Of a stretch of 64,000 bases of DNA, positions 1-64,000 are shown one piece after another. Below the pieces are notes generated by a model. That model was not told the DNA's origin. It saw nothing but the letters and a program-made list of their open reading frames with translations, and did no database searches. The stretch comes from Natronorubrum thiooxidans (GTDB lineage: Archaea; Halobacteriota; Halobacteria; Halobacteriales; Natrialbaceae): assembly GCF_900156475.1 (NCBI RefSeq), contig NZ_FTNR01000005.1:62001-126000 (forward strand). Direction: 5' to 3'. The translations under genes and the position numbers were made by a program. Positions within the stretch are counted from its first letter, which is position 1, and each line of letters starts with the position of its first letter.

Positions 1-1535
1 AGGACGCCGTTAGTCGCGCTCAGTGTCGAGCCGACCATCGTCGCGGCCGGCGTCGCGAGCCCCAGCGCACAGGGACAGGCGATCAACAGCGCGGAGGCGA
101 GCACGATCACCGAGAACTCGAGAACGGGAACGCCCGCACCGCCGACGGCGGCGACTTCGGGCCCGCCGCTGACGGGGCCCCACAGCGGCAGCCAGTCGAC
201 GAACGCGGCCAGTTGTTCGGGAAAGAGCGACCAGAGCATCGCCCAGACGACGGCGTTGACGATGACTGCGGGGACGAAGTAGGCGCTGACCGTATCCACC
301 AGCCGCTGGATCTCGGGCTGGCGGGACTGGGCCTCCTTGACCCGGTTGACGATCTGCTGGATCGCCGTCTCGGAGCCGACTTTCGTCGCTTCGATGAGGA
401 GGACGCCGTTCTCGTTGATCGTCGAGCCGACGACCTCGTCGCCTTCGCCTTTTTCGACCGGCACCGACTCGCCGGTCAGCATCGACTCGTCGACCGCGCT
501 CTGGCCGTCGACGACCACGCCGTCCGTCGGAATCTTCTCGCCCGGCCGGACCTTCAGTACGTCGCCGACCGTGACGTCCTCGAGCGGCACCTGCCGCTCT
601 TCTCCATCTTCAACGACGGTCGCCTCGTCGGCCTCCATCTCGAGCAGTTCCCGCAGGGCGCTGCCCGCACGGGCTTTCGAGCGGACCTCGAGCCAGTTGC
701 CCAGCGTAATGAACCAGAGGATGAAGGCGACAGCCTCGAAGTAGAGGCCAGCACCGGCGATGGTTCCAAGCAGGACGGCCGTACTGTAGACGTAGCCCGT
801 CGAGGTCCCCATCGCGACCAGCGTGTCCATGTTGGCCCGACGGTTGTTGGCAAACGCCCGGTACGCACCAACGAGGAACTCCCGGCCAAGCGTGGCCATC
901 AGGATCGTCGCGAGGACGAACTCGAGGGATTCGATCAGCCACATCTCAACGCCGAGGACCTCGTGAAGCGGCGGCGTGAACCCGAGCATCGCGAGCATGA
1001 TCGGGACGAACGGCAGCGTAAGCACGCCGCCGCCGATTACCAGCCAGCGCTGGCGGCGCAGTTCCGTCTCGACGGCGCGTTCGCGCTGGCTCTCCCCTTG
1101 CGTGTCGTCGGCGTCGTCGCGAACCGGTTCGTAGCCGGCGTCCTCGATGGCGTCGTGGATCGCCGCCAGCGAGACGTCAGCCGGATTGTACTCGACGGTC
1201 GCTTCGTCGGTGGCGAAGTTCACGTCCGCTCGGACGACTCCCGGCAGGTCGGTGGCCGCGTCGGCGACCGCCTGCGAACAGGTCGAACACGACATCCCCA
1301 TGACGGAGATCGTCCTCGTTTCCGAGGCGGCCTCGTAGCCCGCGTCCTCGATCGCGTCATAGATCGCCGACAGCGAGACGACGTCGGGGTCGTACGCGAC
1401 CGTTCCCTCGTCGGTCGCGTAGTTCGCACTAACCGATTCGACACCCTCGAGTTCACTGACTGCATCCTCGACGGACCCCGAACACGTCGAGCAGGACATG
1501 CCAGTGATCTCGAAATGCGCTCGTCTCGTACTCAT
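1..1535 (-). CDS. copA: Copper-translocating P-type ATPase (3' end cut by window edge)
   Basis: This is a P1B-type ATPase that would export Cu(I) across the cell membrane. The N-terminus carries two heavy-metal-associated domains, each with GMSCSTCS (metal-binding Cys pairs at about 15/18 and 83/86). Several membrane helices follow, then the actuator motif TGES, and the intramembrane metal site C-P-C ([12 protein letters not shown], about residues 487-489). The phosphorylation loop DKTGT and the ATP-binding domain lie beyond base 1. The ATG at 1535 opens directly into the first HMA domain; no Shine-Dalgarno motif precedes it. A 7+7 palindrome at 1592-1611 lies 57 bases upstream and may be its operator. 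Cu(I) specificity is inferred from CPC plus the double CxxC domains; Ag(I) is also possible. Confidence 0.95.
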
Positions 1536-1591
1536 AGGAGGAGATAGGAACTACACGTTCAAGCCGATTTGGGATTGTAAACAGTTATTAT

Positions 1592-1611
1592 TTCAAAATT
1601 AGAGTTTTGAA
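1592..1611. promoter_or_regulatory. Perfect 7+7 bp palindrome upstream of copA
   Basis: TTCAAAA, six bases, then TTTTGAA: a perfect inverted repeat in AT-rich DNA between the copper ATPase start (1535) and the stop of the next gene upstream (1676). An AT-rich, TATA-like stretch (about 1582-1592 on the minus strand) adjoins it. Position and symmetry suit a dimeric metal-responsive repressor or activator, which is inference. A weak terminator for the 1676-1894 gene is the alternative. Confidence 0.45.
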
Positions 1612-1675
1612 TAGAAAGTGAGTGGGCGAAATTAGTTTTGTTGAAACGTCAGCTCACGTCACCGGCTGATCAACG

Positions 1676-1894
1676 TCACTCCTCGTCGTCCGAGCGGAGC
1701 CACCAGAGAACAGCAGCCAACACGAGGACGACACCTGCCACTTTGAGGAGTGTGACGAGCGTCCGCGAGTCGTCTGACGCCGTTTCCGTGTCGGGTTCGG
1801 CTTCGCTCACGGCCGTCTCGTCCTCGCGTTCGGTGGTTTCCGCGTCAGTCTCGTCTTCGGCCGTCGCCGCGTCTGTCGACTGTATGCTTGCCAT
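1676..1894 (-). CDS. Small acidic protein with a C-terminal membrane anchor
   Basis: A 72-residue protein with about 45 very acidic, Thr/Glu-rich residues, then one hydrophobic helix (LLKVAGVVLVLAAVLWWL, about residues 49-66) and a charged RSDDEE tail. I do not recognise a family. The layout suggests a tail-anchored or single-pass protein with a disordered acidic domain. Support for it being real comes from the TATA-like box (CTTATATT on the minus strand, about 1917-1925) placed for a leaderless transcript starting at the ATG, and from halophile-typical composition. It lies upstream of copA on the same strand with a 140-base gap, so co-transcription is uncertain. Confidence 0.65.
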   Translation of the reverse strand: MASIQSTDAATAEDETDAETTEREDETAVSEAEPDTETASDDSRTLVTLLKVAGVVLVLAAVLWWLRSDDEE

Positions 1895-1945
1895 GTACGT
1901 TCGTTACACTCGTCAGGAATATAAGGAATGTGGATGGTTCATGCT

Positions 1946-1975
1946 CGCTGTAACTCGAACTGATTCGAGACAGCG
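1946..1975. other. 12-bp hairpin in the divergent gap before hisG
   Basis: CGCTGT, AA, CTCGAA, loop CTGA, TTCGAG, ACAGCG: two perfect 6-bp arms separated by a two-base bulge. It lies between the divergent starts at 1894 and 2119. No T-run follows on either strand. It could be an operator or RNA structure. The short open frames in this gap are not His-rich, so there is no sign of a his leader peptide. Confidence 0.4.
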
Positions 1976-2118
1976 CCGAGTGCACAGCGATGGGGAGTTA
2001 CGACCCCACAGCGTCGGGACACCCGAGTATTATGAGTGTCGTGAACAGGTAGCACAATACGTGTCGACGGAGTGCTGAATGAAAAGACAGTTGCCCTCTC
2101 GTCACTAACGACCTGACA

Positions 2119-2985
2119 ATGCGAATCGCCGTTCCCAACAAGGGCCGCCTGCACGAGCCGACGATCGACCTCTTAGAGCGGGCGGGGCTCCATCTCGAGA
2201 ACGGTGCCGACCGGAAACTCTACGCCGACACCGTCGACCCCGACGTCTCCGTGCTCTTTGCCCGCGCAGCGGACATCCCGGAGTACGTCGCCGACGGCGC
2301 GGCCGATCTCGGGATCACCGGCTACGATCAGGTCTGTGAGGCCCGCGTCGACAACGTCGAAGAGTTGCTCGACCTCGAGTTCGGGCGCTGTCGACTCGTT
2401 CTTGCCGCGCCGGAAGACGGCGAGTTGGAGACTGTCGCGGACATGGCCGGCAAAACCGTCGCCACGGAGTTCCCGAACATCACCTCGAACTTCTTCGCCG
2501 ACGCCGGTATCGACCCCGACATCGTCGAGGTTACTGGGGCGACGGAGCTAACGCCCCACGTCGAGATGGCCGATGCCATCGTCGATATCACGAGCACAGG
2601 GACGACACTCAAAATGAACCGACTGGCCGTCGTCGACGAGGTCCTCTCGAGTTCCGTGCGCCTGTTCGGGCGCGACGACGTCCTCGAGAACCCGAAAGTC
2701 GAGGAGGTCCGGACTGCGCTGGCGTCGGTCAAGCAGGCGGAGGGGAAACGCTACCTGATGATGAACGTGCCGACGGCGAAACTCGACGCCGTTCGCGACG
2801 TTATCCCCGGCCTTGGCGGGCCGACGGTGATGAACATCGCCGGCGAGGATGGCGAGGTGGGCGACGAGAAGGTGGCCGTCCACGCCGTTGTCAACGAAGG
2901 TGACGTCTTCGAGACGATCACCGAGGTCAAAAAGGCCGGCGCGAGCGACATTCTGGTGACCGAAATCGAGCGACTAGTCGAGTAA
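2119..2985 (+). CDS. hisG: ATP phosphoribosyltransferase (long form)
   Basis: This enzyme catalyses the first step of histidine biosynthesis, joining ATP and PRPP to give phosphoribosyl-ATP. The 288-residue protein is the long form. The N-terminal catalytic bilobal domain starts [15 protein letters not shown] and carries the PRPP-binding DITSTGTT at about residues 156-163. A C-terminal ACT-like regulatory domain (from about 215, including [15 protein letters not shown]) normally binds histidine for feedback inhibition. No hisZ is needed for the long form. It stands alone here, not in a his operon, as is usual in haloarchaea. The ATG at 2119 fits the family N-terminus exactly. Confidence 0.97.
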
Positions 2986-2998
2986 CCTCGACCGACGA

Positions 2999-3394
2999 TT
3001 ACTCGAGCAGCGATTCAAACGCCGAAAGCGTCGCCCCGGGGGTCACGAGCCCGTAGGCCTGATCGTACGACAGGATACGGTAGTTTTCGAGCAGCGGAAG
3101 GTGTGTCTGACACAGCGAGACATGGATCCGCTGGCGGAGATCGAGCAACGGCGTCACAGCCGCCGCGTCGTGTTCGACGTCGGCGATCCGTGCAACCAGC
3201 GTCCGGACCTCGAGTGGCTCATCCGCGGTGAGCAGATAGCGAAGCACCTCGCGGCGACGATCGTTGTCGAGCACCCGACGGGCCGCCACGCGTGGGATGG
3301 AGTCCTCGAACTGGAGCGCCGTCTCGAGCGCCTCGCCGCTGTCAGGCCCACGGCGATCCAGGGCGGTCGTCAGTCGGTCTGTGTGGATCGTCAT
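2999..3394 (-). CDS. Haloarchaeal winged-helix protein (DUF7344-like)
   Basis: A predicted 131-residue protein. The core resembles the haloarchaeal DUF7344 winged-helix family: a 'VLDNDRRREVLRYLL' helix pair, then the 'RIHVSLCQTHLPLLENYRILSYD' recognition-helix and wing region. Such proteins are predicted DNA-binding regulators; no target is known to me. I chose the ATG at 3394 (MTIHTDRL) because residues before it, in a frame open to 3526, look like read-through rather than protein. It converges on hisG with a 13-base gap. Confidence 0.75.
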   Translation of the reverse strand: MTIHTDRLTTALDRRGPDSGEALETALQFEDSIPRVAARRVLDNDRRREVLRYLLTADEPLEVRTLVARIADVEHDAAAVTPLLDLRQRIHVSLCQTHLPLLENYRILSYDQAYGLVTPGATLSAFESLLE

Positions 3395-3591
3395 CGATAG
3401 CTGAAACTCAGCAACAAGGGCAGATAAACGAGCGCAGTCGTTCGGCTCGCTCAGCCCCAATTCAGCCCAGTATGAACCGTTCGAACGGGCGTAAACGATT
3501 GCAAACCCGACCAAAGAAACGAGCATCTGGATAAACCGTCCTGTCCGTTACGACTGGCGATGGCGAGAAACGACCGCTCGAAAAGGGGCGA

Positions 3592-4152
3592 TTACTCGAG
3601 TAAGCCGAGGTCTTCGAGTCGGGAGACGATCTTGTCGACGGCGTGTTCGGCGTCCTTTGGTTTTTTGCCGCCGGTAATAACGAGTTTCCCGGACCCAAAC
3701 AGCAGGGCGACGACTTCGGGATCGTCGAGTCGGTAGACCAACCCGGGGAACTGTTCGGGTTCGTACTCGATGTTCTCGAGACCGAGCCCGATCGCGATCG
3801 CGTTCAGGTTGAGGTTCCGGCCGAGGTCGGCGCTGGTGACGATGTTCTGGACGACGATCTCGGGATCCTCGTTGACCTGGATCTGGAGTTCACGAAGCTT
3901 GTCGAAGACGATTCGCAGACTCTCGTGGACGTCGTCGGTGCTTTTCGCGCCGGTACAGACGATCTTTCCCGATCGGAAGATCAGGGCGGCGGATTTGGGG
4001 TTCTGGGTACGGTAGACGAGACCGGGGAACTGCTCGGGGTCGTAGTCGGCCCCTTCGAGGTCCATGGCGACACTCTGGAGGTCGAGTTCCTGTCCGATGC
4101 CGGTCGACGCCACCACGTTTTCGATGTTGATGGTGTCCTTCGGGTCGGTCAT
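3592..4152 (-). CDS. tbp: TATA-binding protein
   Basis: This general transcription factor binds the TATA box and, with TFB, recruits RNA polymerase. The 186-residue protein contains the two imperfect direct repeats that form the saddle: about residues 6-92 and 97-182, each with the 'EQFPGLVYR ... ALIFRSGKIVCTGAKS' or 'LLFGSGKLVITGGKK' pattern. Haloarchaea often have several TBP genes; this one has the full canonical length. The ATG at 4152 is preceded by an excellent promoter of its own (4179-4190), giving a nearly leaderless transcript. Confidence 0.97.
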   Translation of the reverse strand: MTDPKDTINIENVVASTGIGQELDLQSVAMDLEGADYDPEQFPGLVYRTQNPKSAALIFRSGKIVCTGAKSTDDVHESLRIVFDKLRELQIQVNEDPEIVVQNIVTSADLGRNLNLNAIAIGLGLENIEYEPEQFPGLVYRLDDPEVVALLFGSGKLVITGGKKPKDAEHAVDKIVSRLEDLGLLE

Positions 4153-4178
4153 AATCGCTTAAAAAGATGTATTTAAGG

Positions 4179-4190
4179 TTTATAAAGGTT
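4179..4190 (-). promoter_or_regulatory. BRE/TATA promoter of tbp
   Basis: Read on the minus strand: AACC followed by TTTATAAA, centred about 30 bases before the tbp ATG at 4152. This predicts a transcript start within a few bases of the start codon. A second AT-rich element (TTAAAT, about 4170-4175) lies between. Confidence 0.7.
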
Positions 4191-4339
4191 AGTGCCGCCA
4201 CCTGATATATCCGGTATATATGTCGGCAGGGGGTATCAGTTACAGTCCGATTCCGGGATGTACAGCGGTTGACAGACCGGTTCACGAGTCGTTCGAGAGA
4301 AACGGTAGGCTCATGGCCAGTCCGCGGTGACACGTAGCC

Positions 4340-5452
4340 GTGTACGTACTTGAGCTTGGCGGCGAGGACGATGCGTTTGCGGCCCGCGAAGCAGCCAGCG
4401 GGGCGGCTGACGTCCGTCGAATTGCCCCCGGGCTCGCCGTTGCGACCGCCATCGACCCCGATCGAATCCGTGGACTGGCCTACACGCATCGCGCAAGTAC
4501 CCTGCTCGGCCGCACCGACGCCGATCTCGCGAGTGCTCGAGCGCTCCTCGAGACGGCCCCGATCGACCGCGAGGGAACCGTTGCAGTCCGTGCAACCGAC
4601 GTCCACGGCTCGAGCGGCGTCAGCACCGAACAGGCGGAGCGTGAACTCGGCCAGATCCTGGTGAATCGAGGGTTCGCGGTCGACCTCGATGAGCCGGATC
4701 ATCTGCTTCGGGCGACGTTCTCCGAGGGCGTCATCGAGACGGACGGGAGCCTCGAGGCGGATGCAGCGACGGGCGACCTGTTCGAGGCCGCGGCGACCGA
4801 CGGTGAACAGTCACCCAGTGAGTCGGTGTCGGTCTGTACGCTCGGCTGGCTCGCAGCTGAGAGCGTCCGAGACTTCGGAACGCGCGCACCGACGGATAAA
4901 CCGTTCTTCCAACCCGGGAGCATGGACCCGCTGCTCGCCCGCGCCGTCGTAAACATCGCCGGTGCTCGTCCCGGGGCGACGATCCTCGATCCCATGTGTG
5001 GCACCGGCGGCGTGCTCGTCGAGGCCGGCCTCGTCGGTGCGGACGTGATCGGTACCGACGCGCAGGCCAAAATGACCGCAGGCGCGTGCCAAAATCTCAG
5101 ACACTTTCTCGAGTCCGACGAGTCCGCCCCGACCGGCGTCGCTCGCGGCTCGTGGCACGTCGGCCGCGGCGACGGCACCCGACTCCCACTGGTCGACGAC
5201 GCCGTCGACGGGGTCGTCTTCGACGCACCCTACGGCCGCCAGTCGAAGATCGAAACCCACCGCCTCGAGGACCTCGTCTCGGGTGCCCTCGCCGAAGCAC
5301 ACCGAGTCGCCCCGCGGGCAGTCGTCGTCGCCGACCGCTCGTGGGCGAGCGAGGCCCGAAAGGCCGGCTGGGAACTCGAGGCCGCGTTCGAACGCCGGGT
5401 TCACCGATCGCTGACGCGATACGTGCTCGTGCTCGAGCGACGGTCCGTCTGA
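4340..5452 (+). CDS. trmG10: tRNA (guanine-10,N2)-dimethyltransferase
   Basis: This enzyme methylates the exocyclic amine of G10 in tRNA using SAM. The 370-residue protein has a THUMP RNA-binding region in the N-terminal half (about residues 50-150) and a Rossmann methyltransferase C-terminal half. Motif I is DPMCGTGGVLVEA at about 217 and motif IV is DAPYGR at about 295, the N2-guanine-type variant of (N/D)PPY. The start is GTG at 4340: the frame opens straight into MYVLELGGED, the usual beginning of this archaeal family. It converges on the next gene with a 6-base gap. Confidence 0.9.
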   Translation: MYVLELGGEDDAFAAREAASGAADVRRIAPGLAVATAIDPDRIRGLAYTHRASTLLGRTDADLASARALLETAPIDREGTVAVRATDVHGSSGVSTEQAERELGQILVNRGFAVDLDEPDHLLRATFSEGVIETDGSLEADAATGDLFEAAATDGEQSPSESVSVCTLGWLAAESVRDFGTRAPTDKPFFQPGSMDPLLARAVVNIAGARPGATILDPMCGTGGVLVEAGLVGADVIGTDAQAKMTAGACQNLRHFLESDESAPTGVARGSWHVGRGDGTRLPLVDDAVDGVVFDAPYGRQSKIETHRLEDLVSGALAEAHRVAPRAVVVADRSWASEARKAGWELEAAFERRVHRSLTRYVLVLERRSV

Positions 5453-5458
5453 GACGCG

Positions 5459-6094
5459 CTATTTTTCGAGGTAGACCATTGGCGTCTCCGCAACGAGAAA
5501 CGACTCGTCGTCGGTCGCGTCGACGGCCTGCCAGTAATCCCGTGGTTCGGACCCACAGCACTCACGAATGTCCGCTGTCGAGAGAACGTTCTCGCCGGCG
5601 AGGACGAGGTCGAACGCCTCGCGCCGTCGGCCCTCGAGCCACTGATCGAACCGGGCCGGACACTCGGGATCGGGGTAGTTTATGACGAGGTAGCCGCCGT
5701 CTGCGACGTGGTCGTAGAGGTCGGCGACAGCTTCGGCGGTGTCGGGGACAAAAAACAGCGTCGCTGCGGAGTAGACCAGGTCGAAGCGCTCGTCGGTCCC
5801 GAGATCCGGCAGCGCGTCGACGGCGAACGTGAGGTTCTCGAGGCCGCGTTCGGCCGCGCGTTCGCGGTTGTCGGCGACGACCTGCTCGGAGAGATCGATC
5901 CCGTGGAATTCGGTGTCGGGATAGCGACTCGCGAGGGCAAAGAGGACGCCGCCGGGCCCACAGCCGACCGACGCGATACGGTCGAACGGCCCGAAGCGCT
6001 CGAGAAAGCGCTCGAGGTAGTCGACCATCGCCTCGCCCCGGAGGTAGATACAGCGGTCGTAGTCGGCGTTGCGGTAGAACTCGTCCCAGTCCAT
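5459..6094 (-). CDS. Class I SAM-dependent methyltransferase
   Basis: A 211-residue methyltransferase of unknown substrate. SAM motif I is VGCGPGG (residues 43-49), the acidic residue ending strand 2 is in 'FHGIDLS', and motif IV is 'FDLVYSAATLFFVPD'; a typical 'YDHVADGGYLVINYPDP' follows. I start at ATG 6094 (MDWDEFYRNADYD) because this is the conserved N-terminus of related small-molecule methyltransferases; a frame open to 6196 adds 34 unconvincing residues. It diverges from the pheS leader. Confidence 0.85.
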   Translation of the reverse strand: MDWDEFYRNADYDRCIYLRGEAMVDYLERFLERFGPFDRIASVGCGPGGVLFALASRYPDTEFHGIDLSEQVVADNRERAAERGLENLTFAVDALPDLGTDERFDLVYSAATLFFVPDTAEAVADLYDHVADGGYLVINYPDPECPARFDQWLEGRRREAFDLVLAGENVLSTADIRECCGSEPRDYWQAVDATDDESFLVAETPMVYLEK

Positions 6095-6153
6095 GTCGTC
6101 TTGACACACAGGACACGAACTTAACAGGTTCGAGTGGCGTGTCCACACGGACC

Positions 6154-6166
6154 GCAACGTTTTTGC
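6154..6166 (+). promoter_or_regulatory. Candidate promoter of the pheS leader transcript
   Basis: GCAACGTTTTTGC at 6154-6166: a weak, T-rich TATA-like element centred near 6161. A start 26-27 bases downstream would fall around 6187, just before the leader ATG at 6190. The match to consensus is poor, so this rests mainly on spacing. Confidence 0.35.
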
Positions 6167-6189
6167 ACCGACCGCCAGTTCCACGAACC

Positions 6190-6276
6190 ATGGCACCCGA
6201 ATCCCACGTCAGTGCCGGTATCGACGACCAGTCAGACCGTCCACAGTCGGGATTCGGTTTCTTTTTCGCCCGGTGA
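6190..6276 (+). CDS. Putative Phe-rich leader peptide of pheST
   Basis: A 28-codon open frame, ATG at 6190 and TGA at 6274-6276, ending SGFGFFFAR. Four of the last seven codons are Phe (TTC, TTC, TTT, TTC at 6253-6267), against a few percent Phe in haloarchaeal proteins. It lies 137 bases upstream of pheS on the same strand. Bacterial pheST and pheA leaders use the same device: ribosomes slow at Phe codons when charged tRNA-Phe is scarce. The stop codon sits inside the loop of a perfect 6-bp hairpin (6268-6283), and an 11-bp hairpin follows (6293-6319). Seen: frame, codons, hairpins. Inferred: translation and a regulatory role. Conservation across Halobacteria would decide it. Confidence 0.6.
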   Translation: MAPESHVSAGIDDQSDRPQSGFGFFFAR

Positions 6277-6319
6277 TCCGGGCCGGTGGAGCCGCGCTCG
6301 CCCACGCCGGGCGGGCGCG
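6267..6319 (+). promoter_or_regulatory. Attenuator-like alternative hairpins in the pheS leader
   Basis: Segment A, CGCCCGG (6267-6273), overlaps the end of the leader peptide. Its GCCCGG (6268-6273) pairs with CCGGGC (6278-6283) around a TGAT loop. Segments C (6293-6303) and D (6309-6319) form an 11-bp stem with one G-U pair and a 5-base loop. A can also pair over 7 bp with 6307-6313, which would destroy C:D. A smaller hairpin, 6286-6292 with 6300-6305 (six pairs, one bulged A), also competes with C:D. No T-run follows 6319, so this is not a standard archaeal intrinsic terminator. A role through pausing, coupled translation or mRNA access is inference. Confidence 0.5.
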
Positions 6320-6413
6320 TCGAAACCGACCGCGCCGTCGACAGCGCTCGAGGCCAGACTCGAGCCGAGTCGGAACCGCTAACTGACCCCCACGCAGCCA
6401 TACGAACAAGCGA

Positions 6414-7940
6414 ATGCAACTTCCAGCACAACAGGTCGCGGTCTTGGAGGCCGCAAGCGCGGACGATGCAACGTCCGTCGACGCCCTCGCCGCGGCGACC
6501 GACCTGCCACCGGAGACCGTCACCGGGGCAGTGTTCGAACTCGAGGCCGAGGAACTGGTCGCCGTCACCGAACGCGTCGACGAAACCGTCTCACTCACCG
6601 ACGAAGGTCAGGAATACGTCACCGATGGACTCCCCGAAGTCCGGCTCTACGAGGCCGCACTCGAGGCCGGCGCCGGCGACGAGCCGGTCCAGATGGGCCG
6701 AGTAATCGGGGCCTCGGGACTCGAGGGCCCACAGGTCGACATCGCACTCTCGAACTACGCCCGCAAGGGGTACGGCAGCATCGACAGCGGCGAGATCACG
6801 GCCGATCCCGACGCCGAACCGGATGCGGATGCGGAGGCAAACGCGCTCGCCGAACTCGCCGACGCGGACGACACACCGGTCGAAGACGCCGATGTCGACG
6901 CGGAGACGCTCGAGGAACTCGAGCGACGGGGCTTACTCGATCGCTCGGAGTCGACCGTCCGCGAGGTGACGCTGACGGATGCCGCCGTCACGGAGCTCAT
7001 GGCAGGGCTCGAAACCGCCGAGACGGTCGGCCAGGTCACGCCCGAACTCCTCACGAGCGGGGAGTGGGAGGACGTCGAATTCGCCGAATATAACGTCGAA
7101 GCCGACGCCGAAACCGTCGAAGGCGGAAAAGTTCATATCCTGCGCCAGATGTCCGAACGCGTCAAAGACGTCCTCGTCGGGATGGGCTTTCAGGAGATGG
7201 ACGGTCCCCACGCCGACGCGGACTTCTGGATCAACGACTGTCTGTTCATGCCGCAGGACCATCCCGCGCGAACGCACTGGGATCGGTTCGCCCTAGAGCA
7301 GCCGAGTCACATCGACGAGTTGCCCGAGGACCTCGTCGAGCGCGTCGAACGCGCCCACCGCGAGGGCGTCGGCGAGGACAGCGAAGGCTACCACTCGCCG
7401 TGGGACGAGGACTTCGCCCGCGCGCTCGCGCTTCGGGGCCACACGACCTCGCTGTCGACCCGCTACCTTTCTGGAACCGAAATCGGCGAGATCGAACCGC
7501 CAGCGCGCTTTTTCAGCGTCGAGAAGGCCTACCGGAACGACACGCTCGACGCGACGCACCTGCTCGAGTTCTATCAGATCGAGGGCTGGGTGATGGCCGA
7601 AGACCTCTCGGTGCGCGATCTGATGGGCACGTTCGAGGAGTTCTACGCCCAGTTCGGCATCACCGACATCCAGTTCAAACCCCACTACAACCCCTACACG
7701 GAGCCGTCGTTCGAACTGTTCGGCACCCACCCCACCACGGGCGAACTGATCGAGATCGGTAACTCGGGCATCTTCCGCCAGGAGATGCTCGAGCCACTCG
7801 GCGTCGACTGTGATGTGATGGCCTGGGGGCTCGCCCTCGAGCGACTCGCCATGCTGACCACCGGCGCGGAGGATATCCGCGACCTCCACGGCACGCTCGC
7901 CGACCTCGAGTTCCTGCGGAACGCGGAGGTGACTTACTGA
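6414..7940 (+). CDS. pheS: Phenylalanyl-tRNA synthetase alpha subunit
   Basis: The catalytic subunit of the (alpha-beta)2 class II enzyme that charges tRNA-Phe in the cytoplasm. At 508 residues it is the archaeal/eukaryotic type, with an N-terminal winged-helix region (about 1-90, plus an acidic insert near 125-160) for tRNA binding. The class II core shows motif 2, RFFSVEKAYRNDTLDATH (about 365-382), and motif 3, GLALERLAML (about 472-481). The ATG at 6414 has no Shine-Dalgarno motif and is 137 bases after the leader peptide stop. Its TGA overlaps the pheT ATG by one base (7940), so the two are translationally linked. Confidence 0.97.
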   Translation: MQLPAQQVAVLEAASADDATSVDALAAATDLPPETVTGAVFELEAEELVAVTERVDETVSLTDEGQEYVTDGLPEVRLYEAALEAGAGDEPVQMGRVIGASGLEGPQVDIALSNYARKGYGSIDSGEITADPDAEPDADAEANALAELADADDTPVEDADVDAETLEELERRGLLDRSESTVREVTLTDAAVTELMAGLETAETVGQVTPELLTSGEWEDVEFAEYNVEADAETVEGGKVHILRQMSERVKDVLVGMGFQEMDGPHADADFWINDCLFMPQDHPARTHWDRFALEQPSHIDELPEDLVERVERAHREGVGEDSEGYHSPWDEDFARALALRGHTTSLSTRYLSGTEIGEIEPPARFFSVEKAYRNDTLDATHLLEFYQIEGWVMAEDLSVRDLMGTFEEFYAQFGITDIQFKPHYNPYTEPSFELFGTHPTTGELIEIGNSGIFRQEMLEPLGVDCDVMAWGLALERLAMLTTGAEDIRDLHGTLADLEFLRNAEVTY

Positions 7941-9655
7941 TGCCCACTGTCGATATCGACCCCGACGAACTGCGCGAGTTGACCGGCCACGAGGAGACGA
8001 GCGACGACGACCTCAAAGCGGACCTGTTCGGACTCGGCCTCGAGTTCGAGGGCCGAACCGAAGACGGCGAGTTCGAACTCGAGTTCGCCCCTGACCGCCT
8101 CGACCGGCTCTCGGTCGAAGGCGTCGCGCGCTCGATGCGCTACCAGTACGGCGACGCCCGCGGCGTCCACGTCCCGTCGCCGAATTCGGCGGAGTGGACG
8201 ATCGAGGTCGACGAATCGGTTCCCGACGAGCGGCCGTACGTCACGGGCGCGGTGATCCGCGACGTGAATCTCGACGAGGACGCCCTCGATTCGCTCATCC
8301 AACTGCAGGAGAAACTCCACGCGACGATGGGGCGCAAGCGCGCGAAGGGCGCGATCGGGATTCACGACCTGACGATGCTGAAAGGGCGGTCCGCAACAGA
8401 TGACGGCGCACCCTCGATCGAGTACGTCGGCGTCGACCCCGACGGCGACCACTTCGTCCCGCTCGATTCCGACGAAGAGATGACGCCCGCAGAAGTGCTC
8501 GAGAACCACCAGACGGGCCAGACCTACGCCGACCTCGTCAGCGGCTACGATCGCTACCCTGCGATCTACGACGACCTCGGCCTCTTTTCGTTCCCGCCGG
8601 TGATCAACGGCCGCCGGACCGAGGTGTCGACGGACTCGAGGGACCTGTTCGTCGAGATGACCGGCACCGACCAGTGGACGATCGACAAGATGCTGAACAT
8701 CGTCTGCTATGCGCTGTCGGCACGTGGGGCGACAATCGAGGACGTGACGATTGAGTACCAAGATCACGAGATTGTCCGTCCGGATCTCTCGACAAAGACC
8801 AAGACCGTTTCCCACGCCCGCATCGAGACCATTCTCGGCATCGACCTCGATCCCGACGAAGTGCTCGATCTGGCCGAACGATCGGGGCTCGAGGCGGAAA
8901 AAACCGAGAGCGAGGACGGGGACCTCGTCTACGAGGTGACAATCCCTCCGTATCGCGTCGACGTCCTCCATCCGCTCGACATCATCGACGATCTCGGGCG
9001 CGCCTACGGGTTCAACGAACTCGAGCCGACCTACCCCGACGTTGGGACCGTCGGCGGCCGTCACGAACGCTCGCGACTCGAGCGAGCCGTCCGCACCCAA
9101 CTCGTTGGCCTCGGTTTCGAGGATCTGCTGAACTTCCACATGATCAACGAGGCAGAGAACTACGATCGTCTCGACGTTGCGCCCGGCACGGACGCCTATG
9201 GGGCCGGCGAGCCCGTGACGATCAAAGAGCCCTACAGCGAGGATTACACCATGCTCCGGACCTGGGTCATGCCCTCGCTCATGACGGTCCTCGAGCGAAA
9301 CACCCACCGCTCGTATCCACAGCATCTCTCCGAGATCGGGTTCCGCGCGGCGCTCGACGACAGCGAAAACACCGGCGTCGGCGAGAGTCGTCACGTCGGG
9401 GCCGTCCTCGCGAGCCACGACGCGGGCTACGAAGACGCCAAAGCGCGCCTGCAGGCGCTCGCGCGCAACTTCGACGTCGACCTCGAGACGCCTCCGACCG
9501 ACCACCCGGCCTTCATTTCGGGTCGAACCGCCGCGGTCGTCCTCGACGGCGAAGACGTCGGTGTGATCGGCGAGGTCCATCCGACGGTGCTCATCGAGTA
9601 CGACCTCGAGGTGCCCGTCGCAGCGTTCGAGTTCGATCTGGCGGCGCTGCAGTAA
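7940..9655 (+). CDS. pheT: Phenylalanyl-tRNA synthetase beta subunit
   Basis: The non-catalytic partner of PheS. It recognises tRNA and carries the B3/B4 editing region that clears mischarged Tyr-tRNA-Phe. The 571-residue length is typical of the archaeal form, much shorter than the roughly 800-residue bacterial form, which has added N-terminal and C-terminal anticodon-binding domains. The B5 domain region includes 'YRVDVLHPLDIIDDLGRAYG' (about 336-355), and the B3/B4 region lies around 90-240. It is co-transcribed with pheS (ATG overlaps the pheS stop). A 264-base gap to a convergent gene follows. Confidence 0.97.
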   Translation: MPTVDIDPDELRELTGHEETSDDDLKADLFGLGLEFEGRTEDGEFELEFAPDRLDRLSVEGVARSMRYQYGDARGVHVPSPNSAEWTIEVDESVPDERPYVTGAVIRDVNLDEDALDSLIQLQEKLHATMGRKRAKGAIGIHDLTMLKGRSATDDGAPSIEYVGVDPDGDHFVPLDSDEEMTPAEVLENHQTGQTYADLVSGYDRYPAIYDDLGLFSFPPVINGRRTEVSTDSRDLFVEMTGTDQWTIDKMLNIVCYALSARGATIEDVTIEYQDHEIVRPDLSTKTKTVSHARIETILGIDLDPDEVLDLAERSGLEAEKTESEDGDLVYEVTIPPYRVDVLHPLDIIDDLGRAYGFNELEPTYPDVGTVGGRHERSRLERAVRTQLVGLGFEDLLNFHMINEAENYDRLDVAPGTDAYGAGEPVTIKEPYSEDYTMLRTWVMPSLMTVLERNTHRSYPQHLSEIGFRAALDDSENTGVGESRHVGAVLASHDAGYEDAKARLQALARNFDVDLETPPTDHPAFISGRTAAVVLDGEDVGVIGEVHPTVLIEYDLEVPVAAFEFDLAALQ

Positions 9656-9919
9656 TCGGCTGTCGGGTTTTCCGCTCTCGAGTTTGAGAGTCGGTCTGCT
9701 GTCGCGGTTCAGTCGATTGTACCGCGAGCGAACGAAAGCGCGGCACATCGCGCCGCGGAATGATGAACGGCCGAAGGCCGTGAGTCAGGGAGCGAGCGGG
9801 CCGACGACTGATGTGGGGTGCGTGGCACGTAGCGCCACTGAACAGAAGGAGGAATGTTTTTAATCGAATTTTTGCCGAGGGTGCGCCGCAGACGCACCCG
9901 CAGTGTAAAACGTCGTTCT
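9656..9919. other. Convergent intergenic region with simple inverted repeats
   Basis: No gene is visible. It holds a GC-rich stretch with repeated 'GCGAGCGAACGAA'-like words (about 9720-9740), two T-rich tracts (9857-9862 and 9869-9873), and a perfect 7-bp hairpin GGGTGCG/CGCACCC (9879-9899). The T-tracts may end the pheST transcript; the hairpin is close to the stop of the minus-strand gene at 9920. Both transcripts presumably terminate here. Confidence 0.4.
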
Positions 9920-10117
9920 CTAGAACTCGTGTTCGACCTCGTCCTTGTCCGCTTTCTGGATGATGATCTTGCCGTCTCGGACCCGGACGAAAACCTCGTC
10001 GCCGATATCCATGCCCGCGACTGCGAGTTCGTCCTCGTGGAGGTTGAGGTGGACGTTGTGATAGTTACCGTCATCGTCTTTCGCACCGCTTGGACTCAGC
10101 TTCTTTTTCCGTACCAT
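9920..10117 (-). CDS. Small AbrB-like protein
   Basis: A 65-residue protein highly typical of haloarchaea: basic start MVRKKKLSPSGAK, then a beta-rich 'LAVAGMDIGDEVFVRVRDGKIIIQKAD' that matches the SpoVT/AbrB/MazE swapped-hairpin DNA-binding fold. Such proteins are transcription factors or antitoxins; no toxin gene is adjacent, so a regulator or chromatin-associated role is more likely. A TATA-like AAGTATATCC (about 10147-10156, minus strand) lies about 30-40 bases upstream of the ATG. It is divergent from the chromosomal protein gene. Confidence 0.8.
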   Translation of the reverse strand: MVRKKKLSPSGAKDDDGNYHNVHLNLHEDELAVAGMDIGDEVFVRVRDGKIIIQKADKDEVEHEF

Positions 10118-10307
10118 CGCGGGATTCTATGACGAACTTCGCCGTAGGATATACTTAAGTGTTTTCGACGGCCCAACGCGTGAGTATGTGACACATGGGT
10201 CGGCGTCGAGACGACACTGCGACTCGAGTGCTGGATCGATGGTGCGGAAGACTGGCGTAGCCGACGAACTTAAAGATACCGACGCAGTCGGTCGATTTTT
10301 GGGGATA

Positions 10308-10344
10308 TCTTTATGTCGGGCCGTGTGCTGAATTGACACGGAGG
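10308..10344 (+). promoter_or_regulatory. TATA box, palindrome and Shine-Dalgarno of the MC1 gene
   Basis: TATA-like TCTTTATG (10308-10315) predicts a start near 10335-10338. GGAGG at 10340-10344 is a clear Shine-Dalgarno motif 8 bases before the ATG at 10353, unusual in a window of mostly leaderless genes. CCGTGT (10321-10326) and ACACGG (10336-10341) form a perfect inverted repeat that straddles the predicted start site and touches the GGAGG. Confidence 0.5.
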
Positions 10345-10352
10345 CCAAAACC

Positions 10353-10661
10353 ATGGTACGCGAAGATGGTAAACGGAACTTTGCACTGCGCGAGTCGGGC
10401 GGCGACGAATCGAGCGTCTTCTCGGGGAACACACCCCGCCAGGCTGCCCTGAAAGCAGCCCGGCGACTCGAGCCCGGCTCGAGTGAGGACGACGCAGAGC
10501 GTGTCGAGCTCAGACTTCGAGAGAAAGGCACCGATAAAGTACACATCTACGACGGCTGGGCGTGGGAGCAGACTGCACCCGACGACAAGCCCGACTGGAT
10601 GCCAAACGAAATCACGGAAGCAAACGTCTCGAAGAAAGGAATCGACCACTTAGAGGAGTGA
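10353..10661 (+). CDS. Non-histone chromosomal protein MC1
   Basis: A 102-residue archaeal chromatin protein that binds and sharply bends DNA as a monomer. The whole sequence matches the MC1 family: 'REDGKRNFALRE', 'SVFSGNTPRQAALKAARRL', 'VELRLREKGTDKVHIYDGW', and the conserved C-terminal 'NEITEANVSKKGIDHLEE'. The haloarchaeal version is more acidic than the Methanosarcina protein but keeps the basic/aromatic DNA-binding strands. The ATG at 10353 is preceded by GGAGG at proper spacing, suggesting strong translation of an abundant protein. Confidence 0.95.
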   Translation: MVREDGKRNFALRESGGDESSVFSGNTPRQAALKAARRLEPGSSEDDAERVELRLREKGTDKVHIYDGWAWEQTAPDDKPDWMPNEITEANVSKKGIDHLEE

Positions 10662-10791
10662 CGTGCGGTCGAACATCGCGTTTCGGTCGATGTCACTCGA
10701 GTGATCGCTGTCGCACACTGCCGTAGTCGTTCTATTTGAGTCGAGCGATGACGAACACGGATCCGCAGACACCACGTCGGAGTGAAGCCGA

Positions 10792-11022
10792 CTACGCGGG
10801 GTTCGACTCCGACCGACCGCCACGGACCAGTTTGAGGACCCCCTGTGCAGCCAGGCCGAGCAGTGCCCACTTCCAGGCGAGGACGGCGAGGACGGCGAGG
10901 CCGAGCAACAAGACGCCGCGAGTCCGCTTCCCTCGAGAGAACGCCGTTTTCGCCTCCGAAAGCACCGAGACGACGGTCAGCGACCGTGTCGCTGTCGACC
11001 CGAGGAGTTTCTTGAGTACCAT
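10792..11022 (-). CDS. Small membrane protein, haloarchaeal
   Basis: A 76-residue protein with an amphipathic basic N-terminus (MVLKKLLGSTATRSL), a basic stretch 'AFSRGKRTRG' and a hydrophobic hairpin or long helix (about residues 36-62, 'VLLLGLAVLAVLAWKWALLGLAAQGVL'), ending in a basic tail. I know no function. The ATG at 11022 is chosen because the 18 codons before it are not protein-like. It is divergent from the MutS-family gene. Confidence 0.65.
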   Translation of the reverse strand: MVLKKLLGSTATRSLTVVSVLSEAKTAFSRGKRTRGVLLLGLAVLAVLAWKWALLGLAAQGVLKLVRGGRSESNPA

Positions 11023-11194
11023 ACCTGTCGTTGGGGCTCCGACCGGATAACGAACGCCCCGTCCCGCGCAAGTCACAACTCGGCGTGATCGACAGCCTCA
11101 GTCGCTTCGGCTCCACTGTCGTTTGTTGCCACAGCGACCCGAAATCGGGCGGGAACTTTTTCTCGCTTCGGTTTGATACGCTGCTCACGAAGCA

Positions 11195-13231
11195 ATGGAT
11201 CTCGAGTCGATTCCGGGTGTCGGCGAGAAGACCGCGCGAGCGCTGCGAGCGCTCGACGAGCCCGAACGCGCGCTGCGGCGGGGCGACGTCGCAGCGATCG
11301 CGACCGCACCGGGAATCAGCCAGGGTCGTGCCGCTCGCATCGCGCGCGGTGCAATCCGGCTGGAACACAACGATCCCGGCGGCTTTCTCGCCACCGACCG
11401 CGCTCGAGAGGTGTACCGTGACGTCCTCTCGTTGCTCAAATCGCGGACGGTCACCGACTACGCCGCCCAGCGACTCGAGACGATCTATCCCAGTCCGCGC
11501 CGCTCGCGGATCGAAGACGTTCAGGCGTTTGCCCGCGGGGCACTCGAGCGCGAGTCCGACGAGGCCGTACTCACGGCACTCGAGGGTGTCGAACCGCTCG
11601 AGCAGCCGGGCGATATCCGAGTCCGTGAGCGCTGTCTGGCGACGACCGACGCCGAACGCTACAGCGAGGCTCGGGACGTGATCCCGGAGCTCTCGGTCGA
11701 AATCGTCGAGGACACGCAGGGACTGGCCGAACTCGCGCGCGGCTACTCGACGGTAATCGCGCTCGACGAGTCGTTCGCCGGTGTCACGATCGAGGGTGAC
11801 GTACAGGTCAGACCCGACGCACTCGAAGCCCCCGCCGAGGTCGTCCCGGAACGACCGCTCGCCTTCTTTGCGCGCAACCGGGACCGACTGCAGGCCGCCA
11901 TCGAGGTTCACCGAACTGCTGGTCTCGCGGCCGACTGCGATCTCGAGGCGCTCGAGGACGGCCTGTCGCGGCTCGACGAAGATGGAACGGTCGCGGGCGA
12001 CGACGAACTCGACCGGCTGACCACGGCAGTCGACGATCTCGATGCAGCAGCGAGCACAGCCGAAAGCGTCGCCAACGATCACCTTCGGGAGGCGATCCGC
12101 GAGGAGGACGTCACGATCGAAGGCTCGGATCTGCTCTCGCTGGTCGAGCGCGGTGCCGGCGTCGACTCGTTGCTCTCGCGAGAGCTCGCAGACGAGTACG
12201 CCGCAGCTGTCGAGACGGCCCGAGAGCACCTGACCGATGCACTCGATCTCGACCAGGGCGAGGCCGAGATCGCCCGGCGGGCGTTCAGCGACGAGCCGAC
12301 GTTTCCGGTCGAACGCGACGAGGGCGTCGTCTCGCGGCTGCGCGAGGAACTCACAGCGGCCAAAGAACGCCGCGCAGGCCGGCTCAAACGCGAACTCGCC
12401 GCCGATCTCGCCGACCAGCGCGAGGGAGCCCGCAAGCTGGTCCGAGCTGCCCTCGAACTCGACGTCGAACTCGCGATCGCCCGATTTGGGCGGGAGTTCG
12501 AGTGTACGATGCCCGAATTCACCGCTGAAACGGGCGATGAGCCGATCGGCTTCGCGATCGAGGGCGGCCGCTCACCGCTGTTGGATGAACCCCTCGAGGC
12601 CATCGACCCCGTTGATTACGAGGTAACTGGCGTGGCACTCCTCTCGGGCGTCAACAGCGGTGGGAAGACGTCGACGCTCGATCTGGTCGCGAGCGTCGTC
12701 GTGCTGGCACACATGGGACTGCCGGTTCCCGCCGAGCGGGTACGACTGCGGCGGTTCGACGACGTCCACTACCATGCCAAAACGCAGGGGACGCTGGATG
12801 CAGGCGCGTTCGAGTCCACCGTTCGGGAGTTCGCCGACCTCGCCCGGGGTGGCGAGGGCTCGCTCGTCCTGGTTGACGAACTCGAGAGCATCACCGAACC
12901 CGGTGCGTCGGCGAAGATTATCGCCGGCATCCTCGAGGCGCTCTCGGACAACGGCGCGACGGGCGTGTTCGTCTCCCACCTGGCAGGCGAGATCCGCGAG
13001 ATGGCCGACTACGACGTCACCGTCGACGGTATCGAGGCGGTCGGACTCGTCGACGGGGCACTCGAGGTGAACCGCTCGCCGGTCAAAGACCACCTGGCGC
13101 GGTCGACACCGGAGCTGATCGTCGAGAAACTAGCCGACGAGGCACGAGAGCCGGCGACGAACGGCGGGGACGTCCCTGATCGCGAGGCAGGACCGGACTT
13201 CTATGATCGGCTCCTCGAGAAGTTCGACTAA
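11195..13231 (+). CDS. MutS-family ATPase with N-terminal helix-hairpin-helix
   Basis: A 678-residue protein related to the archaeal MutS5/MutS2 branch. The N-terminus (about 1-60) contains helix-hairpin-helix motifs (IPGVGEKTARALRAL, APGISQGRAARIA) for DNA binding. A long helical lever/clamp region follows. The C-terminal ABC-type ATPase shows Walker A GVNSGGKTST (about 486), Walker B LVLVDELES (about 558) and an H-loop 'GVFVSHLAGEI'. It lacks the mismatch-recognition domain and the Smr nuclease of bacterial MutS2. A role in recombination or repair is inference from the family; classical mismatch repair is not implied. Confidence 0.85.
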   Translation: MDLESIPGVGEKTARALRALDEPERALRRGDVAAIATAPGISQGRAARIARGAIRLEHNDPGGFLATDRAREVYRDVLSLLKSRTVTDYAAQRLETIYPSPRRSRIEDVQAFARGALERESDEAVLTALEGVEPLEQPGDIRVRERCLATTDAERYSEARDVIPELSVEIVEDTQGLAELARGYSTVIALDESFAGVTIEGDVQVRPDALEAPAEVVPERPLAFFARNRDRLQAAIEVHRTAGLAADCDLEALEDGLSRLDEDGTVAGDDELDRLTTAVDDLDAAASTAESVANDHLREAIREEDVTIEGSDLLSLVERGAGVDSLLSRELADEYAAAVETAREHLTDALDLDQGEAEIARRAFSDEPTFPVERDEGVVSRLREELTAAKERRAGRLKRELAADLADQREGARKLVRAALELDVELAIARFGREFECTMPEFTAETGDEPIGFAIEGGRSPLLDEPLEAIDPVDYEVTGVALLSGVNSGGKTSTLDLVASVVVLAHMGLPVPAERVRLRRFDDVHYHAKTQGTLDAGAFESTVREFADLARGGEGSLVLVDELESITEPGASAKIIAGILEALSDNGATGVFVSHLAGEIREMADYDVTVDGIEAVGLVDGALEVNRSPVKDHLARSTPELIVEKLADEAREPATNGGDVPDREAGPDFYDRLLEKFD

Positions 13232-13297
13232 GCGTGGCATATCGTACCAGGGTGTGCAAGTACAACAGCTACACCCATACTCGACCACGGTCATGGT

Positions 13298-13465
13298 ATG
13301 CCCTACCAGTTTTCGTGTTCGGGTGGGAACTGTCAATTCATGATTCGCTCGAGTAGTTCCGACGAAGTGAAACGATTAGTGCGAGCACATGTGCGGATGA
13401 CCCACGGCGGTCGGATCGATCAGTCAGACCTCGAACGTGGCATGGAACGGATCGAACTGGCCTGA
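13298..13465 (+). CDS. DUF1059 small protein
   Basis: A 55-residue gene. It starts MPYQFSCSGGNCQFMIRS and contains 'EVKRLVRAHVRMTHGGRI' before ending at TGA 13463-13465. This matches the small DUF1059 family, widespread in haloarchaea. The two early Cys residues and the later His (C7, C12, H31 and H36) suggest a small metal-binding or zinc-ribbon-like unit, which is inference. It follows the MutS-family gene by 66 bases on the same strand and could be on the same transcript. Confidence 0.85.
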   Translation: MPYQFSCSGGNCQFMIRSSSSDEVKRLVRAHVRMTHGGRIDQSDLERGMERIELA

Positions 13466-13590
13466 CCGCGTTCGGTCATCTGAGACGGGTTGCTGTCCCT
13501 GTCTCCCGAAGCGATCGTACGTGGATTCGAATTGCGCCGGCACTGACGGACAGCAGTCCGTCTGAGTCGGTTTCGCCCCTGTCGACGGCA

Positions 13591-13911
13591 TTAATTGCCG
13601 TGCCATTTCAGAATGTTATCATGGCCCCACCGCTCCTGGGTGTCCTGCGTGCTGGTGACCGCCGTGAGCGACTCGGCGTCTCGTGTCTCGAGAAAGGCCG
13701 CGAGCGAGTCGGCGTACTCCGCGACGGCCTCGAGCGTGTCGTCGTCCTGGAGTGCAAATGACTCGACGATCGTCTCCGGAGCCTTATCGGGTGCGATGTA
13801 CGTGTCCCCGCGGGCGTAGTCGGCAATTCCGCGTAACGTCTCCGGTGAAAGGTCGGTGAACTGTTCGAGGAGGAAGTCGGGAATCGCGTTCGGTGGCTCC
13901 GGCGCGGTCAT
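13591..13911 (-). CDS. Conserved haloarchaeal hypothetical protein
   Basis: A 106-residue acidic, mostly helical protein beginning MTAPEPPNAIPDFLLEQFTDLSP and ending with a less structured tail. The repeated 'LRGIADYAR' and 'LEAVAEYADSL' helices recall other haloarchaeal hypotheticals found near regulators. No catalytic motif is visible. I start at ATG 13911; nine upstream codons to 13938 lack support. AT-rich promoter DNA (about 13918-13950) is shared with the divergent orc1 gene. Confidence 0.7.
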   Translation of the reverse strand: MTAPEPPNAIPDFLLEQFTDLSPETLRGIADYARGDTYIAPDKAPETIVESFALQDDDTLEAVAEYADSLAAFLETRDAESLTAVTSTQDTQERWGHDNILKWHGN

Positions 13912-14047
13912 CTCTATAACACGATTATATATTAACAAGTATTAATAATTATGGTAATAGTGACCATACGGCAATATGTCCAGACTGCGGAAGGGCCGGG
14001 AGTCGGCCACCGAACCATTAAGACGCTGCGGAAGCAGGGTGAAAGTG

Positions 14048-15178
14048 ATGCCAGACGACCCCGATGAGGGGATGTTGTCGTGGGACGAATCCGTGTTCAA
14101 AAACGAGCACGTCTTCGAGATCGACTACGTTCCCGAGACGTTCAAGCACCGCGAAGGGCAGACCCAAAGCCTGACGTACGCGCTGCGTCCGGCGGTGCGT
14201 GGATCGCGACCGCTGAACGTCGTCGTCCGTGGCCCACCCGGAACCGGCAAGACGACGGCGATTCAGAAACTGTTCGACGAGGTCGGTGCCCAGACCAGTG
14301 CCGTCCGGACGATCCGGGTCAACTGTCAGGTCAACGCCACCCGGTACTCGGTGTTCTCGCGGCTGTTCGAGGGCACCTTCGACTACGAACCGCCGTCCTC
14401 GGGGATCTCCTTCAAGAAACTGTTCGGCCAGATCGCCGAGAAACTCGTCGAGGAAGACCGCGTCCTCGTCGTTGCACTCGACGACATCAACTACCTCTTC
14501 TATGAGAACGAGGCAAGCGATACCCTCTACTCGCTGTTGCGTGCCCACGAGGAGTATCCGGGTGCTAAAATCGGCGTCATCGTCGTCTCCTCGGATCCGG
14601 CACTGGACGTCATCGACGAACTCGACTCCCGGGTCCAGAGCGTCTTCCGGCCCGAAGACGTCTACTTCCCGATCTACGACCAGCCCGAGATCGTCGACAT
14701 CCTCACAGAGCGCGTAAAGCGGGGATTCCACGACGGCGTCATCTCCCGGGCGATTCTCGAGGACGTCGCCGAACGCACCGCCGAGAGCGGCGATCTCCGA
14801 GTCGGGATCGACCTGCTTCGCCGGGCCGGGCTCAACGCCGAGATGCGAGCCAGCCGCACGATCGAACTCGAGGACGTCGAGGACGCCTACGAGACGTCGA
14901 AGTACATCAACCTCACTCACAGCCTCTCGGGGCTGACCGATACCGAGGAGGCACTCCTCGAGGTGATCGCCCACCACGACGGCGAGCAGGCTGGCGACGT
15001 CTACGAGGCCTTTCACGACCAGACAGAGCTTGGCTACACCCGCTACTCCGAAATCGTCAACAAACTCGACCAGCTCGGGCTGATCGATGCCGACTACACC
15101 GAGGTCGATGGCCGCGGTCGCTCGCGGTCGCTCTCGCTATCCTACGAGAAGGACGCAGTGTTAGAACGCCTCGAGTAA
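14048..15178 (+). CDS. orc1: Orc1/Cdc6-type replication initiator
   Basis: A 376-residue AAA+ ATPase of the archaeal origin-recognition and helicase-loading family. Walker A GPPGTGKT is at about 62-69, Walker B VVALDDINYLF at about 138-148, sensor 1 near 'IGVIVVSSDP'. A winged-helix DNA-binding domain occupies roughly 290-376 ('EEALLEVIAHHDGEQAGDVYEAF'). The ATG at 14048 (MPDDPDEGML) matches family starts; the open frame reaches back to 13976 without protein-like sequence. Haloarchaea carry many orc paralogs and not all mark origins; I found no origin recognition box repeats beside this one. Confidence 0.92.
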   Translation: MPDDPDEGMLSWDESVFKNEHVFEIDYVPETFKHREGQTQSLTYALRPAVRGSRPLNVVVRGPPGTGKTTAIQKLFDEVGAQTSAVRTIRVNCQVNATRYSVFSRLFEGTFDYEPPSSGISFKKLFGQIAEKLVEEDRVLVVALDDINYLFYENEASDTLYSLLRAHEEYPGAKIGVIVVSSDPALDVIDELDSRVQSVFRPEDVYFPIYDQPEIVDILTERVKRGFHDGVISRAILEDVAERTAESGDLRVGIDLLRRAGLNAEMRASRTIELEDVEDAYETSKYINLTHSLSGLTDTEEALLEVIAHHDGEQAGDVYEAFHDQTELGYTRYSEIVNKLDQLGLIDADYTEVDGRGRSRSLSLSYEKDAVLERLE

Positions 15179-15193
15179 GTCGGAAGTCCCGAC

Positions 15194-15697
15194 TTACTCG
15201 TCTGCAGTACAGTGGTCGAAGTCGGCTTCGCTAGCAAAGACCGCATACCAGTCGCCATCGATTTCGATACCCATCACGTACCCCGAGTCAGTGGTCTCCT
15301 CGCCGTCTTCCGTGGTCGTGATTTCGTATCGAAGTTCTTTAATATCGTCGACTTCGCCGTCGAAGTCCTCGTCTTCGTTTGCCTCGTCGATCTCCTCGTC
15401 GTCGACGGACTCCGAACATTCACAGGAGATGTCCTCGAGTTCGCCGAACTCCCCCATCGAAAACAGCGCTTCATACTGGGACGCGATCTCATCCTTGTCG
15501 ACTTCGTCCGTGTACTCGTGTGGATAGTAGGACGCAGCCGCTTCGAAGTCCTCGTCGTATAGTGCGACGACGAAGTCCTCGCCGGTGTCACAGGCTGAGT
15601 CGCCAAGGAGACTCCCCGTACAGCCTGCCGTGCTGACTGCAATGCCGGAGACCGCAGTCGCTTTGAGAATCCGTCGTCGTGAAAGATTTCCTGACAT
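15194..15697 (-). CDS. Tat-exported lipoprotein, unknown function
   Basis: A 167-residue protein with a twin-arginine signal (LSRRRILKATAVSG) and lipobox STAGC, giving a lipid-anchored Cys at 26. The mature part is strongly acidic: 'EDFVVALYDEDFEAAASYYPHEY' looks like a small NTF2-like or DUF-type fold, and a Glu/Asp-rich stretch follows. It would sit on the outer face of the membrane. It is convergent with orc1 (15-base gap). Its function is unknown to me. Confidence 0.8.
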   Translation of the reverse strand: MSGNLSRRRILKATAVSGIAVSTAGCTGSLLGDSACDTGEDFVVALYDEDFEAAASYYPHEYTDEVDKDEIASQYEALFSMGEFGELEDISCECSESVDDEEIDEANEDEDFDGEVDDIKELRYEITTTEDGEETTDSGYVMGIEIDGDWYAVFASEADFDHCTADE

Positions 15698-15975
15698 ACA
15701 CCAACTCGATTATAATAGCGATGATATATAGGTTGTCATATACCAGATGAATACCGTCAGTCGACAGCCAGAGAACCGACAGCCGAAAACCGTTATATCA
15801 TCTCCATAGGACAGCGCACAAGAGGATTCGCCACTCGGATCGCGTTCATCTCATGGTCTCGTTCGTGAACGGTGAAACTACTAGTAAAAGAACAATTGAA
15901 GCGGTTCACGTACCGATCGTGGGACTGTCGACGTCACGGCGCACGTTCCACACAATCGGAGACCAAACGAGACCA

Positions 15976-16242
15976 TTATGCCTGCTCGAGGTCCGTGCGG
16001 TATGCCTCGGCGGCTTCGAGTGCGCGCTCGAGTCGCCGTTTCGTGTCGCCGCTTGCCTGCTTGCGGGCCAGACGGAGCGTGTTGAGATGGTCGTCGAGGA
16101 TCGCGTGGTCGGGTTCGTGATCGCTGCCAGTATAGTCACGGAACGCGTCGGCCGTCTCGCGAATCTCGTCGCGGATGTCGTCGTCGGCCGTCTTCGTCGC
16201 TTGCTCGAGGTCGGTACGGGCCTGCTCGAGTTTCTGAGCCAT
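15976..16242 (-). CDS. Small helical protein (DUF7553-like, tentative)
   Basis: An 88-residue, nearly all-helical protein with heptad-like charged repeats (MAQKLEQARTDLEQATK ... ASGDTKRRLERALEAAEAY). It resembles a haloarchaeal family I recall as DUF7553, tentatively. It is probably a coiled-coil or helical bundle; no function can be given. The ATG at 16242 is selected because upstream codons to 16350 encode a Cys/Arg-rich stretch unlike a real N-terminus. The 278-base gap between 15698 and 15975 shows no gene. Confidence 0.65.
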   Translation of the reverse strand: MAQKLEQARTDLEQATKTADDDIRDEIRETADAFRDYTGSDHEPDHAILDDHLNTLRLARKQASGDTKRRLERALEAAEAYRTDLEQA

Positions 16243-16537
16243 ACCCGGACCCACAACGACGGGACGAATAACGGTTGGGCGGGCAGGAGCCACCCGCCGA
16301 CAACGCCTGAGAATGGAGACTGAACAGACGACTAGGCTGTCGCTACCCATTCGCAGTCGATAACAGGGACGACACCGCCGTCTCTGAGCGCTCGAACGGA
16401 GTCCGTATCACGGTGTAGCACCGTCCTTCGGTCGCCACTGACGGCTTACACGATCTCCGGTCGCAGGAAACGACAGTACAACTCTCGAGACTAACTGCGG
16501 CGTTTTTGTCGGTTGCGCCCTCCGTCTCGGTCGCACT

Positions 16538-17296
16538 ATGCCAGTATCACGACGCACAGCCCTGAAATCGATGGGCGCTGCCGGTGGACTCGCTGCCGCA
16601 AGCGGAACCGTCTTCGCGGCCGGAGAGTATGCCGACGACGAGCGACCAAAAAAGAAAGCGGACAAGGAGTACCCTGCCGACGAACCGACCGTGCCGAACG
16701 CGGCGGTTCGCGTCGCGCACTTCTCGCCAGATGCACCGAACGTGGACGTCTACGTCGACGGGGCACAGGTACTGACCAACGTTAGCTACGGCGACGTCTC
16801 ACCGTATCTCGAGATCGAGCCGGGAACGTACAGAGTCACGATTACCGCGGCTGGCGATCCGAAGACGGTCGCGTTCGACGATGACGTGACGGTCGGCTCC
16901 GCGTTCTACACCGTCGCCGCGATCGGCGAACTCGGAGCCGGCACGTTCCGTCCCGAAGTGCTCGTCGACGCCGGCTCGGCGCTCGTCCGACTCTTCCACG
17001 CGTCACCCGACGCCCCCGCCGTCGACGTCTACGCCGACGATGCGCCCCTGTTCGAAGACGTCGAATTCGGCGAGTCGACCGACTACGTCGCGGTTCCGGC
17101 CGGCAGCTACACCCTGTCGGTTCGGCCGGCGGGCGATCCGGAGACAACCGTCGCCGCGTTCGACGTCGACCTCGAGTTGGACACGGCCTACACCGCGAAC
17201 GCGATTGGCTACCTCGAGCCGCCGGCGGAAACGGAGGGTCGCGAGTTCACCGCTCAGATCACGGTCGACGGCGTGCTCGGCGACGACGACACGTAA
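16538..17296 (+). CDS. Tat-exported protein with two DUF4397 domains
   Basis: A 252-residue secreted protein. The signal VSRRTALKSMGAAGG is a twin-arginine type, probably cleaved after about residue 28 (VFA). Two DUF4397 beta-sandwich repeats follow: 'VRVAHFSPDAPNVDVYVDG' (about 57) and 'VRLFHASPDAPAVDVYADD' (about 150). The family is extracellular and its role is unknown. It lies upstream of uvrB by 117 bases; a shared transcript is possible but the functions do not suggest it. Confidence 0.88.
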   Translation: MPVSRRTALKSMGAAGGLAAASGTVFAAGEYADDERPKKKADKEYPADEPTVPNAAVRVAHFSPDAPNVDVYVDGAQVLTNVSYGDVSPYLEIEPGTYRVTITAAGDPKTVAFDDDVTVGSAFYTVAAIGELGAGTFRPEVLVDAGSALVRLFHASPDAPAVDVYADDAPLFEDVEFGESTDYVAVPAGSYTLSVRPAGDPETTVAAFDVDLELDTAYTANAIGYLEPPAETEGREFTAQITVDGVLGDDDT

Positions 17297-17413
17297 TCGA
17301 CGCCGGCCGATCCAGCCGACCGCCGTCCGCTCGCGCTCGCACCGTCGCTCGTTGTGACCGTCTCGCGTGCCGCATGCGAGCGGGTGAAGTGGCTCGACCA
17401 CCTGAACCCGATA

Positions 17414-19468
<2,055 letters not shown>

Positions 19469-19558
19469 GACGCGACAGTCGTTTCTTGTGACCGAAAACG
19501 AATTCGTCGAATCCGAACACGGTATTTTGCGACTCGAGCCGGTACTCCTTGTTGTGTG

Positions 19559-19978
19559 ATGTCAATGGACACACAAGAGAGCGCAGACGAGGAAAGCGAG
19601 ACGACACCGGCGCGACGCACGCTACTCGGCGCGGTCGGGGCGGCGACGGGACTGACGGCGCTTTCGGGGACGAGCACGGCACAGGGCGATGGTGCGATCC
19701 AAACGCGGGGCTGTAGCGACGCCGAACTGACCGCTGACGACTGGTCGACCGGCGCGATCACCGTCCACGACTGTTCGGGCACCGGCGGGCAGGTCGATGT
19801 CAGCGTCACCGGCAGCGTCTCCGAACAGCGATACGTCTCGTCGACGGCCACCCTGCCCTCGAGTGGGACGTTGACCGTGCCAGCGGGCGGTCGAGAAACG
19901 CTTTGGTTCACCGGGCGGCTCTCGCGGCTGTCGTGTTCGAACGACGCGCTCAACGTCGGCGTCGTCAACCGCGGCTGA
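19559..19978 (+). CDS. Tat-exported small protein, unknown function
   Basis: A 139-residue protein with a Thr/Glu-rich leader, a twin-arginine signal (ARRTLLGAVGAATG, about residues 20-33) and a cleavage region near 'TSTAQG'. The mature domain of about 95 residues is beta-rich with three Cys (RGCSD, HDCSG, LSCSN), perhaps partly disulfide-bonded outside the cell. I recognise no family. Starts at ATG 19559 and ATG 19565 are both possible, and GTG 19556 is less likely. Confidence 0.7.
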   Translation: MSMDTQESADEESETTPARRTLLGAVGAATGLTALSGTSTAQGDGAIQTRGCSDAELTADDWSTGAITVHDCSGTGGQVDVSVTGSVSEQRYVSSTATLPSSGTLTVPAGGRETLWFTGRLSRLSCSNDALNVGVVNRG

Positions 19979-20135
19979 GCACCGCCATCGATTCATCGCG
20001 ATTCGGTTTGCAGCACTCGAGCGTGTCGACAACCGCTCGGCGTCCCTCATCGCCGTCCCACTCGTTGATCGGCTTCGGCACTCGGAACAAACCGTCTTCA
20101 ACATACTTATTATCTGCCTACTTACTGTTGGTTTC

Positions 20136-21347
20136 ATGAAATACTCGAGGAGACAACTACTCTCGGCGAGTACAGCAGCGGCAGCGACGGCCGGTGCGGG
20201 CTGTGTGAGTCTGTTAGACGGTAACGAGACGAACGACGGCGGGGAGGGTGAGAACGAAACTGATGGAAACACCGACGTGAGCAGTTCGTCCGGCGTGGAG
20301 ATTCCGGCCGACGACTGGCCATCGTTCCAGCGATCGCCGCGAAACGACGGCTACACCACGTCGATGGCACCGACGGCGGAGCCGTCCACGCGGTGGGAAA
20401 CGACGCTGTCAGGTGCGATCGACGACCAGGTCGCGGTCGTCGACGACACCGTCTACGTTGCGACCGACGCCGGGACGGTCCACGCACTCGACGCAGCATC
20501 GGGCGACGAGCGCTGGTCCGAGTCGCTCGAGGGCGGCCGGTCACAGTGTCCGTGTATCGTCGATGGACTGGTCGTTCTCGGCACGAACACGGGCGAGCTC
20601 GTCGCGTTGGATGCAGACGACGGCGAACGGGCGTGGACGACCGAACTGGCCGGCCCGGTACGGGGACCGACCGCAGCCGACGGGACGGTCTACGTGGGTA
20701 CGCGTGACGACCCGGTCGCCTACGCCATCGATGGGGCCAGCGGCGACGAGGTGTGGTCGACTGCGTTGGCCGTCGATGCCATCGACTACCCCGCCGTCAC
20801 CGAGGATGCCGTCTACATGGGTGCACAGTACGCGTGGGACGGGCGAGTGTCTGCACTCGATCTGACCAATGGAACCCAACAGTGGGAGTTCGAGGGGGCG
20901 CGGATGCAGTCCCCAACCGTGGCTGAAAGCGGTGTGCTGGCACCTGCAACGACGATTTCAGTACTCACGGCTGCGGGTGACAACGACGAGAGCACCCATC
21001 GACAGATCGGACTCACAGGCAAGGTTCTTGCATCACCGGCTGTGACGCCGGAGCTGGTCGTCTACTCCACGAGTCAGGGCTTCGTCGGGGCTGTCGAACA
21101 CAGTCGCGACGAGTCCGACCTGGGCTGGGGCACGTCAGTCGGTCGGTTTGGGGTGTATGCACCAGCAGTGACCGATAAGGCAGTCTACGTGACGAGGATC
21201 GGGTCGGAGTTGCTCGCGCTGGATATTGAAACTGGTGACGAACTGTGGACTCGCTCGCTCGAGGACGGGGGCGTAACCGCTCCGACGGTCGCTGACGGCG
21301 CGGTCTTCGTCGGCACCGACGAGGGTCGACTCGTCGCGTTCGACTAA
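20136..21347 (+). CDS. PQQ-like beta-propeller lipoprotein
   Basis: A 403-residue membrane-anchored exported protein: twin-arginine signal YSRRQLLSAST, lipobox AGAGC with Cys 23, an acidic linker, then repeated propeller blades with the pattern 'VYVATDAGTVHALDAASGDERW', 'VYVGTRDDPVAYAIDGASGDEVW', 'VFVGTDEGRLVAFD'. The fold is that of PQQ dehydrogenase and BamB repeats, but PQQ-binding residues cannot be confirmed. The family is common on haloarchaeal surfaces, probably as a scaffold or sensor. An ACTTATTAT element (20104-20112) sits about 28 bases upstream of the ATG, predicting a leaderless transcript. Confidence 0.88.
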   Translation: MKYSRRQLLSASTAAAATAGAGCVSLLDGNETNDGGEGENETDGNTDVSSSSGVEIPADDWPSFQRSPRNDGYTTSMAPTAEPSTRWETTLSGAIDDQVAVVDDTVYVATDAGTVHALDAASGDERWSESLEGGRSQCPCIVDGLVVLGTNTGELVALDADDGERAWTTELAGPVRGPTAADGTVYVGTRDDPVAYAIDGASGDEVWSTALAVDAIDYPAVTEDAVYMGAQYAWDGRVSALDLTNGTQQWEFEGARMQSPTVAESGVLAPATTISVLTAAGDNDESTHRQIGLTGKVLASPAVTPELVVYSTSQGFVGAVEHSRDESDLGWGTSVGRFGVYAPAVTDKAVYVTRIGSELLALDIETGDELWTRSLEDGGVTAPTVADGAVFVGTDEGRLVAFD

Positions 21348-21365
21348 GTGCCTCCCGCGCGACCG

Positions 21366-21848
21366 TCAGAGCTCGAGCGTGTAGACCGCCTCTCGGCGCT
21401 CCTCGTCGCCGATTTCGACTGTGCCCTCGCCAGTCTGTTCGAACCCCTGTTCTTCGTAGAATCGCTGGCCACCGTCGTTCGACGCGAGGTCGATCGCACG
21501 CATCCGTGCCATATTGAAATCCTGTAGGTCCTCACGAAGTCGCTCATGCAGCGCCGTGCCGATCCCCTCACCCTGATGGTCGGGATGGACCGACATGCGA
21601 AGCACGTCGCCTTCCTCCCCAGTGACGACACCGTGGGTGAAGCCGACGACGTCACCCGCTTTTTCCGCGATCAGGAACGCAGTTCCCGGTTCTGAAAGCG
21701 CCATCTCGAGAGCCTCGTCGCCGTACCACTCGTCGATTGTCGCATCGATCGTCTCGGCCTCGAGTTCGTCGTACGTGTCGTGCCAGGTCTCGCGGGCGAC
21801 AGACCGGATCGCCTCGCAGTCGTCGAGCGTGGCTGGTCGGATTTCCAT
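21366..21848 (-). CDS. GNAT acetyltransferase (tandem copy 1)
   Basis: A 160-residue N-acetyltransferase of the Gcn5-related family, which uses acetyl-CoA; the substrate is unknown. The acetyl-CoA pyrophosphate loop is HQGEGIG in 'MSVHPDHQGEGIGTALHERL' and the C-terminal 'ASNDGGQRFYEEQGFEQTG' is standard. Its paralog begins 71 bases upstream; the two share 'ARTTWHDTYDELEA'-like N-termini and both end 'AVYTLEL'. The start MEIRPATLDD (ATG 21848) aligns with the paralog's MDIRPANAED. Confidence 0.88.
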   Translation of the reverse strand: MEIRPATLDDCEAIRSVARETWHDTYDELEAETIDATIDEWYGDEALEMALSEPGTAFLIAEKAGDVVGFTHGVVTGEEGDVLRMSVHPDHQGEGIGTALHERLREDLQDFNMARMRAIDLASNDGGQRFYEEQGFEQTGEGTVEIGDEERREAVYTLEL

Positions 21849-21919
21849 ACCAAACGGAACGATACCGAGTGACAAAGTGGTACCACCTCCTTCGTTTGGG
21901 GACGAACGAACAGCGCGGA

Positions 21920-22396
21920 CTACAACTCGAGCGTGTAGACCGCCTCGTCGTAGTACTCGCCGTCGATTTCGACCTCACCGGTGTCGGTCTGTTTGAAGCC
22001 CAGTCCCTCATAGAAGCGTCGGCTGGCGTCGTTGAACGCGAAGTCGAACGAGCGAATGCGGTCGACGTCGTAGGCCTCGAGTTGCTCGATTAGCCGCTCG
22101 TGGAGGTCGCTGCCGACTCCCTCGCCCTGATAGGCCGGATCGACGTACATCCGGAGAATGTCGGCTTTGTCCCCCTGCGCGACGGCGTGTGTGAAACCAA
22201 CGATTTCATCGTCATGTTCGACAACGAGGACGACCGTCCCGGGTGCCTCGAGTGGCATCGAGTCGCCGGTGTACCAGTTGTCGACCGTCCGATCGATCAT
22301 GTCGGCCTCGAGTTCGTCGTAGGTGTCGTGCCACGTCGTGCGGGCGACGGCTTTGATCGCCTCGAAATCCTCGGCGTTCGCCGGTCGAATGTCCAT
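21920..22396 (-). CDS. GNAT acetyltransferase (tandem copy 2)
   Basis: A 158-residue GNAT enzyme, tandem paralog of the gene at 21366-21848. Its acetyl-CoA loop is YQGEGVG in 'MYVDPAYQGEGVGSDLHERL'. The middle of the protein differs most between the copies ('WYTGDSMPLEAPGT' against 'WYGDEALEMALSEPGT'), which may change substrate preference. A TATA-like CTTTATGG (about 22413-22420, minus strand) predicts a leaderless or near-leaderless transcript, so the pair probably starts here. ATG 22405 is an alternative start three codons upstream. Confidence 0.88.
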   Translation of the reverse strand: MDIRPANAEDFEAIKAVARTTWHDTYDELEADMIDRTVDNWYTGDSMPLEAPGTVVLVVEHDDEIVGFTHAVAQGDKADILRMYVDPAYQGEGVGSDLHERLIEQLEAYDVDRIRSFDFAFNDASRRFYEGLGFKQTDTGEVEIDGEYYDEAVYTLEL

Positions 22397-22474
22397 ATTT
22401 ATCATTTAGATTGGGACCATAAAGTGACTTCGGCTACGTCATCGGCTGCCAGCACCGTTCAGTGGGCGTTTGTC

Positions 22475-22771
22475 TCACTCCTGGACGTCGAATCCGTGGT
22501 CGCGAAGCAACTCGGGGACGCGGTCACGGTGGTCGCCCTGTAGTTCGATCCGATCGTCGTCGACTGTCCCACCCGTTCCCAGCGATCCTTTGAGCTCCGA
22601 GGCAGTTGCTTTGATTTCGTCCGTGTTGAGATCAAACCCTTCGATGATCGTTACCGGCTTCCCGTATCGACGACTCTCCATCCGAATCGACAGTACCTGT
22701 TGGGATGTTTCGAGATCACCCTGACTGTCGAGTTCGTCGAGTAAGTCATCGAGTTCGTCGTCGTTTGCCAT
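22475..22771 (-). CDS. SUI1-family translation initiation factor (aIF1)
   Basis: A 98-residue protein of the eIF1/SUI1 family, which binds the small ribosomal subunit and monitors start-codon selection. The core matches: 'IRMESRRYGKPVTIIEGFD', 'LKGSLGTGGTVDDDRIELQGDHRDRVPELL'. The acidic N-terminal 25 residues are typical of halophiles. It precedes uvrC on the same strand in the opposite order of transcription, ending before the tandem GNAT genes, and is probably transcribed on its own. Confidence 0.93.
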   Translation of the reverse strand: MANDDELDDLLDELDSQGDLETSQQVLSIRMESRRYGKPVTIIEGFDLNTDEIKATASELKGSLGTGGTVDDDRIELQGDHRDRVPELLRDHGFDVQE

Positions 22772-22824
22772 GGTAGACGGTACACTGCCAACGAGGATAG
22801 TCCTGTCCCTGCCATCCCAACGGG

Positions 22825-24612
22825 TTACAGTCTGGATTTGATCGTCGTCGCCGTCTTCTCGCCAATGCCGGGGACGCTCTCTATGTCCTCGAGGCTCGCT
22901 TCGCGGATGTTCTCGACGCTGCCGAATCGTCCCAACAACCGCGTTCTGGTCTCGGGGCCAACGCCAGGGACGTCATCCAGTACGGTTGTGATCTCGTCGC
23001 GGATCGTCTGATGGTACTGGACTGCAAAGCGGTGGGACTCATCGCGCACCCGCTGGAGCAGATGCAGGTGGGGTGCGTCGCTGGGCCACGAAAACTGGCG
23101 GTCGGGCGTGATAACGCGCTCTTCGGCTTTCGCCAGCGCGATTGCGGGAACGTCCCAGTCCACCTCGGCCAGCGCCTCGCGAGCGGCCTCGAGTTGGCCC
23201 TCGCCGCCGTCGATCAGCAACAGGTCGGGATCGGGCCGGTCGTCTCGCCCCTCGACGGCACGGCGAGCGCGCCACTCGAGCAACGCGCGCATGTTCGCGT
23301 AGTCGTCGTTTTCGTCGGTCAACTTCTTCCGGCGGTAGTCGCTTTTTTCGGCGCTGCCCTCGACGAACGTGACGTTGCTGCCGACCGCCGCGTTCCCCTG
23401 TGCGTGGCTTACGTCGAACCCCTCGATCCGGCGGGCCGACTCGAGGTCGAGGGCGTCGGCCAACATGGCACACTCGTCGCGACCGCCAACGTTCCGACGG
23501 GCGTTTTTCAGTGCGAGATCGACGAGTGTTGCCTCCCGTCCCGCACCGGGAACGCGGACCGAGATGCCTTCGGTCTCGAGCCATGCTTCGACCTCGTCAT
23601 CCCCGTGGCGTTCGGGCAACAGGAGAGCGTCGGGCAGGTCGCGCTCGGCGTAGTACTGGACGATGAAGGCGGCGAGGACGGCTGAAACGCCGCCATCTGA
23701 ATCAGATCCTGCTCGAGCCGGGCCAGCCCCCGGTGCCTCGAGCGTGTGCCGATCCCGGTCGACCAGTTTGCCCCGTTCGGCGCGCAGTCGCGCAACGGTG
23801 GCGTCGTCGCCCTCGATGGCGACCCCGAGGACGTCGACGGTGCGTTCGTCGCTGACCGACTGGACCGCTTCGCCACCCGCGCCGTGGAACGCCTCGATGG
23901 TCTCGAGTCGATCCCGGAGATTCGCCGCGCGTTCGAACTGCTGCTTTTGCGCAGCAGCTTCCATCTCTCGGCGCAGCGGATCGGCGAGGATTCCCGTCTC
24001 GCCCTCGAAGAACCGTTCGACTGCGGTGACGTCCTCGCGGTAGCTCTCGAGGTCGATCTCGCGCGTACAGGGGGCGGTACAGAGCCCCATCTCGTAGTCC
24101 AGACACGGCCGATCGCGGCCCGCGTACTTGTGGTCCGAACAGCCGCGGATGCCGTAGGTTTCCCGCAGCGCTTTCACGACGGTCTCGACGTGCCCTTTGT
24201 TCGTATAGGGGCCGAAGACGGTCGGCCCGCTTCCGCTCGAGGCGCTTTGGGCTCCGGTATCCGGATCGCGAGTGATCTCGATCCGCGGGGCTTCGTGGCT
24301 CGTCACCTGCACCATCGGGTACGACTTGTCGTCTTTGAGCCGGACGTTGTACCGGGGCTGGTGGCGCTTGATCAGGTTGGCCTCGAGCAACAGCGCCTGC
24401 GTCTCGGTGTCGGTGACGGCGATCTCGATCTCGTCGGCGCGGTCGACCATGCGCCCGATCCGTGCGCTCCGCGGGTCGGCATACGAACGCACCCGACTGC
24501 GCAACTCGACGGCTTTCCCGACGTAAAGGGTCGTCCCGTCGGCCCGAAACTGATAGACCCCCGGCTCACGCGGCAACGACCCGGCTCGCTCGCGAACCCC
24601 GTCGGCGTTCAT
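22825..24612 (-). CDS. uvrC: Excinuclease ABC subunit C
   Basis: The nuclease that makes both incisions in nucleotide excision repair. The 595-residue protein has a GIY-YIG nuclease domain at the N-terminus ('[21 protein letters not shown]'-like region, residues 18-38), a Cys cluster around 'GIRGCSDHK ... [13 protein letters not shown]', a UVR helix pair near 205-235, the RNase H-like second nuclease ('[17 protein letters not shown]'), and C-terminal tandem helix-hairpin-helices ([27 protein letters not shown]). All domains are intact. It is of bacterial origin, as is uvrB nearby. Confidence 0.97.
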
Positions 24613-24638
24613 CGGCGGCCCTAGGACCGCGAGGACTT

Positions 24639-25256
24639 TCAGCCTGACTCCTCGGCTGCGGTCGCAGTACCAGCCGTGTCAGACGTGGATTCGGGCCCGA
24701 TCGCGGCCTCGAGCGTTTCCGGCCGCCCGGCCTCGAGATCGGCGTCGGTGACCGGGACCGCGATATCGTCGTCGCCGCTGATTCGGAACACGAGCTGGCG
24801 CGAGCGCGACCGGGCGTACCGGGCGGAGAACACGGCGGCGACGAGCAACAGGCTGACGCCAACCACGATGAGGGTGATGTCGAACACGACCAGCAGCGTT
24901 TCGACGACTCCGAGGAGGGTTGCAGCGACCCCCGAGAGCCCGCCGCCACCGAGCTCGACGCCGCCGACGGCGGCCGCGAAGTCAGTCGTCGTCGCGACCA
25001 GCAGCAGGCCGGTTCCGAGAAAGAGCGCGACAGTCATCCAGAACAGGCGTCTCGGCTCGCTCTCGACGTCGACGGAGACACGAGTGACGTTCGGCCGGTC
25101 GGCGTGACGGTAGCTCGGCCCGTCGCCACCGGCCCAAAAGACGAGCACCCGGTGGTTCGTGACGACGACCGTCGCGGCCTCGAGGGCGATACGCTGGCGC
25201 TCGCGCTCGCCGTCGAACAGCAACTCGTCGACGTGCTCGCTCCAGGACCCGCTCAT
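24639..25256 (-). CDS. Membrane protein with PH-like N-terminus
   Basis: A 205-residue protein. The first 80 residues ('[34 protein letters not shown]') look like the bacterial PH-like fold often used in small haloarchaeal membrane proteins. Two or three transmembrane segments follow ('[20 protein letters not shown]', '[23 protein letters not shown]'), then a cytosolic beta-rich tail. The function is unknown. The ATG at 25256 (MSGSWSEHV) is chosen over 25355. It lies just upstream of uvrC with 26 bases between, so co-transcription is likely. Confidence 0.75.
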
Positions 25257-25366
25257 CGAAAGCGGGATTCGTCGTCGCGCCGCAAGTACCTCGCGGCGAC
25301 CCTCACGGACTGCGAACGCGACACGGACACGGTACATTCTCAACTGTCGGTCCACAACGGCCGGGT

Positions 25367-25636
25367 ATGAGTGACTCGACGGTAGAGTGCTGGCTCGTCG
25401 AACGCGAGTTCGGCGACCGGGACTTCGTGACGATCGTTTACGCGACGCCCGACGGCTCGCGCTACCAGCAACGACAGCGCTCGTCGACGGCGCTCCGAAC
25501 CGGTCCAGCGGTCACCGCAGCCACGGAGATCCCCGAGGCCGACCTCGAGCCAGTACCCGACGCGGAGACCAGAGAACGCTACGCGAACGAGGTCGAACGG
25601 ACCGCCGAGCGGTACGATCCGGACGACCCAATATAG
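25367..25636 (+). CDS. Conserved haloarchaeal hypothetical protein
   Basis: An 89-residue acidic protein: a beta-strand-rich first half ('VECWLVEREFGDRDFVTIVYATPDGSRYQQRQRS' region) and a helical, acidic second half ending 'RYDPDDPI'. I think homologs occur across haloarchaea but know no function. It is divergent from the membrane protein gene and ends 80 bases before the ABC transporter. CATTTTTTAG at 25650-25659 is a plausible T-tract terminator. Confidence 0.7.
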   Translation: MSDSTVECWLVEREFGDRDFVTIVYATPDGSRYQQRQRSSTALRTGPAVTAATEIPEADLEPVPDAETRERYANEVERTAERYDPDDPI

Positions 25637-25717
25637 CCGTTTGTTCCTCATTTTTTAGCGGAATATTATCATTTCGAAGTAACAACTCTTATCGGTGAAC
25701 GCCGTGACCACACAGCC

Positions 25718-26650
25718 ATGCCAGCTATCAGCGTCGATACGCTGACCAAGTCCTATGGCCAGACGCTCGCCCTCTCGGACCTCTCCTTCGAGGTCGAAGA
25801 AGGCGAAGTGTTCGGCTTCCTTGGTCCCAACGGCGCCGGCAAGTCGACGACGATCAACGTGATCCTCGACTTTATTCGGCCGACCGCCGGACAGGTAACA
25901 GTGCTTGGGCTCGACGCCCAGGCCCACAGCCGCGAGATCCGCTCGCGGACCGGTGTCCTCCCCGAAGGTGTCGAAACGTACGACCGGCTGACGGCCCGCC
26001 AACACCTCGAGTTCGCCATCGACTCGAAAGGGGCCGACGACGACCCCGAAGCCCTCCTCGAGCGCGTCGGCCTCCGCGACGCCATCGACAAAAAGGCCGG
26101 CGGCTACTCGAAAGGGATGTCCCAGCGGCTCATGCTCGCGATGGCGCTCGTTGGCGAGCCTGAACTGCTGATCCTGGACGAACCCTCCACCGGCCTCGAC
26201 CCCAACGGCGCACGCGAGATGCGCGAGATCGTCCGCGAGGAGAGCGCCCGCGGCGCGACGGTGTTCTTCTCGAGTCACATTATGGAGCAGGTCGAGGCGG
26301 TCTGTGATCGAGTCGGCATCTTACGCGACGGCGAGATGGTCGCCGTCGACACCGTTTCCGGACTTCGTGACTCCGTCGGCGGCGGGACGAGCCTGCGGGT
26401 CACGGTCGACCGGATCAACGACGACGCGCTCCAGGCAGTGCGCTCGCTTCCCGACGTCGGCGGCGCCACCGTCGAAGGACAGAACCCGCCGACGCTCGTC
26501 GTGCAGGTCGACGGCTCGAAAACGACCGTCCTCTCGACGCTCGAGGATCGAGGCATCGACGTGCAGGACTTCTCGACGACCGAAGCGTCACTCGAGGACG
26601 TCTTCCAGTCGTACACTACCGATACGAGCACGGAGGTGGAAGCCCGATGA
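25718..26650 (+). CDS. ABC transporter ATP-binding protein (ABC-2 type)
   Basis: A 310-residue ATPase powering an export-type ABC system. Walker A GPNGAGKST is at residues 36-44, the signature YSKGMSQRL (a variant of LSGGQ) at about 130, Walker B LLILDEPSTGLDP at about 149, and the switch His in 'VFFSSHIMEQVEAV'. A C-terminal extension of about 90 residues matches the NosF/CcmA-like DUF4162 region. It overlaps the permease gene by four bases (ATGA), so the two form an operon. The substrate is unknown. A CTCTTATC element (about 25685-25692) fits a near-leaderless promoter. Confidence 0.95.
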   Translation: MPAISVDTLTKSYGQTLALSDLSFEVEEGEVFGFLGPNGAGKSTTINVILDFIRPTAGQVTVLGLDAQAHSREIRSRTGVLPEGVETYDRLTARQHLEFAIDSKGADDDPEALLERVGLRDAIDKKAGGYSKGMSQRLMLAMALVGEPELLILDEPSTGLDPNGAREMREIVREESARGATVFFSSHIMEQVEAVCDRVGILRDGEMVAVDTVSGLRDSVGGGTSLRVTVDRINDDALQAVRSLPDVGGATVEGQNPPTLVVQVDGSKTTVLSTLEDRGIDVQDFSTTEASLEDVFQSYTTDTSTEVEAR

Positions 26651-27621
26651 GCACCGACACCGCCACTGGGAGCGGGAAGACGACCTCACCCTCGAGTTCG
26701 ATCAATCTCGAGAGCGTCCGTGCGGTCGCAAAAAAGGACTTCCAAGACGCGGTCCGCTCGTGGATGTTCTGGGGACTGAGCATCTTCTTTTTTGTCCTGT
26801 TGGTCGCGGTCACGGGGACGATCTCGTACTTCGGCGAGGAAATCGCCCAGCAAGGCGTGACGACGGAGGCACTCGTCCTCTTCGTCAGCCAGATCACGCG
26901 ACTCGTGATTCCGCTAATCGCGCTGATACTGGGCTGGAAAGCGATCGCCGGCGAGCGCGAGACGGGCAGCATCAAGATCCTGCTCTCGTTGCCCCATTCC
27001 CGAAAAGACGTCCTGCTTGGGAAACTCATCGGCCGCTCGGCCGTGCTCTCGGTGTCGCTGATCGTCGGGTTCGCGCTCGCAGCGATCGTCGTCGCGGCGC
27101 TGCTCGGAAGCTTCGACCCCGTCGACTACGTGAGCCTGCTTGTGATGGCGATCATCTACGGCCTCGCCTACACGAGCATTGCCGTCTCGCTGTCGTCGGT
27201 CACGCGGTCGACGACGATTGCCGGTGCGGCGATGTTCGGCGTCTTCATCCTGTTCTATATCGTCTGGAACGCGATCCAGACCGTCTTCCAGATCCTGATG
27301 AACCGCGGCACGATCGAGGGGGTCAGTTACACGCAGGAGGTCACGGGACCGGATGGAACGACACAGCAAATACCGATGGACCGACTGCCCGACTGGGCGC
27401 TGTTCATCGATACGATCGATCCGGGCAACGCCTTCCAGAACGCGATTACGGTCCTCAGTTCGACCGGCAGCAGCGAACTCGGCACGTCCTATCCGGAGGT
27501 GTGGTTCTCGAGTGACGTGCCGTTCTACCTGCAAAACTGGTTCTCCTTTATTATCCTCCTGCTCTGGATCGTCGTGCCGATCGCCATCGCGCTCTATCGG
27601 TTCGACCGCGTCGACCTCTAA
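26647..27621 (+). CDS. ABC-2 family permease
   Basis: A 324-residue membrane protein partnering the preceding ATPase. It has about six transmembrane helices ('MFWGLSIFFFVLLVAVTG', 'LFVSQITRLVIPLIALILGWK', 'LSVSLIVGFALAAIVVAALLG', and others) and the conserved 'GERETGSIKILLSLPHSRKDVLLGKLIGR' loop of NosY-like permeases. An extracellular loop of about 100 residues follows the fifth helix. The pair resembles haloarchaeal copper/NosFY-like or drug exporters; the substrate cannot be read from sequence. Confidence 0.92.
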   Translation: MSTDTATGSGKTTSPSSSINLESVRAVAKKDFQDAVRSWMFWGLSIFFFVLLVAVTGTISYFGEEIAQQGVTTEALVLFVSQITRLVIPLIALILGWKAIAGERETGSIKILLSLPHSRKDVLLGKLIGRSAVLSVSLIVGFALAAIVVAALLGSFDPVDYVSLLVMAIIYGLAYTSIAVSLSSVTRSTTIAGAAMFGVFILFYIVWNAIQTVFQILMNRGTIEGVSYTQEVTGPDGTTQQIPMDRLPDWALFIDTIDPGNAFQNAITVLSSTGSSELGTSYPEVWFSSDVPFYLQNWFSFIILLLWIVVPIAIALYRFDRVDL

Positions 27622-27745
27622 CCATTAACCGTTCTCCTCGCAGTTTCGGTCGGTCTCGAGCCACGCCACCGCTACCGGTCGACAGCGACAACATTCCCTG
27701 CGAACAGGCCGTTCGTTTAGGTGTTGGCGGGTCGTACTCGAGGCA

Positions 27746-28747
27746 ATGACCGACTGCATCTTTTACGGCGGCAAGGGCGGCGTCGGAAAAACGACCTGTG
27801 CAGCGGCCACCGGTGTTCGCCTCGCCAACTCGGGCCGGAAGACGCTCGTCGTCTCGACCGACCCCGCCCACTCGCTGTCGGACTCGCTCGAGGTCGCCCT
27901 CGGAAGCGACCCACAGCGACTCGAGGTTGGCGACGAACCCGGCCTCGAGGCGGGCGAGACTGGCGACCTCGAACTCGACGAGGCCGGCAGTCTGTGGGCC
28001 GTCGAGATCGATCCCGAGACGCAACAGGAACGCTACGAAAAGCTGGCACGGGCGTTAGCCAGAGACCTCCGCAGCGCTGGCATCAGACTCGGAGACGAGG
28101 AAGTCGAGCGAATCTTCGCCTCGGGCGCGCCCGCGGGCAGCGACGAACTCGCGGCGCTGGATCTGCTCGTCGAGTACGTCGACTCGGGCGAGTGGGATAC
28201 CGTCGTCTTCGACACCGCACCGACGGGCCACACCCTCCGACTGTTCGATATGCCCGACGCGATCGGCCCGGCACTCGAGACGCTCCAGTCGCTGCGCGGG
28301 CAGGCCCAGCGGATCGGCACCGCGGCCAAGTCGGCGGTGTTCGGCCCCATGTCGATGATGACTGGCCGCAGCGACGACGAAGAGGAGAGTCTCGAGGCGT
28401 TTCAGGCTCGTCTCGAGCGCGCTCGCGAGTTGCTCGTCGACCCCGAGCGCACCGAGTTCCGCGTGGTGCTCATTCCCGAGAAAATGGCCATCGCCGAGTC
28501 CGAACGCCTCGTCGAGACGCTCCACGAGGCCGGCGTGCGGGTCGACCGCCTCGTCGTCAATCAGGTGCTCGAAGCGCCTGACGACGACTGTTCGCGCTGT
28601 CAGTCCCGTCACGAGCGCCACGAGAAACGCCTCGCGGAGATCCGGGAGACGTTCCCCGGCCTCGAGGTCGTCACGCTTCCCGAACGGGAAGGCGAGGTAC
28701 AGGGCCTCGAGGCAGTGGGAGCGATCGCCGCCGAACTCCCCCCGTAG
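27746..28747 (+). CDS. ArsA/Get3-family ATPase
   Basis: A 333-residue deviant-Walker ATPase: P-loop GKGGVGKTT (residues 9-17), switch I 'STDPAHSLSDSL', switch II 'VVFDTAPTGHTLRL', and the A-loop region 'VDRLVVNQVL'. It has a CxxC pair (CSRC, about 281-284), the zinc-linking motif used by Get3/TRC40 dimers, and is a single-domain protein unlike the double ArsA pump ATPase. It may target tail-anchored membrane proteins. No ars genes are adjacent, which favours the Get3-like role. A GTTTAG element (about 27714-27719) suits a leaderless start. Confidence 0.92.
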   Translation: MTDCIFYGGKGGVGKTTCAAATGVRLANSGRKTLVVSTDPAHSLSDSLEVALGSDPQRLEVGDEPGLEAGETGDLELDEAGSLWAVEIDPETQQERYEKLARALARDLRSAGIRLGDEEVERIFASGAPAGSDELAALDLLVEYVDSGEWDTVVFDTAPTGHTLRLFDMPDAIGPALETLQSLRGQAQRIGTAAKSAVFGPMSMMTGRSDDEEESLEAFQARLERARELLVDPERTEFRVVLIPEKMAIAESERLVETLHEAGVRVDRLVVNQVLEAPDDDCSRCQSRHERHEKRLAEIRETFPGLEVVTLPEREGEVQGLEAVGAIAAELPP

Positions 28748-28860
28748 GGATCGACGGTCGCTCGCAGCGTCGGTCACGTGTGTTCGTCTCACGCATTTTC
28801 CTCGAATCGCGAAGGTTACCTATCCGCATCCGCTTCCACAGGAAAGTGGGGACGTCGGTG

Positions 28861-28968
28861 ATGCGCTGGCAATATCGAGAAACAGTCCTCGTGCTGTGTC
28901 CGCTCGCCTTTTTGATCACGATGGTAGGCCGGTTAGCGATCAGTCCGGTGTTCGATCTCGGCTACTGA
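28861..28968 (+). pseudogene. Remnant of an MFS transporter N-terminus
   Basis: A 35-codon frame, ATG 28861 to TGA 28968, reads 'ETVLVLCPLAFLITMVGRLAISPVF'. This closely resembles the first transmembrane helix of haloarchaeal MFS carriers ('...TLAFFVTMVARLAISPV...'), where the reading normally continues for about 380 residues. Here it stops after the first helix, 36 bases before the ligase stop codon. A TATA-like 'AAGGTTACCTATCC' is 30-40 bases upstream. Either it is the surviving 5' end of a deleted gene, or a small one-helix membrane protein that took over its start. I favour the remnant. Confidence 0.55.
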
Positions 28969-29004
28969 ACGTCCCGTTCGAGCCAGCTACTCCGTTCGAA
29001 CCGG

Positions 29005-31155
<2,151 letters not shown>

Positions 31156-31163
<8 letters not shown>

Positions 31164-31536
31164 ACGGACTGTCGCCGAGTTCGGCACGAACCATCGGCCC
31201 GACCGCAACGCGACAGTCAGCCTGCGCCATGGCGATACACAGCAGGACGTAGCCGTCCGCTCGCTCGCGTTCCGTCAGGGCCTCGGGCTGGCGTCGGTAG
31301 TCGAACGCCGCGGCGGCGTCGATCGACGCGCTCTCCGCCGACGTTTCGGCGTCGGAATCGTCCTCGTCGACCGAGCGGAGTCTGCCGACACAGGCCGTGC
31401 AGGTCCCCTTTCGGCAGTCATAGGGCAACCGAACTCCCCCTCGCAGGGCCGCCTCGAGCACCGTCTCTCGAGGCTCGACCGTCACGGTATCGCGTCGGCC
31501 ATCTGGCCACTCGAGGGTCACGTCGTGGCCTGTCAT
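31156..31536 (-). CDS. 2Fe-2S ferredoxin-like protein (tandem copy 1)
   Basis: A 126-residue protein with the plant/bacterial-type 2Fe-2S fold. Cluster ligands Cys 41, 46, 49 in 'LPYDCRKGTCTACVGRL', and the fourth in 'YVLLCIAMA' (Cys 100). The spacing from the third to the fourth Cys is about 50 residues instead of about 29, through an acidic insert and a 'FDYRRQPEALTERERADG' segment. A further Cys is at 106. It is probably an electron carrier; the partner is unknown. It lies just downstream of its paralog (31622-31999). Confidence 0.85.
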
Positions 31537-31621
31537 CGCCCGATCCTCGTTCGCAGTTGTTCGTCCAGGAGCGTCACACCTGATTCTAGGACGGACAGCG
31601 AGAAAAGGCTGTGCGCGCCGC

Positions 31622-31999
31622 TCACTTCCAGGGGTTGTCGACCAGTTCGGACTGCACCTGCGAGCCGACAGCGACCCGACGGGCCGTCTCGGGCGTCGCG
31701 ATACACAGAAGCACGTACCCGTCGTCGCGGTGTCGGGGTTTCAACGCCCGCGGCTCGCGTTGGTAGGCGAACGCGTCCGCGACGTCAATCGGGTCCTCGG
31801 TTGCGTCCACGTCGACACTCGCCGTCCTGTCGACCGCGAGCAGCCGCCCGACGCAGGTTCCACACGCGCCGGTTCGACAGCCGTACGGCAACGGCGCGTC
31901 CGCTTGTCGTGCCGCCTCGAGCACCGTCTCGCGCTCACTGATGTCGACCGTCCGCGTCGGACCGCCGACCCACTCGAGGGTGATGTCGTAGCTCGCCAT
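31622..31999 (-). CDS. 2Fe-2S ferredoxin-like protein (tandem copy 2)
   Basis: A 125-residue paralog of the neighbouring ferredoxin with the same plan: Cys 41, 46, 49 in 'LPYGCRTGACGTCVGRL', fourth Cys 99 in 'YVLLCIATP', and the same long insert containing 'FAYQREPRALKPRHRDDG'. The shared C-terminal 'VAVGSQVQSELVDNPW' (against 'VAVGPMVRAELGDSPW') confirms duplication. The gene at 32006 is upstream by 6 bases, and all three probably form one transcript. Confidence 0.87.
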   Translation of the reverse strand: MASYDITLEWVGGPTRTVDISERETVLEAARQADAPLPYGCRTGACGTCVGRLLAVDRTASVDVDATEDPIDVADAFAYQREPRALKPRHRDDGYVLLCIATPETARRVAVGSQVQSELVDNPWK

Positions 32000-32005
32000 T
32001 CGGAG

Positions 32006-32155
32006 CTACTGCCAGACGTCGCTCGTGCAGTCGCCGTCGGGCCACCTGATCTCGTGGGCGCGGGCCGGTCCCGCCGGGCACTCGCCCCAGTCGACGAGGA
32101 AGTCCTCGTCTAACTCGAGCGTGCCGTTTCGCGGATCGACGTCGGCTTTCAGCAT
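32006..32155 (-). CDS. Small conserved protein upstream of the ferredoxins
   Basis: A 49-residue protein starting [20 protein letters not shown] and ending '[14 protein letters not shown]'. It is acidic and folded-looking despite its size. The function is unknown, but the 6-base gap to the ferredoxin downstream suggests co-expression. The frame stays open to 32239, but the 28 extra residues are Arg-rich and read like noise, so I start at ATG 32155; a GTG at 32158 is adjacent. Confidence 0.65.
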
Positions 32156-32313
32156 CACGGAGCCGCGCTCGCCTTCCTCGGATAGGCGAGTTCGAATCCG
32201 GCGTTTCGACCGCCAGCGCTGATTTCGTCCTGACGGCACGCGAACGCCCGACAGTCGATCCGGGCTGAACGATACCCAGTACTTTACCCGCCCGAGTCCG
32301 TACGTCGTGGTAG

Positions 32314-33183
32314 ATGGGACAGGGAACGGAATTCGGGCTGGTCGACCTCGAGGAGGTCGAGACGCCGGGCGACGAGTGGGAGGAAATCAACGTTTCAGAG
32401 ACCGAGGCCGACCGAATCGCCCGCAAGCGCGATCGGAAGTTCGAGCAGTTCGAAGAGCGGATCAAAGACGCCGACCAGTTCAAAGTCGAACAGTCGGTGT
32501 TCGACGATGCGACATTGGCGGCGCTGTACAAGCTCGTCCAGGACGGCTACGTCGAGGCCTTCGGCGGCCCGCTCTCGACGGGCAAAGAGGCCAACGTCTA
32601 TCTCGCACAGGGCGACGGCCGCGAGGTCGCCGTCAAGATCTACCGGATCAACGCGTCGAACTTCCGGCAGATGCGTGACTACTTGGAGGGGGACCCCCGA
32701 TTCGAGGGGCTTGGCGGCAAGAAAAAAGACGTCGTCCTCGCTTGGACCAAAAAGGAACTGGCGAACCTAGAGCGGGCGAAAGCGGCCGGCGTCCGCGTTC
32801 CAGAGCCGCTTGCGACCGAGCGCAACGTCCTTGTCATGGAGTACATCGGCAACGCCGAGGGTCGCGCGAAACGCCTCGGTGAGGTCCACATCGAGAACCC
32901 CCAGACTGCCTATGAGGTCATGCGCGAGTACATGCGTCGGCTCTACTCGGCCGGGCTGATCCACGGCGACTTGAGCGAGTACAACGTCATTTTCGACGAG
33001 GGCCAGCTCGTGATCATCGACCTCGGCCAGGCGGTGACGGTTCACCACCCCAACAGCCGGGAGTTCTTAGAGCGTGACTGCCGGAACGTGGCGAATTTCT
33101 TCTCGAGACAGGGACTCGAGGTGACCGAAGACGAGTTGCTCGAGTTCGTTACGGACCCGGAGCCAGACCCCTCGGGGGAGTAA
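32314..33183 (+). CDS. rio1: RIO1-type serine/threonine kinase
   Basis: A 289-residue atypical protein kinase/ATPase of late small-ribosomal-subunit maturation. P-loop region STGKEANVY (about 89), catalytic Lys in 'VAVKIYRI', a flexible loop, hinge 'LVMEYIG', catalytic loop [11 protein letters not shown] (about 217), metal-binding Asp in 'IIDLGQAV'. The N-terminal 45 residues are acidic and charged. The KH-domain protein two genes downstream is the usual archaeal neighbour and shares the ribosome-assembly function. The intervening phosphoesterase gene begins 81 bases after this stop. Confidence 0.95.
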
Positions 33184-33264
33184 GATCGCCCGGGCCGCGA
33201 CGGATACCGCGCTCGACTCGACGACTCCCGAACGGCTTAGTGGCTTGCCACCGCGAACCACGAT

Positions 33265-33768
33265 ATGCACATTGGAATCATCGCGGACACCCACGACAAC
33301 GTCGCGGCGATCGAACGCGCAACCGAGATTTTCGAGGCGGAAGGCGTCGAGATCGTTATCCACTGTGGCGACTTCATCGCGCCGTTGATGATCGACTACT
33401 TCAGGCAGTTCGAACTCCATGGCGTGCTCGGGAACAACGACGGCGACGTCGCCAATCTGCAGTCGGCGTTCGACACGCTGGACGGCGAGAGCGAACTCCA
33501 CGGCCGATTCGCGAGCCTCGAGTTCGATGGGCTCTCGTTTGCCGTCCTCCACGGCGAGTCTAAAGCGGAGGTCGAGGCGATTACAGCCGGCGAGACGTTT
33601 GATTTCGTCTGCTACGGCCACCACCACGAGCGAGAGCTGTCGGCGGAGGGACGGACGACGGTTCTCAACCCCGGCGCACACGTCCTTCCGGGCTCCGAGG
33701 CCGACCGAACGGTCGCGATCGTGGATACGCGCTCGGAGTCGGTCCGGTTCCGATCCGTTGACGCGTAG
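33265..33768 (+). CDS. YfcE/MJ0936-type metallophosphoesterase
   Basis: A 167-residue calcineurin-like phosphodiesterase. The metal-binding motifs are all present: 'IIADTHDN' (D-x-H), 'HCGDFIAP' (GD), 'LGNNDGD' (GNND), 'LHGES' and 'GHHHERE' (GHxH). Family members hydrolyse phosphodiesters such as bis-pNPP; the natural substrate is unknown. It lies between the Rio1 kinase and the KH-domain gene on the same strand, which hints at co-transcription and perhaps an RNA-related role. This is inference. Confidence 0.9.
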   Translation: MHIGIIADTHDNVAAIERATEIFEAEGVEIVIHCGDFIAPLMIDYFRQFELHGVLGNNDGDVANLQSAFDTLDGESELHGRFASLEFDGLSFAVLHGESKAEVEAITAGETFDFVCYGHHHERELSAEGRTTVLNPGAHVLPGSEADRTVAIVDTRSESVRFRSVDA

Positions 33769-33866
33769 CTGGTGGAGTTCATCGACACGATCCCTGGGGA
33801 CACCCCGCGTGGCCCACAGCGGCGTCGGTCCAAGCGCTTAACCTCGCCCAGCAAGTATCGTGCTGT

Positions 33867-34424
33867 ATGCAACACGTGAAGATTCCGCAGGACCGCATCG
33901 GCGTTCTTATCGGCGAAGGAGGCGAGACGATGCGCGAAATCGAATCGAAAGCCGAGGTTCGACTCGACATCGATTCGGAGAACGGCTCCGTTGCCGTCGA
34001 CACCGTCGGCGATCCCGTACTCGGACTCAAGGCCCCCGACATCGTCCGTGCGATCGGTCGCGGCTTCGCACCCGACGCGGCACTGCGACTGCTCGAGGAC
34101 GAGATGATGATGTTCGATCTCGTCGATATCGATGCCGCTGCACGAAATAAAAACGACATGAAACGCAAGAAAGGCCGCCTCATCGGCGAGGGCGGTCGCA
34201 CGCGTGAACTCATGGAGGACCTGACGGGTGCCGACGTCGTCATCTACGGCTCGACGCTCGGGACGATTGGCACGCCACAACAGGTCGACGTCGTCCGCAC
34301 CGCAGCCGAGATGCTGCTGGATGGCGCTCCACACGGCACCGTCTACTCGTTCCTCGAAGACAAGCACAACGAGATGAAACACAAGGGCATGGAGTACCAC
34401 CGGTTCCCCGGCGGCCAGTCCTGA
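33867..34424 (+). CDS. KH-domain protein, Dim2/Pno1 homolog
   Basis: A 185-residue RNA-binding protein with two KH domains. The GxxG loops are 'RIGVLIGEGGETM' (about 10) and 'RKKGRLIGEGGRTRELM' (about 105). The family (archaeal Dim2, eukaryotic Pno1) chaperones the 3' end of small-subunit rRNA near the Nob1 cleavage site and works beside Rio1, whose gene is 1.5 kb upstream. No nuclease motif is present. The ATG at 33867 (MQHVKIPQDR) is the family N-terminus. Confidence 0.93.
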   Translation: MQHVKIPQDRIGVLIGEGGETMREIESKAEVRLDIDSENGSVAVDTVGDPVLGLKAPDIVRAIGRGFAPDAALRLLEDEMMMFDLVDIDAAARNKNDMKRKKGRLIGEGGRTRELMEDLTGADVVIYGSTLGTIGTPQQVDVVRTAAEMLLDGAPHGTVYSFLEDKHNEMKHKGMEYHRFPGGQS

Positions 34425-34649
34425 TCGAGCACTCGCTGCCTTCGACTTGAGACCGGACGCCTCACTCGAACCGTCACTCTCTCTTCTCGGCCGATGGCGT
34501 AGCTGTCAACGAACACACTGCTTAGTGGCTAGCAGTACGAATCCCTCGAGTCTCGGCAACTGTCCGGTCGAACACCGGCTATATCTCTCAGTATCCACTA
34601 GTGAGGGAACTGGTAATTCACCCCATTTCCTAAAGGTGTATAATCAATA

Positions 34650-34657
34650 TTTATATA
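34650..34657 (+). promoter_or_regulatory. TATA box of the fatty acid transporter gene
   Basis: TTTATATA centred 26 bases before the ATG at 34679, predicting a fully leaderless transcript. The 254-base gap upstream (34425-34678) holds no gene; it contains CTAGT-rich palindromic words near 34597-34606 and 34657-34663 close to the promoter. Confidence 0.7.
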
Positions 34658-34678
34658 CTAGTACTGTGATCGGCAGAT

Positions 34679-36106
34679 ATGACATCAAGTGCCACGGATG
34701 AATCAGCACTCGAGCGGATGGGTGACGTCATGGCTACCTGGGTCGAGCGGTGGATGCCCAGCCCGTTCCTGTTTGCTATTATCCTCACGTACATCGTCTA
34801 CATCGCCGCCGTCGTCGGGACGGATGCGGGCGTATTCGAGGCAGTCGAGTTCTGGTACGACGGGTTCTGGGCGTTTCTGACGTTCGCGATGCAGATGGTG
34901 CTCATCCTGATGACGGGGTTCGTTGTCGCCTACCACCCACGGGTCAACGCCGGCCTTCAGCGATTGAGCCAGTTGCCCTCGAGCGGGAAGCAGGCGGTCG
35001 TCCTCGTCGGCGTCGTGTCGATGGCACTCGCCTGGGTACACTGGGGGCTCGGGCTGATCATCGGCGCGATCTTCGCCCGCGAGATGGGGAAGACAGCCCA
35101 TCAAAACGGGATCGCCGTCCACTACCCGTTGTTGTGTGTGGCGGGCTACATGGGGCTTGGACTGACCTGGCACTGGGGGCTCTCCGGGTCCGCGCCACTG
35201 TTGCTCGCCACGGAGGGCAACGAGTTCATCGAGATGGGACTGCTCGAGGGGACCATCCCCACCTCCGAGACGATCTTGCATCCGTACGCGCTGACGCTCA
35301 CGGCCCTCTCGATCGCCTTCGCTGCGGTCGTCCTCTACCTGCTGAGTCCGGCGCCGGAACGGTCGCGGGGAATCACGGAATACATCCCCGAGTCCGAACT
35401 GCTCGAGACGAGTACCGATGGCGGTGACCTGAAAGCCGACGCCGAGGAGTCGACCGAAACCGAGCCCGAACCACAGGTGCCTGCAGAGCGGATCAACAAC
35501 AGCCGGCTCATGGGCGGGCTGATCGCGCTGGCCGGGCTCGTGATGGTCGGCTACACGTTCGCGACGCTCGGCCTCGACGCGCTCAATCTCAACGTCGTCA
35601 ACTTCGCGTTCCTGATGGCCGGTATCGCGATCTACACGCGTCCACAGCTCTACCGGGAGCGCTTCGGCGACGCCTCGAACGCCGCCGCCGGCGTGATCTT
35701 GCTCTTCCCGTTTTTCGCCGGGATTCAGGGCATTATGGCGTCTTCCGGCCTCGCAGAGATGATCGCAGAAGGGCTGCTCACGATCTCCTCGCCAGCCACG
35801 TTCCCGATCTTCGCCTGGCTCGCCGCTGCAGTGACCAACATGTTCGTTCCCTCCGGCGGCGGCGAGTGGATCGTCCTTGGGCCATCGGTGCTCGAGGCGG
35901 CCCAATCGTACGACATCCCGGCCGCCCACGCGACAATGGCCTACGCCGTCGGTGACGCCCACACCAACCTGTTGAACCCGTTCTGGGCGCTCCCGCTGCT
36001 CGCGATCACCAAGATCAAAGCCCGCGAGATGTTCGGCTACGCCATCGCCATGCTGGTGTTGCTGATTCCGTTCCTCGCGGTCATGCTCTACGTCGTGCCG
36101 TACTAG
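34679..36106 (+). CDS. Short-chain fatty acid transporter (AtoE family)
   Basis: A 475-residue secondary transporter with about ten to twelve hydrophobic helices, matching AtoE/TIGR00366 permeases for short-chain fatty acids such as butyrate or acetoacetate. Typical segments: 'MTGFVVAYHPRVNAGLQRLSQ', 'HWGLGLIIGAIFAREMGK', and the highly conserved 'NMFVPSGGGEWIVLGPSV' (about 390-407). An acidic cytosolic loop (about 235-270) separates the halves. It stands alone under its own leaderless promoter; no CoA-transferase genes are adjacent. Confidence 0.9.
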   Translation: MTSSATDESALERMGDVMATWVERWMPSPFLFAIILTYIVYIAAVVGTDAGVFEAVEFWYDGFWAFLTFAMQMVLILMTGFVVAYHPRVNAGLQRLSQLPSSGKQAVVLVGVVSMALAWVHWGLGLIIGAIFAREMGKTAHQNGIAVHYPLLCVAGYMGLGLTWHWGLSGSAPLLLATEGNEFIEMGLLEGTIPTSETILHPYALTLTALSIAFAAVVLYLLSPAPERSRGITEYIPESELLETSTDGGDLKADAEESTETEPEPQVPAERINNSRLMGGLIALAGLVMVGYTFATLGLDALNLNVVNFAFLMAGIAIYTRPQLYRERFGDASNAAAGVILLFPFFAGIQGIMASSGLAEMIAEGLLTISSPATFPIFAWLAAAVTNMFVPSGGGEWIVLGPSVLEAAQSYDIPAAHATMAYAVGDAHTNLLNPFWALPLLAITKIKAREMFGYAIAMLVLLIPFLAVMLYVVPY

Positions 36107-36201
36107 GGCGACACAACTGACCACCCGCATCGATTTGGACGCGTTCGCCGGTTCCACTCGATTCACGTCACTCGACCCACGATATCGATCGATCTCTCGC
36201 C

Positions 36202-37452
36202 ATGAATCGTCCCTACTACGGCTGGATTGTCGTCTGCGCGTGTTTTCTCGGGACGTTCGTCGTCTTCGGCCTCTCCTACTCCTTTGGCGTCTTTCTCGAG
36301 CGGATGGCGACGGACTTCGCCCGCTCGCGCGCCGTAACGACGATCGCCTTCGGCGTCCAGACACTGTTGCTTTACATGGGCGCGGTTCTCGTCGGCGTCT
36401 TCGTCGATCGACTCGGCACGCGGCGAATGCTCGCGCTCGGGACGGTCGTGCTCTGTCTCGGCTTGCTCTGGACCAGTGTCGCGACGACGTGGCTCACGGT
36501 CGTCCTCGCCTACGGCGTCGTCACGGGAATCGGCATGAGCATCGTCTACGTCGTGGCGTACGCGACGGTGCCGCGCTGGTTCGACCGGCGAGCAGGGTTT
36601 GCCGGCGGCGTCGCCTCCGCCGGCCTCGGTGCTGGCATGCTCGTCGTCGCGCCGGCGGCGACCGCGCTTATCGACCGCGTTGGCTGGCGCTCGTCGTTTC
36701 TCGTCCTTGCCGGCGTCGTCACCGTCCTGTTGCTCGTCGCGACCCTGCTGATCAGGGACGAGCCCACGACGGAGCCGGTTCCAGCCGGAGAGTTTGCCGA
36801 GCCTCGAGCGCTCGAGACAAGTACGAACGGCGGCCGAGAGGACGGCAGTGAGCAGCCATCGCTGGGAGCGCAGTTCGCCGACATCCACGCCATCGCGTGG
36901 ACGCCGTCGTTCGGGCTGGTCTTCGTCGGCTGGGTGTTGATCTACACGACGATGTACATCGTCTTCGTCCATCTCGTCGTCTACGCCTCCGATATCGGGT
37001 TATCTCGAGCCGCCGGGGCAACCGCGCTCGCGGTCATCGGCGGCGCGAACGCAGTCGGTCGGGTGGGAATCGGCTACGTGTCGGATTACGTCGGTCGCGT
37101 TCGCGTCTTCGCCGGCTGTTCGACGGTGATGGGGGTTTCGACGCTCGCCCTGCCAGCGCTCGAGACGACGACCGCGCTCCTCGCCTTCGCGGTCGTCTTT
37201 GGACTCGCCTACGGCGGGAACGGGGCACTGCTCGCGCCGCTTACCGGTGATCTGTTCGGTCGGGAGAACCTGAACGCAGTGTTCGGACTGATCTCGGGAG
37301 CGTTTGCCCTCTCCGGACTCACCGCCCCGTTTCTCGCCGGTGTTGGATACGACGTGCTCGGAACGTACACCCCCGCCTTCGCCAGTGCCGGACTGGCTGC
37401 CGTCGTCGGCGCAGCGGCAATCGTCGCCGCCAAGCGACTCGAGGGCGCGTGA
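36202..37452 (+). CDS. MFS transporter (OxlT/monocarboxylate-like)
   Basis: A 416-residue major facilitator with 12 predicted helices. The N-terminus 'YYGWIVVCACFLGTFVVFGLSYSFGVF' and the loop motif 'GVFVDRLGTRRML' resemble oxalate:formate and monocarboxylate carriers. A charged central loop of about 55 residues (about 190-245) is strongly acidic. It is close after the fatty acid transporter on the same strand; together they suggest organic-acid uptake or export, which is inference. Confidence 0.88.
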   Translation: MNRPYYGWIVVCACFLGTFVVFGLSYSFGVFLERMATDFARSRAVTTIAFGVQTLLLYMGAVLVGVFVDRLGTRRMLALGTVVLCLGLLWTSVATTWLTVVLAYGVVTGIGMSIVYVVAYATVPRWFDRRAGFAGGVASAGLGAGMLVVAPAATALIDRVGWRSSFLVLAGVVTVLLLVATLLIRDEPTTEPVPAGEFAEPRALETSTNGGREDGSEQPSLGAQFADIHAIAWTPSFGLVFVGWVLIYTTMYIVFVHLVVYASDIGLSRAAGATALAVIGGANAVGRVGIGYVSDYVGRVRVFAGCSTVMGVSTLALPALETTTALLAFAVVFGLAYGGNGALLAPLTGDLFGRENLNAVFGLISGAFALSGLTAPFLAGVGYDVLGTYTPAFASAGLAAVVGAAAIVAAKRLEGA

Positions 37453-37611
37453 GGCGACTATCTCCGGTAGCGGCGGAACGCCGCCTCGAGCGAGTTGCTC
37501 GCCGCCGATTTGCACCGTTGGAGGGACCAAGAATGATATAAATAATAGACGAACCGCCCGGGTGGAACAACCGGAGTGGGCCCTCGTACAGTGATTTGAC
37601 CCGACAATTCT

Positions 37612-37626
37612 CGAAAGGTTTATATA
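37612..37626 (+). promoter_or_regulatory. Thermosome promoter, heat-shock type
   Basis: CGAAAGG directly followed by TTTATATA (37619-37626), 28-35 bases before the ATG at 37654. The combination of a CGAA-type BRE and a strong TATA box resembles what is described for haloarchaeal cct heat-shock promoters. Confidence 0.65.
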
Positions 37627-37653
37627 GAATCACAAACAATCCTTCGCTTGACT

Positions 37654-39330
37654 ATGGCACAACAGCAGATGGGCAACCAGCCCCTTATCGTTCTCTCGGA
37701 GGACAGTCAGCGGACATCCGGCAAAGACGCACAATCGATGAACGTACAGGCCGGCAAGGCCGTTGCCGAATCCGTACGGACCACGCTCGGTCCGAAGGGG
37801 ATGGACAAGATGCTCGTCGACTCGACGGGCAACGTCATCGTCACGAACGACGGCGTCACCCTGCTCTCGGAGATGGAGATCGATCACCCGGCAGCCGACA
37901 TGATCGTCGAAGTCGCCGAGACCCAGGAGGACGAAGTCGGCGACGGCACCACCAGCGCCGTCGTCATCTCCGGTGAACTCCTCAGCCAGGCCGAGGACCT
38001 CCTCGAGCAGGATATTCACGCGACCACGCTCGCACAGGGGTATCGACAGGCCGCCGAAGAGGCCACCGAGGCCTTAGAGGAGATCGCCATCGACGTCGAA
38101 GCCGACGACGACGAGGTTCTCCAGCAGATCGCCGCCACCGCGATGACCGGCAAAGGCGCAGAGAGCGCCCGCGACCTGCTGGCCCAGCTGGTCGTCGACG
38201 CAGTTCAGTCCGTCGCTGACGACGAGGGTGTCGACACGGACAACATCAAAGTCGAGAAGGTCGTCGGCGGCTCGATCGAGAACTCCGAGCTCGTCGAAGG
38301 CGTCATCGTCGACAAGGAGCGCGTCTCCGACAGCATGCCGTACTTCGCCGAGGACGCCTCGGTCGCGATCATCGACGGCGACCTCGAGATCAAAGAGACC
38401 GAGATCGACGCCGAGGTCAACGTCACCGACCCCGACCAGCTCGAGCAGTTCTTAGAGCAGGAAGAAGCCCAGCTGCGCGAGATGGCCGAACAGGTCGCCG
38501 ACGTCGGCGCTGACGTCGTCTTCGTCGACGGCGGCATCGACGACATGGCTCAGCACTACCTCGCACAGGAAGGCATCATCGCCGTCCGCCGCGTCAAAGC
38601 AAGCGACCAGGGCCAGCTCGCCCGCGCAACCGGCGCGACGCCCGCTTCCTCGGTCGACGACCTCTCCGAGGACGACCTCGGCTTCGCCGGCAGCGTCGCC
38701 CAGAAAGAGATCGCTGGCGACCAGCGCATCTTCGTCGAGGACGTCGAAGACGCAAAGGCCGTCACCCTCATCCTCCGCGGTGGCACCGAGCACGTCATCG
38801 ACGAAGTCGACCGTGCCATCGAGGACTCCCTCGGCGTTGTTCGTACGACCCTCGAGGACGGCAAGGTCGTCGCCGGCGGCGGCGCACCCGAAATCGAACT
38901 CTCGCTTGCCCTGCGTGACTACGCCGACTCCGTCGGTGGCCGCGAGCAACTCGCCGTCGAGGCCTTCGCGGACGCCCTCGAGGTCATCCCACGCACCCTC
39001 GCAGAGAACGCCGGACTCGACCCCATCGACTCGCTGGTCGAACTGCGATCCGACCACGACGCCGGCGAGACCGCATCCGGTCTCGACGCCTACACCGGCG
39101 ACACGATCGATATGGACGCCGAAGGCGTCTACGAGCCCCTGCGCGTGAAGACCCAGGCGATCGAATCCGCAACCGAGGCGGCCGTGATGCTGCTTCGCAT
39201 CGACGACGTCATCGCCGCTGGCGACCTCGCGGTCTCCCACGATGACGACGACGAAGAGATGCCACCGGGCGGCGGTGGCATGGGCGGCGGCATGGGCGGT
39301 ATGGGCGGCGGCATGGGCGGCATGATGTGA
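37654..39330 (+). CDS. Thermosome subunit (group II chaperonin)
   Basis: A 558-residue subunit of the archaeal cytosolic chaperonin. ATP-binding motifs [10 protein letters not shown] (about 41) and GDGTTSAVV (about 96), later '[12 protein letters not shown]' (about 407). The C-terminus is the flexible Gly/Met-rich tail of haloarchaeal thermosomes, a run of GGM repeats. The start is ATG 37654 ([10 protein letters not shown]); a TTG two codons earlier is less likely. It has its own strong promoter and a stem-plus-T-run behind it. Haloarchaea carry up to three paralogs, so I give no number. Confidence 0.97.
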
Positions 39331-39331
39331 G

Positions 39332-39413
39332 AGCGGTCGGAACGAACGAAGTGAGTGAGAACCGCTGAAAGCGAGCGGGGAACGAAGTGACCCGCGACCG
39401 GAATTCATTTTTG
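39332..39413 (+). terminator. Repeat-rich terminator region after the thermosome gene
   Basis: AGCGGT (39332-39337) with ACCGCT (39361-39366), then GCGGG (39375-39379) with CCCGC (39391-39395), and a T5 run at 39408-39412. GAACGAAGTGA occurs twice (about 39344 and 39380). This looks like a terminator for a highly expressed gene. Confidence 0.5.
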
Positions 39414-39538
39414 CGCTGTCGTTCGAGATTCGGGACGTCCTCGAGAACAGTCGTAGTCGTTCTACATACGTGTGGGCTTCGCTGTCGAAAGTGATCATAT
39501 TCGATCCATCTAAGTAGTCGCTTGCAATATTCGCCAGT

Positions 39539-40537
39539 ATGAACACGCTTCTATTGGATAGCGAGGATGTCGACGAGTACGCCGCCTTCGCGGATGTCAT
39601 CGACGCCGTCGAACAGGCCTTCGGGGCCTTCGAACGCGGCGAGACGCAGATGCCCGCAAAATCCTACATCGATCTCCCCCAGTACAACGGCGACTTCCGC
39701 TCGATGCCGGCCTATCTGGACACCGGCGACTGGGACGCTGCCGGGCTGAAATGGGTCAACGTTCATCCCGACAACCCCGCCGAGTACGACCTGCCGACCG
39801 TGCTGGGAACGATGATCTACTCCGACCCCGAGACCGCGTTCCCACGCGCGATCATGGACGGGACGATGCTCACGATGAAACGCACCGGCGCGGCGGCGGC
39901 CGTCGCCACCGACTATCTGGCCGTCGAGGACGCCACGACACTCGGCATCGTCGGTGCTGGCGTCCAGTCGTACACGCAACTCGAGGCGATCAGCGAGGTC
40001 CGACCGATCGAGGAAGTCGTCGTCTCCGATCTGGACGAAGACCGCGTCGAGCGATTCATCGAGGCGTTTGGCGACGAATTCGACGTCCGCGCCGGCTCGA
40101 TTTCGGAGGCTGGCCACTGTGACGTGCTCTCGACGGTGACACCGGTCGAGGATCCGATCGTCGGCCTCGAGGACGTCGGCGAGCACACCCACGTCAACGC
40201 GATCGGTGCCGACGCGGAAGGAAAACACGAACTGAGCGACGAGTTACTGCAAGCGGCGCGGATCGTCATCGACGACCACGAGCAGTGTACCCACTCCGGC
40301 GAGATCAACGTCCCCTACCACGAGGGCGTGTTGACCGATGACGACATCCACGCTGAGATCGGCGAAATCGTCGTCGGCTCGAAAGAAAGCCGGACGAGCG
40401 ACACGGGCGTCACTGTCTTCGACTCGACCGGACTGGCGATCCAGGACGTCGCCGCGGCACACGTCGTCTACGAACGGGCGCGTGAGGCCGGCGAGGGGCA
40501 TCCGTTCGATCTCGTTGGCGTCGGCGACTCGAACTAA
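39539..40537 (+). CDS. Ornithine cyclodeaminase / alanine dehydrogenase family enzyme
   Basis: A 332-residue NAD(P)-dependent enzyme of the mu-crystallin superfamily. The N-terminal half carries substrate residues (MPAKSYIDLP, 'LKWVNVHPDNP'); the Rossmann core has GIVGAGVQS at about 136 and 'VVVSDLDEDR'. The closest match by feel is archaeal alanine dehydrogenase (interconverting alanine and pyruvate/ammonia), but ornithine cyclodeaminase or imine reductases cannot be excluded. It is monocistronic, 208 bases after the thermosome gene. Confidence 0.88.
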   Translation: MNTLLLDSEDVDEYAAFADVIDAVEQAFGAFERGETQMPAKSYIDLPQYNGDFRSMPAYLDTGDWDAAGLKWVNVHPDNPAEYDLPTVLGTMIYSDPETAFPRAIMDGTMLTMKRTGAAAAVATDYLAVEDATTLGIVGAGVQSYTQLEAISEVRPIEEVVVSDLDEDRVERFIEAFGDEFDVRAGSISEAGHCDVLSTVTPVEDPIVGLEDVGEHTHVNAIGADAEGKHELSDELLQAARIVIDDHEQCTHSGEINVPYHEGVLTDDDIHAEIGEIVVGSKESRTSDTGVTVFDSTGLAIQDVAAAHVVYERAREAGEGHPFDLVGVGDSN

Positions 40538-40574
40538 GCGGGCGGTCGCCGAACTGGCTGGAGCGCATGGCCAG

Positions 40575-41393
40575 TTAGCGGTCGCGTACTCGACGCAGGA
40601 TCGATCCCGTCATTGGGAGTTCGTCACAGTAGTGAACCACGGGATCGGCTGTCGGTTCCGGGAGGTCGTTCGCCTCGAACATGGTGTTTTCGTGGATCGT
40701 GACGTCGGCGGGCTGCAAGGGCCACGGGTCGTGGGCGATTTCGCCGGTCAGAATGCCGCTCGCTTCGGCAGCGTAGAACCGACGCCGTTCGACAAGCCAG
40801 TGGGCAAGCGTGTCCGGTTCCGGGACAAAGCCGTCGCCGTCGGGGCGATACGTCGCCGAAAAGCGTGCGGGGTTCCGGTCGACGTGAAAACGTGGGCGAA
40901 CGCCAGTGGCAGTCTGGCCCCGCGTACTCGAGAACGAGACCCCCTCGCCGTCGGCACTGACCCGCATGTGGGCGTGATAGACCGGCAACCGCGTCGTTCG
41001 ACCGACCACGGCGGCGATCAGTGGGCTCCCGACGTCGATACTGAAGAAAAATAGGCCGGGATCGCCCCGATAGCGGACGTACGTCCGAACGTTGAGTTCG
41101 GCGACCGCCGTTCGGGCAGCCGGCGGCGTCCCGCGAATGCCGACGTTCGTCAGCACGAACGGGAGTATGCTTAGCCACGCATCGCCATCCCGCGTCTCGA
41201 GTGTCAACTGATCAGGAACGTGCGGTCGAATCGCGTCGGGGTCGACGGGCCAGTGGACGAACAGCCCATCTCGCCACGTCATCGACACGACGTGGGGTGC
41301 CCTCGGTGACGACCCGTCGGCGAACGTCCATCGGAATGGGTCCGTTCGTGTTTGTGTCTGTCTCCGTGTCTGTCGGGTGTGCTGATCAGTCAT
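40575..41393 (-). CDS. DUF2071 (YqjF-like) protein
   Basis: A 272-residue protein of the DUF2071 family, related in fold to acetoacetate decarboxylase-like proteins. Recognisable segments: 'MTWRDGLFVHWPVDPDAIRPHVP', 'WLSILPFVLTNVG', 'ELNVRTYVRYRGDPGLFFFSID'. Its biochemical role is unknown. The Thr/Gln-rich N-terminus (first 20 residues) is uncertain; a start nearer residue 38 is possible. It is convergent with the preceding dehydrogenase (37 bases). Confidence 0.85.
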   Translation of the reverse strand: MTDQHTRQTRRQTQTRTDPFRWTFADGSSPRAPHVVSMTWRDGLFVHWPVDPDAIRPHVPDQLTLETRDGDAWLSILPFVLTNVGIRGTPPAARTAVAELNVRTYVRYRGDPGLFFFSIDVGSPLIAAVVGRTTRLPVYHAHMRVSADGEGVSFSSTRGQTATGVRPRFHVDRNPARFSATYRPDGDGFVPEPDTLAHWLVERRRFYAAEASGILTGEIAHDPWPLQPADVTIHENTMFEANDLPEPTADPVVHYCDELPMTGSILRRVRDR

Positions 41394-41486
41394 CCTCGAA
41401 AGTCAGCCACGAGGCCGTATCAGACGACACGATAGACAGCAGCATAAATCAGACAGTCGCCTGTCAGAACCGATGGTAGTTGTATC

Positions 41487-44120
<2,634 letters not shown>

Positions 44121-44146
44121 TGCTGTATAGACGTGCGAACTCGCTC

Positions 44147-44154
44147 CTTATAAT
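44147..44154 (-). promoter_or_regulatory. TATA box of leuS
   Basis: ATTATAAG on the minus strand, about 30 bases before the ATG at 44120; predicts an essentially leaderless transcript. This contrasts with the long leader before pheS. Confidence 0.65.
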
Positions 44155-44349
44155 GACTGCGAGGCGGCTATCGCTGCCTCGAGACCGCGAACACGGGCCG
44201 GTGGCGAACCACCGCTTTGCATACCTACTGGCGATCCGATACACTCACCGCTCGAGCGTGCTTCGAACAGCACGCAAATCCGGACATATCGGCGTTTCAG
44301 GTCCTGTGTAGCCGAAATGCTTGAGCACTGTGGCGACCTATGCGGTGCA

Positions 44350-44772
44350 ATGAGTCAGGAACGATTCACCACCGACATCGCGACCGCACTGGCCGACGAA
44401 CTCGTCAGTATCGCCCGAACGGGGCTTGGCGATGAACTCCGCAGCGTCATCTACTTTACCCCGACGCAGTTCGATGTCCTCTACGTCAGACAGGACATCT
44501 ACGAATCGCACGAGGCCGCTCGCCGCGCCAAATCACCGCTTGTGGACCTCGAGTCCGTCGGGTTCGTGGAAGCGCCCGTCCGCAGCGCGCTCTCGGGGTC
44601 TGACGGCAGCATTGAATTCGGCCCGTACTCGTTTACCATCCGAGTCCACGACAACGGGTTCGTCGTCAGAAAACTCGTCGGTGACGTCGGCGTACTCCTG
44701 ACGACCGACAGTATGAATATCGCGGCGTTCAGGGATGCAGCGACCGCGATCGAACGACATCTGAAGCGGTAG
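44350..44772 (+). CDS. Conserved haloarchaeal protein (DUF7522-like, tentative)
   Basis: A 140-residue protein with 'GDELRSVIYFTPTQFDVLYVRQDIYE' and 'FTIRVHDNGFVVRKLVGDVGVLLTTD'. This two-part pattern matches a widespread haloarchaeal family I recall as DUF7522; the function is unknown, possibly regulatory. The start at ATG 44350 (MSQERFTTD) is preferred over an open frame from 44317. It ends 65 bases before the convergent Hsp20 gene. Confidence 0.75.
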   Translation: MSQERFTTDIATALADELVSIARTGLGDELRSVIYFTPTQFDVLYVRQDIYESHEAARRAKSPLVDLESVGFVEAPVRSALSGSDGSIEFGPYSFTIRVHDNGFVVRKLVGDVGVLLTTDSMNIAAFRDAATAIERHLKR

Positions 44773-44837
44773 GCGGTTTCGACCGGCGATAGTCGTTCAC
44801 CGCGGACGGTCGCCGCACAGTCGCCGTCGTTCCCTTT

Positions 44838-45257
44838 TCACTCGATGTCGATCGCTTTCGACTCGGAGTCGCCGCCGACTTTCGGGAGCCGAACCGTCAA
44901 CACGCCGTTCTCGTGGCCCGCCGTGATCGACTCCTCCTCGACTGGTTCGGGCAGTCGAATCCGGCGGCTCACCGAGAGTCGGGTTCGTTCACGCCGGAGA
45001 TAGCGGTCACCCTCGTGTGCGTGGTCGTCCTCGCGTTCAGCATCGAGATGCAACGTCCCTTCCGAGAGCGTCAGCTCGATGTCGTCGGTCTCGTAACCGG
45101 GCAGATCGGCCGTAACGAGGTACTCCTCGCCGGTGTCGACGACGTTGACCGGGACGGAGCCAGGAACCTGCAGCCCGCCGCTGGTCATCCCCTCTTCGAC
45201 CTGCTTGCTCACACGGTCGAGCATCTCTTCGATTTCCTCGAACGGATTTCCTCGCAT
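44838..45257 (-). CDS. Hsp20 / alpha-crystallin small heat-shock protein
   Basis: A 139-residue ATP-independent holdase. The alpha-crystallin domain spans about 40-130: 'VNVVDTGEEYLVTADLPGYETDDIELTLSEGTL' and 'RIRLPEPVEEESITAGHENGVLTVRLPK' (the conserved GVL motif). The N-terminal arm is short, and the C-terminal I-x-I tail is weak (ends KAIDIE). ATG 45257 is used; a TTG two codons upstream is less likely. Confidence 0.93.
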   Translation of the reverse strand: MRGNPFEEIEEMLDRVSKQVEEGMTSGGLQVPGSVPVNVVDTGEEYLVTADLPGYETDDIELTLSEGTLHLDAEREDDHAHEGDRYLRRERTRLSVSRRIRLPEPVEEESITAGHENGVLTVRLPKVGGDSESKAIDIE

Positions 45258-45327
45258 ACGCAAATCTACGACCTCGAGTGGGATAAATTCTGCCCGCCCC
45301 TCGAGGTCAAAACAGGGCTCGAGAACG

Positions 45328-45786
45328 TTACTCCGGCAGCGTCACCAGTCCGTCGTCGATCGCATCGAGAAGCACGTCACGCGCGTGGCCGTCTGGGTCG
45401 ACGCTCTCGTAGACGGTCTGGACCTCGCCGTCGGCGAGGACGAACGTCGTCCGCTTGGTTACACCGCTGTCCCGCAGATCGACGTCGAAGGCGGCGGCGA
45501 GCTCGGCGTCGGGGTCGGCCAGCAGGTCGAACTCGAGGCCTTCCGATGCACAGAACGACTGGTGGGAGTCGACGTCGTCGGTCGAGACGCCGTAGACTGC
45601 AACGCCGGCATCCTGGTAGGTCTCGTGTTCGCGCTGGAACTGATTGGCTTCGATCGTACAGCCGGGGGTGTCGTCTTTCGGGTAGAAGTAGACGACCGTG
45701 GGGTCGTCGAACTCGAGAGTCACTGACTCGCCGTCTTGGGTCGGTGCGGTCACGGTTGGCGCGTCGTCGCCTGCGGTGAGTGGCAT
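45328..45786 (-). CDS. bcp: Peroxiredoxin (Bcp/PrxQ family)
   Basis: A 152-residue thiol peroxidase that reduces hydrogen and alkyl peroxides. The peroxidatic Cys is Cys 43 in DDTPGCTIEANQF. The usual PrxQ resolving Cys five residues later is absent (Asn 48). Cys 78 in 'HQSFCASEG' is the only other candidate, so it may use a different resolving partner or work as a 1-Cys enzyme. The rest fits the family ('FYPKDDTPGC', 'VTKRTTFVL'). It lies downstream of pheA on the same strand with 101 bases between, including a short tandem repeat. Confidence 0.93.
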   Translation of the reverse strand: MPLTAGDDAPTVTAPTQDGESVTLEFDDPTVVYFYPKDDTPGCTIEANQFQREHETYQDAGVAVYGVSTDDVDSHQSFCASEGLEFDLLADPDAELAAAFDVDLRDSGVTKRTTFVLADGEVQTVYESVDPDGHARDVLLDAIDDGLVTLPE

Positions 45787-45837
45787 GGTCGTACTCCCGC
45801 GGGATGGGGAAAAACAGTTTGTGGTCTCCTCGATGGG

Positions 45838-45873
45838 TCCCCTTCAGTCGCTGGCTCCCCTTCAGTCGCTGGC
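45838..45873. repeat. 18-bp perfect tandem duplication
   Basis: TCCCCTTCAGTCGCTGGC occurs twice head to tail (45838-45855 and 45856-45873) in the gap between the peroxiredoxin start and the pheA stop. Two exact copies with no decay suggest a recent slippage event. Confidence 0.9.
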
Positions 45874-45887
45874 TCGATCGCTCAACG

Positions 45888-46700
45888 CTACCCGACGACG
45901 TGTTCGGTGTCGTACGAACCCAGCCGACGGACCCACCCCTTCTCTGCCAGCTTCTCGAGATCCTCGATCGCTTCTTTCGTCCGCGCCTCGTAGAGGCCGG
46001 CCTCGATGTCGATGTGGAAGACGTAGTCGCCCAGTCGCTGGCCGCTGGGACGGGATTCGACCCGCGTCAGGTTGATGTCGCGGTCGGCAAAGGGCTCGAG
46101 CAGTTCGAGCAACAGGCCAGGATAGTTCGCGTTCGGGTAGACGACGAGCGTGGATTTGCCCCCGCCTTTCGAGCGCTCTTCAGCGGGTGCAAGCGCGAAG
46201 AATCGCGTCGCGTTCGAGTCCTGGTCCTGAATGTCCTCAGCAAGCACTTCGATGCCGTTGCTGGCGTTGTCGGGGTGGCCGATACCTGCGACGGACGGAT
46301 CTTCGCGGGCGAACTCGACACCCTGTGCCGTGCTCGCGACAGCCTCGAGCGTGGCGTCGGGATACTCGCGGTCGAGATAGGAGCGACACTGCGCTAGCGC
46401 CTGAGAGTGGCTGGCGATCGTGTCGAACTCCGGCCCCTGGGCGAGCAGGGCGTGTCGAATCGGCGTGACGATCTCGCGGACGACGGCGACGTCGTACTCC
46501 GCGAGCGCATCGAGGCTCTCCGTGACGCTGCCTTCGATGCTGTTTTCGATCGGAATGACACCGCGGTCGTGTTCGCCACGGGCAACGGCGTCGACGATTG
46601 CCGTGACCGACTGGCGGAAGTCGATCTCGTCGCCGTCGGCGATCGCCGTGGCTGCCCGGTGTGAGTACGTTCCTTCAGGACCAAGCGTAACTGCAGTCAT
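45888..46700 (-). CDS. pheA: Prephenate dehydratase
   Basis: A 270-residue enzyme converting prephenate to phenylpyruvate, the committed step to phenylalanine. The catalytic domain (about 1-180) starts 'VTLGPEGTYSHRAA' and includes the catalytic 'NATRFFALA' (TRF motif). The ACT domain follows (about 190-270) with the phenylalanine-binding ESRPSGQ and a G-L/L-L-L-type region, so feedback inhibition by Phe is expected. There is no fused chorismate mutase. A TATA-like TCTTTTGA (about 46727-46734, minus strand) predicts a near-leaderless transcript; no Phe-rich leader precedes it. Confidence 0.96.
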   Translation of the reverse strand: MTAVTLGPEGTYSHRAATAIADGDEIDFRQSVTAIVDAVARGEHDRGVIPIENSIEGSVTESLDALAEYDVAVVREIVTPIRHALLAQGPEFDTIASHSQALAQCRSYLDREYPDATLEAVASTAQGVEFAREDPSVAGIGHPDNASNGIEVLAEDIQDQDSNATRFFALAPAEERSKGGGKSTLVVYPNANYPGLLLELLEPFADRDINLTRVESRPSGQRLGDYVFHIDIEAGLYEARTKEAIEDLEKLAEKGWVRRLGSYDTEHVVG

Positions 46701-46797
46701 TGGGTTGTGATACCGGGGACGGCATCAAAAGACCTCGGGTCCGACTTGCCAGAGCGGGCGGACTCGAGCCGTCGTTTCGCGCCCCACCGGCGGTCGA

Positions 46798-47163
46798 TCA
46801 GGCCGTCGCCGTCACGATGGCATCCTCGTACTCACCGACGGCGGCGAGAACCGCGTCCCGATCGTCGGGGTTGACCTCGAACGCCTCGAGGGCCGCCTCG
46901 AGATGGCCCACGATCGCGTCGAAGTCGGGTTTCGTGATCTCGAGGTCGTCGTGTGCGGCTGCCATGTCAGCACCCGTGTAGTCGACGGGGCCACCCGCGA
47001 CCGCGCTGAGAAACTGGGTCTGGTGGGCCCGCTGTCGGTGCATGTCGACGTCGTCGAAGTAGTGAGCGACCTGTTCGTCCGCGACGACGCGGTCGTAGAA
47101 TCGGTCGACGACCGCCGCAATGGCGTCTTGGCCGCCGAGTCGATCGTAAATCGTTTTCGACAT
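46798..47163 (-). CDS. Group I truncated hemoglobin
   Basis: A 121-residue 2-on-2 globin. 'YDRLGGQDAIAAVVDRFYDRV' is helix A/B, 'GGPVDYTGADMAAAHDDLEIT' holds the conserved GGP loop and proximal His 71 (F8), and 'RAHQTQFL' covers the E7-E11 pocket. Group I members bind oxygen and often detoxify nitric oxide. The ATG at 47163 (MSKTIYDRLGG) is the natural start. It is divergent from hemC, so heme protein and heme-precursor genes are neighbours; joint regulation is not shown. Confidence 0.92.
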   Translation of the reverse strand: MSKTIYDRLGGQDAIAAVVDRFYDRVVADEQVAHYFDDVDMHRQRAHQTQFLSAVAGGPVDYTGADMAAAHDDLEITKPDFDAIVGHLEAALEAFEVNPDDRDAVLAAVGEYEDAIVTATA

Positions 47164-47299
47164 ATGAACCAATCAATCAGGGTCACTTACATAAACGTCC
47201 CGTCGAACATGTTCTCGAAGCTGAAACTCGTCTCTGCGGACCGGTGACCCGCGTCCGACAAGCGTGCGCTTTTCATACCCCAAGCGCAGACTCATGGCT

Positions 47300-48424
47300 A
47301 TGAGAACACGCGGGACGTTGCGATTGGCGACGCGGGGGTCCACACTCGCCCGGCGGCAGGCCTCGCTGGTGCAGGAGGCCCTGGAGGACCGACGGTACGA
47401 GGTCGAACTCGTGACCGTCGATACCACGGGCGACCAGATCAAAGACGAACTGATCCACCGACTGGGAAAAACCGGTGCGTTCGTCCGTGAACTCGACGAA
47501 CGCGTCCTCGAGGGCGACGTCGATGGCGCGATCCACTCGATGAAGGATATGCCGACCGAACAGCCCACAGAGCTGGTGACCGCCGGGGTGCCAGCACGGG
47601 GACCACCGGGTGATCTGCTCATCACGCCCGAGGGCGCGACGCTCGAGGAGTTACCCGAGGGCGCAACTGTCGGCACCTCGAGTCTGCGACGGCGGGCTCA
47701 ACTGCTCTCTGAGCGCCCCGACCTCGAGGTCGAGCCGCTGCGCGGGAACGTGGATACGCGCCTCGAGAAGCTGCTCGCGCCCGCACTGCAGGCCGAACAC
47801 CAGAAACGGACAGAGGCGGACAAAGAGCGCAAGGGGAACACCGGCAACGAGGCGTTCGAGCCCGACTTCGACCAGACCACTGACGACTGGTTCGACGGGC
47901 TTTCCGAACTCGAAAAACAGGCGCTCGGCCGCGAGGTCGAGACCGAGTACGACGCGATCGTGCTCGCACAGGCCGGCCTCGAGCGAAGCGGGCTCGACCA
48001 CTACGTCGACGCCTACGAGCTGCCGGCGTCGACGTTCGTCCCGGCACCGGGACAGGGCGCGCTCGCGGTGACCGCGACCGACGGCGAGACGGCTCGCGAG
48101 ATCCAGTCCGTGATCGACCACCCGCGCAGTCGCGTCGAGACGACGGTCGAGCGAACGATCCTCGCAGAGTTGGGAGGGGGCTGTATCGCGCCAGTCGGCA
48201 TCTACGCGGTCGTCCAGGGCGAACACGTCCACGCGACGGTCACCGTTTTTGACCAGAACGGTGAGCAGTCGGTGACTGGGAGCCGAGATCTGCCGGTCGA
48301 ACGCCACGCCGAGGCCGCCCGTGAGTTCGCCCGCGATCTGGCAGACCGTGGTGCAGCGGACCTGATCGAGCACGCCCGTACGGAGAGCGACGCTGACGAC
48401 GAAGAGACACACGAGGGGGCGTAG
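47300..48424 (+). CDS. hemC: Hydroxymethylbilane synthase (porphobilinogen deaminase)
   Basis: This enzyme joins four porphobilinogen units to hydroxymethylbilane. The 374-residue protein begins 'RGTLRLATRGSTLARRQ' and carries the catalytic 'IHSMKDMPTE' region, 'VGTSSLRRRAQLL', and the dipyrromethane-anchoring Cys in GGGCIAPVG (about 295). It has an insert of about 60 residues (near 165-215, acidic) known in halophiles. ATG 47300 is chosen; ATG 47294 is two codons upstream. It is the first gene of hemC-cobA-hemD: the next ATG immediately follows its TAG. Confidence 0.95.
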   Translation: MRTRGTLRLATRGSTLARRQASLVQEALEDRRYEVELVTVDTTGDQIKDELIHRLGKTGAFVRELDERVLEGDVDGAIHSMKDMPTEQPTELVTAGVPARGPPGDLLITPEGATLEELPEGATVGTSSLRRRAQLLSERPDLEVEPLRGNVDTRLEKLLAPALQAEHQKRTEADKERKGNTGNEAFEPDFDQTTDDWFDGLSELEKQALGREVETEYDAIVLAQAGLERSGLDHYVDAYELPASTFVPAPGQGALAVTATDGETAREIQSVIDHPRSRVETTVERTILAELGGGCIAPVGIYAVVQGEHVHATVTVFDQNGEQSVTGSRDLPVERHAEAAREFARDLADRGAADLIEHARTESDADDEETHEGA

Positions 48425-49261
48425 ATGCCAGCGTCGGACGAACCCAGTGTGGAAGACGAGACAGTCCACACCGAACTCGGCACCGTCTATCTCGTCGGGA
48501 GCGGCCCTGGCGACCCCGAGTTACTGACCGTCAAAGCCCAGCGCCTGCTCGAGGACGCCGATATCGTGCTCCACGACAAGCTTCCGGGGCCGGAGATCAT
48601 CGACATGGTTCCCGAAGCGAACCGTCAAGACGTCGGCAAGCGAGCGCACGGCAATCGGACGCCACAGTCCGAGATCAACGAACGACTGGTCGCACTCGCT
48701 CGCGACGGACAGAACGTCGTTCGACTCAAGGGCGGCGACTCGTTCGTCTTCGGCCGCGGCGGCGAGGAAGCCGAGTATCTCGCCGCCCACGGAATCCCCT
48801 TCGAGGTCGTCCCCGGGATTACGTCGGCGGTCGCCGCGCCCGCAGTCGCCGGTATTCCGGTGACCCATCGCGATCACGCCTCCTCGGTCTCCTTCGTCAC
48901 CGGCCACGAAGACCCCACCAAACCGGAGTCGGCCGTCGACTGGGAGGCGCTGGCCACCGCCGGCGGCACGATCGTCGTGTTGATGGGCGTCACACGGCTG
49001 CCCGAGTACACGGCGGCACTGATCGAGGGCGGTATGGCCCCCGAAACGCCAGTCGCACTCATCGAACGCGGCACGTGGACGACCCAACAGGTCGCGACGG
49101 GCACCCTCGAGACCATCGTCGACGCCCGCGACACGAACGACATCTCGCCGCCTGCGGTCACGGTGATCGGCGGCGTCGCCAGCACTCGCAAATCAGTCGT
49201 CGAGTTCCTTCGGAACGACTACGACGCCGCAACCGAGGATATGAACCACGAGCCACGATGA
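48425..49261 (+). CDS. cobA: Uroporphyrinogen-III C-methyltransferase
   Basis: A 278-residue SAM enzyme that methylates uroporphyrinogen III at C2 and C7 to precorrin-2, for siroheme, cobalamin and archaeal alternative heme synthesis. Motifs: 'VYLVGSGPGDPELLTVKA' (SAM-binding loop), 'GKRAHG', 'VVRLKGGDSFVFGRGGEEAEYL', 'PFEVVPGITSAVAAPAVAGIPVTHR'. It is the standalone form, without fused CysG dehydrogenase. It follows hemC with no gap and overlaps hemD by four bases (ATGA). Confidence 0.95.
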   Translation: MPASDEPSVEDETVHTELGTVYLVGSGPGDPELLTVKAQRLLEDADIVLHDKLPGPEIIDMVPEANRQDVGKRAHGNRTPQSEINERLVALARDGQNVVRLKGGDSFVFGRGGEEAEYLAAHGIPFEVVPGITSAVAAPAVAGIPVTHRDHASSVSFVTGHEDPTKPESAVDWEALATAGGTIVVLMGVTRLPEYTAALIEGGMAPETPVALIERGTWTTQQVATGTLETIVDARDTNDISPPAVTVIGGVASTRKSVVEFLRNDYDAATEDMNHEPR

Positions 49262-49992
49262 GTGACACACCCACCGTCGCTGTCTTCCGCCCGGACGACG
49301 ACCGACTCGCCGACGCCGTTTCCCTCCTCGAGGAACTCGGCGCGACTCCCGTCGCCGATCCGATGCTGGCAGTCGACGCGACCGACGCGACGCCACGGAC
49401 CGACGCCGACTACGTGCTCCTCACGAGCAAAACCGGCGCGGAACTCGTCTCCGCGGCTGGCTGGGAGCCCGGCAACGCCACCGTCTGTGCCATCGGCCCC
49501 GCGACCGCCGACGCGCTTCGCGAGGAGGGCTACACCGTCGATATCGTTCCCGACGAATACACTTCGAGTGGACTCGTCGCGACCCTCGAGGACGTCGTCG
49601 ACGGCGCACGCGTCGAGGTCGCCCGCAGCGACCACGGCAGCCCCGTGTTGCTCGAAGGACTCAACGACGCGGGTGCGTACACCCACGAAACGATTCTCTA
49701 CCGACTGGTCCGCCCCGCAGACAGCGGCGGCTCAGCCGAGTTGGCCGCCGAGGGCAGCCTCGAGGCTGCCTGCTTTACGTCGTCGCTGACAGTCGCCCAC
49801 TTCCTCGAGGCCGCCGCCGACCGTGGTGTTCGCGAGGAGACGCTCGCCGGACTCGAGGACGTTACGATCGGCGTCATCGGCGAGCCGACGGCCGACACCG
49901 CCGACTCGCTGGGGATCGACGTCGACGTGATCCCCGACGAAGCCACGTTCGACGCGCTCGCACGCGAAACACTCGAGGCGACTCGCGAATAG
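49258..49992 (+). CDS. hemD: Uroporphyrinogen-III synthase
   Basis: A 244-residue enzyme that closes hydroxymethylbilane with D-ring inversion. The family is poorly conserved, but 'YVLLTSKTGAELV', 'VCAIGPATADALREEGYTVD', and 'EAACFTSSLTVAHFLEAA' with 'GVIGEPTADTADSLG' fit both HemD lobes, and the operon position between cobA and its own stop supports the call. The ATG at 49258 overlaps the cobA TGA. Confidence 0.9.
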   Translation: MSDTPTVAVFRPDDDRLADAVSLLEELGATPVADPMLAVDATDATPRTDADYVLLTSKTGAELVSAAGWEPGNATVCAIGPATADALREEGYTVDIVPDEYTSSGLVATLEDVVDGARVEVARSDHGSPVLLEGLNDAGAYTHETILYRLVRPADSGGSAELAAEGSLEAACFTSSLTVAHFLEAAADRGVREETLAGLEDVTIGVIGEPTADTADSLGIDVDVIPDEATFDALARETLEATRE

Positions 49993-50108
49993 GGCGACGC
50001 GACGGCGGTTCGCGCTCGAGTCCGTAGCAGAGCGGTTGTTATTTACACACAAACCAGCACTCGCAAGCTTAGTCCTCACGCTCGCTCGAGCCTGTAGAGC
50101 GACTACCG

Positions 50109-50468
50109 ATGGCAGTCGCAACGTCGCTCTCACGGAAACTCGATCCGCCGGCGTCGGTCGGACTCCGACGCGCGTTTTTCGTCCTCTGGGGCATCGACAC
50201 GGTTGCTGCAACGCTGTTCTTTCTGGTCCCGTACGCAACCGAACTCAATCCGATCACCGTCCTGTTCTACGGGCTGTTTGGCCTCCCGGGCGTCGTGCTG
50301 GCGGCCGTCTGCTACGCCGCGATCGTGATCGGAATCGGCCACGTGCTCTCGGACCCGCTCGACGTCCGATTCGTGGTCGGCGTCGTCGCCCTCTACGTCG
50401 TGTTCGCGGCGAACAACATCGTCCTGTTGCTCGCTCGCAGATCGCTGGTGGAACTGCTTGTGGTGTGA
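50109..50468 (+). CDS. Small membrane protein
   Basis: A 119-residue protein with three predicted helices: 'AFFVLWGIDTVAATLFFLVPY', 'FGLPGVVLAAVCYAAIVIGIG' and 'VVGVVALYVVFAANNIVLLLA'. It resembles haloarchaeal DUF5658-like proteins but I cannot assign a role. The ATG is at 50109. A TATA-like TTATTTAC (50038-50045) implies a leader of about 40 bases. It ends 49 bases before the next gene. Confidence 0.75.
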   Translation: MAVATSLSRKLDPPASVGLRRAFFVLWGIDTVAATLFFLVPYATELNPITVLFYGLFGLPGVVLAAVCYAAIVIGIGHVLSDPLDVRFVVGVVALYVVFAANNIVLLLARRSLVELLVV

Positions 50469-50517
50469 CGGCACCAGACCGCAAGTTTATGAGCGAAGCC
50501 GGCCCAACGATAGCTCG

Positions 50518-52014
50518 ATGGCTGGGCCGATTCCAGAACTTGAGGAGTGTGCGACCCGCTGTGCAACGCGGCTCGCTGGAGCCGACCGCGTTCTGCTGGC
50601 CTCACACATCGACGCCGACGGACTGACCAGCGCCGCGATCGCCGTCCAGGCACTCGAGCGGGCACGGATTCCGTTCGAGACGGTCTTCGAGAAGCAACTC
50701 GACGCGGACGCACTCGCCGATATCGCGGCGACCGAGTACGACACCGTCCTCTTTACCGACTTCGGAAGCGGCCAACTCGATATTATCAGCGAGTACGAAG
50801 CCGACGGCGCGTTCACCCCGGTGATCGCGGACCACCACCAGCCGGCGACGGCCGACGAGGACGGCGAGGCGGTCCGCGTCGAAACCGACTACCACCTCAA
50901 CCCGTTGCTGTTCGGCATCAACGGCGCGTCCGAACTCTCGGGAGCCGGTGCGAGTTACGTCCTCGCGCGCGCACTTGCCGCGGTTTCGGACCAGCAGTCG
51001 GACGAGCCGGTCGCAACCGATGGCGGGACGGCAACCGCCGCCCGCTCGGACAACCGGGATCTCGCCGCACTGGCCGTCGTCGGTGCCGTCGGCGACATGC
51101 AGGCCTCCGGCGGCGAACTCCACGGCGCGAACGCAAAGATCGTCGCCGAGGGCGTCGACGCCGGCGTCGTCGAGACCGGCAAGGATCTCGCACTCTACGG
51201 CAAACAGACCCGTCCCCTGCCGAAACTGCTCGAGTACGCCACCGACGTCCACATTCCCGGCATCTCCAACGACAAAAACGGCGCGTTGCGCTTTCTGGAC
51301 GAACTCGACCTCGAGTTGAAACGCGACGGTGAGTGGCGTCGGTGGGCAGGGCTCACGAACGACGAAAAACAGACTGTCGCCAGCGCGCTCGTCAGACGGG
51401 CCGTCTCGAGTGGCGTCCCGGCGACGAAAATCGACGGACTCGTCAGCACCGCCTACGTCCTGCCCGACGAACCCGTCGGCACCGAGCTCCGGGACACAAG
51501 CGAGTTCTCGACGCTGCTCAACGCGACCGCCCGCTACGAACGCGCTGATGTCGGCCTCGGGGTCTGTCTCGGCGATCGAGGGGACGCCCTCGAGCGGGCC
51601 CGAAAGCTGCTGCGCGATCACCGGCGTAACCTCTCGGCAGGGATCGATCTGGTCACACAAGAAGGCGTCACCCACGAGGACAATCTCCAGTGGTTCCACG
51701 CGGGCGACCGCATTCGCGAGACGATCGTCGGCATCGTCGCGGGGATGGCGATGGGTAATCAGGGAATCAGCCGATCGAAGCCGATCATCGCCTTCGCCGA
51801 CAAAGACGACGAGCACGTCAAAGTCTCGGCCCGTGGCACCCACAGCCTCGTTCGAAATGGACTCGACCTCTCCGTCGTCGTCGGCGAGGCCGCACGCGCC
51901 GTCGGTGGTGACGGCGGCGGTCACGACGTTGCTGCCGGTGCGACGGTGCCGAACGGAGACGAAACGACGTTTATCGAGCGCGCCGACGCGATCGTCGGCG
52001 AGCAGCTCTCCTGA
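50518..52014 (+). CDS. RecJ-like DHH-family exonuclease
   Basis: A 498-residue single-strand-specific nuclease/phosphoesterase of the DHH superfamily; archaeal members associate with GINS or act as RNA-cleaving RecJ homologs. Motif I is LASHIDADGLTSA (about 28-40), the following Asp is in 'FTDFGSG', DHH in 'ADHHQP' (about 104), and 'VGAVGDMQ' carries another metal ligand. The C-terminal DHHA1-type domain ends near 470 ('HVKVSARGTHSLV'). The ATG at 50518 is preferred over an open frame from 50458 that overlaps the previous gene. Which halophilic RecJ paralog this is cannot be told from sequence alone. Confidence 0.92.
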   Translation: MAGPIPELEECATRCATRLAGADRVLLASHIDADGLTSAAIAVQALERARIPFETVFEKQLDADALADIAATEYDTVLFTDFGSGQLDIISEYEADGAFTPVIADHHQPATADEDGEAVRVETDYHLNPLLFGINGASELSGAGASYVLARALAAVSDQQSDEPVATDGGTATAARSDNRDLAALAVVGAVGDMQASGGELHGANAKIVAEGVDAGVVETGKDLALYGKQTRPLPKLLEYATDVHIPGISNDKNGALRFLDELDLELKRDGEWRRWAGLTNDEKQTVASALVRRAVSSGVPATKIDGLVSTAYVLPDEPVGTELRDTSEFSTLLNATARYERADVGLGVCLGDRGDALERARKLLRDHRRNLSAGIDLVTQEGVTHEDNLQWFHAGDRIRETIVGIVAGMAMGNQGISRSKPIIAFADKDDEHVKVSARGTHSLVRNGLDLSVVVGEAARAVGGDGGGHDVAAGATVPNGDETTFIERADAIVGEQLS

Positions 52015-52019
52015 GCCGG

Positions 52020-52775
52020 TTATCTCGAGCGATCCATCGACGCCGGAACCGTCGGCACCAGCGGCGTACGCGAGGTCAACAGATACGTCGACTTGCGAAC
52101 GGCTCCTTTGGCGTACTGGACCGTACTTTTGTGGATTGGCGTGCGCTTACCCCGAATCTGGGTGCGACCCTCGAGAATGGCATCGACGAGGTCGTCGCCA
52201 TCGATATCTGCTTTCGTCGGGTTCGCTGTGTCGGGACTGACGAGGATTTCGGTGTATGCCTTGCCGACGTTCGGGAGGTAGTGGGCGTCGCTCGCGCCGA
52301 TTTCGGGATACGCTCGCCGGCGGGCGAACGTCCGGGCACGGCGATTCCGGTAGCCAGTAAAGACCATGGAGTTGTAGGTCTCGATCGCGTCGGCGTCTTT
52401 GATATGGCGTTTGTGGACGCCGTGGCGGCTCCGTTGAAAGGGATGTGGAACGATAGCCACCCCGTCCAGTTCACGGACGGTGCCGACGGTTTTCATGAAT
52501 GGCTGACCAGGATCCGGTCGTTGTTCGACACCAATTGCCAGCAGATGGCCGTGTCGGGTCGAGACCTCGACACCGGGGATACCCACGAGTCCGTACTCCG
52601 GTGCGAGTTCTGCGGCGCGAAGTGACTCGCCGATTTCATCGTGGTCAGTGATAACGACTCCATCGAGGCCGATATCGGCTGCGTGCTCCAGGATGAGTTC
52701 GATCGGTTCGTGACCGTCGTATGACTCATCCGAGTGGACGTGGAAGTCGATAGCAAATGGGATCTGAGATGTCAT
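52020..52775 (-). CDS. PHP-domain metal-dependent phosphoesterase
   Basis: A 251-residue PHP hydrolase. Metal-binding motifs: DFHVHSDESYDGH (9-21), 'VITDHDEIG', 'PGVEVST', 'IVPHPFQ', and 'IGASDAHYL'. Family members cleave phosphoesters, some acting on nucleotides or in histidinol-phosphate-type reactions. The substrate is unknown here. It is convergent with the RecJ-like gene (5-base gap). TATA-like CTTATATT (about 52823-52830, minus strand) gives a short leader. Confidence 0.9.
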   Translation of the reverse strand: MTSQIPFAIDFHVHSDESYDGHEPIELILEHAADIGLDGVVITDHDEIGESLRAAELAPEYGLVGIPGVEVSTRHGHLLAIGVEQRPDPGQPFMKTVGTVRELDGVAIVPHPFQRSRHGVHKRHIKDADAIETYNSMVFTGYRNRRARTFARRRAYPEIGASDAHYLPNVGKAYTEILVSPDTANPTKADIDGDDLVDAILEGRTQIRGKRTPIHKSTVQYAKGAVRKSTYLLTSRTPLVPTVPASMDRSR

Positions 52776-52980
52776 AGGACCATGTCGGGTGGCGTCTGTG
52801 AGTACCCATTCTGCTGATAGAAATATAAGCGCACCGCCAGTGGTCGTCCGGGAACAGACGATTCAATATCGCATTATACACTTTATTAGCTGAATATTTC
52901 GATACTGGCCTGCAACTGCTGACGGCGGTAATCAGTTGTTTGCTGTGCTAATAGCATGTTGACGGCCACGTGTGCCCGAC

Positions 52981-53370
52981 TCACTCAATCGGTGAGAGGG
53001 TGTCAGGAACGACGTCTGAAAGCCGAACCTGCTCGAGCACATCCCGTATCTCCCCGGGACCAGCCGGCTCGTCGACACGCTCGTGGACGTGGTGCATACA
53101 CTCGAGCATGCCCTTGATTGCGGCCTGACGAGTCGAGACACGACCGATCGCTTCGGCGACCGACTGATCGGCAAGGAAGTAGCGATAGCGGAGTTCCCAA
53201 CAGCGGCTGAGGCCGAGTCCGGGATGGGATCGGTCAGCAGCGGTCCGATCCGCAACGAGTTCGAGCGGTGGCTGGCTATGACGATACGCGAACTGCCCGT
53301 CACAGCAGTCAGCAGGCCCCCATCCGGGAGGGAGTTCTTCACGTGGGATTGGGGGATGGTCAGGGGACAT
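52981..53370 (-). CDS. Conserved haloarchaeal hypothetical protein
   Basis: A 129-residue protein with well-formed segments: 'PIPREELPPGWGPADCCDGQ', 'HPGLGLSRCWELRYRYFL', 'EAIGRVSTRQAAIKGMLECMHHVHERV'. I believe homologs are common in haloarchaea but know no function. His/Cys residues (CC, H93, the HH pair) could bind metal. The start is taken as ATG 53370 (MSPDHPPIPREE); an open frame continues to 53577 but overlaps promoter DNA of the next gene. Confidence 0.75.
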   Translation of the reverse strand: MSPDHPPIPREELPPGWGPADCCDGQFAYRHSQPPLELVADRTAADRSHPGLGLSRCWELRYRYFLADQSVAEAIGRVSTRQAAIKGMLECMHHVHERVDEPAGPGEIRDVLEQVRLSDVVPDTLSPIE

Positions 53371-53533
53371 GTAGCGTCCTGAGGAGCGTCGCAAGAGTGT
53401 TGGTTCCGCTTGCGTACGCATCGTCCGTATGTAGGTGGCCCATACTGAATCAACGAGCTGGTAGTACCAATAGGGCTGAAAGTACGGACGACCGATCGTC
53501 CGACTTTTGTCGTCGCTCGCCCTCGGCTCGAGT

Positions 53534-53884
53534 ATGGCAGAGTTCGATCCCGAAAAATTCGAAGACAAGTACGCCAACTACTTTCCCGAACTCCAGCAGG
53601 CGTACAAGAACGCGTTCAACCGCATGAACGACAACTACGACTCCGAGCTCGTCCACGCGATCGACCAGCAGGTGTTAAACGAGAGTGAGCCGTTCTACGA
53701 GGGGAACGATTCGAGCGGGCAAAGCCCGCAAGAACACGACGGCGAGTTCCGAATCGAGCTTCCCGACGATCCGTACGGACGGCTTTCAGGCGTGGTCGTC
53801 GAGGAAGAGCGATTCGAGCAGATCCTCGAGCGCCACGTCGCGGAGATCGAAACCGAACTCGAGCGGATCTTCGGGTTGAAGTAA
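53534..53884 (+). CDS. DUF5783 haloarchaeal protein
   Basis: A 116-residue acidic protein starting MAEFDPEKFEDKYANYFPELQ and containing 'ELVHAIDQQVLNESEPFYEG'. I match this to the haloarchaeal DUF5783 family, highly conserved but of unknown role. A linker of low-complexity residues (about 57-70) is followed by 'ERFEQILERHVAEIETELERI', a helical tail. ATG 53534 is used, not the earlier 53507. Confidence 0.85.
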   Translation: MAEFDPEKFEDKYANYFPELQQAYKNAFNRMNDNYDSELVHAIDQQVLNESEPFYEGNDSSGQSPQEHDGEFRIELPDDPYGRLSGVVVEEERFEQILERHVAEIETELERIFGLK

Positions 53885-53970
53885 CGACAGCCGACACAAG
53901 CCGCCATGGCTGTCGGCGAGCGATTGCGGATGACGGAAGGTTTAGGGGTGCGCACACCCAAGGGTGGCCT

Positions 53971-54333
53971 ATGAGTACCGAGACCCAGAACGACGGGGAC
54001 GACCTCGAGGAACGCGTCGCGAACTTCCTGCGGCGAAACTTCCCGCAGATTCAGATGCACGGCGGCAGCGCGGCGATTCAGGATCTCGACCGCGAGACCG
54101 GAGAGGTCAGTATCGCACTCGGTGGTGCCTGCAGTGGCTGTGGGATCTCGCCGATGACGATTCAGGCGATCAAGAGCCGCATGGTCAAAGAGATCCCCGA
54201 AATCGAGAAAGTCAACGCCCACACCGGCGCTGAAGGCGGCGACGACATGGGCGGTGGAATGAGCCCATCGTTCCCCGGTGAAACCGTCGACGACGACGGC
54301 GAAGCGGACGAAGGCCCCGAAGCTCCGTTCTAA
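53971..54333 (+). CDS. NifU-domain protein (Fe-S cluster scaffold)
   Basis: A 120-residue protein with the NifU C-terminal domain: 'LRRNFPQIQMHGGSAAI', then the cluster-binding CSGC (Cys 54 and 57) in 'ALGGACSGCGISPMTIQAIK'. It would carry or transfer Fe-S clusters. The C-terminal 35 residues are a Gly/acidic tail, likely disordered. It follows the DUF5783 gene by 86 bases on the same strand and may be co-transcribed. Confidence 0.93.
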   Translation: MSTETQNDGDDLEERVANFLRRNFPQIQMHGGSAAIQDLDRETGEVSIALGGACSGCGISPMTIQAIKSRMVKEIPEIEKVNAHTGAEGGDDMGGGMSPSFPGETVDDDGEADEGPEAPF

Positions 54334-54410
54334 CGTTCTCGAGCCCGTACTGTTGTTTATCACGTCGACCAGCAGCGCCACTCGATTGCGTCGGCGAGTC
54401 CGAAAGCGAG

Positions 54411-55310
54411 TCAGCGTATGCCGACTCCACGTTCCCACGTCCGGACCAGTGCCGTGAGAATTCGGTTCGTCGGAACCTGGCGTTCGGCGGCCCGATCGAC
54501 CACATACCCGTTGATGGCGTCGATCTCGGTGCGGCGCTCGGCGTGGATATCCTGACGCATCGAGGAGGTGTTCGCGGCTGTCTCGGTTGCAACGGACTCC
54601 AGCGCGACCACTGCCTCTCGGTTCGATAGCGACACGGCACACGAACGAGCGACGCGAGCCGTTTCGCGGGCGGCCGACAGTGCGAGGTCGTTCGCGTCGG
54701 CCTCGAGCACCGCGCCGTTTTCGGTTTCGGTGAGCGCCGTGATGGCATTGATCCCCGCGTTGACGGCGAGCTTTTCCCAGAGCCGTCGGGGCATATCCGT
54801 GGCGACGGTGGTCTCGAGGCCGGCCGACGCGAACAGGTCGCTGATCCGATCTGCACGGTCCGAGGAGCCACCTGCTCGGGCACCGAGGACGATCTCGCCG
54901 ATGCCGGTACACTCGACGACGCCTGGTGCCTGCAAAATCGCGCCGTAGGAGGCCGTTCCGGCCAGGACCGGTGCCTCGAGCCGGGCCGCAAGCGTCTCCT
55001 CGTTGCCCATCCCGTTTTGCAACGAGAGGATGGTGTCATACGACCCCGTCGCGAGCGTCTCGGCGGCCGCCGCGGTGTCGAACGATTTGACCGCCACAAC
55101 AGCGAGGTCGGCCTCGAGTCCGTGGCCGTCAGTCGTCGCGTGTGGAGTGACTGTTGTCTCGAGTTCGCCACGGACCTCGAGGCCAGACGCACAGACGGCA
55201 CTTGCATGAGGGTCACGCGCGACGAGTGTGACTGCGTTTTTGGAGTCGGATGCGAGCGCGCCGCCGATGAGACTGCCAAGGCTGCCGGCACCGAAGATGA
55301 CGATCTCCAT
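54411..55310 (-). CDS. panE: Ketopantoate reductase (2-dehydropantoate 2-reductase)
   Basis: A 299-residue NADPH enzyme that reduces ketopantoate to pantoate in coenzyme A biosynthesis. N-terminal Rossmann motif GAGSLGSLIGG (about 7-17), 'LVARDP', 'VAVKSFDT', and the catalytic Lys in 'RLWEKLAVNAGINAITAL' (about 173-190). The length and both domains match PanE/ApbA. Archaea often have a related enzyme; function within pantoate synthesis is by homology. It is convergent with the NifU gene. Confidence 0.92.
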   Translation of the reverse strand: MEIVIFGAGSLGSLIGGALASDSKNAVTLVARDPHASAVCASGLEVRGELETTVTPHATTDGHGLEADLAVVAVKSFDTAAAAETLATGSYDTILSLQNGMGNEETLAARLEAPVLAGTASYGAILQAPGVVECTGIGEIVLGARAGGSSDRADRISDLFASAGLETTVATDMPRRLWEKLAVNAGINAITALTETENGAVLEADANDLALSAARETARVARSCAVSLSNREAVVALESVATETAANTSSMRQDIHAERRTEIDAINGYVVDRAAERQVPTNRILTALVRTWERGVGIR

Positions 55311-55727
55311 AGCTACGTACTCCTGTATCGAGCGCAGTGAAAGCGGTTTTCGTCCCGGTTCTTGATTCGAACAGCCAGCAATAAATCAACAAATGCTATA
55401 TAAAATAGCTGTCGACACTCGAGTCGAGTGAATAGTGCAACCAAGATGACAATCGTTCCCATGAGAATAGAAAACAATATACATCCCCCGTTCAGAGGAA
55501 GGGTATATGAAAGGAGGTCGCACCACTGGAGTCGCTCCCGGGGTCGCTCCAGTCGAAACGCGTTGTCTCGAGTCAGTCCGAACGGGAAACCGACCGACTA
55601 TCGACGGTTTCACGGTTGACAGCGGTGTCGGACGATCAGCACGGCTATGTTCTCCCGTGTCCCCCACGGACAGTCGCAGCAGTCAGCATCCAAATCCAAG
55701 CAATCACGGCGACGGCGTGTCCCACCA
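55311..55727. other. 417-base gap with several palindromes, no convincing gene
   Basis: Between the divergent panE and hydrolase genes. It contains GCTAT-ATAAA-ATAGC (55395-55409), a CACTCGA/TCGAGTG palindrome around one G (55416-55430), and ACTGGAG/CTCCAGT (55525-55553) flanking two copies of GTCGCTCC. A TATA-like GTATATGA lies near 55503-55510. An open frame 55507-55731 overlaps the hydrolase ATG but is Pro/Ser/Arg-rich and unlike protein. The palindromes may be regulator sites. Confidence 0.45.
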
Positions 55728-56636
55728 ATGACCGGAACGGGTGTCGCCACCGTCGGCAACTGCCGGATCGCATACCGACGCGCGGGCACCAGCGGTCCGC
55801 CCGTCGTCCTCTGTCACGGTGCTGGAATCGATGACGCAACCGTTTCGTGGCGACACACCATCGACGCCCTCGCCGACGACTACCAGGTCTACGGAATCGA
55901 CTGGCCGGAGTACGGCAACAGTACGGGCAGTGTCACCCACACCATCGAGACGTACGTCGACGTCCTCGAGGGCTTCCTCGAGACGCTGCCGTACGACCGC
56001 GTCACCCTGGCCGGGATCTCGATGGGTGGCGGTGTAGCACTCGGCTACGCCCTCGAACACCCCGATCGCGTCGAGCAGTTAGCGCTCGTCGATAGCTACG
56101 GTCTCGGCGGCCGACTGCCCAGCGCCCTCCCCTGGAAGGTGCTCGGACAGATCCCCGGCATCACGGAGTTCGGAAAGATCGCCTGCAGCGCCACCAGCGA
56201 AAGCGTACGGATGGTCCTCGATAGCCTCGTCGCCGACGCCAGCGACCTCCCCGAGCCGTTCGTCGAGGACGTCAGAGGAAAATTGATGGAACCGGGGTCG
56301 ATCCAGGCGTTCAAGCAGTTCCAGCGGAACGAACTCTCGTTTAACGGCCGCGTCGCGACGAACTTCGTCGACGACCTCGAGTCACTGACTGTTCCAACAC
56401 TGCTCGTCCACGGCAGAGACGACCCGCTCGTCCCCGTCGAGTGGTCGATTCGTGCCGCTGACCGACTGCCGAACGCGGAACTGGATCTGGTCGGCGACTG
56501 CGGCCACTGGACCCCACGAGAGCGACCCGAGCGGTTCAACGAGAGCCTCCGGGAGTGGCTGCCGGATCATCGACACACGCCACAGATACAGTACCCCAAA
56601 GGCCAGATTCCGGGTTTCACTCCAGCCAGCGACTGA
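55728..56636 (+). CDS. Alpha/beta hydrolase
   Basis: A 302-residue alpha/beta hydrolase-fold enzyme; the substrate is unknown. Oxyanion region 'VVLCHGAGIDDATVSW', nucleophile elbow GISMGGG (Ser 98), catalytic Asp in 'LLVHGRDDPLVP', catalytic His in 'GDCGHWTPRERP'. Pattern and length fit epoxide-hydrolase-, esterase- and C-C hydrolase-like members. The ATG at 55728 (MTGTGVATVG) is selected; earlier codons to 55647 are Ser/Arg-rich and unlikely. Confidence 0.87.
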   Translation: MTGTGVATVGNCRIAYRRAGTSGPPVVLCHGAGIDDATVSWRHTIDALADDYQVYGIDWPEYGNSTGSVTHTIETYVDVLEGFLETLPYDRVTLAGISMGGGVALGYALEHPDRVEQLALVDSYGLGGRLPSALPWKVLGQIPGITEFGKIACSATSESVRMVLDSLVADASDLPEPFVEDVRGKLMEPGSIQAFKQFQRNELSFNGRVATNFVDDLESLTVPTLLVHGRDDPLVPVEWSIRAADRLPNAELDLVGDCGHWTPRERPERFNESLREWLPDHRHTPQIQYPKGQIPGFTPASD

Positions 56637-56654
56637 GACGGACTGCGATCCGTT

Positions 56655-59600
56655 TCACATGAAATCCTCGATCCCCGATTGCTTGTTCTTGTCATTCTCG
56701 AACACGCTCTCGAGCGAGCGTTCTAAGACCTCGAGGCGCTGTTTCGTGTAATCGCGGCAGTCGTACTCCTCGGCGACCTGAATCGCCGTCTGCATGTACT
56801 TGTTCACCGAGCCTTCGTGGACGGTGAGGTTAACCCGACCACCGCATTCGCGGCAGTCGCCGGTCAGGGGCATCCGGCGGAACTTCTCGCCGCAGTCGAG
56901 ACAGCGGGTTTCCTGCCGTGAGAACGCACGGAGGTTGCCGATCAGATCCGGCAGGAAGTGGCCTTCGATCACCCGTTCGGCGACGTCGGTCTCGTCGACT
57001 GACTCGAGTTTGCGCGAAAGCTCGAGCTGGGCGTCCATCTTGTCCATCATCGAACCCAGCGTCTTGTACGCCGAGAGGTCGGGCCCCATCGCGATGTCGG
57101 TGGTGTCGTGGGTGTGTTCGAAGCCGGTGTACTCGCCGTCGGTGCCGAGGGTGTCTTCGCCGATCTGGATCTCGACAGATTCGGGATCGGCCTGCTCGCG
57201 AGTCGCCAGATAGAACTCGCGAGGGTACTGGGAGACGATGTCCATGTTGTGGGCCTCATCGTCGATCTCGGAGGGGTCGATTCGCGAGGACATGACGAGG
57301 GGGGCGTCCATCTTGCCGCCGCGCTGGTCAGGGAGGAACGATTTGCTAAAGTTAAGCAACCCGTCAAGAAGCAGCATAACACAGTCCTCGTCACCATCGC
57401 AGTTGCGGCGCTTGGCGGCGTGAAAGTACGGATGTGCGTAGCCAACGGCTGCGGTCGTAAACCCAATCACTCGACCGACAGTTGCCGCGCTCGTGTGGGG
57501 TGCCATCCCGAAGACGAGTTCGCCCACGAGGTCCTGTCGGTCTTCGAACTCGTAGAACCGCTCGAGGCCGTAGTACTGCTCGAGTAAGTCGTCGATGAAG
57601 GCAGCGGTCTGGAGCATGAACTCGGCTGCGCCGTCCGAGAGGACGATATCCTGGACCTTGAGTTCGACCAACTGGTCCTCGTGGGTCAGCGGGTCACCGT
57701 GGATGTCTTCCTCGTAGCCCAGTGCCTGGAGTTGGCCGACGTCGATATCGAGTTCGCTGGCGCGGACCGACGTGACGGGCAGGTCGGTCATGTCGTAGCG
57801 GATGGTGCCGTCTTTGAACGTGCTGACGTCGTGTTTCGCACGAAGCACTCCCTTTTCGATGGGTTCGGGGACCTTCGTCGCCGAGGAGAGCCCCTTGACG
57901 CCTTTGAGGATCTCGAAGGCGTTCTCGCGTTCGCCGACCGACTCCAAGGCGTCACGATACTCCTCGTGGATGTCGATCTCGCGGGATTCGACACAGGTAG
58001 CTTCGCGGTCGCAGTGGCCACACTCGACGCGACCGGCCTCGTCGGGTTCGATACGCTGCTCGCAGTCGGGACAGCGGTAGTCGGGGGTCGTCCGGGTGTT
58101 ACACTCAGGACAGCGGTTCTTGAACGTCTCCGTCTCGCAGTTGGGACAGCGCTGGCGACCGATCTGAACCTCGACGACGCCGGGCGTGTCCGACATCGTT
58201 TCGGCGTGTTTGGCCGCGTTGGCGACGTTGCGCTGTGCACCACCGGCTTCGCCGATGGGAAACAGCGTGTGGACCGGCGGACTGAGATCGCGCCGCTCTG
58301 ACTTTTCCGGACGGCCCATCCGATTGCCGATCCGTGTCGGCGCGCGTTCGCGAACCTGGAAGGGAGCCACCTCGTTGACCGCCTCGATGGCGTTGTCGCC
58401 GTCTTCTTCGTGCCCCCACGTGCGGGCCCGTTCGGAGAGGTCGTCGTCGCTCCAGGTGCGCTCGAGTTCGATGGTCGATGCCTGTTCGTGCCCGTCGGGT
58501 TCCAGCGTGGCCCCATCAGTGACCGCTTGGCGGGGCTCACACCCCAGCGTGCGGGCGAAGGGTCGCCAGTCGTCGATCTCAATTCGGTTCTCGGCCTCGC
58601 GCTGGCGGTGTTCGATAATGAGCGTCTCGAGTGCCACCGCGGTCGACTCGCCGTACTCGAGGACGAGCGTCCCGTCCCCGTCGGCGTCGTCTTCGACTCG
58701 GCCATGGGCAACGGCGTCCGCGAGGGCGCAGTACGTCTCGACCGAGATATCGTGCCAGAGATAGGTGTACTGGGGATGGAGCGGGGCGTCGTACGCCGTC
58801 GCCCACTCGAGGGCTTGCTCGGCCTCGGGGAACTCGAGGTCGATTCGGGGGTCGTCCTCGAGCGCCTGCGTGTCTGCACCGGCGTCTGCCAGATCCTGAA
58901 TCCACCACTCGAAGACGTAGGAGGCGGGGGCAAGCGGATGGTTGTTCTCGACAAACTCGCCGTAGTTGACCAGATACTCGCCGGTGTCCAGAATCTTCTC
59001 GATGCCGTTTCTGATCTCGAGGGCCTCCTCGGGGTCGTCGATCCGACGGACGTCGCCGTTTGCCAGTTTGACCGTGGGGCCGTCGATGCTGTCGACGGGG
59101 ATGATCCCGTGGGCTTTGCCGGGGCGTTCGGTCTTGATCTGGGTCCCCGTCGCGAGGAAGTCATCGACCAGATGCATCGTCGCGGGATGAACCCCGCCGG
59201 TCGCAAAGCCGTGGTTGCGCGCACGGCCGTACCGGAGCCGAAAGCCGCCTTCGGCGCTTGGATGAGAGAAGACCGGCCGACCGGCAATCAGATCCCGGAG
59301 GAACTTCGTGGATGGCTCGGCTCGCGGCGGACCGTCAGACGCGTCGGAATCGTCGGCCGGCTCAGTCGTGTCACCGTCGCTTTCGTCCGACTCTGCGTGT
59401 GCGTCGTCTTCGTCGCTGTCCGCACCGTCCTCGCCCTCATCAGCCGTGTAGTTGCCGTCGATCAGATCCTGCAGCCACGGCCAGTCGACCTCGTCGAGAT
59501 TGCGGGTGTACCGCTGGATTTTGGGGGCCTTGAGCGCGATCCCCTCCCCGAGGACGAGACACATCCCGCCACGGGCGCTGTTGGTGTCGACCCGCTCTAA

Positions 59601-60284
59601 ATCACGAAAGCCCGACACCTCCTCGTCGCCCGTTGCCTCCCCGTCGAGCATGATCGGGAGGTGTTTGGCGATGAACTTGGCCTCTTTCGCTTTCGGCGTG
59701 TACTGGAGGCCGGTTTCCTTATCGTAGAGGGCGATTTCTTCGGCGTAGCGTTCGATCTCGTCGTCACGGGCGTTGTACTGTTCGATACCCACGAGCGCAC
59801 GCGTGTAGTCGGCCACGAGCACAGAGAGTGCCTGTGCTGTCCCCCCCGCCGAACGGATCGGACCGGCGTAGTAGACGTTGACAAACTCGGTCCCGTCGTC
59901 GTTTTGTAAGAGTTCGACCCGATCGATTCCTTCGATCGGCGCGGCGACGACGCCCTCGGTCAGAAGCGCGACTGCCGTTCGGACCGCGCCTTCGATCTTC
60001 CCCGCTCTCGTCTCGTAATCGCCGACCCTCCCGTCCGCGAAGTCCTTTGCGAGCTCGAGGGCGGCCTCCTCGCGAGACATCTGGTCTTCGAGTTCGCGGA
60101 CGCGTTCGGCGACGCCGTCGATGCCGAGGATGTTCTCGACGCGGTCGGCCATGTCCTTGGCAACCGGAATCTCGACTTCGGGCTCCGGGTCGCCGCCGCG
60201 TTGTTTGGCTCGCTCGGCGACGTCGAACGCCTCGTCTAACTGGTCCTCGAGGCGCTGGAAGTACCGAGCATCTTCCTCGCGCAT
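56655..60284 (-). CDS. polC: DNA polymerase D large subunit (DP2)
   Basis: The catalytic subunit of the archaeal replicative family-D polymerase, partnered by DP1. 1209 residues: an N-terminal DP1-contact region, an acidic low-complexity insert (about 275-320), and the double-psi beta-barrel core with the active-site Asp-containing stretch 'NCDGDEDCVMLLLDG' (about 960). Zinc ribbons include 'CPNCETETFKNRCPEC', 'CPDC ... CGHC' and a C-terminal 'CLDC ... CRECGG'. No intein interrupts the NCDGDED site, unlike several halophiles. ATG 60284 is the likely start. The PPC-domain gene lies 1 base upstream. Confidence 0.95.
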   Translation of the reverse strand: MREEDARYFQRLEDQLDEAFDVAERAKQRGGDPEPEVEIPVAKDMADRVENILGIDGVAERVRELEDQMSREEAALELAKDFADGRVGDYETRAGKIEGAVRTAVALLTEGVVAAPIEGIDRVELLQNDDGTEFVNVYYAGPIRSAGGTAQALSVLVADYTRALVGIEQYNARDDEIERYAEEIALYDKETGLQYTPKAKEAKFIAKHLPIMLDGEATGDEEVSGFRDLERVDTNSARGGMCLVLGEGIALKAPKIQRYTRNLDEVDWPWLQDLIDGNYTADEGEDGADSDEDDAHAESDESDGDTTEPADDSDASDGPPRAEPSTKFLRDLIAGRPVFSHPSAEGGFRLRYGRARNHGFATGGVHPATMHLVDDFLATGTQIKTERPGKAHGIIPVDSIDGPTVKLANGDVRRIDDPEEALEIRNGIEKILDTGEYLVNYGEFVENNHPLAPASYVFEWWIQDLADAGADTQALEDDPRIDLEFPEAEQALEWATAYDAPLHPQYTYLWHDISVETYCALADAVAHGRVEDDADGDGTLVLEYGESTAVALETLIIEHRQREAENRIEIDDWRPFARTLGCEPRQAVTDGATLEPDGHEQASTIELERTWSDDDLSERARTWGHEEDGDNAIEAVNEVAPFQVRERAPTRIGNRMGRPEKSERRDLSPPVHTLFPIGEAGGAQRNVANAAKHAETMSDTPGVVEVQIGRQRCPNCETETFKNRCPECNTRTTPDYRCPDCEQRIEPDEAGRVECGHCDREATCVESREIDIHEEYRDALESVGERENAFEILKGVKGLSSATKVPEPIEKGVLRAKHDVSTFKDGTIRYDMTDLPVTSVRASELDIDVGQLQALGYEEDIHGDPLTHEDQLVELKVQDIVLSDGAAEFMLQTAAFIDDLLEQYYGLERFYEFEDRQDLVGELVFGMAPHTSAATVGRVIGFTTAAVGYAHPYFHAAKRRNCDGDEDCVMLLLDGLLNFSKSFLPDQRGGKMDAPLVMSSRIDPSEIDDEAHNMDIVSQYPREFYLATREQADPESVEIQIGEDTLGTDGEYTGFEHTHDTTDIAMGPDLSAYKTLGSMMDKMDAQLELSRKLESVDETDVAERVIEGHFLPDLIGNLRAFSRQETRCLDCGEKFRRMPLTGDCRECGGRVNLTVHEGSVNKYMQTAIQVAEEYDCRDYTKQRLEVLERSLESVFENDKNKQSGIEDFM

Positions 60285-60285
60285 A

Positions 60286-60705
60286 TCAGAGCCAGAGGTC
60301 GAGGTCGGTAGTCTCGTCGTGCTCACGCTCGAGGGGAGCTTCGAAGACGCGCATGTGGACCTCGCCGGCCCAGACCGTCGCTTCGTTCAGGTGGCCCGCG
60401 ACGGCGGTGCCGTCCGCATCCGAGAGGACGACGTGGGTGTGTGCGAATCGGTCGCCGTCTAACAGGGAGACGTTGCCCACGCAACTGGCGACCTCGAGTG
60501 GCTCGTCGAATGCGATCGGATAGTACTCGCAGTCGTCCTGGTCGTAAAACCAGACTTCGGCGTCCTGGACCGCACCGAGAGCGGTAAACCAGGCCGCGTC
60601 GGCGTCGACGTCGTTTGCGAGCGACTCGATCTCGGCCCGCCAGTCGGCACCCGTCTCGAGGCGGGCGACGTACTCGTCCGTGGTCTCGACGGCGCGATAG
60701 TTCAT
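60286..60705 (-). CDS. PPC-domain (DUF296) DNA-binding protein
   Basis: A 139-residue protein with the PPC/DUF296 fold, in eukaryotes linked to AT-hook DNA-binding proteins and in prokaryotes to trimeric single-domain proteins. Diagnostic regions: 'AAWFTALGAVQDAEVWFYD' and 'FAHTHVVLSDADGTAVAGHLNEATV', with the conserved His residues. Its stop (60286-60288) is one base before the polymerase D start, so they are almost certainly one transcript. ATG 60705 is chosen over a GTG-like extension to 60714. Confidence 0.9.
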   Translation of the reverse strand: MNYRAVETTDEYVARLETGADWRAEIESLANDVDADAAWFTALGAVQDAEVWFYDQDDCEYYPIAFDEPLEVASCVGNVSLLDGDRFAHTHVVLSDADGTAVAGHLNEATVWAGEVHMRVFEAPLEREHDETTDLDLWL

Positions 60706-60842
60706 ACGACACAACTGTGTCCGCCGATAGAAAAAGGGCTACGTTCGGTTACGCTCAACAGAGAGTCGATAGCATTTCACACAATACCCCGACGGAGCGG
60801 TTGCGGAAGATAACTATTGGCAATCATTGTTCAGTTGAGTAC

Positions 60843-60858
60843 AATAATCTGCATTATT
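60843..60858. promoter_or_regulatory. AATAAT/ATTATT palindrome in the divergent gap
   Basis: Perfect inverted repeat AATAAT-CTGC-ATTATT, about 110 bases upstream of the peptide ABC operon and 138 bases upstream of the PPC gene. Possible operator; AT-rich surroundings raise the chance of coincidence. Confidence 0.35.
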
Positions 60859-60938
60859 CAGCAGAGGTAGTATGAGATGACGGATATCGGAAGATGTTGG
60901 CTAAATACGACCAATATAAACAGTACACGTATCAAAAG

Positions 60939-60946
60939 TTATATAA
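60939..60946 (+). promoter_or_regulatory. TATA box of the peptide ABC operon
   Basis: TTATATAA centred 29 bases before the ATG at 60972, predicting a leaderless transcript beginning at the substrate-binding protein gene. Confidence 0.7.
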
Positions 60947-60971
60947 GGTATGACAGAACACATGTTACAGT

Positions 60972-62555
60972 ATGCCACAAGACATGGTGAACGTTACCAG
61001 GCGACATCTCCTCGCGTCGGGAGCTGCCGTCTCCGCGGCAGCGATTGCAGGGTGCATTGGTGGCGGTGACGGTGATGGTGCCGAGCAGTTCCACTTCACG
61101 CAAGAGCAATCGCGTGAAGAACAGTTTGACCCCGTCATCTCGAACGACGCCTACAGCTTTCAGGTGATTCAACTCGTCTTCGACGGGCTCTATGAGTACG
61201 ACGACGGACTCGAGTTACAGCCCAAACTCGCGGCAGGTGAGCCGACCATCGAGCGCGACGGGACGCGCTATATTTTCGAACTCGTAGACGGCGCCACGTT
61301 CCACAACGGTGACGAGGTAACCGCCGCAGACGTCGCCCACTCGTTTACCGCGCCGGTCGAAGAGGAGACGGAAAACGCGGCCGAGTACGACATGATCGAG
61401 AGCACCGAGGTCATCGACGACTACCAGCTTCAGGTCGACCTCGGTGACGAGCCATACGGCCCGTTTGAACTCGCGACGATGGGCGTCACAGTGGTCCCCG
61501 AATCCGTCCGCACCGACGACCGCGAGGCGTTCAACAGGGATCCGGTCGGTTCCGGTCCGTTCGAGTTCGCCGACTTCCAGGACAACGAGTACGTCGAACT
61601 CGAGCGCAACGACGACTACTGGGACGACCTCGAGCCGAACCTCGAGCAGGTTCGCTTCGTCGCCCACGACGACGACGCGGGCCGGATCTCCGACATTCGA
61701 TCGGGCGACACCGACGCCATCGCCGGGATTCCAAACGACGACTGGGACATTCTCGAGGACGAAGAAGGGGTAGAACTCTACTCGGCCGAGAGTCCGTCGT
61801 TCATGTATATGGCGTTTAACTGCAACGAGGGGCCAACGGCGAATCCGGAGGTCCGGCGAGCGATCGCCCACTCGTTCTCGATGCAGGATTTCATCGAGTC
61901 CAACGCTGGAAACGTGGCCTCGCCGATGTACAGCCCGGTCCCACCGGTTGTCAACGATGTCTGGGGGTTCCCGGAAGACGAGTACCAGGAGCTGTTGCCC
62001 GAGTACGACCCCGACGAGGCCCAGTCGCTGCTCGAGGAACACGCGCCAGACGACTTCGAGCCGACGATCATCACGCCGGCGGGAATTCGCGCGCAGCTGG
62101 CCGAACGGATCGCCACCCGATTGGACGAGATTGGCTACGGGGCCGACGTGCAGACGCTCGACTTCGCGACGCTGGTCGATACGTACACGAGCGGGAACGA
62201 GGACGACTACCAGATGTACATGCTGGGCTGGACCGGCGGTCCTGACCCCGACTTCTACCTCTACCCGCTCTTTCACGAGAGCCAGGCGGGCGTCAATCAG
62301 GGTCACTACTACGAGGGGAGCGACGGCTTCCACGACGACATCGCCGAGGGCCGCAACTCGGCCGACCAGGACGCGCGCTACGATCTGTACGAGCCCGTCA
62401 TCCGAGAAATCGTCGAGGAACTGCCCGTGTTGCCCGCGTTTACCCAAGACAACACGATGGCTGCCCGCGACTACGTCCAGGGTCTGCAGGCCCATCCGGA
62501 AGTGACGAGAAACCCGACTCTCGTCGCGGAGTATACGAACGTCTCCATGGAGTAA
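60972..62555 (+). CDS. Peptide/nickel-type ABC substrate-binding lipoprotein
   Basis: A 527-residue extracellular solute-binding protein (SBP family 5, DppA/OppA type). Twin-arginine signal VTRRHLLASG, lipobox AIAGC with Cys 28, an acidic Gly spacer, then a mature domain with 'DGLYEYDDGLELQPKLA' and 'TRYIFELVDGATFHNGDEVTAADVAHSF', standard SBP5 core motifs. The ligand could be oligopeptide, nickel-chelate or another; not determined. It is followed by two permease genes. ATG 60984 (four codons later) is an alternative start. Confidence 0.93.
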   Translation: MPQDMVNVTRRHLLASGAAVSAAAIAGCIGGGDGDGAEQFHFTQEQSREEQFDPVISNDAYSFQVIQLVFDGLYEYDDGLELQPKLAAGEPTIERDGTRYIFELVDGATFHNGDEVTAADVAHSFTAPVEEETENAAEYDMIESTEVIDDYQLQVDLGDEPYGPFELATMGVTVVPESVRTDDREAFNRDPVGSGPFEFADFQDNEYVELERNDDYWDDLEPNLEQVRFVAHDDDAGRISDIRSGDTDAIAGIPNDDWDILEDEEGVELYSAESPSFMYMAFNCNEGPTANPEVRRAIAHSFSMQDFIESNAGNVASPMYSPVPPVVNDVWGFPEDEYQELLPEYDPDEAQSLLEEHAPDDFEPTIITPAGIRAQLAERIATRLDEIGYGADVQTLDFATLVDTYTSGNEDDYQMYMLGWTGGPDPDFYLYPLFHESQAGVNQGHYYEGSDGFHDDIAEGRNSADQDARYDLYEPVIREIVEELPVLPAFTQDNTMAARDYVQGLQAHPEVTRNPTLVAEYTNVSME

Positions 62556-62669
62556 ACCGTTGACAGTGGCGCCACGCCGGTGGAAACGGCCGACCGTGGT
62601 TTCCACCGACTCGCCGGCAATGGAGCCATCTCGAGACGAGCACGACGAAATGCAAACGCGAACTGCGCA

Positions 62670-63671
62670 ATGAAACTACTCAAATACACGATCTACAGGC
62701 TCTTGCAGGCGATACCCGTCCTGATCGGGATCTCCGTTATTACGTTCCTGCTCGCGAACCTGGGGCCGGGCGATCCGGTCAGCCTCATGCTCCAGGGGCA
62801 GGAACACAGCGAGGAGTTGGTGCGATCGATCGAACAACGATACGGACTCGACAGACCGTTACACGAGCGCTACCTGACCTATATGGCCGGCCTGCTCGAG
62901 GGAGACCTCGGTCAGAGCATCCACTACCAGCGGCCGGTCGCCGATCTGATACTGGATCGAATTGGACCGACGCTCCTGTTGGTCCTGTCGGCGTACGCGT
63001 TCGCGCTGGCGACGGCGATTCCGCTCGGCATCGTCGCCGCCAACCGTCGGAACGAGCCGACTGACCACGCCTCGCGAATCGCCGCCCTCGTCGGCGTCAG
63101 CACCCCGTCGTTCTGGATCGGGATCGTCCTGATCCTGATCTTCGCCGTCAAACTCGGCTGGTTACCCTCGAGCGGGCTCATCTATCCGTGGCGACCGCCC
63201 AGTTCCTACCCGGGCATTAGCGGCCACCTCGAGCTATACTACGAATCGATCCGGCACTTGCTTTTGCCGATGATCGCGCTGGGGACGTTGCAGATGGCGA
63301 CGATCATGCGCGTCGAGCGCACGCAGATGATCGAGTCACTGCAAGGCGAGTACGTCAAGCTCGCACGCGCCTACGGCGTCCCAGAGCGGACGATCCTTCG
63401 TAAACACGCGTTTCAGGTCGCACAGCTTCCGATTATCACCATTGTCGGGCTCAACCTGTCGACGGCGCTTGGCGGCGCGGTGCTGGTCGAGACGGTGTTC
63501 AACATCAACGGGATGGGACAGCTGTTCGTCGAGGCGATTCAGCAAAACGACTACCAGCTCGTGATGGGCGTCACAATGTTGCTCGGCGTGTTGTTCGTGG
63601 TCGGCGTCATCATCACGGACATCTCGTATGCGTACGTCGATCCGCGCGTCACCTACGGTGAGAGGGAGTAA
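62670..63671 (+). CDS. ABC permease (DppB-type)
   Basis: A 333-residue inner permease of the peptide importer. The first helix is 'LLQAIPVLIGISVITFLLANLG', the periplasmic 'GDPVSLMLQGQ' and 'RYGLDRPLHERYLTYMAGLLEGDLG' are DppB signatures, and the cytoplasmic EAA-like loop is 'EYVKLARAYGVPERTILRKHAF' (about 232-254). Six helices total. ATG 62670 is used. It lies 114 bases after the binding protein and 3 bases before the next permease. Confidence 0.94.
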   Translation: MKLLKYTIYRLLQAIPVLIGISVITFLLANLGPGDPVSLMLQGQEHSEELVRSIEQRYGLDRPLHERYLTYMAGLLEGDLGQSIHYQRPVADLILDRIGPTLLLVLSAYAFALATAIPLGIVAANRRNEPTDHASRIAALVGVSTPSFWIGIVLILIFAVKLGWLPSSGLIYPWRPPSSYPGISGHLELYYESIRHLLLPMIALGTLQMATIMRVERTQMIESLQGEYVKLARAYGVPERTILRKHAFQVAQLPIITIVGLNLSTALGGAVLVETVFNINGMGQLFVEAIQQNDYQLVMGVTMLLGVLFVVGVIITDISYAYVDPRVTYGERE

Positions 63672-63673
63672 TC

Positions 63674-64000
63674 ATGGCAGTTGGTGAATCACAACTCGAG
63701 AGCGGCACGGACACGGTGGCCGACGAGGACGATGTCGAAGCCCGCGTCGGCTGGCGATACACCGTCGCGCGGATCAAACAGGATACGACGGCCCGATGGG
63801 GGCTGTATATCGTGGCAGCCGTGCTGAGCATCGCGGTGTACGCCGTCGTGGACAGCAACCTGTCGCTGCTCACGTTCGGACTCTTGTCGGATTTCACGTT
63901 CGCGCGGCTGTTGCCGATCTTCGATCACCCCACGTACATCCCGCCACCGGGCGAGGGAACACAGCACATGCCGCCGTACTTCCCGCTTGCCGAACAATCG
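63674..64000 (+). CDS. ABC permease (DppC-type), cut by window edge
   Basis: The first 109 residues of a second permease, starting ATG 63674 (MAVGESQLESG). An acidic N-terminus is followed by one helix ('WGLYIVAAVLSIAVYAVVDS') and a long extracellular segment. DppC proteins form the heterodimer with DppB; the order binding protein, B, C matches peptide importer operons. The helix bundle and the ATPase genes presumably lie beyond 64000. Confidence 0.85.
   Translation, partial: MAVGESQLESGTDTVADEDDVEARVGWRYTVARIKQDTTARWGLYIVAAVLSIAVYAVVDSNLSLLTFGLLSDFTFARLLPIFDHPTYIPPPGEGTQHMPPYFPLAEQS

Follow-up and report, generated by a model that had tools for sequence, protein, structure and literature searches.

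A Phe-codon leader frame with conserved RNA structures before pheST in Halobacteria: a candidate archaeal sensor of charged tRNA-Phe

The leader frame at pheST and its conservation

The window, i.e., the whole 64,000-nt stretch of DNA analyzed, comes from a genome of Natrialbaceae and carries pheS and pheT, which overlap by one base. The PheS sequence showed 97% identity to the nearest relatives, which were Natronorubrum species. A short frame ending in clustered Phe codons precedes the two genes, and the features of the locus, apart from the RNA structures, are as follows.

6153..6164, + strand: BRE/TATA-like promoter element CGCAACGTTTTT of the predicted leader transcript, conserved at the same distance
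6190..6276, + strand: leader ORF MAPESHVSAGIDDQSDRPQSGFGFFFAR, 28 codons, probably leaderless; an ORF of matching size is listed for H. volcanii in a published source
6253..6267, + strand: putative regulatory Phe codons, TTC, then TTC TTT TTC
6371..6386, + strand: putative pheS-proximal promoter-like (BRE/TATA-like) element CGGAACCGCTAACTGA, 34 nt before the pheS ATG
6414..7940, + strand: pheS, phenylalanyl-tRNA synthetase alpha subunit, putative regulated gene (PF01409, E 1e-79)
7940..9655, + strand: pheT, beta subunit, from the ORF list (weaker PF01409 match, 1.3e-4)

The frame had been described in a first-pass annotation as 28 codons at 6190-6276 (+) with a C-terminal SGFGFFFAR, four Phe among the last seven residues and a gap of 137 nt to the pheS ATG at 6414, and all of these details were exact on re-checking. 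The same annotation had stated that pheA (46185-46688, minus strand) lacks such a leader, and no Phe-rich frame was found upstream of that gene. The codon pattern GGN-TTY-GGN-TTY-TTY-TTY occurred once in the whole 4.2-Mb genome.

A locus was counted as having a Phe leader when an ATG ORF of 12-70 aa with at least three Phe in its last 12 residues was present no more than 450 nt upstream. Among the 50 large ORFs of the window, pheS was the sole gene that passed this rule. Relatives were taken from two collections, which overlap. Conservation of the frame in relatives had been predicted, and it was found at 68/81 halobacterial pheS loci (GTDB Halobacteria set) and at 23/34 loci of the second, partly overlapping halobacterial set. 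The orthologous frames end in GFGFFF(A/R) and were present in all 15 Haloferax genomes tested. None of the 26 non-halobacterial Halobacteriota pheS loci and none of the 405 dinucleotide-shuffled upstream regions passed the rule. The Phe-leader observation was correct and well beyond chance. Approximately 16% of the sampled loci had no recognizable Phe-rich frame. At two loci, L130 and L135, no more than 36-38 nt separate the leader stop from pheS, which leaves too little space for the usual hairpin described below; these leaders possibly represent a minimal form of the system. As a separate observation, trpS lies directly upstream of pheST in three genomes (G103, G106, and G407) and on a different contig in the window genome; the trpS-pheST order may be ancestral.

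Strong coding constraint acts on the Phe block. Its pN/pS was 0.12 in 81 distinct aligned blocks, which agrees with the predicted excess of synonymous over nonsynonymous change. In the same blocks, all four wobble bases occurred in the second Gly codon, and variation within the Phe codons was mostly at the wobble base. T was present at Phe codon positions 1-2 in 469/504 cases and at position 3 in 68/252, where a pyrimidine was found in 249/252; the difference between positions 1-2 and 3 gave a Fisher p of ~3e-80, although the counts are not phylogenetically independent. Moreover, the distance from the ATG to the Gly codon took 11 distinct values, every one a multiple of 3. This codon-position pattern, together with frame retention, is unexplained by a pyrimidine tract alone. 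Outside the Phe block, the middle of the leader varied in sequence and length (24-48 aa in total). At the N-terminus (MAPES/MASEP), pN was larger than pS because nucleotides rather than amino acids are kept there, with the consensus ATG GCA YCC GAA YCC CAC.

Nearly all leader-bearing loci carried the element C[GA]NAACG[TC]TTTT at a constant distance. The TATA-like element of the window had been called poor and correctly spaced; its spacing was confirmed, whereas "poor" understates a BRE/TATA-like element that is conserved throughout the order. The T-tract of CGCAACGTTTTT precedes the leader ATG by ~28 nt, a spacing that predicts a leaderless start at 6190. The earlier suggestion that the transcript starts at the leader ATG was therefore retained, with 6190 rather than ~6187 as the expected position. 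A second, AAnnGnTAA[AC]-type element was found close to pheS in 111/144 loci, including loci without a leader. Judged from the sequence, it may be a separate pheS promoter giving basal expression.

Published H. volcanii data bear on these expectations. In the part of the dRNA-Seq report considered here (Babski et al. 2016, PMC4983044), Table 2 lists a 26-aa ORF of 2772 Da and pI 5.9 in the 5'-UTR of pheS (HVO_2948), the 5'-UTR falls in the 150-250 nt class, and no second start site for pheS is given. The Haloferax leaders found here have 26 aa, ~2.8 kDa and a pI of 5.9, and lie 212 nt upstream of pheS. The Haloferax leader matches the listed ORF in size and position, with mass and pI close, not identical.

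Two RNA structures in the leader region

The case for a regulatory element is best supported by two RNA structures, both absent from the first-pass annotation. They comprise the following parts.

6197..6205, + strand: RNA strand A CCGAAUCCC, near the mRNA 5' end, pairing with strand B
6249..6257, + strand: RNA strand B GGGAUUCGG, overlapping the Gly-Phe-Gly codons
6281..6331, + strand: P1/P2 hairpin, supported by covariation
6281-6287 with 6325-6331, + strand: P1 stem
6288-6290 (GGA) and 6322-6324 (GAA), + strand: internal loop
6292-6300 with 6312-6320, + strand: P2 stem

In the A:B helix, leader nt 8-16 pair with GGRUUCGG of the first Gly-Phe-Gly codons. Pairing was possible for nt 9-15 in 82-84 of 84 leaders and for nt 8 and 16 in 77-78. 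Position 13 with B+2 was U-A in 50, C-G in 24, and U-G in 10 of the 84 leaders; position 14 changed from C-G to G-C in three leaders, and position 16 was flipped in five. The helix predicted from these alignments is supported by the compensatory changes U-A/C-G and C-G/G-C. Duplexes formed with the leader's own partner strand were also more stable than those with a swapped partner (-17.2 vs -14.8 kcal/mol), with the own partner being better in 79/84.

The hairpin starts 4-17 nt past the leader stop, mostly 7-13 nt. Its covariation was 0.344, compared with 0.142 for shuffled alignments and at most 0.143 when the hairpin was slid. P2 showed changes on both sides in eight of its nine pairs in a 40-sequence alignment, and its arms gave -18.1 kcal/mol for the own and -10.9 kcal/mol for swapped partners. 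In P1, the CGG/CCG pairs are nearly fixed, and across the 84 leaders the GGA/GAA loop is invariant or nearly so, with GA/GA/AG in 81-84. Three consecutive G-A pairs are possible in the loop. A kink-turn was considered and is not claimed; the GGA/GAA sequences provide the consecutive G-A pairs, and the 3-nt bulge is missing. A GCCCGG/CCGGGC hairpin across the stop codon was seen by eye in Natrialbaceae only and was not used.

Of 117 genomes from the order, 77 had a match to a covariance model combining the Phe block and the hairpin. Strong matches occurred once per genome and lay at pheS wherever the position of pheS was known, and no match was obtained in 26 non-halobacterial pheS regions. Six loci (L051, L052, L056, L058, L075, and L081) failed the Phe-ORF rule, yet matched the RNA model. 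In the Rfam search, no family matched; the best E-values were 0.45 and 0.95, far under the gathering score.

Proposed mechanism and rival explanations

These data support the interpretation put forward in the first-pass annotation, namely that the leader senses charged tRNA-Phe, and from the sequence we infer regulation. As a whole, the reading of the leader as a cis-acting sensor of charged tRNA-Phe that controls pheST is considered quite probable. RNA polymerase would initiate at the leader ATG. A ribosome loaded on the leaderless 5' end would then arrive at the Phe codons during ongoing transcription. If Phe-tRNA^Phe were scarce, the ribosome would stall at the Phe codons and cover strand B, so that the A:B helix could not form while the downstream P1/P2 hairpin could. 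With plentiful Phe-tRNA^Phe, the ribosome would stand at the stop codon, where its front edge would mask P1 on the 5' side, and A:B would be able to close behind it. The direction of the response would be that the starved configuration leads to transcription into pheST and the fed configuration does not.

Ribosome-masked folding of the 84 leaders was consistent with this scheme. The median values were 0.94 for A:B and 0.00 for P1 with the ribosome at the stop codon, compared with 0.00 and 0.46 with the ribosome on the first Phe codon; these figures partly follow from geometry, and tandem G-A pairs may be scored too low by the energy model. In this model, A:B and P1 report the predicted ribosome position in opposite senses. 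A pairing (B:D) between the Phe codons and a GAAACCG sequence past the hairpin was rejected as a classical antiterminator; its mean probability was 0.05 in free RNA and 0.11 (median 0) when a ribosome was placed at the start, and the partner does not track variation in B.

The longest T-run between the leader stop and pheS was 1-3 nt in all 84 leaders; thus, a bacterial-type intrinsic terminator is absent, a point missing from the first-pass annotation, and the output step differs from that of E. coli and is conjectural. Since no U-run terminator lies between the leader and pheS, regulated early termination by the Rho-like factor FttA/aCPSF1 is proposed. This step alone is advanced tentatively, at somewhat less than an even chance. 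In a review, FttA/aCPSF1 was suggested to compete with ribosomes at RNA polymerase (PMC8116511), and in H. volcanii, RNA polymerase and ribosome proteins co-purify (PMC8576121). The pheS-proximal promoter-like element could bypass the leader.

The main alternative output to factor-dependent termination is control of translation or mRNA stability, in which Phe-tRNA would be sensed in the same manner and the pheST mRNA would be governed through re-initiation, coupling, or nuclease shielding. The absence of a terminator signature would fit such control, as would L130 and L135, whose leaders end so near to pheS; however, the leader-pheS spacing of 100-220 nt in most species is long for coupling, and this variant is regarded as rather unlikely. 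A greater departure is a structured RNA bound by PheRS or another regulator, with the ORF only opening or unwinding the RNA and the Phe codons sensing nothing. The strong covariation of the hairpin is compatible with a bound protein, and P1's CGG/CCG pairs, like the GGA/GAA loop, are less variable than a mere stem would call for. However, the three Phe codons outside A:B are kept as Phe with wobble changes only, which protein binding does not require, making this explanation improbable in our judgment.

The two remaining explanations concern the frame itself. If the ORF encoded a micro-protein with its own function and were merely located before pheS, the separate conserved promoter element would be understandable; however, only the Phe block is kept, with a variable middle and an N-terminus kept as nucleotides, and the frame stays linked to pheS throughout the class. 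Such a micro-protein is considered very improbable. Even less credence is given to an incidental ORF whose Phe codons simply result from a U/C-rich RNA tract, e.g., an FttA or terminator site. T5-6 occurs within the Phe block in 37/84 leaders vs at most T3 downstream up to pheS, as such a tract would have it, whereas T is needed at codon positions 1-2 and not 3, the second Gly codon is free at its wobble base, and the frame from the ATG is held through all length changes.

Relation to known attenuators and a Trp-rich leader at trpS

In bacterial pheST and trp-type ribosome-mediated transcription attenuators (Yanofsky; E. coli pheST leader), a short ORF rich in cognate codons is read before the regulated genes. 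The haloarchaeal leader resembles them in having a short cognate-codon ORF before synthetase genes, in the predicted presence of leader and gene on the same transcript, and in RNA structures that, by masked folding, would depend on ribosome position. Unlike them, it is archaeal with a leaderless start, its Phe codons are themselves part of a helix, as the strand that pairs with the mRNA 5' end, its hairpin past the stop codon carries a GGA/GAA loop, and no base-exchange between the two structures is supported. As a U-run terminator is absent before pheS, it was not classed as a classical hairpin-terminator attenuator. In T-box riboswitches, the leader RNA binds tRNA directly and needs no ORF. 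The mechanism proposed here shares with T-boxes that tRNA charging is sensed within the leader of a synthetase gene; unlike them, the haloarchaeal leader has an ORF and matched no Rfam family.

The Phe element had been described as specific to pheST, which held for that element in the covariance-model search. However, a different, Trp-rich leader precedes the accessory trpS in related genomes. Most of 32 haloarchaeal accessory trpS loci have a short upstream ORF with WRW or WRWW, and many have a TATA-like element at a leaderless distance. One such Trp-rich, apparently leaderless ORF lies at L207:1120-1191, and others occur in L269-L298, e.g., MVSTSHANCWRWHASWEVDSGAV; a pyrimidine-rich GCTCACTCGCTTTCTC tract recurs downstream of the Trp-rich leader. 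In most of 24 folded leader mRNAs, the Trp codons were predicted to be enclosed by a hairpin. The sequence of its 3' arm is kept in L274 and L276 even though the ORF has already stopped; therefore, that arm is an RNA element. In Streptomyces, an attenuator with a Trp-codon leader precedes the accessory TrpRS gene trpRS1. The haloarchaeal trpS leader is similar in placing Trp codons before an accessory TrpRS, a likeness by description rather than by sequence to a bacterial system.

Table 2 of the H. volcanii report also lists a 23-aa ORF before a tryptophan--tRNA ligase (PMC4983044), and the haloarchaeal trpS leaders match it in length and place. In the part of that report considered, rows 12 and 13 thus correspond in length and place to the trpS and pheS leaders, and such ORFs are listed only as small proteins, with neither sequence, codon bias, conservation, nor RNA structure discussed. 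No description of an archaeal leader-peptide attenuator was found in the open-access literature searched, and reviews of archaeal transcription-translation coupling mentioned none or cited bacterial attenuation alone.

Accordingly, the pheST leader looks like one of a class with the trpS leader, archaeal and undescribed. It appears to work like a bacterial leader-peptide attenuator minus the defining terminator, in a domain for which the open-access literature searched gave no described case. We give about an even chance to the broader proposal that a separate class of ribosome-sensing attenuators evolved within Halobacteria and includes at least those of pheST and accessory trpS. In this class, leaderless mini-ORFs would be combined with mRNA folded around or onto the sensing codons, and archaeal factor-dependent termination would replace the hairpin and U-run. 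If true, amino-acid attenuation would be described here for the first time in Archaea. The pheST leader, if confirmed, would represent bacterial-style regulatory logic built from archaeal parts, provide direct genetic evidence of functional transcription-translation coupling in an archaeon, and serve as a natural reporter for ribosome protection of nascent RNA from FttA/aCPSF1.

Among PF00579, PF00133, and PF00587 synthetases in close relatives, no convincing cognate-codon leader was found except that of the accessory trpS. As a minor observation, L240, L241, L244, and L245 share an identical 13-aa ORF, MVGVRFTGAFARF, ~100-150 nt before the start predicted for a PF00587 synthetase that begins with MSESD... 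and is probably thrS. This ORF is not Thr-rich, and a TATA-like element lies upstream of it in three of the four genomes.
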